Shown here: piece after piece, positions 1-39,609 of the stretch
Position numbering within the stretch: the first letter of the stretch is position 1
Layout: the number at the start of each line of letters is the position of its first letter
Position numbers and translations under genes: made by a program
Assembly (NCBI GenBank): GCA_030610885.1
Contig: JAUWQW010000010.1
Span: forward strand, 1 to 39,609
Source: Candidatus Aminicenantota bacterium
GTDB taxonomy: Bacteria > Acidobacteriota > Aminicenantia > UBA2199
DNA: 39,609 nucleotides
Direction of reading: 5' to 3'
Notes under the pieces: generated by a model
The model's input: the letters and a program-made list of their open reading frames with translations, nothing else
Database searches by the model: none
What the model was told of the DNA's origin: nothing

Positions 1-221
1 ATTCATATTATGAATATGGTTTAATTAAAGGGATAATAATTGAAAAAGAGGATATTCCAATTAATAGTAAATATTTAATAAAAATCAATTTGGAACATGG
101 TTTAAGAACAAGTTTTCGTAAAAAGGTAGAATATTATGAAGGGATGAAAGGAGAAGCGGAGATAATGATAAAGGATACAAGGCTTTTTGACAGGATAATA
201 AAAAAGTTTAAGCGAAATTAA
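1..221 (+). CDS. HlyD family secretion/efflux adaptor, C-terminal fragment
   Basis: The reading frame is open from base 3 to a TAA ending at 221, giving about 72 residues with no start inside the window. The segment YGLIKGIIIEKEDIP resembles the beta-barrel repeat near the end of HlyD/membrane-fusion proteins. The ending, EGMKGEAEIMIKDTRLFDRIIKKF, matches the usual close of this family: a Gly-Met-x-Gly-x-Ala strand, then an amphipathic helix leading back to the inner membrane. Such proteins bridge an inner-membrane ABC or RND transporter to the outer membrane in type I secretion or bacteriocin export. The transporter partner would lie to the left and is not visible. The family call rests on the tail only. 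Confidence 0.6.
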   Translation, partial: SYYEYGLIKGIIIEKEDIPINSKYLIKINLEHGLRTSFRKKVEYYEGMKGEAEIMIKDTRLFDRIIKKFKRN

Positions 222-253
222 AGCTTTTTATATAGATTTTTTTGTGCGTCAAT

Positions 254-274
254 AATCTATACTTTGTATAGATT
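254..274. repeat. Perfect inverted repeat between convergent genes
   Basis: AATCTATAC and GTATAGATT form a perfect 9-base-pair stem around a TTT loop. It lies between the end of the HlyD-like gene and the end of rluD, where transcription converges. The stem is AT-rich and no run of T follows directly on either strand, so it is a weak candidate for a bidirectional terminator or an RNA 3' end structure. A further TATAGATT lies just upstream near 233. Confidence 0.5.
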
Positions 275-352
275 CTTAAATGAGGCAATAGGAAAAACAT
301 TAATTAATTTATAGGATTTCAAACCAGTGGATTTTTTTTATTTGATTGAGGG

Positions 353-1270
353 CTATTGTTTTAAGAATTCTTCTTGCATATATTTTCTGAATATTTCAGG
401 CAACGGTGAATATGATGTAATAAGGTTTCCATATATTGGGTGATGAAATTTGATAGAATATGCATGAAGAGCCAGACGTTTAAAGCTTTTTGGGTTTCCA
501 TAAATCTTATCTCCTAATATAGGATTACCTGAGAATGAGAAGTGGACTCGAATCTGATGAGTTCTACCTGTATGAGGAAAAACTTTTACAAAAGAGAAAT
601 TCTCAAATTCATATATTACCGAATATTCAGTTACTGAATCTCTGCTATTTTCAATATTTTCATTTTGATATACTTTGAATCTATTTCTTTTCCTATGATC
701 TCTTGCAATTGGAGCATTTATAGTACCATTTTTAAATCTCATTTTACCTGACACTAATGCGAAATAGCTTTTTTTTATTTCTCTTTTTTTAAATTTTTTC
801 TGCATTTGCTTCATAGTGATCTCGTCTTTTGCTAAAAGGAGAATTCCTGATGTGTCCTTATCAATCCTATGAATAATCCCTGGGCGTTCCTTATTTTTTA
901 TACTATTTATCTCAGGGTAATAATATCTAAAAACATCTAATATTGTTTCTTTATATATACCAGCTCCAGGATGGACTGATATACCCGAAGGTTTGTCAAT
1001 TATTAGTAAGTAATTATCTTCAAAGAGTTTTTTTAATTTAAAAGAAGGGGAGCAACTTTTTTTTTCGATTTCAGGTAATTCAATTTCAACAACATCTCCA
1101 ATTTGGATTCCTTTATTTTTTTTATCTGTAATATTATTATTTAGTTTAACTTTGTTGTTTTTTATTAGTTTTTCTATTTTTGATCTTGATATATCCTTAA
1201 TAGATTCATTAATAAAAATGTCTATTCTTGAATATGGTATCTTTGCTTTAATTATTGTATTTTTTGTCAC
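353..1270 (-). CDS. rluD: RluD-type 23S rRNA pseudouridine synthase
   Basis: Converts uridines in 23S rRNA to pseudouridine. An N-terminal S4-like RNA-binding segment (SRSKIEKLIKNNKVKLNN) is followed by the catalytic RluA/RluD domain. That domain carries the motif HRIDKDTSGILLLAKD with the catalytic Asp, then PHTGRTHQIRVH and the closing LALHAYSIKFHHP. The frame can be extended to a TTG at 1318, but that would overlap lgt by 71 bases and has no ribosome binding site. The GTG at 1270 gives a 306-residue protein of normal family length with a 23-base overlap. It also lacks a clear Shine-Dalgarno, so the start is uncertain. Last gene of the ileS-lspA-lgt-rluD operon. RluD, RluC and RluB-type targets cannot be told apart with certainty here. 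Confidence 0.85.
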   Translation of the reverse strand: MTKNTIIKAKIPYSRIDIFINESIKDISRSKIEKLIKNNKVKLNNNITDKKNKGIQIGDVVEIELPEIEKKSCSPSFKLKKLFEDNYLLIIDKPSGISVHPGAGIYKETILDVFRYYYPEINSIKNKERPGIIHRIDKDTSGILLLAKDEITMKQMQKKFKKREIKKSYFALVSGKMRFKNGTINAPIARDHRKRNRFKVYQNENIENSRDSVTEYSVIYEFENFSFVKVFPHTGRTHQIRVHFSFSGNPILGDKIYGNPKSFKRLALHAYSIKFHHPIYGNLITSYSPLPEIFRKYMQEEFLKQ

Positions 1271-2060
1271 TTTTTTTTTTGAATTTAAAATATAGAATAA
1301 AGGAGAAGATGATTCCAATAATACTTATAAATTGTGGAATAGAAAGGCTTGTAAATGCATGACTAACTCCTCCAAAAATATATCCTCTATCTAAGTCGCC
1401 TCTGAAATATTCTACAAAGAATCTTATAATGGAATAATTAAAAATATACATAACAAAGATTTGCCCTTCAAATTTTTTCTTTTTAAATGCAAATAAAAGA
1501 ATTATAAAATTTAGAAGATTTAATGCTGCTTCCATTAGTTGAGTGGGATATATTGAAATATTTATTGGAACTCCTGTATGGTTATGTGCAAAAGTGTTTT
1601 TAAATATAACCCCAATTATTGAATCTCCTGCTGGCCTTCCAAAACAGCATCCCGCAAAAAAACAACCAAGCCTTCCAAAAAAATGGCCTAATGCAATTGA
1701 AGGTCCACTAATGTCTAATATAGCCTTGTAATTAAGCTTATGTTTTCTTATATACCAGAAAGCAAAAAATAATCCGAAAATTAAGCCTCCATAAAAGGTG
1801 CCCCCAGAAGTTAATAGGTATTTTATTTCGGATGTGTATTTTAAGTAATATTTGATTTCAAGTAAAAATAAGGATAATTTTGCACCTATAAGTGCTATCA
1901 AAATTGAATAGAATATTAAGTCAGATATTTTTCTTTTATCCAGATGTTCTCTTTTTATAAGTTTTAAACTCAACATAAATCCAGATAAAATTCCTAATGC
2001 AAAAAAGAAACCATAAGTATATATTGTTATTGGACCTATTTTTATTAAGATTGGGTGCAT
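1248..2060 (-). CDS. lgt: Prolipoprotein diacylglyceryl transferase
   Basis: Transfers diacylglycerol from phosphatidylglycerol to the lipobox cysteine of prelipoproteins, the first step of lipoprotein maturation in the inner membrane. The 270-residue protein has several hydrophobic helices and starts MHPILIKIGPITIYTYG, typical of Lgt. The signature region reads GHFFGRLGCFFAGCCFGRP, a Cys-rich variant of the common GRxGNFxNxE motif; the Asn after GRxG is Cys here. Downstream it keeps SIYPTQLMEA and an EYFRGD segment with the late conserved Arg. The ATG is preceded by GGAGG at good spacing. It lies 18 bases after lspA, so steps one and two of lipoprotein processing are made together. Confidence 0.92.
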   Translation of the reverse strand: MHPILIKIGPITIYTYGFFFALGILSGFMLSLKLIKREHLDKRKISDLIFYSILIALIGAKLSLFLLEIKYYLKYTSEIKYLLTSGGTFYGGLIFGLFFAFWYIRKHKLNYKAILDISGPSIALGHFFGRLGCFFAGCCFGRPAGDSIIGVIFKNTFAHNHTGVPINISIYPTQLMEAALNLLNFIILLFAFKKKKFEGQIFVMYIFNYSIIRFFVEYFRGDLDRGYIFGGVSHAFTSLSIPQFISIIGIIFSFILYFKFKKKSDKKYNN

Positions 2061-2078
2061 TTTTCCTCCAGAATTCCT

Positions 2079-2570
2079 TTAATTTTGTTGAGATTTATTG
2101 CCTTTCCATATTGAGATCGCAAGAATGATCACTCCAATAGTAATAAAACTATCTGCAATATTAAAAGTTGGCCAATGATAATCTTTTATATAAAAATCAA
2201 GGAAATCTACAACAAAACCTTGATGAATTCTATCTGTTATATTTCCTATTGCTCCTCCAATAATAAATGAAAGAGATAAAAGTTCCAATTTGTGTTTAGG
2301 GTTTACTTTTAAAAAGAAGAAAATAAGGATCAAGACTGCAATTGTTGAGGTAAGTGTTATTATTTTAGGAATTATTGAGTTTGAATGATTATGAAAAAGA
2401 CCCCATATCGCACCTGAATTTTTAGCATAGAAAATTTGGAAGAATCCCTTGAAGATATTGATGCTGTCATAAACATCAAACTTTGTTTTAATGATAAATT
2501 TTGAAATTTGGTCAAGAAATATTATTATTCCTATAATTAAAAAATAATTTTTTTTATTCTGCAGGATCAA
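2079..2570 (-). CDS. lspA: Lipoprotein signal peptidase (signal peptidase II)
   Basis: Aspartic protease of the inner membrane that removes the signal peptide of diacylated prolipoproteins. At 163 residues with four hydrophobic helices it has normal family length. Both catalytic Asp regions are present: GNITDRIHQGFVVDFLDFY and FNIADSFITIG. An N-terminal DQISKFIIK segment is also typical. The start is TTG at 2570, backed by GAGGAG about eight bases upstream. This start sits inside the 3' end of ileS, giving a 17-base overlap and probably translational coupling. The ileS-lspA order is widely conserved in bacteria. Confidence 0.93.
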   Translation of the reverse strand: MILQNKKNYFLIIGIIIFLDQISKFIIKTKFDVYDSINIFKGFFQIFYAKNSGAIWGLFHNHSNSIIPKIITLTSTIAVLILIFFFLKVNPKHKLELLSLSFIIGGAIGNITDRIHQGFVVDFLDFYIKDYHWPTFNIADSFITIGVIILAISIWKGNKSQQN

Positions 2571-5337
2571 AATCTAACTCCTCAATTTTTGCAGAACATC
2601 TTGGGCAGAGCTCAGGCAATTTGTTTTTACTTGTATCATCTAAGAACCAGTTCCAGCACCTTGGACATTTTTTCCCCTTAGATTTCTGGATCAAGATTTT
2701 CTCTTTTTCAGATTTTTTTAAATTAATTTTTGAGACAACCAGTATTACTTTAAATATTTCAGCATTAGCTAGAACAATGTTGTAATTTTCAATAGCTAAA
2801 TCCAAATTTATTTCTGCTTCAAGTGAGTCTCCTATGATTTTAGCATCTCTTGCACTTTCTATTTCTTTTAGAATTTTATCTCTGAGTTTTATAATTTTAT
2901 TCCACTTATCACTATCTATCATATTTATGTATTTTTTTTCAATTTTGGGAAATAGGTTTAGATGAACTGAGTTTTCTTTCCCTTTAAAATCGGGCATATT
3001 TTCCCATACCTCTTCTGTTGTGAAGGAAAGTATTGGCGCCATGAGTAAGATAGTCTCTTTTAATAATTTAAAAATCACAGTTTGTGTTGATCGCCTATTT
3101 TTGGAATTGGGTGAATTACAATAAAGGTTATCTTTTATAATATGTAGATAAAAGGAGCTTAAGTCAATTGTAAAAAAATTTGAAATTGTGTGATAAATTA
3201 TATGGTATTCATAATTAGCATATGCTTCAAATATTTTTTGCTTTAGTTTCTGAAGCTTGAAAAGTATAAACAGATCAATTTCTCTTAATTGTTCATCATG
3301 TATGGAATCTTTTCCCGGATTAAAATCATATATATTTCCAAGCATGAATTTCCAGGTATTTCTTATTTTTCTATAGCTTTCAATTACTCTTGAAAGTATC
3401 TCTTTACCCAGTCTTACATCCTCTTTATAATTAACCATTGCAACCCATAATCTGAGTATTTCAGCACCTTGTTCTTCTATTATGCTCTGGGGTTCTATTA
3501 TATTTCCAAGAGATTTTGACATTGCTTTTCCATGTTCATCAAGAGCCCAGCCATGTGTGATAATTGTTTTGTATGGAGATTGATCTTTTGTTGTTATAGC
3601 TACTAATAAAGATGAATGGAACCATCCTCTATATTGATCGCCTCCTTCAAGGTACATATCAGCAGGGAATTTATGCCCCGGAAGTTTTTCAAGTATTGAA
3701 AAAGATGATCCTGATTCAAACCATACATCCAATATATCGGTTCCTTTTTCAAAATTTTCCCCTCCACATTTTTTACATGTTATACCTTCAGGTAAAAATT
3801 CAGATATCTCTTTTTTATACCATGAATCCGAACCAAAATCATTAAATATTTTTTCAACTTTTTCAATTGCTTCAATGTTTAGAATAGGTTCTCCGCAATC
3901 TTTACAGAAAAATACAGGAATTGGTACTCCCCAGTCACGTTGTCTTGAGATACACCAATCGGGTCTGTTTTCGACCATGCTTGAGATTCTTTCTTCACCC
4001 CATGCTGGATACCATTTTACCCTTTTTATCTCATTTAGAGCCTTTTTTCTTAAATTAGCTGTATCTATTGATATAAACCATTGCTCAGTTGCTCTAAATA
4101 TTACTGGTTTTTTGCAGCGCCAACAATGTGGGTATGAATGTTCGATTTGAGTTTCATACATAAGACGGTTATTATCTTTTAAATCCTGAATGATCTCTGA
4201 ATTTGCTTTGAAAATAGCTTTCCCTTCATATTTTCCAGTTGTATTGTCAAAGTGGCCCTTAGAGTCTACAGGTGAATATATATCAAGATTGTATTCCAAG
4301 CCTGCTCTATAGTCATCTTCACCATGTCCGGGTGCTGTGTGAACACAACCTGTTCCAGAGTCAAGTTCAACATAATTGGTATTAATTATTAGGGATTTTC
4401 TATTATAAAGTGGGTGAATAGTATTTAATCCATTCAATTTGGATCCCTTAAATTCAATTATTTTTTTATAATCTGTTTTTAGAATATCAGCCAGAACAGG
4501 GATTAATTTTGTTGCACAAATATAGTATTCTCCATTCATTTCAAATAAGGAGTAATCATAATCAGGGTGAAGTGCTATAGCAAGATTTGCAGGTATTGTC
4601 CATGGTGTTGTTGTCCATATTGTTACAAATATTTCCTTATTTTTGTACTTTTCCAGGAAATCAGGTATGTCCTTTAGTAAAAATTTTACATAAATAGATG
4701 AAGAAAGGTGATTGGAATATTCAACTTCTGCTTCAGCAAGAGCAGTCTGGCATGAATTACACCAGAATACAGGTCTTTTTTTCCGAATTACACTCTTATT
4801 TTTTACAAAAGATTTAAAGTATTTTATGATGGAGGACTCATAGGTCGGGTCAATTGTTTTATAGGGGGTTTGCCAGTCCCCAAAAATTCCGAGTCTTTTA
4901 AAACCCTTTTTTTGTATTTTTAAAAATTTTTCTGCATAATTTCTGCATTTATATCTTATGTCCAAGATACTCATATCTTTTTTGCTTGAGCCCAACTCCT
5001 GGTCAACTTTTAGTTCTATTGGAAGCCCATGACAATCCCATCCGGGCACATAAGGAGCTTGAAAACCTTCCATGGATTTTGTTTTTACTATAAAATCTTT
5101 TAAAATTTTGTTAAGAGCATGACCGAGATGAATGTTCCCATTAGCATATGGTGGGCCATCATGAAGAATATAAATAGGATCATTTTTTCTTTTATCTAAA
5201 ATGCTTTTATAAATATCCATGCTTTCCCATTTCTCTAATATTTCAGGTTCTCTTCTGTTCAATTGAGCTTTCATTGGGAAATTTGTTTTTGGCAAATTCA
5301 GTGTGTCTTTCCATTTAACCTTTTTTTCTTCTGACAT
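2554..5337 (-). CDS. ileS: Isoleucyl-tRNA synthetase
   Basis: Charges tRNA-Ile with isoleucine. The protein is about 927 residues. The HIGH-type motif reads GNIHLGHALNK near residue 70. The editing domain includes WTTTPWTIPANLA. The KMSKS-type loop reads AMSKSLGN near residue 605. A C-terminal zinc finger is present (CPRCW...CPRCS), as in the bacterial form of the enzyme. An in-frame TTG lies at 5349, but GGAG followed by TTTAAA places the ribosome binding site for the ATG at 5337, which I chose. First gene of the operon with lspA, lgt and rluD. No T-box leader (AGGGTGG-type antiterminator) is visible upstream. Confidence 0.97.
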   Translation of the reverse strand: MSEEKKVKWKDTLNLPKTNFPMKAQLNRREPEILEKWESMDIYKSILDKRKNDPIYILHDGPPYANGNIHLGHALNKILKDFIVKTKSMEGFQAPYVPGWDCHGLPIELKVDQELGSSKKDMSILDIRYKCRNYAEKFLKIQKKGFKRLGIFGDWQTPYKTIDPTYESSIIKYFKSFVKNKSVIRKKRPVFWCNSCQTALAEAEVEYSNHLSSSIYVKFLLKDIPDFLEKYKNKEIFVTIWTTTPWTIPANLAIALHPDYDYSLFEMNGEYYICATKLIPVLADILKTDYKKIIEFKGSKLNGLNTIHPLYNRKSLIINTNYVELDSGTGCVHTAPGHGEDDYRAGLEYNLDIYSPVDSKGHFDNTTGKYEGKAIFKANSEIIQDLKDNNRLMYETQIEHSYPHCWRCKKPVIFRATEQWFISIDTANLRKKALNEIKRVKWYPAWGEERISSMVENRPDWCISRQRDWGVPIPVFFCKDCGEPILNIEAIEKVEKIFNDFGSDSWYKKEISEFLPEGITCKKCGGENFEKGTDILDVWFESGSSFSILEKLPGHKFPADMYLEGGDQYRGWFHSSLLVAITTKDQSPYKTIITHGWALDEHGKAMSKSLGNIIEPQSIIEEQGAEILRLWVAMVNYKEDVRLGKEILSRVIESYRKIRNTWKFMLGNIYDFNPGKDSIHDEQLREIDLFILFKLQKLKQKIFEAYANYEYHIIYHTISNFFTIDLSSFYLHIIKDNLYCNSPNSKNRRSTQTVIFKLLKETILLMAPILSFTTEEVWENMPDFKGKENSVHLNLFPKIEKKYINMIDSDKWNKIIKLRDKILKEIESARDAKIIGDSLEAEINLDLAIENYNIVLANAEIFKVILVVSKINLKKSEKEKILIQKSKGKKCPRCWNWFLDDTSKNKLPELCPRCSAKIEELDFDPAE

Positions 5338-5364
5338 TTTAAACTCCAAAAAAATTTATCTGTT

Positions 5365-5393
5365 ATTTTCTCTCATTTTCCCCATTTAGTCAA
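5365..5393 (-). promoter_or_regulatory. Probable sigma-70 promoter of the ileS operon
   Basis: On the minus strand, TTGACT (5388-5393) and GAAAAT (5365-5370) are 17 bases apart, about 28 bases before the ileS ATG. The -35 box is good and the -10 box is imperfect. Confidence 0.4.
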
Positions 5394-5501
5394 GCATTTA
5401 TGAGGATATTGTCATTATTGATAGGTTTTTAGAAAAAATTAAATTAACAAGAAACTTTAAAAAAATATTCCTTTCGAAATATTGTAGAAACATTAAATAT
5501 T

Positions 5502-6542
5502 TTATTCTTTTTTTTGTGTTAATTTTTTAAATACCGGATCTTCTCTCAACCCGTACAGGTCAGAGTCTTTTCTGGCCTGGTTTTTTAATTTGGGATTGAG
5601 TGTGAACGCCTTTTTTAATGCCTTCAGGGCCTCTTTTTTTTTGCCAGCAGCCAGACGAATCACTGCCAGGTCATAAAAGACCTCTCCATTTTTTGGTGCC
5701 AGTTTGGCTGTTCGTTCCATTGGGGGAAGTGCTTTTGAATACTCTTTTTTTGTGAACAGGGTCCATGCTTCATTCCATGCATAATTCATTTGAGCGTAAT
5801 TCAACAGTCGCCCCAGTTCTTTAAATGGTTCTTTGTGGTCATCCACACGGATGTCAATGGCCCGATCCGTATACCCGCCATATCCCGCCTTTTCTTTTAC
5901 CACCAGTATGGCAGCAGATTGTTTTCCTCGGGAATCACCGCCATTTTTTTCTCCGGCAACCAATGCTGCATAGAGCCGATCCGCCAGGGTTCCTTTTGTT
6001 TTGAGAAATGTTTTTTCCATTGCAATAATCACTGCTTCACCTGACAGAATATTTCCCTGGATTGCATAGTTTGGTCCTTTCTTGCCACCTGCCCATTTGA
6101 GACATTTCCCCCCTGTATAGGTTGCGGATCTGCCCGCTGCATCCACAATACCCACCTGGCGTTTTTCGGGATTATCATCGCTTCTGATTAATACCTTGAG
6201 GGTTTCTTCAGGGGTAAGCCCCCTTTCCATCATTTCCAGGCCACGCCAGCCGAATGTTGTATTACTGAATGATTGGGTGGCAACAGCGCCAACATTTGCT
6301 TTGGCCCATGGTACCACATTGCCCACAGCAAAAAATCGGGATGCCACCGCAACACCCATTTCATCTGTTCTGGGATCGCGTGCAACAATTGAAAAGGTGG
6401 CAATTGGTTTCAATGCAAAACGTTTTTTACCCTCGGGTTGTTTGATTTTTTTATGATCTGCTGAAAGACAGGTTAACGTAATAATAATAAAAAAAAGAAA
6501 ACATTTTATTAATCCATTTGAAAAGTTATTTTTATTATTCAT
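5502..6542 (-). CDS. Exported DUF1028 protein with C-terminal TPR-like region
   Basis: 346 residues. Residues 1 to about 28 form a signal peptide, with a possible cut after LSA. Residues 47 to about 250 are a DUF1028 domain: ATFSIVARDPRT, GVAVASRFFAVGNVVPWAK, GAVATQSFSN and QGNILSG. I recall this family as having an Ntn-hydrolase-like fold but no settled function. Residues 250-346 look like one or two TPR helices followed by another (EVFYDLAVIRLAAGKKKEALKALKKAF). GAGGAG precedes the ATG. The body of the gene is much richer in G+C than the rest of the window: 33 of 60 bases at 6121-6180 against 15 of 60 at 4501-4560 in ileS. This suggests recent acquisition. It follows the glycyl radical enzyme gene on the same strand after 162 bases, so it may be co-transcribed. 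Its role there is unknown. Confidence 0.8.
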   Translation of the reverse strand: MNNKNNFSNGLIKCFLFFIIITLTCLSADHKKIKQPEGKKRFALKPIATFSIVARDPRTDEMGVAVASRFFAVGNVVPWAKANVGAVATQSFSNTTFGWRGLEMMERGLTPEETLKVLIRSDDNPEKRQVGIVDAAGRSATYTGGKCLKWAGGKKGPNYAIQGNILSGEAVIIAMEKTFLKTKGTLADRLYAALVAGEKNGGDSRGKQSAAILVVKEKAGYGGYTDRAIDIRVDDHKEPFKELGRLLNYAQMNYAWNEAWTLFTKKEYSKALPPMERTAKLAPKNGEVFYDLAVIRLAAGKKKEALKALKKAFTLNPKLKNQARKDSDLYGLREDPVFKKLTQKKE

Positions 6543-6657
6543 GGTTTTCTCCTCTGTAGATAATATAACAAATTCTTTTCTATTTCAAGATATCGTTGAC
6601 TCATTAAAAATCTATATGAAACAGGTATCGTTCCTTTTTCCTTTTTAGAAATGAATT

Positions 6658-6687
6658 GGTGTGTAGGCCTGACCCCATTTCCCTGTT
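6658..6687 (-). other. Possible remnant of a mobile-element end
   Basis: The minus strand of this stretch contains GGGGTCAGGCCTACACACC, G+C-rich against its surroundings and in the gap between hypD and the DUF1028 gene. A second stretch nearby (about 6621-6642, minus strand GGAACGATACCTGT) has the same look. From memory, sequences of the type TGGGGTCAGGCCT occur beside REP-associated (IS200-like) transposases in many bacteria. No transposase or flanking repeat is visible, so this is a suggestion only. Confidence 0.25.
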
Positions 6688-6704
6688 AATCTATCTCCTT
6701 ATTG

Positions 6705-9068
6705 TTAAATTTCTTGATGTTCTGTTCTTTTAATGATTTCGTTTTGAAGGTCAACTCCGATATCCACAAAATAATCGCTGTAACCGGCCACACGCACAAT
6801 CAGGTCTCTGTACTTTTCTGGATGTTTTTGAGCTTTTTTTAGAGTTTCTGCATTTACTACATTAAATTGGATGTGGTGACCATCCATTTTAAAATAGGAC
6901 CGCACCAGGTGGAGAAGCTTGGTTATTCCAGCATCATCCTTCAGGATATCGGGTGTGAATTTCTGGTTCAGCAGGGTGCCGCCTGTGCGGATATGATCGA
7001 TTTTTGCTGCAGATTTAATCACTGAGGTGGGTCCATTAAAATCTGCTCCCTGAACTGGTGAAATTCCTTCTGACAGAGGCTCTTTCGATTTTCTTCCGTC
7101 CGGGAGTGCGCCCAAAACACTGCCAAAATAGATGTGCACAGTGGTTGGGAGCAGGTTAATTCTGTGGCATCCGCACCGTGTATTTGGTCTGCCATCAACT
7201 GCTCTGAGAAATAGTTCAAAAACCTGTTTTGTGATTTCATCAGCCCTATCATCGTCGTTTCCATATTTTGGAGAATGGTTTAAAAATTGTTCCCTTTCCC
7301 TTTCAAAACCATTAAAATTGTTCTTCAATGCCTCTAAAAGCCGTGACATGGAGGTTGTTTTTTTATCATATACATTGTGTTTTATGGAAGCAAAAGAATC
7401 GGTGATAGTGCCAAGACCAACTCCCTGAATATATGATGTGTTGTACCTTGCTCCACCATTGTGATAATCCTTCCCTTTTCTGATGCAGTCGTCGATCATC
7501 AGTGATAGAAAGGGTGCTGGCATATAGTTTGCATAAATCTGTTCGATTATATTGTTTCCCTTTATTTTTATATTTATAAAATGGTTTAATTGTTTTTCGA
7601 AAGCATTCATTAGTGCAGAAAATGAATTTAAGGATTGAGGTTTACCTGTACGGATTCCGATTATTTTTCCTGTTTTTGGATCAACTCCATTATTCAGGGT
7701 GATTTCCAGCACTTTGGGGAGGTTAAAGTATCCTGTCAGGAAATAGGCTTCCTTTCCAAAGGCACCTGCCTCAACGCACCCGCTGGCCCCACCGTTCCGG
7801 GCATCCTCTATTTTTTTGCCCTGATACATTAGCTCCTGGATAATTGTATCTGTATTAAAAATTGATGGCTGGCCAAATCCGGTCTTTACAATTTTTAGAG
7901 CTCTCTTTAAAAATCGATCAGGTGTTTTTTTGCTTATCTGAACCATTGAACTTGGCTGCAAAATGCGCATTTCTTCGATAACATCCAGGATAAGAAAGGA
8001 TAATTCATTCACTGCATCTTCACCGTCCTCTGTTAATCCACCTACATTGATAAGGCAAAAATCCGTGTATGTATTGCTTTCCAGGGCTGTGATTCCGACT
8101 TTTGGGGGAGATGGCTGATTGTTGAACTTTATCCAGAATGAACAGAGCAATTCCTTTGCCCATTCTTTTTTCAGTGTTCTTTCTTTTATCCCCTTTTTGT
8201 AAAATGGAAATAAATGTTGATCCAATCGCCCTGGATTGAAGGAATCCCAGGTATTAAATTCTGTGATAACACCAATGTGAACAAACCAATAATACTGAAG
8301 GGCTTCCCAAAAGTTATGAGGAGCATGCGCTGGAACCCTTTCACAAATTTGAGCCATTGTTTCCAGTTCGTGCTTCCTTTCTTGTTTTGTTTCCCTTTTG
8401 GCCATTTTTTTTAATTCTTTGGAATAACGGTTGGCAAAAAGTATCAGTGCATCAGCACAGATATCCATAGCCATAAGTTCCTCTTTTTTTTGACTTGCTT
8501 CTGGATCGTGAAAAAAATCCAGTTTTTTCAAGCTCTCCCTTATCTCCGCTTTTAGATCGAGGAATCCTTTTCTGTAAATTTTATCACCATTTACTGTATG
8601 TCCAGGCGCCCGCTGTTCCTGAAATTCTGTAAAAACTCCGGCTTTGTATGCAGATATCCACTCTGGACACATTTCTTTAAAGATCCGGTCACGGATGGAT
8701 CGCCCTTTCCAGAAGGGGATTATAGTATCTTTGTAAACCTCTTTTAGATCTTTATCCACAACAAAAGAAACCTTTTTTCTGGAATTTAAAATTTTAAGGT
8801 CTTTGATAGTGTGAATACAGATTTCGGGATAGGTTGGTGTAGCCTTTGGTTCTTGGCCTCTCTCTCCTACAATCAATTCTCCTTTATTAATGCAGATCTT
8901 TTTATGTTTCATTATATATTTGAAGGCCAGTGCCCGTTGTTTTGGTATTGATACACATTGGGCTTCGTGGCTTTTGTAAAATTCTGTTAACAGGATCGCA
9001 CGTTCTTTTGATATATAGGGTTTTGCCTCTAAACTCTGTTTCCTTAACTCTTGGATCCGGTTTTTCAC
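6705..9068 (-). CDS. hypD: Glycyl radical enzyme, trans-4-hydroxy-L-proline dehydratase type
   Basis: 787 residues. The thiyl-radical site is GGASGCVEAG (Cys431, Glu433) and the glycyl radical loop is RVAGYSDYF (Gly762). From memory, the Clostridioides difficile hydroxyproline dehydratase uses Cys434, Glu436 and Gly765, plus substrate-pocket residues Phe152, His160 and Asp278. The same residues occur here at a constant offset of three (Phe149 and His157 in FTEFQEQRAPGHTV, Asp275 in NTWDSFNPGRLDQH). The Cys-x-Glu distinguishes it from pyruvate formate-lyase, which has two adjacent Cys. The predicted reaction removes water from trans-4-hydroxy-L-proline to give pyrroline-5-carboxylate. The start is GTG with AGGAGG upstream, two bases after the activase gene. 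No proC reductase is in the window. This is not the hydrogenase maturation gene of the same name. Confidence 0.85.
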   Translation of the reverse strand: MKNRIQELRKQSLEAKPYISKERAILLTEFYKSHEAQCVSIPKQRALAFKYIMKHKKICINKGELIVGERGQEPKATPTYPEICIHTIKDLKILNSRKKVSFVVDKDLKEVYKDTIIPFWKGRSIRDRIFKEMCPEWISAYKAGVFTEFQEQRAPGHTVNGDKIYRKGFLDLKAEIRESLKKLDFFHDPEASQKKEELMAMDICADALILFANRYSKELKKMAKRETKQERKHELETMAQICERVPAHAPHNFWEALQYYWFVHIGVITEFNTWDSFNPGRLDQHLFPFYKKGIKERTLKKEWAKELLCSFWIKFNNQPSPPKVGITALESNTYTDFCLINVGGLTEDGEDAVNELSFLILDVIEEMRILQPSSMVQISKKTPDRFLKRALKIVKTGFGQPSIFNTDTIIQELMYQGKKIEDARNGGASGCVEAGAFGKEAYFLTGYFNLPKVLEITLNNGVDPKTGKIIGIRTGKPQSLNSFSALMNAFEKQLNHFINIKIKGNNIIEQIYANYMPAPFLSLMIDDCIRKGKDYHNGGARYNTSYIQGVGLGTITDSFASIKHNVYDKKTTSMSRLLEALKNNFNGFEREREQFLNHSPKYGNDDDRADEITKQVFELFLRAVDGRPNTRCGCHRINLLPTTVHIYFGSVLGALPDGRKSKEPLSEGISPVQGADFNGPTSVIKSAAKIDHIRTGGTLLNQKFTPDILKDDAGITKLLHLVRSYFKMDGHHIQFNVVNAETLKKAQKHPEKYRDLIVRVAGYSDYFVDIGVDLQNEIIKRTEHQEI

Positions 9069-9070
9069 CT

Positions 9071-9856
9071 TTAACCTCCTATATTAGTATATAAGGCTAA
9101 ACCTAGGGAATCAAATTTTCTTTTTATTTGATTTAATCTCTTTGTAACTGGTGGTTTGATGCTTTCTATTGGATTTGTTTTATTCAGACGAATATATTTA
9201 TTTACTGCAGCCTTGTGATAGGGGAGCAGGTCAATTTTTTCAACACTATTAAGGGATCTTATAAATTCCCCAACTTTTAAAATATTTCCTTCGCTGTCTG
9301 TTTCCCCTGGAACAATGGGAAAACGTATAAATATCCTCTTCTTGTGTTTGGAAAGAGTTTTTAGATTTCTAAGAATATTGTGATTGGAAACACCGGTAGA
9401 TTTTATATGATCAGAATCTTCCATAATCTTTAAGTCGTACAGAAAAAGGTCTGTTAGATCTATAAATCTTTGAAATAATTCAGGATCAGCATATCCTGAT
9501 GTGTCCAAAGCAGAATGGATCTCCTTTTTTTTACATTCTTTTAAAAGGGATTCCAAAAATTCCGGTTGCATCAAAGGTTCTCCTCCTGAAATTGTTACAC
9601 CACCACCGGATTGATCATAAAAAATAGTATCTTTTTCTATCTTTTCCATTACCTCACTTACACTGATCATCTCTCCTATTGTTTCATGTTTATTTTTAGA
9701 TCTGTACATTTTTTCAGGTTCTTTTTTTATACCTTCAGGGTTGTGGCACCATGGACATTTTAATGGACAACCCTTTAAAAAAACTGTGGTTCTGATCCCT
9801 GGTCCGTCATGAATGGCAAAGCGTTTGATGTTAAAGATTATCCCTGTGATTCCCAT
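9071..9856 (-). CDS. Glycyl radical enzyme activating enzyme (radical SAM)
   Basis: 261 residues. It uses S-adenosylmethionine and a [4Fe-4S] cluster to create the glycyl radical on its partner, here the HypD-type enzyme encoded two bases downstream. The N-terminus RFAIHDGPGIRTTVFLKGCPLKCPWCHNPEG carries the CX3CX2C cluster and the conserved GPGIR. VTISGGEPLMQ is the SAM-binding GGE motif. Many activases of this family carry a ferredoxin-like insert with extra Cys after the first motif. Here none is seen: the only other Cys is in LLKECKKK, so this is a compact PflA-like form. The ATG is supported by AGAGGA seven bases upstream. The promoter and operator lie just in front. Confidence 0.92.
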   Translation of the reverse strand: MGITGIIFNIKRFAIHDGPGIRTTVFLKGCPLKCPWCHNPEGIKKEPEKMYRSKNKHETIGEMISVSEVMEKIEKDTIFYDQSGGGVTISGGEPLMQPEFLESLLKECKKKEIHSALDTSGYADPELFQRFIDLTDLFLYDLKIMEDSDHIKSTGVSNHNILRNLKTLSKHKKRIFIRFPIVPGETDSEGNILKVGEFIRSLNSVEKIDLLPYHKAAVNKYIRLNKTNPIESIKPPVTKRLNQIKRKFDSLGLALYTNIGG

Positions 9857-9872
9857 AAATAAATCCTCTGAT

Positions 9873-9888
9873 ATCTGATATATCAGAT
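9873..9888. promoter_or_regulatory. 16-base perfect palindrome, probable operator
   Basis: ATCTGATATATCAGAT is identical to its own reverse complement. It lies in the 88-base gap between the activase gene (minus) and the GntR-family regulator gene (plus). It covers the -10 box of the predicted activase promoter, and a TCTGATATCTGATA repeat extends it to the left. Position and symmetry fit a binding site for the neighbouring dimeric GntR/FCD repressor. Confidence 0.6.
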
Positions 9889-9905
9889 GTTTATGATAAA
9901 GTCAA
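9877..9905 (-). promoter_or_regulatory. Probable promoter of the activase-hypD unit
   Basis: On the minus strand TTGACT (9900-9905) and TATATC (9877-9882) are 17 bases apart. The -10 box lies inside the palindrome at 9873-9888, so a bound repressor would block polymerase directly. Transcription would start about 14 bases before the activase ATG. Confidence 0.5.
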
Positions 9906-9944
9906 TATTGATTTTGATTTTATTATAATATAAACTATCGAATA

Positions 9945-10610
9945 ATGGCAAAAAAAAACTTATTAAATATTAAGTCACTTAAAGAACAGGTTTATGAATA
10001 CCTTAGAAAACAGATCAACAAGCGGGAGCTCAAACCCGGCTCATCCATAAATATGGATGCTACAAGTAAAAAATTGGGTATAAGCAAAACCCCATTACGT
10101 GATGCGCTGATTCAATTGGAAATGGAGGGATTTGTTACAATCGCTCCACGAAGGGGAATTTATGTTAATGCTCTTACCTTGGAGGATATAAAAAATTATT
10201 ACCAGGTAATAGGTGCTTTGGAGAGTTCTGCTCTTATTTATTCTTTTAAAGATATAAACATCGAAAGAATGGAGAAGCTCAACAATGATATGAAAAATGC
10301 AATTAAAAGTGGGAATTTTAACCTGTTTTATAAAAAGAACCTTGAGTTTCACAACTCTTACATCAAATTAGTAAAAAACAAAACACTGGTAAAAATTGTC
10401 AATAATCTGAAAAAACAACTCTATGATTTCCCCAGACGGGAAAAATGGATAAAGGAATGGGAAAAATCTTCTATTGTCGAACATCAACAAATTATAGAGC
10501 TATTAAAGAAAGGGAAACCACAGGAGACTGCTGCTTTTATACGCGATGTTCACTGGTCATTTAAGGTTCAGGAAAAATTTATTACGAAGTATTACTTTGA
10601 ACAGGAGTAA
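9945..10610 (+). CDS. GntR family transcriptional regulator, FCD (FadR) subgroup
   Basis: 221 residues. The N-terminal winged helix-turn-helix spans about residues 12-80 (SLKEQVYEYLRKQI, then KKLGISKTPLRDALIQLEMEGFV, then the wing RRGIYV). The C-terminal helical FCD domain spans about residues 85-215. Its His residues in FHNSYI, EHQQII and DVHWSF fit the metal/ligand site of this subgroup. Such regulators bind small acids or amino acids and release a palindromic operator. It is divergent from the activase-hypD unit and shares the palindrome at 9873-9888, so it probably controls that unit; hydroxyproline or a product as ligand is inference. The ATG has no clear Shine-Dalgarno. The dipeptidase gene follows after 18 bases. 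Confidence 0.88.
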   Translation: MAKKNLLNIKSLKEQVYEYLRKQINKRELKPGSSINMDATSKKLGISKTPLRDALIQLEMEGFVTIAPRRGIYVNALTLEDIKNYYQVIGALESSALIYSFKDINIERMEKLNNDMKNAIKSGNFNLFYKKNLEFHNSYIKLVKNKTLVKIVNNLKKQLYDFPRREKWIKEWEKSSIVEHQQIIELLKKGKPQETAAFIRDVHWSFKVQEKFITKYYFEQE

Positions 10611-10628
10611 TATATCAGGAGGTAGTAG

Positions 10629-11846
10629 ATGAAAAAGTATTTTAAATCTTTTTGTGTAATATTTTTTACGCTCTTTTTTATTCAATCACTTTACTTACGA
10701 TCACAGGAAAAAATTGATCCAAAGATATGGAACAAGGCATTAAAAATTCACCATAGAGCCATTGTTATTGATACTCACTGCGATACGCCTATGGTTATGT
10801 TTAACAGAGGAGTAAATATTGGAGAAAAATCAAATAGTAACGAGGTTGATCTTATCCGCATGAAGGAGGGTGGATTGGATGCTGTTTTTTTTGCTGTTTA
10901 TATCTCAAATAAACTGGACAAAAAGCACCCTTCCAGAAGAGCCCTTGAAATCATTGATGAGGTGTATAATCAGGTATCAAAATACCCTGAACTTGCAGAA
11001 CTGGCTTTTTCTTCTCTTGATATCCATAGGATTCATAAACTCGGGAAAAGGGCAATTTTGATAGGCATGGAAAATGGGGGACCTATTGAAGGAAGTTTAC
11101 GTTTGCTCAGAGATTTTTATCGTTTGGGTGTCAGGTATATCACACTCACACACAACCAGCACAACGATATATGTGATTCATCGACAGGTGGAGAATCCAG
11201 GTGGAAGGGCTTGAGCCCCTTTGGAAGAAAGGTTGTTAAAGAGATGAATCGCCTGGGAATGATTATAGATGTATCACATATTTCTGATTTGGCTTTTTGG
11301 GATGTATTGAAGATTTCAAAGGTGCCAGTAATTGCATCTCATTCCTGTGTGCGAGCAATATGTAATACTCCCAGAAATTTGAGTGATAAGATGATTAAGG
11401 CGCTGGCAGCCAAAGGGGGAGTTATACAGCTTAATTTTTATTCAGGGTTTCTCGAAGAAGAATTCAGAAAAAAATCAGAGGAAAAATATAAGTTGATGCA
11501 GCCACAGCTAAAAGAACTGGAAGAGAAATATAAAGATAATGAGGCTGAATTATGGGAAGCTTTTTCAAAATTATGGAAAAAACACGCACCTCCGCCAGCA
11601 AGTGTTGAGGTTCTTTTAAATCACATTGATCATATTGTTAAGTTGGTTGGTGTTGATTATGTGGGATTGGGCTCTGACTATGATGGAGCTGGAAGTTTTC
11701 CAAGAGGATTGGAAGATGTTTCCAAATACCCGTTGATTACTTACCATTTATTAAAGAGGGGGTACAAAGAGAAAGAGATAAAAAAAATACTTGGTGAGAA
11801 TTTCCTCCGTGTCTTTTCTGCTGTAGAAAACCTGAGAAATAAATAG
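10629..11846 (+). CDS. Exported M19 (renal-type) membrane dipeptidase
   Basis: 405 residues. An N-terminal hydrophobic signal (residues 1 to about 25) directs it across the inner membrane. The binuclear zinc site of the M19 family is complete: DTHCDTP (His50, Asp52), bridging Glu148 in MENGGP, His217 in DVSHIS, His238 in ASHSCVRA and Asp350 in GSDYDG. A charged helical insert lies at about 275-320. The family cleaves dipeptides, including ones with D-residues at the C-terminal position. AGGAGG precedes the ATG, and the gene is 18 bases after the gntR-type gene, so they are probably one transcript. In this context it could release amino acids such as hydroxyproline from dipeptides for HypD; that is inference. 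Confidence 0.9.
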   Translation: MKKYFKSFCVIFFTLFFIQSLYLRSQEKIDPKIWNKALKIHHRAIVIDTHCDTPMVMFNRGVNIGEKSNSNEVDLIRMKEGGLDAVFFAVYISNKLDKKHPSRRALEIIDEVYNQVSKYPELAELAFSSLDIHRIHKLGKRAILIGMENGGPIEGSLRLLRDFYRLGVRYITLTHNQHNDICDSSTGGESRWKGLSPFGRKVVKEMNRLGMIIDVSHISDLAFWDVLKISKVPVIASHSCVRAICNTPRNLSDKMIKALAAKGGVIQLNFYSGFLEEEFRKKSEEKYKLMQPQLKELEEKYKDNEAELWEAFSKLWKKHAPPPASVEVLLNHIDHIVKLVGVDYVGLGSDYDGAGSFPRGLEDVSKYPLITYHLLKRGYKEKEIKKILGENFLRVFSAVENLRNK

Positions 11847-11853
11847 AGTAATT

Positions 11854-12612
11854 TTAAGAGCGTAAATATGATGCGCCGTTTACATCAATAATTGCTCCTG
11901 TCATATATTCTGAACCCTCTGCTGCTAGGAACAAAACAGCTTGTGCAACCTCTTCGGGTCTTGCCACTCTACCAATAGGGCTTTGGTTTCTTATTTCATC
12001 TCCATTGGGGCCTGACAATATCTCAGAGGTCATGTCTGTCTCTACAAAACCTGGAGCAACAACACCTATAAATATATTGTATTTTGCAAGTTTTTGTGCT
12101 AATGATTGGCTCATAGCATTTAAACCTGCCTTACTTGCACCATATGCCGGGCAATCCGGTTCGCCACGAAATGCACCCCGTGATGAGATATTTACTATTT
12201 TACCACCATTATTTTTCATCATATACTGTATAGCACAATAGGAAATATTTGAAGGACCAATTAGATTAATCTCAAGTATCTCTTTCCAGGACCTCTGCCA
12301 TGTTGCATAATCGACTTTATCTATGCGAAGATCATTTATAATACCAGCATTATTTACAACAATGTCCAGTTTTCCGAATTTTGATATTACAGTATCAATG
12401 AGCTGTTTAACAGAATCTGGCTGTGAAACATCTGCTTGAATAACAAGATGAGGACCACCTAACAAAGAATCAATTGTTTCATGTGCAGCCTGGAGATTTG
12501 TGTTATAGCTAATAGCAACGCAAGCGCCATGTTTTGCAAAAGCTTTTGCAATAGCTTTACCTATACCTCGGGAACCTCCTGTAATTAATATATGTTTTCC
12601 GGAAAAATCCAT
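11854..12612 (-). CDS. Short-chain dehydrogenase/reductase (FabG-like)
   Basis: 252-residue Rossmann-fold oxidoreductase. The NAD(P)-binding TGGSRGIG is at residues 11-18, NNAG at 87-90, the catalytic Ser in NISSRG near 143 and the YxxxK pair Tyr157/Lys161 in AYGASKAG. The end, MTGAIIDVNGA, is typical of the FabG-like classical group. It may be 3-oxoacyl-ACP reductase or a reductase of another substrate; the family alone does not decide. AGGAGG precedes the ATG by eight bases. It follows amrS on the same strand after 62 bases and meets the dipeptidase gene tail to tail with only seven bases between. Confidence 0.85.
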   Translation of the reverse strand: MDFSGKHILITGGSRGIGKAIAKAFAKHGACVAISYNTNLQAAHETIDSLLGGPHLVIQADVSQPDSVKQLIDTVISKFGKLDIVVNNAGIINDLRIDKVDYATWQRSWKEILEINLIGPSNISYCAIQYMMKNNGGKIVNISSRGAFRGEPDCPAYGASKAGLNAMSQSLAQKLAKYNIFIGVVAPGFVETDMTSEILSGPNGDEIRNQSPIGRVARPEEVAQAVLFLAAEGSEYMTGAIIDVNGASYLRS

Positions 12613-12674
12613 TAATTAGCCTCCTTTTCCGAATTTTCACTCTTATATTTTATAATTACTTAATGTTAATATAT

Positions 12675-13682
12675 TTATTTCCAAATTCCAGCAATCACAT
12701 ATCCGCAACTGGAACATTTTCCATTTGAAAGGTTCTTTATTTTAGTGTAATATCCATTTCTTTCGATTAGAACTGATTTACAATTGGGGCAATAGGTATT
12801 GTTCCAATCATCTGTGTTTATATTGCCTCCGTAAAGATAATTTAGCCCCATCTTTTTACCTGTTTCAAGGAAATTGAAAATTGTTTTTGTATCTGTTATA
12901 GGGAAATTATTAAGTTTATATACAGGAAAGAATCTTGAAACGTGCCATGGAATATTTTTATCCAGATTTACAATAAAAGAGATTATTCTTTTCATTTCTT
13001 CTTCATCTGTATTTAAATCTTCTATAACAAGTGTGGTTAATTCAACCCATATTCCATTGTTTTTCATTCTTTTTATTGTGTCAAGAACAGGTTCTAAACT
13101 GGCTTTGCAATATTTTTTGTAAAAAATATCAGAAAATGCTTTTAAATCAATATTTGCTCCATCAAGATATGTAGAAATCATTTCTAAAGCCTCTTTGCTC
13201 ATATAACCATTTGTTACCATTACATTTTTTAGATTATTCTCTTTTGCAAGTTTTGCTGTTTCATACATTAGCTCAAAAAATATTGTTGGCTCAGAATATG
13301 TGTAAGCAATAGATTTTGAGCCTGTTTTAAGTGCAGCTTTAACAATTTCTTCAGGAGATATATTTTCACCCATGATTGAATTCTCATCTTGTATTTGTGA
13401 TAGAGTGTAGTTTTGACAAAATTGGCATTTGAAGTTGCAGCCCATAGTAGCTATAGAAAAAGATGTGGAAGAGGGTAGAAAATGATATAGAGGTTTTTTT
13501 TCAATGGGATCAGGATTAAATGCATCAACTTTATCATAGTTTAAAGAATAGAGTTCTCCTTGTATGTTTTTTCTAACTTTACATATACCTATATCTCCTT
13601 CATTTAAGATGCAATTAAAAGCACATAAATTGCACTGAACTTTCTTATCCTCAATTTTTTTATATAATAATGCTTGTTTCAT
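12675..13682 (-). CDS. amrS: AmmeMemoRadiSam-type radical SAM enzyme
   Basis: 335 residues. The radical SAM cluster motif is GCNFKCQFCQN (Cys82, 86, 89). An N-terminal Cys set (CNLCAFNC...GIC, residues 17-34) and a C-terminal zinc ribbon (CPNCKS...CSSCG) frame it, as is usual for AmrS. Conserved segments include YTYSEPTIFFE, VTNGYMS and DLKAF. AmrS usually occurs with AMMECR1 and Memo domain proteins in a system of unknown reaction. Neither partner is in this window. It lies between thioredoxin and an SDR in a glgA-led operon. The ATG has only a weak ribosome binding site, so it may depend on upstream translation. Confidence 0.85.
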   Translation of the reverse strand: MKQALLYKKIEDKKVQCNLCAFNCILNEGDIGICKVRKNIQGELYSLNYDKVDAFNPDPIEKKPLYHFLPSSTSFSIATMGCNFKCQFCQNYTLSQIQDENSIMGENISPEEIVKAALKTGSKSIAYTYSEPTIFFELMYETAKLAKENNLKNVMVTNGYMSKEALEMISTYLDGANIDLKAFSDIFYKKYCKASLEPVLDTIKRMKNNGIWVELTTLVIEDLNTDEEEMKRIISFIVNLDKNIPWHVSRFFPVYKLNNFPITDTKTIFNFLETGKKMGLNYLYGGNINTDDWNNTYCPNCKSVLIERNGYYTKIKNLSNGKCSSCGYVIAGIWK

Positions 13683-13702
13683 TTATAAAAATACCCCATT
13701 AT

Positions 13703-14023
13703 TTAAATAATTTTTTTAAGGTTTTGCTCTATTTGTGTTGGGTTTACTGCTCCAATGAGTTGTGACTTAACATTTTTATCTTTTATAAATAGTAATGTTG
13801 GAAGTCCGCGAATCATATATTTTGAGGAGGTTTTAGGACACTCATTCACATTTATTCTTATAATTGAGACTTCTTCATTGTATTCGGATGCGACATTTTT
13901 TAGTATTGGCTCAAGTAATTTACATGGAGCACATGTTGGTGACCAGAAATCAACAATAATAGCCTTTTCATCATTCAATAAGTTATCAAAATTTAAATCA
14001 TCTGCATTAATCAATTCTTTCAT
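13703..14023 (-). CDS. Thioredoxin-like protein
   Basis: 106 residues, one thioredoxin domain without signal peptide, so cytoplasmic. The redox site is FWSPTCAPCK (Cys31, Cys34): the usual Trp before the first Cys is Thr and the usual Gly inside is Ala, so CAPC replaces CGPC. The cis-proline loop reads RGLPTLLF. It reduces disulfides in partner proteins; the altered motif may shift its redox potential. The ATG has GGAG seven bases upstream and lies inside the end of glgA (17-base overlap). amrS follows after 19 bases, and a reductant role for that enzyme is possible but not shown. Confidence 0.87.
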   Translation of the reverse strand: MKELINADDLNFDNLLNDEKAIIVDFWSPTCAPCKLLEPILKNVASEYNEEVSIIRINVNECPKTSSKYMIRGLPTLLFIKDKNVKSQLIGAVNPTQIEQNLKKII

Positions 14024-15467
14024 TCATTTTCTCCTTTTTTAACAATTTTTTATATAAATTTAAATAATTATTAGCTGAACTTGCCCATGAAAATTTTTTA
14101 GACATTCCGTTTAATTGAAGTCTTTTCCATTCATTTTTATCTTGAAAGATTTTTAAAGCCTTTTTTATTGTTAGTACAAATTCATTTGAATCAATTGATT
14201 TAAATTTGAAACCTGTTCCAGGCTGGGTTTTTGAAATGTGATTTTCAATTGTATCTTCCAGCCCACCTGTGGAGCGTACAACAGGAACAGTTCCATATTT
14301 TAAACTATACATTTGTGTTAAACCACATGGTTCATAAATAGATGGCATTAATAGAATATCAGCAGCAGCTTGCATTTTGTGTGCTATTTGTTCGTCAAAT
14401 AGGTTTAAGAATTTAATTTTTTTAGACCTTTTTGAAATTTTAGTTAACACAGATTCATACGAACTATCTCCTTTCCCTAAAATCAATATATTTATCTTTT
14501 CTCTTCTTAATTTGTTAAAAGAATTTAACAAGAGTTCTATGCCTTTTTGCTTTGAGAGTCTTGTTATTAATATTGCAAGGGAAGAGTCAATTTCAAAAGG
14601 TAAATTGAATTCTTTATAGAATTTAATTTTATTTTCTTTTTTGTTTATTAATGTTTCAATGGAATATTTTTTATAAATTAGAGGGTCATTCTTTGGGTCC
14701 CATATTTTGTAGTCAACACCATTTAATATGCCTGTTAATTTAAGGGAATACTTTTTTAATAGACCGTCGAGTCCATATCCATACTCAGGTTTTAAAATTT
14801 CTTTAGCATAAGTTGGGCTAACTGTAGTTATTGAATCAGAGAATATAATTCCTGCTTTTAGAAAATTTATTTTGTTATAATATTCAATATAATCAGGAGA
14901 AAAAAAGTGATCTGGGATGTCCAATTCCTTGAAATGATATCTTTCAAATACTCCCTGAAAAGCAAGGTTATGGATCGAAAGTATAAAAATAGAATTTTTA
15001 AATATTTTAAAGTTTTTAGAATACTTTGATAGAATAGGAATTAAAGAGGTTTGCCAATCATTGATATGAATAATATCATACCTTATTTTATTCTTTACTA
15101 TAAAATTAATTATAGCCTTTTGAAATAACAAAAATCTGCAAAAATTATCCAGATAAGCTGTTGAAGAGTCGCTGTATATAAATTTTCTTGCAAAAAAAAG
15201 ATCTTGTGAAACCAGAACAACATTAAATTTTTTATCTATTCTCTTTTTGTAAATTTCAGTTTTATACTTTATCTTATTTATAATTACATCAAATGAGTCA
15301 ATTTTTTTTGTTTCAATATTAGGAGAAGTTTCATTTTTATAATAGGGTAGAATAAGAGTTATATTTTCATTTCTTGAAATTTCTTTAGGAAGGACTCCGG
15401 AAACATCTGCAAGTCCACCTGTTTTTGAAAAAGGAACTGCTTCTGAAGATGCAAATAAGATATTCAT
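14007..15467 (-). CDS. glgA: Glycogen synthase (GT5, ADP-glucose type)
   Basis: 486 residues, the normal size for bacterial GlgA. It extends alpha-1,4-glucan chains from a nucleotide sugar. The N-terminal KTGGLADV motif (Lys15 to Val22) binds the donor; the protein starts MNILFASSEAVPFSKTGG. The C-terminal half has MPSIYEPCGLTQMYSL with the catalytic Glu, and VRSTGGLEDTI. AGGGGG precedes the ATG. First gene of an operon with thioredoxin, amrS and SDR. The GH57 gene at 20813 may act on the same polymer. Confidence 0.95.
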   Translation of the reverse strand: MNILFASSEAVPFSKTGGLADVSGVLPKEISRNENITLILPYYKNETSPNIETKKIDSFDVIINKIKYKTEIYKKRIDKKFNVVLVSQDLFFARKFIYSDSSTAYLDNFCRFLLFQKAIINFIVKNKIRYDIIHINDWQTSLIPILSKYSKNFKIFKNSIFILSIHNLAFQGVFERYHFKELDIPDHFFSPDYIEYYNKINFLKAGIIFSDSITTVSPTYAKEILKPEYGYGLDGLLKKYSLKLTGILNGVDYKIWDPKNDPLIYKKYSIETLINKKENKIKFYKEFNLPFEIDSSLAILITRLSKQKGIELLLNSFNKLRREKINILILGKGDSSYESVLTKISKRSKKIKFLNLFDEQIAHKMQAAADILLMPSIYEPCGLTQMYSLKYGTVPVVRSTGGLEDTIENHISKTQPGTGFKFKSIDSNEFVLTIKKALKIFQDKNEWKRLQLNGMSKKFSWASSANNYLNLYKKLLKKEKMNERID

Positions 15468-15491
15468 ATTCCCCCTGATATTTAAAATTAC

Positions 15492-15520
15492 ATTTTATTA
15501 TTTTTATTCATATTTTTCAA
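15492..15520 (-). promoter_or_regulatory. Probable promoter of the glgA operon
   Basis: Minus-strand TTGAAA (15515-15520) and TAAAAT (15492-15497) are 17 bases apart, about 25 bases before the glgA ATG. Both boxes are close to consensus. Confidence 0.5.
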
Positions 15521-15598
15521 GGCAGATTTTAATAAAAATAGTTATAGTTTAATTTATCATTGTGCGATTAAAGTAGATATATGAGAAACCAGATTGCT

Positions 15599-15626
15599 TT
15601 GATTTTATAAATTATAATGTTATAAT
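15599..15626 (+). promoter_or_regulatory. Probable promoter of the DUF362 gene
   Basis: TTGATT (15599-15604) and a perfect TATAAT (15621-15626) are 16 bases apart, 29 bases before the ATG at 15656. Confidence 0.5.
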
Positions 15627-15655
15627 TATTTTTCGTGTAAGCAGGTATTATAAAT

Positions 15656-16612
15656 ATGAAACGTAAAGAGATAGCATTAATTAAAGAGACAAGACAAAGT
15701 AAAATTGTAAACAAGGTAATGGATACTATAAGTCAATATTTGACTTTAAGAGCTTGTGATAAAGTAGCTATAAAAATTAACCTTTCAGGTTCAAGGGAGA
15801 TTTATGCAAATACTCATTATGAAACAGTTGAATCCTTAATATTTTATTTAAAAGACAATTTTAGTATATCTGATATTTCAGTTATTGAAGGTTCAGATGG
15901 GGCCTATTTTTCTGGTAGGACAACTTGGGATATTTTTTATAAATTCAGGTATAAAGAGGTTGAATTAAATGGAGCTAAACTTGTTAATCTTGATGATTTA
16001 CCCCATGATAATAAACTCAAAATCACGACAATTTCAGGAGAAAATGAGATAAGTTTTACAAGGTTTGAAGCAGATTATATCATTTCTGTTGTTCCTCCTA
16101 AAACACATGATATATTCCCGGTTTTTTTATCTATTCCAAATATAATTGGATTTGTTAAACCTTCAGAACGTGTTTTAATGTTTGGTGCATCTAATTCTGA
16201 AATGAAGAAGATGAATCATTTATCTAATGAAAAGTATTTTCAATTAAGAGAGTGTGCGGGTAAAAATTTTGTTTCTCTTTTAAAGGAGATTACACCTTCA
16301 TTAACCATTATTGATGGATTATATGGAATGGAGGGAAATGGCCCAGTAAGAGGGAGCCCGGTTTTCCATGGTTTTTCAATTGCGTCTGAAGATATTGTTT
16401 TAGCTGATTCATTAGCAGTATATGTAATGGGATTTGAAAATCAAGAGGTTTCTTATCTTTCTTTTGCTTATAAAGAGGAATTGGGAAATATACGATGGCA
16501 AAATGTTATTGGAGTTGATCCATATCAGGTAAAATTCCCTTATAGACCTCACCCTTTATATAAAAAAAATAAATTATCTGAGAATAATTACAATAACCAT
16601 AATAACAGGTAA
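15656..16612 (+). CDS. DUF362 domain protein without ferredoxin domain
   Basis: 318 residues. The DUF362 core is recognisable by VAIKINLSGS near the start, VVPPKTHD in the middle and IIDGLYGMEGNGPVRGSP followed by SEDIVLADSLAVYVMGFE. Many DUF362 proteins carry two C-terminal 4Fe-4S motifs. Here only two isolated Cys are present and no CxxCxxC, so it is the iron-sulfur-free form. The reaction is unknown to me. No signal peptide is seen. It stands as a single gene with its own promoter, facing psd tail to tail across 18 bases. The last 20 residues are low-complexity and Asn-rich. Confidence 0.8.
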   Translation: MKRKEIALIKETRQSKIVNKVMDTISQYLTLRACDKVAIKINLSGSREIYANTHYETVESLIFYLKDNFSISDISVIEGSDGAYFSGRTTWDIFYKFRYKEVELNGAKLVNLDDLPHDNKLKITTISGENEISFTRFEADYIISVVPPKTHDIFPVFLSIPNIIGFVKPSERVLMFGASNSEMKKMNHLSNEKYFQLRECAGKNFVSLLKEITPSLTIIDGLYGMEGNGPVRGSPVFHGFSIASEDIVLADSLAVYVMGFENQEVSYLSFAYKEELGNIRWQNVIGVDPYQVKFPYRPHPLYKKNKLSENNYNNHNNR

Positions 16613-16630
16613 TATAAATCAGATTTGATT

Positions 16631-17434
16631 TTACTTTAATAAAAAAATCGGTTCCCCTACAAATATCTTCTGGTTATTAGTTTTTTTAGAAGGTTCTACT
16701 AATTCATTTGGACATAAAAGTATGATTGTGGAACCCATTTCAAAGCGCCCCATCTCATCCAGTTGTTTGACACTTTTTTTTACTTGTTTCCATTTATTGT
16801 CACGTTTTAGCTTGCTTATAAATTCCATTTTTATACTACCTACATTTGTAGCACCAACAGAAACCATATAAAGAGGTAGACCTTGTTTTTCAAACTTTGA
16901 AATTATACGTTCATTTCTAACAAAGAGCCTGTCTATTAAATTCATTCCTTTTGAGTTTACTGGGAATAATGACCCTGTAGAATGACAAAATGCTTTTAAT
17001 TCTCCAGATAGGGGATAGTGGAATCTGTGATAATCTGATGGAGAAAGGTAAATAGTGGCAACAAACCACCCTTTTGAAAAATCGACTTTTTCTTTAATCA
17101 GTTGTGTAATGGAATAGAATTTACCTTTTACTTGAGTTGCTTTGTCTTCATAGATTTTTTCAATGTTTGTAAGTGTGCCATCTGCTGGTGATACTATTGC
17201 ATTATTTTTGGGTGAAAGGGGTCTTTTTTCTGGGTCAAGATGCCTTATAAAAAAATTGGATAAACATCTGTAGTCTTCTAAGTTTCCGATATATTCATCC
17301 ATATTAATATTATAATGTGTTTGATAGAGATGTATTATCTTTTTAACCAAAAATCCAGGGTGTTTGATTTTTGCAATATGTCCCCATAAACGACTAAAAA
17401 TGGGAAAAGATATTAATGATAAAAATATATGCAT
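16631..17434 (-). CDS. psd: Phosphatidylserine decarboxylase
   Basis: 267 residues. It makes phosphatidylethanolamine from phosphatidylserine at the inner membrane. The self-cleavage motif is FEMGSTI: cleavage before Ser235 would give the pyruvoyl group of the short alpha chain. Other family marks are SPADGT near residue 83, LSPSDYHRFHYP around residue 130 and GATNVGSI. The size fits the longer E. coli-like form rather than the short archaeal-type form. No phosphatidylserine synthase gene is nearby. It has a full-consensus promoter directly upstream, so it is probably transcribed apart from tldE. Confidence 0.94.
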   Translation of the reverse strand: MHIFLSLISFPIFSRLWGHIAKIKHPGFLVKKIIHLYQTHYNINMDEYIGNLEDYRCLSNFFIRHLDPEKRPLSPKNNAIVSPADGTLTNIEKIYEDKATQVKGKFYSITQLIKEKVDFSKGWFVATIYLSPSDYHRFHYPLSGELKAFCHSTGSLFPVNSKGMNLIDRLFVRNERIISKFEKQGLPLYMVSVGATNVGSIKMEFISKLKRDNKWKQVKKSVKQLDEMGRFEMGSTIILLCPNELVEPSKKTNNQKIFVGEPIFLLK

Positions 17435-17448
17435 TCTTCTTAAAATTA

Positions 17449-17477
17449 ATTATAATCATATATATAATTGATGTCAA
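17449..17477 (-). promoter_or_regulatory. Full-consensus sigma-70 promoter of psd
   Basis: On the minus strand TTGACA (17472-17477) and TATAAT (17449-17454) are exactly 17 bases apart, in the 53-base gap between tldE and psd. Both hexamers match the sigma-70 consensus fully. Confidence 0.72.
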
Positions 17478-17487
17478 ATATTAAATT

Positions 17488-18810
17488 TTACAGTCCACTG
17501 AAGTTGATGTCCTTGAAATAGAGAGTTGGGATCATCAAGGATGAATAAATATATGGATCATTTCCAACATCATATAGGTGTTTCCATAAAGTTTCCAAAT
17601 CTCCAGTTATATTCATCTCATTAACGGGTTTAATGATTTGACCATGCTCAATATATAATCCCACAATTCCAAAAGAAAAATCCCCTGTTAAAGAATTGGA
17701 ATTACCTCCAAGAAATTCAGTGATCATTATTCCCTTTTTTATAGTTTTTGTTATATCTTCAATTGATTTTGTCCCTTTTTTTAATACTATGTTTGAAAAA
17801 GAACCAGTTGTTGGTTTCATTTTTAGTTTTTTACCATAATAACTATCAACATATATAGATTTCAGTATTCCTCTATCAATTATGGTTCTCTTTTTTGCAC
17901 TTATCCCTTCAGAATCAAAAAGCCTTGAACCCAACCCTTTTATAATAAAGGGGTCATCAGTGATTGTCAATTTTTCAGATGCAATTTTTTTATTAATTTT
18001 ATTTTCAAGAAATGAACTTTTTTGTTGTATTGATTTCGCTTTCATAGGTAGATATAGAGCATGAATCAATTTACTTGCAACTCTGTTCTCAACAACCATA
18101 TCATAAATACCTGTTTTGATTTTGGTCTGACCAATCTTTCTTAAAGCACGATTAATAGCACTCTTTCCAATCAGTTCTGGATCAGGTAGATCTTTAAAAA
18201 ATCTTACATTTGCACAAGACCAATCTTCTGGTCTGGCTCTATCATTATCGTTAACTGTTACTTCTGCTGTGCATGAAAATATTGTGGACTCTTTTTCTCC
18301 TAAAAATCCATTACTCTGAAATTTTACATATTCTTCATGAGAGTCATAGAAAGAGGATGTTACAGAAATTATATTGTTACTTTTGCTCATTGCTGATTTT
18401 TCAATATCATTTGCAATCTTTACTTTTTTTTTGTATTCAATTGATTTATAGGATTGATCATTAATTTTAATATCTATTTTTTTTTGATCTTTATACAATT
18501 CTGGATCTGGAAGAGATCTGTAAGTATCAACATATAAGTGTTTTGTCATTAGATATGCTTTTTCAATAAAATTCTTTAGATGTTCTTTTTTTAAGATATT
18601 TGTATAATGACTTGAAAAGCGATTATCCACATAAAGAGATAAATTAAGAGAGTTCTGAGTTGATTCTATTAATTTTTCTATTTTTTTCTTACAAATTTCA
18701 ATCTCGATTTTATTTGTTTTTGAAATAAAAACAGAAGCCTCATTTGATCCAATTTTTTTTGCATACATAATCGACCATTTTGCAAGATCAATCCTCTCTT
18801 TTTTGTTCAT
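17488..18810 (-). CDS. pmbA: TldE/PmbA metalloprotease subunit
   Basis: 440 residues from the ATG. PmbA (TldE) is the non-catalytic partner of TldD; together they degrade unfolded peptides and process some peptide products in the cytoplasm. Family marks include the N-terminal EIEICKKKIEKLIEST region and the C-terminal GNSNSLTGDFSFGIVGLYIEHG with a late NEMNITGDLETLWKHL. The HExxxH metal site is absent, as expected for this subunit. A TTG at 18831 would give a longer form overlapping tldD. The ATG at 18810, four bases after the tldD stop, looks better because MNKKERIDLAKW is the usual beginning. Confidence 0.9.
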   Translation of the reverse strand: MNKKERIDLAKWSIMYAKKIGSNEASVFISKTNKIEIEICKKKIEKLIESTQNSLNLSLYVDNRFSSHYTNILKKEHLKNFIEKAYLMTKHLYVDTYRSLPDPELYKDQKKIDIKINDQSYKSIEYKKKVKIANDIEKSAMSKSNNIISVTSSFYDSHEEYVKFQSNGFLGEKESTIFSCTAEVTVNDNDRARPEDWSCANVRFFKDLPDPELIGKSAINRALRKIGQTKIKTGIYDMVVENRVASKLIHALYLPMKAKSIQQKSSFLENKINKKIASEKLTITDDPFIIKGLGSRLFDSEGISAKKRTIIDRGILKSIYVDSYYGKKLKMKPTTGSFSNIVLKKGTKSIEDITKTIKKGIMITEFLGGNSNSLTGDFSFGIVGLYIEHGQIIKPVNEMNITGDLETLWKHLYDVGNDPYIYSSLMIPTLYFKDINFSGL

Positions 18811-18814
18811 TTTT

Positions 18815-20242
18815 TTACTTAACCCCGCCAACTGTAATTGAAGATACCTTTATTGTTGGTAATCCCATTGAAACAGGTACATTCTGACCATCCTTTCCAC
18901 ATGTCCATGCTCCTTCAGCCATTTTAAAATCACATCCCACCATAACAACGTTGCTCAATACATCCGGTCCATTTCCAATAATGTTTATATCCTTTACTGG
19001 AAAAGTTAGTTTTCCATTCTCTATAAGAAATCCGGATTTCACATAAAAGGTAAAATCGCCTGCTCCTATCAATACCTGGCCATTTGAGAAAGATTCAGCA
19101 TACAGTCCCTGTTTAACACTTCTTATGATTTCTTCTTTTTTATGTGGACCTGGGAGCATATATGTATTTCTCATGCGTGGTATTGGTGCATAACGAAAGG
19201 ATTGGCGTCTTCCATTACCAGTAGGTTTTACTTTAAAGTATTTTGCATTTATTCTATCATATAAGTAGCTTTTCAATATGCCATTTTTAACAAGAAAGGT
19301 CTTTTCTGTGTCTATGTTTTCATCATCCATATTGATTGAGCCTCGTATATGGGGAATTGTTCCATCATCAACAATTGAAACAAATTTTTCTGCTACTTGT
19401 TTATTGATTTTATCTGAGAATATTGATGTTTTTTTCCTATTAAAATCAGCTTCCATTCCATGTCCGATTGCTTCATGCAACAGTATACCAGAACTGCCTG
19501 AAGCCATAACTATTTCCATTTCACCTGGTTTTGGCTTTATTGCATCAAAGAGTTTAACTGTTTGATTAACAGTTTCTTTTGCCAAATGTTCAAGTATTGA
19601 AGGGGTAAAGAAATTAATATCCTCTCTTCCTGAAATAGAAAAACTATTCTGTTCTTTTTTCCCTTTTTGTTCTGCTGTACATGAAGCAGCTATTGTTGCC
19701 ATGGGTTGAAAGTCAAAAGATATTCTTCCATCTGAGGATGCTATTAGAATACAATTACTTTCATCCATAAACATGATATTGGATTTAATCACTCTATTAT
19801 CTAAAGAAAATACTTTTTCATTTATTGTCTTCAGAATGGGAATTTTTTGCTCAATATTAACATGTCCCCATTGTGTTTTAATTGGATAATAATCTGAGAT
19901 TTTATGGATTTTTAGCTCGTATGGAGAGATCTTTTTTGTTTCATTTGCAATGTTTGCAGCAGTTTGTGCAGCTAATTTCATTGATTTAGGAGAAATTTCT
20001 TCTGTAAATGAATAACCTGTTTGAGCTCCTTTTATTACCCGGATTCCCACTCCAAAATCAATGTTTGTGTGAGCTCTATTTACAGATTTGTCTTCTAAAG
20101 CTATATAATTAACTGTTCTATTTTGAAAATATAGATCACAATAATCTCCACCTTTTTCTAATGCTGTAGAAATAGTTTTACTAATTAGGTTGTTATCAAT
20201 TTCAAATAGATTGAATAAATTTTTAAGTTTTATATTTTTCAT
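18815..20242 (-). CDS. tldD: TldD metalloprotease subunit
   Basis: 475 residues. Catalytic half of the TldD/TldE protease. The zinc site is HEAIGHGMEAD (His256, Glu257, His261). Also typical are ALEDKSVNRAHTNIDFGVGIRVI near the start, MRNTYMLPG and VLIGAGDFTFYVKSGFLIENG near the end. It is followed by pmbA four bases later, so the two subunits are made together. The usual roles are removal of peptide debris and maturation of microcin or RiPP-like peptides; no such precursor is visible here, so housekeeping is more likely. A promoter lies just upstream. Confidence 0.95.
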   Translation of the reverse strand: MKNIKLKNLFNLFEIDNNLISKTISTALEKGGDYCDLYFQNRTVNYIALEDKSVNRAHTNIDFGVGIRVIKGAQTGYSFTEEISPKSMKLAAQTAANIANETKKISPYELKIHKISDYYPIKTQWGHVNIEQKIPILKTINEKVFSLDNRVIKSNIMFMDESNCILIASSDGRISFDFQPMATIAASCTAEQKGKKEQNSFSISGREDINFFTPSILEHLAKETVNQTVKLFDAIKPKPGEMEIVMASGSSGILLHEAIGHGMEADFNRKKTSIFSDKINKQVAEKFVSIVDDGTIPHIRGSINMDDENIDTEKTFLVKNGILKSYLYDRINAKYFKVKPTGNGRRQSFRYAPIPRMRNTYMLPGPHKKEEIIRSVKQGLYAESFSNGQVLIGAGDFTFYVKSGFLIENGKLTFPVKDINIIGNGPDVLSNVVMVGCDFKMAEGAWTCGKDGQNVPVSMGLPTIKVSSITVGGVK

Positions 20243-20262
20243 TTTTTATTAAATAAGGAGTT

Positions 20263-20292
20263 ATTTTAGAACTAAGGAATAATGATTGTCAA
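20263..20292 (-). promoter_or_regulatory. Probable promoter of tldD-pmbA
   Basis: Minus-strand TTGACA (20287-20292) and TAAAAT (20263-20268) are 18 bases apart, about 20 bases before the tldD ATG. Confidence 0.5.
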
Positions 20293-20343
20293 GAAATTTT
20301 TTAAAATGTGAAAAAATAAATAAAAGTGAAGGTATAAGAAATA

Positions 20344-20372
20344 TTGATTTTAAGTGATTATTGAGATATTAT
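20344..20372 (+). promoter_or_regulatory. Probable promoter of the epimerase-GH57 unit
   Basis: TTGATT (20344-20349) and TATTAT (20367-20372) are 17 bases apart, 34 bases before the epimerase ATG. Confidence 0.4.
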
Positions 20373-20406
20373 CTGGGGTTGATAAAGTTATTTTTTGGAG
20401 GAATTT

Positions 20407-20811
20407 ATGATAAAAAAAATTGATCATATTGCAATTGCAGTGGATAATCTTGAAGAAGAAATAAAGAGATACACACATGTACTGTGCCTTGAATTTCTCG
20501 GGACACAAGTTGTTAAAGAGCAGAAAGTTAAAGTAGCTTTTTTTAAAGTTGGTGATATTCATATAGAACTTCTGGAACCTTTATCTGAGGATTCTCCCAT
20601 TTCAAAATTTTTGGAAAAAAGAGGAAAAGGTATTCACCATATTTCATATGAGGTTGATAATATAAAACATCAGATAAAAGAACTTGAGAATAATGGTGTG
20701 AGAATGTTAGATAAGGAGCCAAGAATTGGTGCTCATAATGCTAAAATAGCATTTGCACATCCCAAAAGTCTTTCAGGTGTTTTATGCGAATTTTTAGAGA
20801 AAGGAGAATAA
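20407..20811 (+). CDS. mce: Methylmalonyl-CoA epimerase (VOC fold)
   Basis: 134 residues from the ATG at 20407; an in-frame TTG at 20395 lies on the ribosome binding site itself (GGAGG five bases before the ATG), so I reject it. Two VOC half-domains are seen. Metal-ligand regions are IDHIAIAVDNL with His7, IELLEPLSEDSPISKFLEKRG, GIHHISYEV and the final LCEFLEKGE. This string is highly typical of methylmalonyl-CoA epimerase, which interconverts the R and S forms in propionate or branched-chain acid metabolism. No mutase gene is in the window. It is followed by the GH57 gene within one base of its stop. Confidence 0.9.
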   Translation: MIKKIDHIAIAVDNLEEEIKRYTHVLCLEFLGTQVVKEQKVKVAFFKVGDIHIELLEPLSEDSPISKFLEKRGKGIHHISYEVDNIKHQIKELENNGVRMLDKEPRIGAHNAKIAFAHPKSLSGVLCEFLEKGE

Positions 20812-20815
20812 CCTG
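20801..20815 (+). promoter_or_regulatory. Ribosome binding site and CTG start of the GH57 gene
   Basis: AAGGAG (20801-20806), then six bases, then CTG (20813-20815). No ATG, GTG or TTG lies in frame at this place, and the first ATG downstream would remove the conserved N-terminal strand of the enzyme. Confidence 0.6.
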
Positions 20816-22423
20816 TCAAAGATAAAGATTGCCATATTATGGCATATGCACCAGCCTTTTTATAAGAACCCTTTTTGTGAGAGGCTTGATCTTCCATGGG
20901 TGAGGTTACATGCTTTAAAAGATTACTATGGTATGGTCAATATTCTTAAAGATTTTTCTGAGATTAAAGCAACTTATAATCTTGTTCCATCTTTGCTTGT
21001 ACAATTGGAAGGCTATATAAATGGGGAAAGGGATGTTTTCCAGGATATTTTTATAAAGAATGCTGAAAATCTAAAAAAAGATGATATTGATTTTTTGGTA
21101 AGACATTTTTTTTCTGCTAATTATAATAATCTTATAAAACCTTTTCCAAGATATAATTATCTTTATACTAAAAAGGAAGAAGCTATTTCAAGGGGTTTAT
21201 CAGATTGGGGGAATATTTTCTCTGTAAATGAGTTAAGAGATTTACAGATATGGTTCCAGTTATGTTATTTTGACAAACAGTATAAGGAAGAAGATAAAAT
21301 AATAAAAGGATTGATTGAAAAGGGAGAAAATTTTTCAGAAAAAGACAAACAAATTATTGAAAAAAAGGAAATGGAATTGTTAAAGAGTATTATTCCTGAA
21401 TATAAAAGATTTTATGAATCAGGACAAATTGAGATTTCAACAAGTCCATTTTATCATCCAATTTTACCTCTTTTAATAGATCCAAAGGAAGGAAAAAACT
21501 CAAACCCATATTTGCCTGAATATGATTTGAATTTTAATTGGAAGCAAGATGCAATATCTCAAGTAAGGCTGGCATTGGATTATATGGAAAGAATGTTTGG
21601 AAATAGACCTAATGGCATGTGGCCTTCTGAGGGAAGTTTGTCTGAAGAGGTTGTGAATATTCTTGACGGATTTGGGCTTAAGTGGACAGCAAGTGATGAG
21701 ATTAATTTAAGCAAATCAATATCTGTTCCAATTAATAGAGATTCAAATTCTATTGTTCAAAATCCTGAAGTTTTATACAAACCTTATTTGCTTAAAGACA
21801 AAAAAATAAGGATATTTTTTAGAGATCATTGTATTTCTGATTTAATAGGCTTTCACTATCAAAGTATGAGTTTTGATAATGCTGCTAAAGATTTGATTGA
21901 AAAAATCAAGGCAATAAGAGTATCTGATAACAGGGATTGTGTTGTGCCAATTATACTTGATGGTGAAAATCCATGGGAGTATTATTCAAATTCAGGACGA
22001 GATTTTCTTGGGGAATTTTTCAGGTTAATTACTGAGGATGAAAATGTTGAGACAGTCACATTTTCAGAGGTTCTTGATATGGAATGTGGGGTAATAACTC
22101 ATTTTAGCTCGGGCTCATGGATTAATGGTAATTTTGATATATGGATAGGCGATGAATTGGATAGAAAAGCATGGAGATTATTAAAGAAGACAAAAGATGT
22201 AATTGAAGAAAATAGAGCAAATTTATCTGAAGATCAAATAAAAGAGATTGATAAACATATATATATTGCTGAGGGAAGTGATTGGTTCTGGTGGTTTGGT
22301 AAAGAAAATTATACTCCAGACATTGATATATTTGATAATTTTTTTAGGATTAACCTCCAGAAAGTTTACACTATTATTGGTATAGAAGTGCCTGATGAAT
22401 TGTTAGTTCCAATTGTTGAATAG
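20813..22423 (+). CDS. Glycoside hydrolase family 57 (alpha-glucan active)
   Basis: About 536 residues if CTG at 20813 is the start. Translation from CTG gives SKIKIAILWHMHQPFY, the standard GH57 opening with region 1 (HMHQP). The first in-frame ATG (20846) would begin inside that motif at MHQP. Region 2 is QIEISTSPFYHPILPLL. The nucleophile Glu lies in WPSEGSLSEEV, about residue 277, and the acid/base Asp in LDGENPWEYY. GH57 enzymes act on alpha-glucans as amylases, amylopullulanases, branching enzymes or 4-alpha-glucanotransferases; I cannot choose among these. There is no signal peptide, so an intracellular role with GlgA glycogen is plausible. It directly follows the epimerase stop. Confidence 0.88.
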   Translation: MSKIKIAILWHMHQPFYKNPFCERLDLPWVRLHALKDYYGMVNILKDFSEIKATYNLVPSLLVQLEGYINGERDVFQDIFIKNAENLKKDDIDFLVRHFFSANYNNLIKPFPRYNYLYTKKEEAISRGLSDWGNIFSVNELRDLQIWFQLCYFDKQYKEEDKIIKGLIEKGENFSEKDKQIIEKKEMELLKSIIPEYKRFYESGQIEISTSPFYHPILPLLIDPKEGKNSNPYLPEYDLNFNWKQDAISQVRLALDYMERMFGNRPNGMWPSEGSLSEEVVNILDGFGLKWTASDEINLSKSISVPINRDSNSIVQNPEVLYKPYLLKDKKIRIFFRDHCISDLIGFHYQSMSFDNAAKDLIEKIKAIRVSDNRDCVVPIILDGENPWEYYSNSGRDFLGEFFRLITEDENVETVTFSEVLDMECGVITHFSSGSWINGNFDIWIGDELDRKAWRLLKKTKDVIEENRANLSEDQIKEIDKHIYIAEGSDWFWWFGKENYTPDIDIFDNFFRINLQKVYTIIGIEVPDELLVPIVE

Positions 22424-22453
22424 ATCAGCGACTAATAATTTAAAGAATTTTAG

Positions 22454-22482
22454 TTTACAAATTGTAATGTTTTTGGTAAAAT
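22454..22482 (+). promoter_or_regulatory. Probable promoter of rpsO-pnp
   Basis: TTTACA (22454-22459) and TAAAAT (22477-22482) are 17 bases apart, 32 bases before the rpsO start. Confidence 0.45.
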
Positions 22483-22514
22483 TGAATATTGTAATGTAAA
22501 ATTAGGAGGAAATT

Positions 22515-22784
22515 GTGAGTATTACATTTGTGGGAAAGCAGAAACTGATATCAAAATTTCAGAGAGATCATAAAGATACAGGCTCAACTGAGGTACAGAT
22601 AGCAATTTTAACAAAGAGAATTAAGAGTTTGACTGAACATTTTAAGAGTCATAAAAAAGACAATCATTCTAGAAGGGGATTGTTAGGGTTAGTTTCTAGA
22701 AGAAGAAAATTATTACAGTATTTAAAAAGAGAAGATTATCAAAAGTATTTAAAATTGATTCAGGAACTAAAATTAAGAAAATAA
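22515..22784 (+). CDS. rpsO: 30S ribosomal protein S15
   Basis: 89 residues, the exact family size. S15 binds 16S rRNA early in 30S assembly. Conserved segments are [42 protein letters not shown] and [15 protein letters not shown]. The start is GTG with AGGAGG upstream. The rpsO-pnp order is common in bacteria. Confidence 0.98.
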
Positions 22785-22842
22785 ATAAATCTGATAAAAT
22801 ATAATGTTTCTGATTTTATTCTTTCAGGGTTTACTCTATGGA

Positions 22843-22880
22843 ATGTAGTGTTTATAACCTCGTTTCTATAGTGCTTACAT
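22843..22880 (+). promoter_or_regulatory. Imperfect hairpin in the pnp leader
   Basis: ATGTAG (22843-22848) pairs with TTACAT (22875-22880), and TTATA pairs with TATAG further in, leaving a three-by-three internal loop and a ten-base apical loop. It lies in the 146-base gap between rpsO and pnp. In E. coli a leader stem there is cut by RNase III and lets PNPase control its own mRNA; a similar role here is inference. Confidence 0.3.
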
Positions 22881-22930
22881 CTTGGAATAACATTTATATT
22901 TTTTATCATATGAATTAAAGGAGAAAAGTA

Positions 22931-25012
22931 ATGCAAAAAAGTATTGAAATAGAAGTAGGTGGCTCTAAGCTTAAGATTGATATTCATAGATGGGCCAAAC
23001 AATCAAATGGATCTGCGGTTTTAACATATAATGACAATGTTTTACTTGTTACTGCGAATATGAAAGAAGTGGAAAAAGAGAGTAAAGACTTTTTTCCATT
23101 AATTGTAGATTTTAGAGAAAGTAATTATGCTGCTGGGAAAATACCGGGGGGGTTTTTTAAAAGGGAGGGGAGACCCTCAGAAAGAGAGATTTTACTTTCA
23201 AGGTTAATTGATAGGCCAATAAGACCTTTATTCCCAGAAAATTTTTTAAATGACACTCAGGTTATTGGTATGATGGTTTCTGCTGATTTCAGCATTGATT
23301 ACGATTCAATGGGAATAATAGGGGCATCTGCAGCTCTTCTTTCTTCAACTATTCCTTTTACAACTCCTTTAGGTGCTGTAAAGATAGGTTGGAAGGATGG
23401 AGAATTTTGTATAAACCCGGGATTAGAAGAAATAGATGAATTTGATATGGTTATTCAAGTAGCAGGCACTGAGAAAGACATTGTTATGCTTGAAGCAGGA
23501 GGAAATGAATTTGAAGAAGATGTGTTAAAACAGGGTTTAAAGATGGCTAAGGATATAATTTCTGAAATATGTATTGCTCAAAAGGAATTGATAAACCCAG
23601 ACAAATTAATGATTGAGGAAGATACTGAGTTTGCAAATATCTATAATTCTTTAAAAACAAAATATGAGAAGAGTTTAAAAGAGGTTATTTTTTCAAAAAT
23701 AAGAGAAGAAAAGAAAACGAAGATGAGCTCCATTTTGGATAAAATAATGGAAGATGTAGAAGAGGAAAAAGTCGGGAAATATAATAATGCATTTCATAAA
23801 CTACAATATAATATATTTAGAGAGAATTTATTAAAAGAAAAGAAAAGAAATGATGGAAGAAAGTTTGATGAAATTAGAGATATAAGTATTGAGCTGGGTG
23901 TTCTTCCAAGGGTACATGGTTCTGCTGTATTTACAAGAGGCGAAACTCAGGCTCTTGCAACTGTTACTTTAGGTTCTGAAGATGATGCACAAAGACTTGA
24001 TAATCTAACTAATAATGGAGATTTAAAAAGGTTTATGCTTCATTACAATTTTCCTCCATTTTCTGTAGGTGAAGTAAGCTTCTTAAGAGGGGCTGGAAGA
24101 AGAGAGATAGGCCATGGGCATCTTGCTGAGACTTCTCTAGAAAAAGTGTTACCTACACATGAAACGTTCCCTTATACAATAAGAATTGTTTCTGATATAC
24201 TCGAATCTAATGGTTCATCTTCCATGGCAACTGTTTGTGGTGGGAGCCTTGCTTTAATGAATGCAGGTGTTCCTGTAAAATCTCCTGTAGCAGGGATTGC
24301 AATGGGCCTTGTGAAAGAGGGTGATGAATATGTTATTCTCACTGATATTGCTGGGTTTGAAGATCACTTTGGTGATATGGATTTTAAAATTGCAGGTACT
24401 GAAAAGGGGATCACTGCTGCTCAACTTGATATAAAAATCAGTGGATTAAGTGATGAAATTATAGAAAGTACCTTAAAAGAAGCAAAAAAAGCACGTTTAT
24501 TTATTTTAGATAAGATGAAAGAGGCAATATTATCTCCATCTGAAAAATTATCAGAGTATGCACCTGTGATAAAAACATTCAAGATACCTAATGATAAGGT
24601 AAGGGATTTAATTGGACCTGGTGGTAAGACTGTTAAAGAATTGATTTCAACTTTTAATTCAAAAATCAATACAGATGAACAGGGTAATGTAACTGTTGCA
24701 GCACCGAACACGGAAGTTGCAGAAAAACTAATTAAGAGAATTAAAGAATTAACTGCAAGTGCTGAAATTGGTAAAATTTATAAAGGTAAAATTACAAGAA
24801 TTGAGGATTATGGGTTATTTGTTGAAATATTACATGGTGTAACAGGATTAGTACATATTTCTCAAATTTCTAATAAACGAATACAAAATATAAGAGATGA
24901 ACATTTCAAAATTGGTCAAATGATGGATGTTAAAGTTATTGGATTTAAAGAAAACAAGGTTCAATTAAGTAAAAAAGTACTGGAAGTTGGAGAAAAATTC
25001 AATAACAAATGA
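22931..25012 (+). CDS. pnp: Polyribonucleotide nucleotidyltransferase (PNPase)
   Basis: 693 residues. A 3'-to-5' phosphorolytic exoribonuclease of the RNA decay machinery. Two RNase PH domains (first about residues 1-210, with FFKREGRPSEREILLSRLIDRPIRPLFP; second about 300-540, with RNDGRKFDEIRDI and GSSSMATVCGGSLALMNAGVP) are followed by a KH domain with the loop IGPGGKTVK. A C-terminal S1 domain completes it (GKIYKGKITRIEDYGLFVEI...GLVHISQI). All domains look complete. AAAGGAG precedes the ATG. The pseudopilin gene overlaps its stop by four bases. Confidence 0.98.
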   Translation: MQKSIEIEVGGSKLKIDIHRWAKQSNGSAVLTYNDNVLLVTANMKEVEKESKDFFPLIVDFRESNYAAGKIPGGFFKREGRPSEREILLSRLIDRPIRPLFPENFLNDTQVIGMMVSADFSIDYDSMGIIGASAALLSSTIPFTTPLGAVKIGWKDGEFCINPGLEEIDEFDMVIQVAGTEKDIVMLEAGGNEFEEDVLKQGLKMAKDIISEICIAQKELINPDKLMIEEDTEFANIYNSLKTKYEKSLKEVIFSKIREEKKTKMSSILDKIMEDVEEEKVGKYNNAFHKLQYNIFRENLLKEKKRNDGRKFDEIRDISIELGVLPRVHGSAVFTRGETQALATVTLGSEDDAQRLDNLTNNGDLKRFMLHYNFPPFSVGEVSFLRGAGRREIGHGHLAETSLEKVLPTHETFPYTIRIVSDILESNGSSSMATVCGGSLALMNAGVPVKSPVAGIAMGLVKEGDEYVILTDIAGFEDHFGDMDFKIAGTEKGITAAQLDIKISGLSDEIIESTLKEAKKARLFILDKMKEAILSPSEKLSEYAPVIKTFKIPNDKVRDLIGPGGKTVKELISTFNSKINTDEQGNVTVAAPNTEVAEKLIKRIKELTASAEIGKIYKGKITRIEDYGLFVEILHGVTGLVHISQISNKRIQNIRDEHFKIGQMMDVKVIGFKENKVQLSKKVLEVGEKFNNK

Positions 25013-25488
25013 TATGTGAAATAAGTAATAGATCTAAAAAGGGGTTTACTTTAGTTGAATTAGTAGTTGTTATAGCTATTATTTCTGTTTTAGCTATTAT
25101 TGCTATTCCAGTGGTTGAAACTTCAGTTAAAAGAGAAAAAGAGATTCAATTACGTAGAAATTTGAGAATAATAAGAATAGCTATTGATGACTATAAAGAT
25201 TTTGTTGAAAAACATAAAATCAAGCTGGATGAGGAAAGATATGGATTCCCAGATAAATTAGAGACACTTGTAAAAGTAATTGAGTATAAGGATAAAAAAA
25301 ATAAAAGTAAAATCAAGAAATTTTTAAGAAAAGTTCCTGTTGACCCAATGACTAATTCTTATGAATGGGGTTTAAGATCCTACCAGGATAAAAGAGATTC
25401 CACGCATTGGGGGGGTGAAAATGTGTGGGATATATATACAAAATCAGAACGAAGAGCACTTGATGGAACATATTATAAGGATTGGTAG
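25009..25488 (+). CDS. Type II secretion/type IV pilus pseudopilin (GspG-like)
   Basis: 159 residues. The prepilin peptidase site KKGFTLVELVVVIAIISVLAIIAIP is clear: cleavage after Gly leaves Phe at +1 and Glu at +5, followed by the hydrophobic helix. The C-terminal part has VPVDPMTNSYEWGLRSYQD and IYTKSERRALDGTYYKDW, resembling the end of GspG-type major pseudopilins, where calcium is bound. No other secretion gene is nearby, so it is an orphan. Its ATG overlaps the pnp stop (ATGA), so it is translated from the pnp mRNA. Confidence 0.85.
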   Translation: MICEISNRSKKGFTLVELVVVIAIISVLAIIAIPVVETSVKREKEIQLRRNLRIIRIAIDDYKDFVEKHKIKLDEERYGFPDKLETLVKVIEYKDKKNKSKIKKFLRKVPVDPMTNSYEWGLRSYQDKRDSTHWGGENVWDIYTKSERRALDGTYYKDW

Positions 25489-25561
25489 ATTTTTGTTTTG
25501 AATATTTTCCAGATTTAACTAATTGTTAAAACCAGTTTGTTATAATAATTGATATTTAAAT

Positions 25562-25579
25562 CAAGCTAATCGTAGCTTG
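25562..25579. repeat. Perfect inverted repeat overlapping the rpoZ -35 box
   Basis: CAAGCTA, loop ATCG, TAGCTTG form a perfect seven-pair stem. Its right arm shares TTG with the -35 box TTGACT of the rpoZ promoter. It could be the end structure of the rpsO-pnp-pseudopilin transcript or an operator. A run of five T occurs 13 bases further on, too far for a classic terminator. Confidence 0.5.
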
Positions 25580-25604
25580 ACTAAATATTAGTTTTTGGTA
25601 TAAT
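25577..25604 (+). promoter_or_regulatory. Strong promoter of rpoZ-waaF-gmhB
   Basis: TTGACT (25577-25582) and TATAAT (25599-25604) are 16 bases apart, 27 bases before the rpoZ start. Five of six and six of six positions match consensus. Confidence 0.65.
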
Positions 25605-25631
25605 TATGCATCTAAGTTAAAGGAGGGAATT

Positions 25632-25919
25632 TTGGAAAAAAATAACTTCATTGATAGTAAATTCAGGCTTGTTTTAATCGCAGCAAAAAGAGCAAAACAA
25701 TTGGTAAAAGGATCCAAACCCAAGGTTAATTTAAAAGCTGAGAATCCTTTGACCATTGCTTTAAAAGAGATCGAAGAAGGAAAGATCGATTTTAAAATAA
25801 TTAATGATAAAGATAAAATAGATGAAATTGATTCTAAATTAAAAAAATTGAAGGATTTAAAAGATCTTGAAGAGGAAAAAGAGGAAGATTTAGGGGATAT
25901 TAGCTCAGAAACTGAATAG
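25632..25919 (+). CDS. rpoZ: RNA polymerase omega subunit
   Basis: 95 residues. Omega helps fold and hold the beta-prime subunit of RNA polymerase. The segment SKFRLVLIAAKRAKQLVKGSKPKV followed by NPLTIALKEIEEGKI is the conserved omega core. The tail from about residue 60 is a highly charged, Glu/Lys/Asp-rich stretch of low complexity. The start is TTG with AGGAGGG upstream. First gene of a unit with waaF (17-base gap). Confidence 0.88.
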   Translation: MEKNNFIDSKFRLVLIAAKRAKQLVKGSKPKVNLKAENPLTIALKEIEEGKIDFKIINDKDKIDEIDSKLKKLKDLKDLEEEKEEDLGDISSETE

Positions 25920-25936
25920 TATAAGTAATAAATTTA

Positions 25937-26965
25937 ATGAATATTGTTGTTCGATCGCCAAATTGGATAGGCGATTGTATAATGAGCCTGCCTGCTTTAA
26001 GGGCTTTAAAGTCTAATTTTCCTGATTCAAATATTTTTCTAGTTACAAAAAAATATTTAAAAGATGTTTTCTTAAATATAGATGAAATTGAAGATATCAT
26101 AACAATCCCGGATAGGCTTAATTTAAAAAATATGTATTTAGTATCAAAGAAGTTAAAAAAAATCAGGTTTGATTCTGGGATACTTTTCACAAATTCATTT
26201 AGCTCTGCTTTATTATTCAGAGCTTCAGGTATAAAAAGATTATTGGGTTATAAAAAGGATTTTAGAGGATTTTTACTTTACAATGGAGTAAAATATCCTA
26301 AAAATAATAATCATCATATTTTTTTTTATATTGATCTTATAGGAAAATTTTTTGAGAGAAAAATAGAGGAGAATTATTCTGGTAGACTTGTAATAAATCA
26401 AGATGAAAAAGTAAAGGTTAAATCTCTATTATTAAAAGAGGGTATAAACATATCTAAACCAATTATTGGGATTTCTCCTTCAGCTGCATATGGTACTGCT
26501 AAAGAATGGTTTCCAGAGAGGTTTAAAGAGCTTATAATCAAAATAAATGAGAACAGATCCCATGTTCAAATTATATTTTTTGGTTCAAAGAAAGAAAATT
26601 TTAAGATTTTAAGAATTTTAGATGGGATAGAATCAAATATTTTTAATTTAGCAGGAAAATTAAGTCTTAGAGAATCAATAGTTTCTATTTCTCTCTGTTC
26701 ATTTTTTTTAAGTAATGATTCAGGTCTAATGCATGTTGCTTCAAGTTTGCAAGTTCCTTTAATTGCAATTTTTGGTCCTACAATTCCTGTTAAGACCGCA
26801 CCTCTAAATAAAAAGGTAAAGGTTTTACATCATAAGGTCGAGTGCTGGCCATGCAAATATAGAGATTGCCCTTTTGATCATAAATGTATGAATGCTATTA
26901 AGGTTGAAGAAGTTTTTAAAGAAGTAATTAGTTTTATAGATAATGAATATGAAGTTACTATTTAG
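25937..26965 (+). CDS. waaF: LPS heptosyltransferase II (GT9)
   Basis: 342 residues. It adds the second L-glycero-D-manno-heptose to the lipopolysaccharide inner core on the cytoplasmic face of the inner membrane. The start RSPNWIGDCIMSLPALRALK is the WaaF hallmark. AAYGTAKEWFPERF and SNDSGLMHVASSLQVPLIAIFG are the donor-binding motifs of GT9. A Cys-rich stretch near the C-terminus (CWPCKYRDCPFDHKCM) is also common in this family. gmhB follows after five bases, so this is a heptose cluster and good evidence of an outer membrane. Confidence 0.93.
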   Translation: MNIVVRSPNWIGDCIMSLPALRALKSNFPDSNIFLVTKKYLKDVFLNIDEIEDIITIPDRLNLKNMYLVSKKLKKIRFDSGILFTNSFSSALLFRASGIKRLLGYKKDFRGFLLYNGVKYPKNNNHHIFFYIDLIGKFFERKIEENYSGRLVINQDEKVKVKSLLLKEGINISKPIIGISPSAAYGTAKEWFPERFKELIIKINENRSHVQIIFFGSKKENFKILRILDGIESNIFNLAGKLSLRESIVSISLCSFFLSNDSGLMHVASSLQVPLIAIFGPTIPVKTAPLNKKVKVLHHKVECWPCKYRDCPFDHKCMNAIKVEEVFKEVISFIDNEYEVTI

Positions 26966-26970
26966 GTCTC

Positions 26971-27552
26971 ATGTTAAATAAAGCTGTTTTTATTGATCGT
27001 GATGGAACTCTTATTAAAGACAAGGGATATATATGTGATTTTGATCAAGTAGAGATATTTCCATTCTCTTTTGAAGCTGTAAGAATGATGAATGAAAATG
27101 ATTTTAAAGTCATTGTGGTTACCAATCAGTCCTCTATTGCAAGGGGAATTTGTACCGAATATCAAGTTCAACAGCTTCATGATAAGATGGAAGAACTCTT
27201 TAAATCTAAAAGATCAATAATTAATGCTTTTTATTATTGTCCTTTTTATGAACATGGTGTTATTGAGAAGTATAAAAAGAGGGATGTTTGCAGAAAACCA
27301 TTGCCAGGAATGATTTTAAAAGCAGCAAAAGATTTTAATATCAATTTAAATGAATCTTTTATGATTGGTGATAATGTAAAAGATGTAATCGCTGGGCATA
27401 AAGCGGGTTGTAAAACAATGTTGGTTAAAACCGGAAATTGGTGCCAGACAAAAAAAGATTTAGAACTTAGCAAAATAAAACCTTATTTTATTTCTGATAA
27501 TGTTCTAAAAGCTGCTTTAAAGATAATAGAATTATCAAGTTTTAATTCTTGA
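26971..27552 (+). CDS. gmhB: D-glycero-D-manno-heptose-1,7-bisphosphate 7-phosphatase
   Basis: 193-residue HAD phosphatase. The nucleophile motif is FIDRDGTLI, the second motif VVTNQSSIARG, and the late motif MIGDNVKDVIAG. RKPLPGMI is the substrate-loop motif of GmhB and HisB-N. GmhB normally has a zinc loop Cys-x-His and Cys-x-Cys. Here only YYCPFYEH and DVCRKP are seen, so at least one Cys is missing and zinc binding is doubtful. It follows waaF by five bases, which favours the heptose role over histidinol phosphatase. Confidence 0.87.
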   Translation: MLNKAVFIDRDGTLIKDKGYICDFDQVEIFPFSFEAVRMMNENDFKVIVVTNQSSIARGICTEYQVQQLHDKMEELFKSKRSIINAFYYCPFYEHGVIEKYKKRDVCRKPLPGMILKAAKDFNINLNESFMIGDNVKDVIAGHKAGCKTMLVKTGNWCQTKKDLELSKIKPYFISDNVLKAALKIIELSSFNS

Positions 27553-27643
27553 AAATTTGTCTGAGTATTATGAACAATTACATAAAAATTAAGTTTAATA
27601 TATTGTTAATCCTTTTGATTAAACTATAACTCGAATTCAAATT

Positions 27644-28441
27644 CTAATGTGTCTTGGATATACCAAATTTGTTAGATATATAGTCGTTTATGTGGATAGA
27701 GGTTTGCTGTATTGGTGCTAAATGAGGTAATGTATTTATAATTTTTTCAATGTATTTTTTTTTAACTATATGTTTTATAGAGTAGGAGAAATTTATATCA
27801 AATATCCAGCTTACCTGGAGTAATTTAAAATCATTTATGGTTTTCACATGCTTCAGATTTGAGCTTTTATTTTCTAATATATCTTTTATTATCTCTTTTG
27901 AATATTCTTCAGTGTCAGGTCTATCTAAATCAAGAGCTGGATTTGAACCATTATCTTTTGATGAATAATAACTTGTAAGTACATAAAAAATATCAAGTTT
28001 ATCAGCATCCCTGATTAATTTTGAAAAGAAAATAATTCTATCATCTCTTTTATCTGGTAGTTTTATCATATTATGAAATTTTATTGCTTTTATGATTAAT
28101 TTTTCTTCTTCCTGTGGTAATTTGGAAAAAAGATTTTTTTTCTTTATAATCTCAATCCCTAATTCTGCATGATTTACTGATTTTTTGTCATTAAAAGTCC
28201 TGTATCTTTGAAATTGCTCAAATCTTCCTATATCATGGGAAAGTGCTAATACTTCAGCAAGAAGAATATCGTTTTCACATAGATTTAATGATTTAGAGAT
28301 CCCAATGATATGTTTACATACTCTTAAAGTGTGGTCTTCTTTTAATTTTATGTTCTGGTTGATATATGAATCTTTGCAATAGAATTTATTTACATAATTT
28401 TCAAACCAATTATAAAAGTAAGGTATTTGATCTATTTTCAT
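27644..28441 (-). CDS. HD domain phosphohydrolase
   Basis: 265 residues. The metal ligands of an HD fold are seen in order: His37 (EDHTLRVCKH), His69-Asp70 (LSHDIGRFEQF), His in KFHN and Asp in RDADKLDIF. The sequence is close to the group of bacterial HD proteins of uncharacterised nucleotide or phosphate ester hydrolases. No signal, transmembrane or second domain is present. It lies 33 bases after argF on the same strand, probably on the same mRNA, without a clear ribosome binding site. I do not know its substrate. Confidence 0.82.
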   Translation of the reverse strand: MKIDQIPYFYNWFENYVNKFYCKDSYINQNIKLKEDHTLRVCKHIIGISKSLNLCENDILLAEVLALSHDIGRFEQFQRYRTFNDKKSVNHAELGIEIIKKKNLFSKLPQEEEKLIIKAIKFHNMIKLPDKRDDRIIFFSKLIRDADKLDIFYVLTSYYSSKDNGSNPALDLDRPDTEEYSKEIIKDILENKSSNLKHVKTINDFKLLQVSWIFDINFSYSIKHIVKKKYIEKIINTLPHLAPIQQTSIHINDYISNKFGISKTH

Positions 28442-28474
28442 TTTGTATGTCTTGTGCTTGTTGTGATTAAATTA

Positions 28475-29473
28475 TTAACCTAATGTTGCAACCATTATTG
28501 CTTTTATTGTATGTAAGCGGTTCTCTGCTTCATCAAAAACAATAGAGGCATCAGATTCAAAAACATCTTCTGTAACTTCCATCCCATTCAGTCCAAATTT
28601 GTTGTATATTTCTTCCCCCATAGTTGTTTCTCTATTATGAAAAGCGGGTAAGCAATGTAGAAATTTAACATCAGGATTACCAGTTAATTCCATTGCTTTT
28701 TTGTTAATTTGAAAGGGTTTTAATGCTTTTATTCTTTCTTTCCATACTGAATCAGGTTCACCCATTGATACCCATACATCTCCATACAAGAAATCAACTC
28801 CTTTTACTGCTTTTTCTACATTATCAGTAATTAAAATGCTTGCACCTGTTTCTTTTGCAATCTCTCTACATTGTTTAATCAATTCAGGAGATGGTTGATA
28901 TTTTTTTGGGGCAGCAAGTCTTACATCCATGCCCATTTTTGCTCCACCTACCATTAAAGAATTACCCATATTGAAGCGTGCATCACCAAGATAGCAGAAT
29001 GATATTTCATTTAATTCTTTTTTTATATGTTCACGCATTGTCATGAAATCTGCTAAAACCTGGGTTGGATGAAATTCATTGGTTAAACCATTCCATACAG
29101 GAACACCTGCATATGCTCCTAATTCTTCAACTATATTTTGCCCAAAACCGCGGTATTCAATACCATCGTACATTCTTCCCAATACTCTTGCTGTATCTTT
29201 CATGGATTCTTTATAACCAATTTGGGATCCTGATGGACCTAAATATGTAATGTAAGCTCCCTGATCTTTGGCTGCAACTTCAAAGGCACAGCGTGTGCGT
29301 GTTGATGATTTTTCGAATATTAATGCAATGTTTTTCCCTTTTAAGATTTGGTTTTCTGTACCTGCATATTTGGCTTTTTTCAAATCATCAGCGAGATTTA
29401 ACAAAAAATTAATCTCTTTTGAGGTGAAATCCAGTAATTTTAAAAAGTTTCTGTTTTTTAAATTAAATGCCAT
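28475..29473 (-). CDS. argF: Ornithine carbamoyltransferase
   Basis: 332 residues. It makes citrulline from ornithine and carbamoyl phosphate, or the reverse in catabolism. Carbamoyl phosphate is bound by SSTRTR (57-61) and HPTQ (135-138). HCLPAFH (273-279) holds the ornithine-site Cys. The start [17 protein letters not shown] and the length fit the E. coli ArgF/ArcB type. No other arginine gene is nearby, so anabolic or catabolic use cannot be decided. AGGAG precedes the ATG, and a promoter lies upstream. Confidence 0.95.
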
Positions 29474-29508
29474 TAATAATCTCCTGAAACTGTTGAATTT
29501 TAAAGTGT

Positions 29509-29537
29509 ATATTACATCAAAATAGAGCTTAATTCAA
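29509..29537 (-). promoter_or_regulatory. Probable promoter of argF
   Basis: Minus-strand TTGAAT (29532-29537) and TAATAT (29509-29514) are 17 bases apart, 36 bases before the argF ATG. Confidence 0.4.
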
Positions 29538-29651
29538 TATATATTTATAAAATTTTGTTATAGAAGAGTGTTTAATGTATTAATATATAAATTATTTTTA
29601 TTTTTTTTTGATAAATAAATGTTTTTAATATAGAATTAAATGGGAGGTATT

Positions 29652-29882
29652 ATGTCAGAACTTGATAAATTTTGCTGTGTTAAGTGTGGGAGTGAGAACC
29701 TATGTTATGGTCATCTGGGTAGTACTCCTAATGTTTTTATACCAAGTGGCATATTTACAGTTCATGGTTTTAAGACACGCTCTTATGTTTGCCTGGATTG
29801 TGGTTATTTAGGGATGTATGTTTCAAGAAGTAGATTGGAGAAATTAAGGGAAAAGCTTAAGGATAGATTGGGTGAAACCTGA
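29652..29882 (+). CDS. Small double-CxxC zinc-ribbon protein
   Basis: 76 residues from the ATG at 29652. GGGAGG four bases upstream decides this start over the ATG at 29640. Two metal knuckles are seen: CCVKCG at residues 8-13 and CLDCGYLG near residue 49. A charged helix (RSRLEKLREKLKDRLGE) closes it. This is a rubredoxin-like or zinc-ribbon fold of a type often found as a stand-alone conserved hypothetical. I do not know its function. It faces the GHKL gene tail to tail 18 bases away, and argF lies divergently on its other side. Confidence 0.7.
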   Translation: MSELDKFCCVKCGSENLCYGHLGSTPNVFIPSGIFTVHGFKTRSYVCLDCGYLGMYVSRSRLEKLREKLKDRLGET

Positions 29883-29900
29883 AATATACTAATTAAAGGT

Positions 29901-31397
29901 CTATCTATTAATTAATGGAATAAAAATCTCCATATTTGCAGGGTCTTTATGGAGTGCATATATTGTTTTTTTTACAAGGGGGTGATTTCGCTTTATTAGC
30001 AACTTTTGTTTTATTGATTTTTTAAAGAATTTTTTTGGACATAAAGAGAGAAAAGGCAATGCAGATTCAATCATATATGCATAGATATTATTGAACAAGT
30101 GCTCATTACTTTGTGACATATATTTGTTTAATGTATTTAAAAAAAATTGTTCAGAAAAAGATAAATGCTCAGATTTAATGATTTTCATACTGGAAATAAT
30201 TATGAATAGATTTAAGGTTATGTATTTTAAAGATTTTTTAAAAAGAGAATAAAATTTGCGAAAAGATTTTTCCTTTTTAAATCCCGGTGATAAGAATGTG
30301 ATAGAGATATTCAGGAGATTTACAAGTATATCTCCCTGATTCTGCGTTAAGGAAAGTACAAAATGGTTACATGTATTATAATTAAGGTGTTCTTTATTCT
30401 TAAGAACTGCAAAGATAGGGTGAAATTTTGCTTCTTGGATGATTTGAGATATACATAGAGTTTTTTCTGATTTAAATTTTTTAAATGCAGAAAAGTCATT
30501 TATAAAAGAGGTATCCCCGGTTGATCTGTAATGTGTAAATATTAATTCTTCAGTGCGTTCTTTGATCTTTAATGGGAAAGAGTTGTAATTATCAGCAAGC
30601 CATTTATAGAGGTTATATGCTTGTTCTGTTAAAGGCCTTATTTGATTTTCAGTTATCTCTCCGGAGTATTCAATAGCTGCATCAAAAATAAATCCATTCT
30701 GTGGAGGCAATGAGAAATAAGAGTAGGGAATTCCCATATCAAAAAGTCTTATAATACAAAGATTACCTGATTCTGGGATAGCTACTTGTTCTCGTGTGTT
30801 GTTTTTTGATTTATCTATTTTTAAAACAGCTATATGATGAGAAAATATGGGTTTTTTGCTTATAAGACAGTTATTTAATAGAATATCTATTTGTGCTGAT
30901 TTACAGTATATTTTTAGGATCTGTTTTTCTCTTAAAATGTTTTGATTCCTTCTTGAAAAGATTGTAATACGAGTGCCAGTATTTAGATTGCAATACCTGT
31001 TTTTTTTTATAATGTTGTTCTTAAAAAGCATCTGGGTTTTTCCATATGAAGAAACATTCTCAATTAGGATTTTTTCAGGTGATGAAGCAAATATAGCTAA
31101 CAAGCCGAATCCATTACGTGTTTGTATTTTTTCCACAGCTTCCTCTTTTTGAGATGCAGGCTTTGATGGGTCAAGTAGGGTTATAAGTGTTTCTATAGAT
31201 GCACGATCCATGCCTGAACCATTGTCTTGTATACATATTTTATTATGGTTTATATGGATATTTATTTTATTTGCTTCTCTTTTTAATGCAGCACGCACCA
31301 GTTCAACAGGATAATGTGAAGAAGATCCAAAAGTGTGTTTAGCTGCTTTTTCAAGATGTGAATTTACGTCAATAGAAAATAGACTGTAATTGTTCAT
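29901..31397 (-). CDS. Second GHKL (Hsp90-like) ATPase-domain protein with altered N-box
   Basis: 498 residues, no clear membrane span or signal. Residues 10-150 are a Bergerat-fold domain: N-box PVELVRAALKREAN (Glu32), G1 DNGSGM (58-63), G2 RNGFGLLAI (94-102), and GTRITI (141-146). In the usual N-box ExxxN, the Asn that helps hold Mg-ATP is Ala36 here, so hydrolysis may be weak or absent although the Glu is kept. Residues 150-270 may be the transducer-like second domain (NQIRPLTEQAYNLYKWL). The rest is helical and unknown to me. No HisKA or receiver domain is seen. Its ATG overlaps the stop of the 920-residue gene (ATGA) with GGAG upstream, so the two are coupled. A cytosolic partner or regulator of that protein is the likeliest role. 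Confidence 0.75.
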   Translation of the reverse strand: MNNYSLFSIDVNSHLEKAAKHTFGSSSHYPVELVRAALKREANKINIHINHNKICIQDNGSGMDRASIETLITLLDPSKPASQKEEAVEKIQTRNGFGLLAIFASSPEKILIENVSSYGKTQMLFKNNIIKKNRYCNLNTGTRITIFSRRNQNILREKQILKIYCKSAQIDILLNNCLISKKPIFSHHIAVLKIDKSKNNTREQVAIPESGNLCIIRLFDMGIPYSYFSLPPQNGFIFDAAIEYSGEITENQIRPLTEQAYNLYKWLADNYNSFPLKIKERTEELIFTHYRSTGDTSFINDFSAFKKFKSEKTLCISQIIQEAKFHPIFAVLKNKEHLNYNTCNHFVLSLTQNQGDILVNLLNISITFLSPGFKKEKSFRKFYSLFKKSLKYITLNLFIIISSMKIIKSEHLSFSEQFFLNTLNKYMSQSNEHLFNNIYAYMIESALPFLSLCPKKFFKKSIKQKLLIKRNHPLVKKTIYALHKDPANMEIFIPLINR

Positions 31398-34156
31398 GAG
31401 ATCTCCCTTAGCAGCTTATATGATACTTTTGCCATAAAATCTTCTGATGAATAGGAAATTAGAGTTGATTCCTTAATTAACATCTTAATGATTCTGAATT
31501 GAGCAAGTTGAGGATTTTTATAAAAAATAGAGGAAATAGACTTTATTCTTTCACTATTGGCATTTATTGCAATAAATTTGTTAGGGATCCCAGCTTTTCG
31601 CAGACATGGCAGAGCAGATAGATCAATGTCAATAAAATCTTCCTTTAATTGGTTTTGTGTAAGCATGCAGGGAGGTTTTATATGAAAGTTTACTGCATGC
31701 AGTAATTTCCCAATTGATAAATTTAAAGCATTCTCTGGAAATATAGAATTTAATGATGTTACCATATCAAGATTGATTGCTTCAGGAATTAATTTTATAA
31801 GTGAATCAATGTTAGTATTCCCTGTTTCTATTATTGGGATTTTTGTTTTTTTCAGGTATTGAGTGATAGGGTTTACCCTACTAACATAGAAAAGTTTCCT
31901 GTATTTAGAGAGTTTTAAAACCTGATTTATGGAAATATTGTGACCAGAAAGTGTTGGGATAAGTTTTGTGTTCCAGATATTGCTATTTTTCCCCCATATC
32001 TTTGGATACAGGATTGCATGAATGACTACTTTTATGATGTTATTTTTAATGCTATTAATATCATGATTTTTAAAAGGGTTTTTCTGGTTGCTCTTTATTA
32101 CTTTTAAAATCAGAAAAAATAGGGCGTAGATTATCAGGATTGCAAAAAATATACTTAAATAAAATAATTTGGGTATGTTCTTTTGTAATATTCTTTTTGG
32201 TTCTTTTTTTACGTATATTTTATTTGGAGTTTGGATGGGTGACGAAGTGTATTGAGTTGCATCAAGAATGTGTATTCCTCTGTCAAAATATTCTGTCCAT
32301 GCGTGTAAACCAGGTAAAACTCTTCCATTTCTTCCAATTAGTCCTATTACCAGGCGGGCAGGAACTCCCATTTTACGCAAAAGAAGTGTTAAAGCTCCAT
32401 TTATTATATCGCAGTCTCCGGCTCCTATATTTATAACTCTATTAAACCAGTTTTTTTCTGACGAGTTATGATGTTTTCTTGCTATTTCATTTGAGTAATC
32501 ATACTTTATGAGTGTGTTTGTTAATTGCATAGCAATTTCAACCCTTTTTTTAACACTTAATTTATATGATTTTTCCACGACTTTTTTAAGGGAACCATGA
32601 AGAAAAAATTCTTTAGGCACTTGATAAAGCTGTTTTAAAATCTTTGAATAAAATTTATTTTCTTTTATCTTGGGGAAACACCTGTAATATAAGATTCCAT
32701 TGTGTGTGATTGTAGCGACTATACTTCCATATGAGTTGAATTTAACTGAGGAGACTGAGGCATTGTTTAATTTAACACTATTAATGTCGAGTAAATAGTT
32801 AACAGGTATGGGCAAAATAATAGTTCCTTTTTCATCGATTTTTAATTTCATATATATTGGTTTATCTGCGGAATCAAACTGTGAAAGGTTTGTAATATTT
32901 TTATTAATATTATTGCTAGTTTGAGTAAAACCTGAGTTGATCTTATATGTTTCAACATGGAATAATTTGATAAGAATATCTTTGGGAGGAGAATAGGAGA
33001 GATTAATTGGGTTTGGATGGTTTGTAATTCCAACAGAAGGCCCGGAATAAATGTTATTTTTCACATTTAAGGAAATAGGGGGGTAACTCCTCTCAATATA
33101 AGGTCCCTTAAAAAAGGTATTAAGCAAAGTATATTCTAAGGTTAGAATAAGTAAAGCTATTAATATTACAGGTTTCCAGAAAGGGCGCTTTAAAGAAAAT
33201 ATGGTTTGTTTGGCTTTATCCAATAATCTGTGTAAAAAACTTCGTGGACATACTCTATCTGTTGCAGTATCTACTAATTGAGAGAGAGCTTTTTTAGCTG
33301 AATTCTGAACTTTTTTCAAGGCATGGTTGTCAATAACTCCTCTTCTGGACATATTAACATTAAGGTTATTGCCATTTATAAGGAATACAGGTGCCAGTCC
33401 ATGAGTTATGTCTCGATTTTTTATTGTAGAAGGAGGAATATGAGATAATTCTTCAATAGAAGTTCCTTCCCATACTGGTAAACCCTTTGCATATAGATAT
33501 ACCTTTGGGAAAGGGGAAAATCCTACAATACCTTCAACAGGTCCCTTTTTAAATTTCATAGATAATGGACAGACAAGTTTCATATTTTGTGTGATTTTTT
33601 TCCCCAGAAAAGTCACAATCAAAGGCTCAGTTTTTCTGGTATTCCTTTGCAAATATGAGCAATAATGTGTTAGAGCTTTTTCTATTGTTTTCAGGAAATC
33701 TTCCGGGATTTTTTCAGAACAAGGGCGTGTAAGAGTTATTCGTGTTCCCCTTTTTTTTAAGCTGCATGCAAATTCTCTTGTATTCATTTTGGAGTCTACT
33801 AATATGCCCCATTTTTCTTTTTTATAACAGGATTCAATAATTATGGATGAGGGATTGAATTTAAGAACACTCCAGAATCCAATTCCAAACAATCCAGCAG
33901 AATATTTTTCATTGATTTTACTTGATGAATAGAGGCGGAATAGATAATGTTTAGCGTGGGATAAAGGCATTCCTGTACCATCATCTTCAAAGATAAGGTA
34001 TTCATCTCCTTTTTTTGTGTAGCCTGCATTTACCTTTATGTTTTTTGCACCTGCATCTCTGCTGTTTTGAGCAAGCTCTCTAATAAAAAACCATGTATCT
34101 TTTCCATAATTATTAAACCCAGCTTCTATCCATTTTTTAATTTCTATGCTATTCAT
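31394..34156 (-). CDS. Membrane protein fusing a GHKL ATPase to a transglutaminase-like domain
   Basis: 920 residues. Residues 1-145 are an Hsp90-like Bergerat ATPase: N-box IRELAQNSRDAGA (Glu27, Asn31), G1 EDDGTGM (57-63), G2 AGLFGIGFWS (87-96), GTRITL (137-142). Residues 180-300 resemble the second domain of such ATPases, with LNVNMSRRGVID. A transmembrane helix spans about 327-346. Residues 347-660 would face the periplasm. They hold a beta-rich part, then a transglutaminase-like core: GAGDCDIINGAL (Cys582), LPGLHAWTEYF (His618) and HILDAT (Asp632), a complete triad. A second helix spans about 664-686. A C-terminal cytoplasmic region of about 230 residues is unrecognised. Lys/Arg-rich flanks on both helices support this topology. 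Transglutaminase-like domains may cleave, cross-link or amidate proteins or cell-wall peptides. No Shine-Dalgarno is seen before the ATG. Confidence 0.85.
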   Translation of the reverse strand: MNSIEIKKWIEAGFNNYGKDTWFFIRELAQNSRDAGAKNIKVNAGYTKKGDEYLIFEDDGTGMPLSHAKHYLFRLYSSSKINEKYSAGLFGIGFWSVLKFNPSSIIIESCYKKEKWGILVDSKMNTREFACSLKKRGTRITLTRPCSEKIPEDFLKTIEKALTHYCSYLQRNTRKTEPLIVTFLGKKITQNMKLVCPLSMKFKKGPVEGIVGFSPFPKVYLYAKGLPVWEGTSIEELSHIPPSTIKNRDITHGLAPVFLINGNNLNVNMSRRGVIDNHALKKVQNSAKKALSQLVDTATDRVCPRSFLHRLLDKAKQTIFSLKRPFWKPVILIALLILTLEYTLLNTFFKGPYIERSYPPISLNVKNNIYSGPSVGITNHPNPINLSYSPPKDILIKLFHVETYKINSGFTQTSNNINKNITNLSQFDSADKPIYMKLKIDEKGTIILPIPVNYLLDINSVKLNNASVSSVKFNSYGSIVATITHNGILYYRCFPKIKENKFYSKILKQLYQVPKEFFLHGSLKKVVEKSYKLSVKKRVEIAMQLTNTLIKYDYSNEIARKHHNSSEKNWFNRVINIGAGDCDIINGALTLLLRKMGVPARLVIGLIGRNGRVLPGLHAWTEYFDRGIHILDATQYTSSPIQTPNKIYVKKEPKRILQKNIPKLFYLSIFFAILIIYALFFLILKVIKSNQKNPFKNHDINSIKNNIIKVVIHAILYPKIWGKNSNIWNTKLIPTLSGHNISINQVLKLSKYRKLFYVSRVNPITQYLKKTKIPIIETGNTNIDSLIKLIPEAINLDMVTSLNSIFPENALNLSIGKLLHAVNFHIKPPCMLTQNQLKEDFIDIDLSALPCLRKAGIPNKFIAINANSERIKSISSIFYKNPQLAQFRIIKMLIKESTLISYSSEDFMAKVSYKLLREIS

Positions 34157-34186
34157 TTATAATAATTTATGAAGTTTTAGATATTT

Positions 34187-34214
34187 TTATTACATAAATA
34201 TAAGAAAATTACAA
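34187..34214 (-). promoter_or_regulatory. Possible promoter of the GHKL-transglutaminase unit
   Basis: Minus-strand TTGTAA (34209-34214) and TAATAA (34187-34192) are 16 bases apart, 30 bases before the ATG at 34156, in the 155-base gap shared with queC. The match is moderate in very AT-rich DNA. Confidence 0.3.
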
Positions 34215-34311
34215 TATGAGTATAAAAGAAAACTGTTTATTATTGATTAAATGTTGAGATCATACCTGCATTACATCAATATTTTGAAAAATGGAGAAAA
34301 GATAGTAAAAT

Positions 34312-35037
34312 ATGGACATGACAAAATATGAGGCAAAAAATAAATCAGGAGCAGTGGTATTGTTTTCAGGTGGTATCGATTCATTAACAGCTCTTTATTG
34401 GTCAAGAAAAAATTTTTCTCATATTATTGCAATAATATTTAATTATTCTCAAAAACATAGTATTGAGACTAAAATGGCTGAAAAGATTGCTTCAAGTTTA
34501 GGAATTAAGTGTCAGGAAATTGAGTTTTTTTTAAAAAATATAGTGAAATCTGCGTTAATTGATAGGGAAAGAACTATCCCTGAATCTCTGGAAAAATCAA
34601 AGAATAGGGATGGTGTACCGTTTACTTATGTTCCATTCAGGAATGGGATATTTCTTTCAATAGCTGCTGCTTTTGCAGAATCAAGAGGTATATTTAATAT
34701 TGTTACTGGATTCAATTTAATTGATACACCTGATTACCCTGATACAACAGAGGAGTTTACAGTCAAAATGGAAGATGCTATAAACCAGGGAACTTCAGCT
34801 TCAATTACAAAAAAGAGGTTTAAGATTCATACTCCTCTTATAAAAAAGAGTAAAAAAGAAATAATAAAATTTGGGTTAAAGCTTGGAGCAGATTATTCTT
34901 ATTCAATATCGTGCTATAGGGGACATGAAATACCATGTTTTAAATGTCCTTCATGTGATATAAGGAACAATGCATTTGAACAATTAAATATGGAGGACCC
35001 ATTGATAACAAGATTGAAAAAGGAGGGAAAAATATGA
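34312..35037 (+). CDS. queC: 7-cyano-7-deazaguanine (preQ0) synthase
   Basis: 241 residues. An ATP-using PP-loop enzyme that turns 7-carboxy-7-deazaguanine into preQ0. The PP-loop is SGGIDS (19-24). The zinc Cys set is CYRGHEIPCFKCPSC (Cys201, 209, 212, 215). VPFRNGIFLSIAAAFAE is also typical. The start could be ATG 34312 or 34318; neither has a good ribosome binding site. queD overlaps its stop by four bases. No preQ1 riboswitch is visible upstream. Confidence 0.95.
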   Translation: MDMTKYEAKNKSGAVVLFSGGIDSLTALYWSRKNFSHIIAIIFNYSQKHSIETKMAEKIASSLGIKCQEIEFFLKNIVKSALIDRERTIPESLEKSKNRDGVPFTYVPFRNGIFLSIAAAFAESRGIFNIVTGFNLIDTPDYPDTTEEFTVKMEDAINQGTSASITKKRFKIHTPLIKKSKKEIIKFGLKLGADYSYSISCYRGHEIPCFKCPSCDIRNNAFEQLNMEDPLITRLKKEGKI

Positions 35038-35384
35038 GCTGGGAATTAATTGTTAAAGATAAATTTTCATGTGCACATTTTCTTAAGGGTTATAAGGGGA
35101 AATGTGAAAGGATGCATGGTCATACTTTTCAAATCGAAGTATTTTTTTCTGTAAATAAACTTGATAAATCTGGAATTTCTGTAGATTTTACTGAAATTAA
35201 AGATTATTTAAATGGTATTTTACCTGACCACCAGGTTTTAAATGAAGTTTTTGATTTTTCACCTTCTGCTGAGAATTTATCAAAATATTTTTATCTCAAA
35301 ATAAAAGAGAAGTACCCTGTTTCAAAGGTAATCATCTGGGAATCAGATAATGCAGGGGCAGTTTATTTTGAAGAGCACGCATAA
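35034..35384 (+). CDS. queD: 6-carboxy-5,6,7,8-tetrahydropterin synthase
   Basis: 116 residues, a tunnelling-fold enzyme of the 7-deazaguanine pathway acting on dihydroneopterin triphosphate. Zinc His residues are His15 in FSCAHFL and His28/His30 in MHGHTF. The catalytic Cys24 lies in GKCERMHGH. WESDNAGAVY near the end is the pterin-binding region. It sits between queC (ATGA overlap) and queE (six-base gap), so all three steps from pterin to preQ0 are made together. A GTP cyclohydrolase gene is not in the window. Confidence 0.95.
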   Translation: MSWELIVKDKFSCAHFLKGYKGKCERMHGHTFQIEVFFSVNKLDKSGISVDFTEIKDYLNGILPDHQVLNEVFDFSPSAENLSKYFYLKIKEKYPVSKVIIWESDNAGAVYFEEHA

Positions 35385-35390
35385 ATAGAG

Positions 35391-36002
35391 ATGTTGATTA
35401 CAGAAATATTCTGGTCTATTCAGGGTGAGGGATTAAGAACAGGAATGGCATCAATTTTTTTAAGACTTTCAGGTTGTTCATTAAAATGTTCGAATTGTGA
35501 TACAAAAAATTCATGGCAAAATGGAATATATAAAGATGTGTATGAGATAATTTCAGAAATAGATGAATATGGTAAGAGATATCCTGAATCACAGGTTGTA
35601 ATTACTGGAGGAGAACCGCTGGAACAAGATTTAACAGATGTTGTTAAGTATTTGAAAAGCAAGAACTATTTTATATCAATTGAGACAAATGGAGTAAATT
35701 TTCAAGATTTAGAGATTGATTGGTGGACAATATCACCAAAGGATGTAAAGGATTATTACATTAATGAAAATTTATTTAAAAGAATCAGTGAAATTAAGTT
35801 GATTGTTAATGAAAATCTGAATATTGATATTATAAAAAAAATAAGAAAAATAAGTAGTAATTTTCCAATTTTCCTGCAGCCTGATTTTTATGATAAAAAC
35901 AATTATAAAAATACATTTTCATTGTTTCAAAAATGTCAGGAAAATGATATTAAAGATATAAGATTAGGAATACAGGTTCATAAGATATTTAATATAAAAT
36001 AA
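35391..36002 (+). CDS. queE: 7-carboxy-7-deazaguanine synthase (radical SAM)
   Basis: 203 residues. It contracts the ring of carboxy-tetrahydropterin to carboxy-deazaguanine. The cluster motif CSLKCSNCDTK holds Cys29, Cys33 and Cys36. EIFWSIQGEGLRTG at the N-terminus is the QueE signature, and VITGGEPLEQ is the SAM motif. DWWTISPKDVKD is also typical of the family. No gene for a DNA-modifying 7-deazaguanine enzyme is present nearby, so tRNA queuosine is the probable end use. It ends 23 bases from the nitroreductase gene on the other strand. Confidence 0.94.
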   Translation: MLITEIFWSIQGEGLRTGMASIFLRLSGCSLKCSNCDTKNSWQNGIYKDVYEIISEIDEYGKRYPESQVVITGGEPLEQDLTDVVKYLKSKNYFISIETNGVNFQDLEIDWWTISPKDVKDYYINENLFKRISEIKLIVNENLNIDIIKKIRKISSNFPIFLQPDFYDKNNYKNTFSLFQKCQENDIKDIRLGIQVHKIFNIK

Positions 36003-36025
36003 AATTGTATATGAAAACCTTTTAT

Positions 36026-36535
36026 TTACCATTTATTCCATATATATAATTCTCCAACAGGTTTACGCAATCTAGGAGAAGGTACTTTTTGAGGGTATCC
36101 CAGACTCATTAGTTCTACAATTTTTATATTTTTTGGGATATTTAGGACTTCTTTTGTCTTATCTTCATAAAAAGAACCAATCCAGCATGTCCCAAGCCCT
36201 TCTTTTACAGCCTGGAGAGTTATATGATCAAGAACTATTGATAAATCTATTAAATATGATGGATGTCCACATCTCATTCTATATTCAGGATTTAATCCGC
36301 ATGCTGCCAGTATGATGGGGGCTTCTTTTAAAAAGGGTTGATGTGGAGATGCTGCGTTTATGAGTTTATTTTTTATTTCAATATTATCAACAATGATGAT
36401 CTTCCAATCCTGATTGTTTCTTGCAGTTGGTGCAAGCCTCCCTGCTTCCATTATCCTTTCTAATTTTTCTTTTTCTACTGGTTTTGAGCAATATTCCCTT
36501 ATAGACCTTCTTTTAATTATCTCTTCAATAACCAT
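36026..36535 (-). CDS. Nitroreductase family FMN enzyme
   Basis: 169 residues from the ATG at 36535. The frame is open further upstream, but GAGGAGG seven bases before this ATG decides the start. The opening RRSIREYCSKPVEKEKLERIMEAGRLAPTARNNQDWKIIIV is typical: Arg and Ser contact FMN, and the Ala-Pro-(Ser/Thr)-x-x-Asn-x-Gln loop is kept. AVKEGLGTCWIGSF and LMSLGYP are later family marks. It probably reduces a nitro, quinone or flavin substrate with NAD(P)H; the real substrate is unknown. It is a single gene divergent from ackA. Confidence 0.9.
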   Translation of the reverse strand: MVIEEIIKRRSIREYCSKPVEKEKLERIMEAGRLAPTARNNQDWKIIIVDNIEIKNKLINAASPHQPFLKEAPIILAACGLNPEYRMRCGHPSYLIDLSIVLDHITLQAVKEGLGTCWIGSFYEDKTKEVLNIPKNIKIVELMSLGYPQKVPSPRLRKPVGELYIWNKW

Positions 36536-36551
36536 TTTAACCTCCTCAAAA

Positions 36552-36580
36552 AAGATAGCATAATATTGTTTGTTATTCAA
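36552..36580 (-). promoter_or_regulatory. Possible promoter of the nitroreductase gene
   Basis: Minus-strand TTGAAT (36575-36580) and TATCTT (36552-36557) are 17 bases apart, 16 bases before the ATG. Confidence 0.35.
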
Positions 36581-36658
36581 TTGGAAAGTTAATAAACATA
36601 TATATTTATGATATTAAAATCAAAAATTGCATTAAGCATTATAGATTATTTTATTTAT

Positions 36659-36687
36659 TTTACAATTATTTAAAAAGGTTGTATAAT
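36659..36687 (+). promoter_or_regulatory. Promoter of ackA
   Basis: TTTACA (36659-36664) and a perfect TATAAT (36682-36687) are 17 bases apart. The predicted leader before the ackA ATG is about 75 bases and AT-rich. Confidence 0.6.
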
Positions 36688-36768
36688 AGGAATTAAATAA
36701 AAAATTTTTCAAATGTTTTAATAAAATTTAAATAATATGGAAGAAAACATAAATATAAAGAGGGAAAA

Positions 36769-37998
36769 ATGAAAATATTGGTGATAAATAGCGGTAGCTC
36801 ATCAATTAAATTTCAGCTTATTAATATGGAGAATTTAGAAGTTTTAGCTAAAGGTTTAGTTGAAAGGATTGGGATCTCTGGTTCTAAACTAAATTATTAT
36901 AGGAAGGCTGAGAAGAAAGTAATTGAGCAGCCTATAAAAGATCATAAAGAAGGAATAAATCTTATAATTTCATACTTAACTGACCTGAATGAAGGAGTGA
37001 TCAAGGATAAAAACGAAATATCCGCAGTTGGTCATAGAGTTGTTCATGCTGGTGAGAAATATAGCGGTACTGTTGTACTTAATGAAGATGTGATGAATGC
37101 TTTAAAGGCATGTATACCTCTTGCTCCATTACATAATCCTCCGAATATAATAGGAATAGAAGCAGCCATGAATATACTACCAGGTATACCTATGACTGGT
37201 ATTTTTGATACTGCTTTTCATCATACGATTCCTGAAAAAGCATATATCTATGCTATTCCCTATAAATATTATGAAAAGTACAGGATAAGACGATATGGTT
37301 TCCATGGAACATCCCATTTTTATGTGGCAAAAGAGGGAGCTAAAAAACTTGGAAAAGATTTAAAAGAGTTAAAAATTATATCATGTCATCTTGGGAATGG
37401 ATCTTCTATAACAGCCATAAAAAATGGGGAGTCAGTTGATACTTCAATGGGATTTACTCCTTTAGAGGGGCTTGTCATGGGAACAAGGTGTGGAGATATT
37501 GATCCATCTATTCCAATGTTTTTACAGAAAAATGAGGAAATTGATTATAATGAAGTAGATAGGATTTTGAATAAGATGAGTGGTCTTCAGGGGATTTCTG
37601 AGGTTTCATCTGATATAAGAGATATTGAAAAACGAGCGGAAGATGGAGATCACCAGGCCCATTTGGCTATTGAGATTCTTGCTTATAGGATAAAAAAATA
37701 TATTGGTTCTTATATAGCTGCAATGAATGGAGTTGATTTGATAGTATTTACTGCTGGAATAGGTGAAAATGATTGTTTGGTTAGAAAAATGGTACTTGAA
37801 GATATGGAATTTTTTGGTATACATCTTGATTCGATTGCAAATGACAAGGTTGTAAGAAAGTATGGTGTAATTTCAACGCCTGACTCCAATGTAACAGTAA
37901 TGGTTATCCCAACTAATGAAGAATTAGAGATTGCAAAACAGACCTTAAAACTTGTATTAAATAAAGAGAAGCAAGATTTTGGATTTTCCTCATATTAA
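36769..37998 (+). CDS. ackA: Acetate kinase
   Basis: 409 residues, slightly longer than usual by a short C-terminal tail. It makes ATP from acetyl phosphate. Motifs in order: VINSGSSSIKFQL (phosphate 1), AVGHRVVHAGEKY, GIFDTAFHHTIPEKAY, RRYGFHGTSHFYV (catalytic His), SCHLGNGSSI, GLVMGTRCGDIDP with the catalytic Arg, and FTAGIGEND (adenosine site). No phosphotransacetylase gene is beside it. AGAGGG precedes the ATG. The next gene overlaps its end by 20 bases. It supports a fermentative metabolism. Confidence 0.97.
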   Translation: MKILVINSGSSSIKFQLINMENLEVLAKGLVERIGISGSKLNYYRKAEKKVIEQPIKDHKEGINLIISYLTDLNEGVIKDKNEISAVGHRVVHAGEKYSGTVVLNEDVMNALKACIPLAPLHNPPNIIGIEAAMNILPGIPMTGIFDTAFHHTIPEKAYIYAIPYKYYEKYRIRRYGFHGTSHFYVAKEGAKKLGKDLKELKIISCHLGNGSSITAIKNGESVDTSMGFTPLEGLVMGTRCGDIDPSIPMFLQKNEEIDYNEVDRILNKMSGLQGISEVSSDIRDIEKRAEDGDHQAHLAIEILAYRIKKYIGSYIAAMNGVDLIVFTAGIGENDCLVRKMVLEDMEFFGIHLDSIANDKVVRKYGVISTPDSNVTVMVIPTNEELEIAKQTLKLVLNKEKQDFGFSSY

Positions 37999-38623
37999 AA
38001 CAATATTTCCTAAAATAGGAAGTGACGAGGTTGGTAAGGGAGATTTTTTTGGTCCTATTATTGTCTGTTCTGTATACATAGAAAACCCTGATAAAATTTA
38101 TGGGTTTAATGTTCGAGATTCAAAAAAAATCAGTGATTCAAGAGTAAATAAAATAGCACCATTGATAATGAAAACTTTGAAATATTCGGTTGTTAAAATT
38201 TTCCCTGAAAAATATAATGAACTTTATAAAAAGTTCAAAAATATAAATATTATTCTTGGATGGGCTCATTCACAAGCAGTAAAAAATTTATTAGAGAAAG
38301 AAATAAAACCTAAGGTTATCTTAATAGATAAATTCGGTCCTGAGATCAGGGTCTTAAGTCATTTTGAGGATGAAAAGTTGAAACATAAGTTTTATTTTTT
38401 TCACAATGCTGAACATGATATAGCTGTTGCATCTGCTTCAATTATTGCAAGGTTTACTTTTTTAAATGAGATGAGAAAATTTTCCAACCTTGCTGGGCTT
38501 AAATTACCTTTTGGCGCAGGTATTCATGTAGATCAAGTCGCAAAGCAATTGAAATCAAAAATTGGCAAAAAAAACTTAAACAAATTTGTTAAGATTCATT
38601 TTAAGAATTATTTAAGAATTTAA
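37979..38623 (+). CDS. rnhC: Ribonuclease HIII, short form
   Basis: 214 residues. It cuts the RNA strand of RNA-DNA hybrids. The catalytic acids lie in GSDEVGKGDFFGPI (Asp, Glu), in VILIDKFG and in AEHDIAVASASIIAR; the Gly-Lys-Gly pattern is that of RNase HIII rather than HII. RDSKKISDSR is also typical. Most RNases HIII are about 300 residues with an N-terminal TBP-like substrate-binding domain. That domain is missing here, and no room for it exists because the start (TTG) already overlaps ackA by 20 bases. The ribosome binding site is weak, so coupling to ackA is likely. Confidence 0.85.
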   Translation: MDFPHIKTIFPKIGSDEVGKGDFFGPIIVCSVYIENPDKIYGFNVRDSKKISDSRVNKIAPLIMKTLKYSVVKIFPEKYNELYKKFKNINIILGWAHSQAVKNLLEKEIKPKVILIDKFGPEIRVLSHFEDEKLKHKFYFFHNAEHDIAVASASIIARFTFLNEMRKFSNLAGLKLPFGAGIHVDQVAKQLKSKIGKKNLNKFVKIHFKNYLRI

Positions 38624-38631
38624 TAACTTCC

Positions 38632-38710
38632 AAATATTTATGATCTTTAAGATATTTATGCAACTCTAATCAAACTTTTGCTTAACCTAAATATTTGTAT
38701 GAATCTTTAA
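38632..38710. repeat. Imperfect direct repeat between rnhC and the CsgG-like gene
   Basis: AAATATTTATGATCTTTAA (38632-38650) recurs as AAATATTTGTATGAATCTTTAA (38689-38710) with a three-base insertion. Both lie in the 97-base gap between two convergent genes. The DNA is AT-rich, so chance is possible. Confidence 0.3.
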
Positions 38711-38720
38711 ATAATAATGA

Positions 38721-39446
38721 TTAATCTAAACTAATAGATTTTTTTGTTTTTTCTCTCCTTTTTTCATCCATTCTATCCCATCTTTTCATACATTTAGGAT
38801 GACTAATTTTAGCAAGTGAGCATTCTAAGTATTCTGATATATAGACAATACAGGCTCTTATTACTTTTCCAACCGGTGTTTTTTTAGCCTCTGATCCTCC
38901 GATATCAAAGTTTCTTAAGGAAAGACCTGCACCTATTGCACTACCTTTGGCTTTAGCTTCAATTGTTCTTGCATCAATTATTTCTCCGGTCTCTGTATCT
39001 ATGATTTTTACATCAACTGCAATATAAGCTTTGGTTTTTTCACCACCAAGCTTTAATCCCTTAAACCTAACTTTTCCTCCGGTTTTCTGGCTCATTTCAA
39101 AAGCGGACACAGTTCCTGCAATAAGATATTTTGCTCCCTTTATTTGTCCCATCTTTACGAGAGTTGATTTGCTAACTCTTCCTGATGCACTCAAATCCTG
39201 TTCGCTTAACACTGCTGATATCTCTTTTCTTTCTAATACATTGAATGCTTTTGTGCTGTAAAGTTCTGAAATTAGCATATCCTGGAGCTCTGTTGCAACC
39301 TTGTTATTCCATGCCCAAAAGCTGGTTCCTGCAACAGTATTGGTAAATCTAAGAACACCGATTCTTGGCTTTTCATCTGCAAAAGCAAATGATGACAAGC
39401 CAATAAAGAACAAAATTAATACTAAAGTTAAAATACTTTTTTTCAT
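38721..39446 (-). CDS. Exported CsgG-family protein
   Basis: 241 residues. A signal peptide (residues 1-23, cleavage after FAFA) has no lipobox Cys, so it is secreted to the periplasm or outer membrane rather than lipidated. The body resembles CsgG/curli-assembly proteins: KPRIGVLRFTN, LQDMLISELYSTKAFNVLERKEI, MGQIKGAKYLIAGTVSAFE and VDVKIIDTETGEII. True CsgG is a lipoprotein pore for curli; many relatives only share the domain and have no known export role. The C-terminal tail is Lys/Arg-rich. AAGGAGG precedes the ATG. Confidence 0.8.
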   Translation of the reverse strand: MKKSILTLVLILFFIGLSSFAFADEKPRIGVLRFTNTVAGTSFWAWNNKVATELQDMLISELYSTKAFNVLERKEISAVLSEQDLSASGRVSKSTLVKMGQIKGAKYLIAGTVSAFEMSQKTGGKVRFKGLKLGGEKTKAYIAVDVKIIDTETGEIIDARTIEAKAKGSAIGAGLSLRNFDIGGSEAKKTPVGKVIRACIVYISEYLECSLAKISHPKCMKRWDRMDEKRREKTKKSISLD

Positions 39447-39478
39447 TTATCCTCCTTTATGTTATCCTCGTAATGTCA

Positions 39479-39525
39479 AAAGTTTTTAAGGTAAAACTTT
39501 CAAAACCCTTTATCTAAAAGGTTTT
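39479..39525. repeat. Two adjacent hairpins upstream of the CsgG-like gene
   Basis: AAAGTTTT (39479-39486) pairs perfectly with AAAACTTT (39493-39500). One base later, AAAACC (39502-39507) pairs with GGTTTT (39520-39525), extended inward by TTT/AAA around a bulged C. They lie between the divergent CsgG-like gene and the gene starting at 39587, so either transcript or a regulator could use them. Confidence 0.35.
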
Positions 39526-39586
39526 CACCTTTATTTAGCTTTTCTCCCTTTTTTTTGTTAAAATTTGCATTTCAGGGAGATTAAAA

Positions 39587-39609
39587 ATGCATGATAATGT
39601 AGTTAAATT
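39587..39609 (+). CDS. Start of an unidentified gene, cut by the window end
   Basis: ATG at 39587 with AGGGAGA about six bases upstream opens a frame of seven codons (MHDNVVK) to the window edge. The ribosome binding site and the gap size fit a real start; the product cannot be named. Confidence 0.4.

What the first reader, a model, noticed from the sequence alone, without database searches (positions are those of the whole stretch)
31394..34156. Hsp90-like ATPase fused through the membrane to a transglutaminase-like domain
One 920-residue chain has an intact GHKL (Bergerat) ATPase in the cytoplasm (Glu27, Asn31, G1 at 57-63, G2 at 87-96), a transmembrane helix near 327-346, a periplasmic part with a complete Cys582-His618-Asp632 triad of the transglutaminase-like superfamily, a second helix near 664-686, and an unrecognised 230-residue cytoplasmic tail. 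Known membrane transglutaminase systems (TgpA with MoxR/DUF58 proteins) use an AAA ATPase as a separate protein. A GHKL clamp wired into the same chain is, to my knowledge, undescribed. ATP-driven dimerisation inside could gate protease, cross-linking or cell-wall activity outside.
Basis: partly seen in the sequence, partly recalled or inferred. Interest (0 to 1): 0.85.

Follow-up and report, generated by a model that had tools for sequence, protein, structure and literature searches.

The report
Membrane transglutaminase with paired Hsp90-like ATPases
Two overlapping genes encode an Hsp90-like ATPase threaded through the membrane to a transglutaminase-type enzyme, plus a soluble partner whose ATPase site is broken; this pair is conserved in two bacterial phyla, matches no described family, and suggests a way for ATP inside the cell to control an enzyme outside the membrane.

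Summary
One intact 920-residue ORF at 31394-34156, on the MINUS strand, has a GHKL ATPase, a transmembrane helix, a periplasmic transglutaminase-like domain with a Cys582-His618-Asp632 triad, a second helix and a cytoplasmic tail. The same order occurs in dozens of genomes from two phyla. The ATPase motif residues are invariant in 29/29 homologues and the triad in 31/31. It is not an assembly join.

Gene B (29901-31397, minus) starts inside A's stop (ATGA). It has its own GHKL fold, but the Mg-binding Asn is missing in all 30 homologues: a predicted pseudo-ATPase. B's C-terminus is homologous to A's tail, so B resembles A without the membrane-transglutaminase cassette. A and B co-occur: the same 11 of 297 genomes in one phylum, the same 13 of 195 in the other.

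Soluble GHKL/pseudo-GHKL pairs with the same tail occur in the second phylum, so the cassette looks inserted into an older two-protein ATP clamp.

Best reading: an asymmetric ATP-driven clamp, A with B, controlling a TgpA-like envelope enzyme from inside. Architecture and pairing are shown; gating, activities and substrate are inferred. No prior description was found in the open literature searched.

The parts
31394..34156 (-). Gene A, 920 aa: GHKL ATPase - transducer - TM1 - periplasmic transglutaminase-like domain - TM2 - cytoplasmic tail
33662..34156 (-). A residues 1-165: GHKL (Bergerat) ATPase domain, E27, N31, D58, G60, G62, G88, G91, G93 intact
   Evidence: HATPase_c_3 E 2.1e-11; invariant in 29/29 homologues; HtpG/MORC2/sacsin/MutL by profile; dN/dS 0.11 against L006
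33191..33661 (-). A residues 166-322: transducer-like region after the ATPase
   Evidence: also present in soluble relatives, HHalign probability 94.5
33113..33169 (-). A residues 330-348: transmembrane helix 1
   Evidence: hydropathy; Lys/Arg higher on the N-terminal (inner) side
32237..33103 (-). A residues 352-640: periplasmic region; transglutaminase-like domain at about 537-640 with C582, H618, D632
   Evidence: Transglut_core in 31/31 homologues; TgpA 6g49 E 2.6e-6; triad invariant
32096..32152 (-). A residues 669-687: transmembrane helix 2
   Evidence: hydropathy; Lys/Arg higher on the C-terminal (inner) side
31397..32089 (-). A residues 690-920: cytoplasmic tail, homologous to the C-terminal half of B
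   Evidence: HHalign probability 93.6, score 52.3 against at most 17.4 in 60 column permutations
29901..31397 (-). Gene B, 498 aa, soluble partner: pseudo-GHKL domain plus tail-like C-terminus
   Evidence: HATPase_c_3 E 3.8e-9; the residue aligned with the Mg-binding Asn is never Asn in 30 homologues
31394..31397 (-). ATGA overlap of A stop and B start (translational coupling)
   Evidence: overlap of 4 or 8 nt in 22 of 30 pairs

Best explanation
The locus encodes a two-protein envelope machine. A is an inner-membrane protein whose cytoplasmic GHKL domain binds and hydrolyses ATP, whose periplasmic transglutaminase-like domain acts on an envelope substrate (cross-linking, deamidation or peptide cleavage), and whose tail returns to the cytoplasm. 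B is a soluble paralogue made of a GHKL fold that has lost the magnesium-binding asparagine, plus the same kind of tail. I propose that A and B assemble through their GHKL domains and tails into an asymmetric clamp. ATP binding to A closes the clamp against B, and the movement passes through the two helices that bracket the cassette to switch the periplasmic enzyme; hydrolysis resets it. B would be the regulatory, non-hydrolysing half that sets the timing or senses a cytoplasmic signal. Shown here: domains, topology by homology and charge, invariant active-site residues in A, loss of the Asn in B, shared tail, gene coupling and co-inheritance, purifying selection. Inferred: physical complex, ATPase and enzyme activity, direction of signalling, substrate.
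For: (1) Both catalytic centres of A are invariant across two phyla, and Transglut_core is recovered in 31/31 homologues. (2) B overlaps A by ATGA and lies next to A in every homologue locus where both are on one contig. Co-occurrence: the same 11 of 297 genomes, the same 13 of 195, and 28 of 34 in the window's own family carry both. (3) B never has the Asn, in 30/30. It is still under purifying selection, dN/dS 0.25 overall and 0.17 in its GHKL part, so it is a kept pseudo-enzyme and not a decaying gene. (4) A tail and B C-terminus are homologous, with controls. Because B has no strong transmembrane segment, this also places the tail of A in the cytoplasm; Lys/Arg counts agree (3.7 inside vs 2.1 outside at TM1; 2.1 outside vs 4.3 inside at TM2). 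(5) Soluble active/pseudo GHKL pairs with the same gene order exist. Their A-like member carries GHKL, transducer and tail without the cassette (HHalign 99.9, 94.5, 97.1; no TG signal). In the GHKL tree all A and soluble A lie on one side and all B and soluble B on the other, SH-aLRT 99.6. (6) The closest solved relative of the periplasmic part is TgpA, whose purified periplasmic domain has transglutaminase activity (PMC3507681).
Against: No complex was predicted and no activity was tested. The AlphaFold model of A is not usable (mean pLDDT 37; three-row alignment), and B is reliable only over its GHKL domain. Transglutaminase-like domains are diverse (peptidases, acyltransferases, non-enzymes), so the chemistry is unknown. 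Gene neighbourhoods beyond A-B are not conserved, so the substrate is not indicated. B of the window keeps Asp58 and the glycine motifs, so it may still bind nucleotide. Signalling could run outside-in instead.
Confidence: 0.5

Rival explanations
1. Outside-in sensor: the transglutaminase-like fold is mainly a ligand or substrate sensor, and its state controls the cytoplasmic GHKL clamp (A with B), which is the real output, for example chaperone-like action on cytoplasmic proteins, in the manner of a transmembrane histidine kinase.
For: Soluble GHKL/pseudo-GHKL pairs without any transglutaminase domain exist, so the clamp has a job of its own; the GHKL domain is the most constrained part of A (dN/dS 0.11 against 0.30 for the transglutaminase part).
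Against: The Cys-His-Asp triad is invariant in 31/31 divergent homologues, which a mere sensor would not need.
Confidence: 0.25
2. Membrane-tethered protein quality control: A and B form an Hsp90/sacsin-like chaperone at the membrane, and the periplasmic papain-like fold acts as a protease or deamidase on misfolded envelope proteins.
For: GHKL domain closest by profile to HtpG, sacsin and MORC2; neighbouring genes in some lineages encode a membrane zinc peptidase (L056, Zn_peptidase_2 E 1.6e-88); housekeeping chromosomal context and near-universal presence in the window's family.
Against: No Hsp90 middle or C-terminal domain was found by Pfam; neighbours are not conserved between lineages.
Confidence: 0.15
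3. Defence or conflict system: an ATP-driven switch that releases a membrane-damaging or cross-linking effector on infection.
For: GHKL ATPases and transglutaminase-like peptidases both occur in conflict systems (PMC3710099, PMC7159879); weak PADLOC match to TmtA over the GHKL part only (E 1.5e-6).
Against: Found in 29 of 34 genomes of the family, beside queC and argF-like genes, with no match in phage or plasmid records: a vertically inherited core gene and not a patchy defence island; no PADLOC model covers the whole protein.
Confidence: 0.05
4. Assembly join or gene-prediction artefact.
For: The window is one contig of a 128-contig draft genome.
Against: Same domain order in single ORFs in dozens of genomes from two phyla; purifying selection across the junctions.
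Confidence: 0.01

Closest known systems
TgpA / PA2873-type membrane transglutaminase (DUF3488-Transglut_core) with MoxR AAA+ and DUF58 partners
   Same: Inner-membrane protein with a large periplasmic transglutaminase-like domain followed by a transmembrane helix; the only significant solved relative of this periplasmic part (6g49); linked to a cytoplasmic ATPase
   Different: TgpA starts with a five-helix DUF3488 region (PMC3507681), absent here; the ATPase there is a separate AAA+ protein (MoxR, from general knowledge), here it is a GHKL domain in the same chain plus a pseudo-GHKL partner; the tail here matches no Pfam family
Hsp90/HtpG, MutL, MORC and sacsin GHKL ATPases
   Same: HATPase_c_3-type Bergerat fold with all catalytic motifs; likely ATP-dependent dimerisation
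   Different: No Hsp90 middle/C domains, no MutL C domain, no HEPN, REase or DNA-linked domain; membrane-spanning with a periplasmic enzyme fold
MutL-alpha (MLH1-PMS2), an asymmetric GHKL heterodimer
   Same: Works-like model: two paralogous GHKL chains using ATP unequally (PMC12733681)
   Different: Both MutL-alpha chains bind and hydrolyse ATP; here B lacks the Mg-binding Asn in every homologue; unrelated output domain
Transmembrane histidine kinases
   Same: GHKL domain in the cytoplasm joined through membrane helices to a periplasmic domain
   Different: GHKL is at the N-terminus before the helices, no HisKA phospho-acceptor domain found, chain re-enters the cytoplasm with a tail, periplasmic part is a triad-bearing enzyme fold

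Membership tests
GHKL ATPase superfamily (A) | Bergerat motifs: Glu and Asn of the N box, DxGxG, glycine-rich second box | tested here: met
   HATPase_c_3 above cut-off; motif residues invariant in 29/29
GHKL ATPase superfamily, active enzyme (B) | Mg-coordinating Asn of the N box | tested here: not met
   Fold detected (HATPase_c_3 E 3.8e-9; Foldseek to TRAP1/Hsp90/MutL over the confident part of the model) but Asn absent in 30/30, Glu absent in about half
Transglutaminase-like superfamily (PF01841) | profile match with Cys-His-Asp triad | tested here: met
   31/31 homologues match; triad invariant
Transglutaminase (enzyme activity) | acyl transfer between Gln and Lys or another amine | not testable with these tools
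   Sequence cannot tell transglutaminase, deamidase and peptidase apart
TgpA family | DUF3488/TgpA_N multi-helix N-terminal domain | tested here: not met
   No TgpA_N match in A; one weak match, E 0.018, in 31 periplasmic regions
TgpA family | MoxR and DUF58 genes alongside | tested here: not met
   Not beside A-B in the window; a MoxR-like reading frame, recognised by eye, lies several genes away in L057 and L103 only
Hsp90 / HtpG | Hsp90 middle and C-terminal domains | tested here: not met
   No Pfam Hsp90 match in A; NCBIfam HSP90 models match only the ATPase part, far below cut-off
Histidine kinase | HisKA or equivalent phospho-acceptor domain before HATPase | tested here: not met
   GHKL begins within the first 20-25 residues with no domain before it; no HisKA match
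Known anti-phage defence systems | whole-protein PADLOC match | tested here: not met
   Only the GHKL stretch matches TmtA (A, residues 19-98) or REase_II (B), at E 1.5e-6 and 4.2e-5
GHKL/pseudo-GHKL two-gene system (proposed here) | A-type active GHKL with tail followed by adjacent B-type GHKL without the Asn | tested here: met
   30 transglutaminase pairs, 5 soluble pairs

The most novel reading that the evidence does not exclude
An undescribed superfamily of two-protein ATP clamps, one active GHKL chain and one obligate pseudo-GHKL chain encoded in tandem, exists in at least two bacterial phyla; one branch has had a membrane-transglutaminase cassette inserted between clamp and tail, giving an ATP-powered switch that drives an extracytoplasmic enzyme directly from the cytoplasm.
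Probability: 0.45. Interest if true: 0.85.

Novelty: new variant of a known kind. Interest (0 to 1): 0.72.

Why it matters
There is no ATP in the periplasm, so how cells power or time chemistry there is a general question. A GHKL clamp bracketing a transglutaminase-like enzyme in one chain would be a direct mechanical answer, simpler than the separate MoxR/DUF58/TgpA arrangement, and it gives defined point mutants with which to test it. The obligate pseudo-GHKL partner is a natural case of an asymmetric GHKL pair in which one site is broken in every species examined. The shared tail and the soluble relatives would define a GHKL family with no present name in Pfam, NCBIfam or PADLOC.

Tried and rejected
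Assembly join: rejected by full-length homologues.

AlphaFold of A: three-row alignment (only the window and loci from the tools named in the structure prediction rules were used), mean pLDDT 37.4, discarded and not searched. AlphaFold of B: usable over about residues 12-182 only; Foldseek of it gives TRAP1/Hsp90/MutL N-domains, which says no more than the profiles.

Tail against Pfam and PDB: no significant family. A single bpX5 match of one B protein (E 0.05) was treated as chance.

A canonical TgpA in this genome: the other four transglutaminase genes found are two DUF3857 proteins, an apparent beta-propeller-like fusion and a 225-aa protein, the last two read by eye; none is TgpA by these reads, but the draft is 92.6% complete.

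Plasmid and phage records: no match. A third phylum (that of L009): no match in 395 genomes at E 1e-25; only two candidates per genome were scored and there was no positive control, so absence there is weak evidence.

Promoter scan was no better than shuffles and no terminator-like site was found.
Full report
CHECK OF THE OBSERVATION. The gene is a 920-codon ATG ORF at 31394-34156 on the minus strand; the plus strand of that stretch is closed in the given frame. Pfam recovers HATPase_c_3 (25-118, E 2.1e-11) and Transglut_core (537-625, E 1.4e-8), both above the curated cut-offs and in one chain. NCBIfam's best match is the sacsin N-terminal ATP-binding domain (E 2e-10), below that model's own cut-off.

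HOMOLOGUES. A scan of public genomes gave a 75% identical full-length homologue in an Aminicenantes MAG (L006) and a 34% identical one in a 'Deltaproteobacteria' MAG (L007). In 297 genomes of the window's phylum, 11 carried the whole or most of the protein in one frame. In the window's family it is present in 29 of 34 genomes, the misses being incomplete drafts. In the phylum of L007, 13 of 195 genomes carry the architecture (some are split over contigs). It is therefore a vertically kept core gene of its own family and a patchy gene elsewhere; no phage or plasmid record has it.

CONSERVED RESIDUES. In an alignment of 31 A proteins, Glu27, Asn31, Asp58, Gly60, Gly62, Gly91 and Gly93 are invariant in the 29 with an intact N-terminus (L104 starts on another contig and L058 is disrupted near its start). 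Cys582, His618 and Asp632 are invariant in all 31. Against L006 the whole of A has dN/dS 0.23, the GHKL domain 0.11 and the transglutaminase part 0.30.

TOPOLOGY. Two hydrophobic helices near 330-348 and 669-687 recur in the family. Lys/Arg counts next to them average 3.7 before and 2.1 after helix 1, and 2.1 before and 4.3 after helix 2, over 29 proteins, which fits N-in, loop-out, C-in. The tail is homologous to the C-terminus of the partner protein B, which has no strong transmembrane segment, giving a second reason to place it in the cytoplasm.

THE PARTNER THAT WAS MISSED. Gene B (29901-31397, minus) starts in the ATGA that ends A and contains a second GHKL domain (HATPase_c_3 E 3.8e-9). 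B follows A directly in every homologue locus examined where both lie on one contig: 30 pairs, 22 with an overlap of 4 or 8 nt by starts chosen from homology. Searching with B alone returned exactly the same 11 of 297 genomes as A. In the second phylum all 13 genomes with A have B, and the two further B matches (G570, G653) are in genomes that carry soluble-type A relatives. In the window's family 29 of 34 have B and 28 have both.

B IS A PSEUDO-ATPASE. At the position of the Mg-binding Asn (A: ELAQNSRD; B: ELVRAALK) none of 30 B proteins has Asn. The catalytic Glu is replaced in about half, and the Asp of the DxG motif in half. B is under purifying selection (dN/dS 0.25; 0.17 in its GHKL part). 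B of the window keeps Glu32, Asp58 and the glycine motifs, so nucleotide binding cannot be excluded; hydrolysis is unlikely on established knowledge of the GHKL active site.

THE TAIL IS SHARED. Profile-profile comparison of the A tail (690-920) with the B C-terminus gives probability 93.6 and score 52.3. Sixty column permutations reach at most 17.4 and the reversed tail 12.4. A GHKL against B GHKL gives 97.3. B thus resembles A without the membrane-transglutaminase cassette.

SOLUBLE RELATIVES. In the second phylum the A profile also finds proteins of roughly 520 to 970 aa with an intact GHKL domain. In five loci examined (L105, L115, L116, L117, L118) the next gene on the same strand is a much longer protein, about 1190 to 1870 aa, with a B-type GHKL lacking the Asn (YVLELVQAAV and the like). 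The A-like members match, in order, the A GHKL (99.9), the transducer region (94.5) and the tail (97.1), with no trace of the transglutaminase. In a tree of the GHKL domains the A and soluble-A rows fall on one side and the B and soluble-B rows on the other (SH-aLRT 99.6), and the A and B subtrees share their main groupings. The simplest history is an old duplication into an active and a dead GHKL chain, then insertion of a TM-transglutaminase-TM cassette into the active chain of one branch. The tree is short (197 columns), unrooted, and three B rows have long branches.

WHAT THE OUTER DOMAIN IS. Among solved structures only TgpA of Pseudomonas aeruginosa is a significant relative of the periplasmic profile (6g49, E 2.6e-6; identified as TgpA in PMC10318531). 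Its periplasmic domain has calcium-independent transglutaminase activity in vitro and the protein is critical for viability (PMC3507681). The present protein is not a TgpA: the DUF3488 N-domain is missing, no MoxR/DUF58 genes are adjacent, and the ATPase belongs to another superfamily.

MECHANISM. GHKL proteins close as dimers on binding ATP and often use the two sites unequally, as in MutL-alpha (PMC12733681). The tandem gene order, co-inheritance, shared tail and dead site of B point to an A-B clamp with ATP turnover in A alone. Because the transglutaminase cassette sits between the clamp and the tail, both of which may contact B, closure would move both membrane helices. That this switches the periplasmic enzyme is inference, and the reverse direction (sensor to clamp) is the main rival.

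LIMITS. No usable structure of A was obtained and no complex could be modelled. The literature search covers open-licence papers only; no description of the architecture was found. Substrate and phenotype are unknown. I rate it a new variant of a known kind (GHKL clamps with varied output domains) because function is not shown, although it fails the membership tests of TgpA, Hsp90 and histidine kinases.

Noticed in passing
L105:2732-9349, L115:6583-12072, L116:1549-7894, L117:6789-14001, L118:845-8181: Soluble two-gene pairs: an intact GHKL protein followed by a very long protein with a B-type GHKL lacking the Asn and no Pfam match in the three scanned; possible wider superfamily.
   Followed up: partly
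L095:5000-6544, L097:3472-5010, L098:6534-8459: In one branch a roughly 510-aa membrane protein lies directly upstream of A, overlapping its start in L097 and L098 by alternative start choice; no significant Pfam match and no HExxH motif.
   Followed up: partly
L056:2857-3558 and L059:7863-8564: Zn_peptidase_2 membrane metallopeptidase gene about 90 nt upstream of A in another branch (L056 scanned, E 1.6e-88; L059 by sequence similarity).
   Followed up: partly
L051:5506-6237 and L111:5099-5833; L053:13675-14472: In relatives of one genus (g2) a metallo-beta-lactamase-fold gene lies some 15 nt upstream of A and a DUF3014 protein directly downstream of B.
   Followed up: partly
L114:8059-12259: Two adjacent GHKL genes that both keep the Glu and Asn, a different arrangement from the active/pseudo pairs.
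   Followed up: no
window 34312-36002: QueC gene (Pfam E 1.5e-64) followed by two genes that look like QueD and QueE, divergent from gene A across a 155-nt gap.
   Followed up: no
window 38721-39446: CsgG-family protein (E 1.9e-44) with a weaker LpoB match.
   Followed up: no
L001:1300-2907: Another unusual transglutaminase gene of the same genome: N-terminal repeats that look like a beta-propeller, then a transglutaminase-like domain.
   Followed up: no
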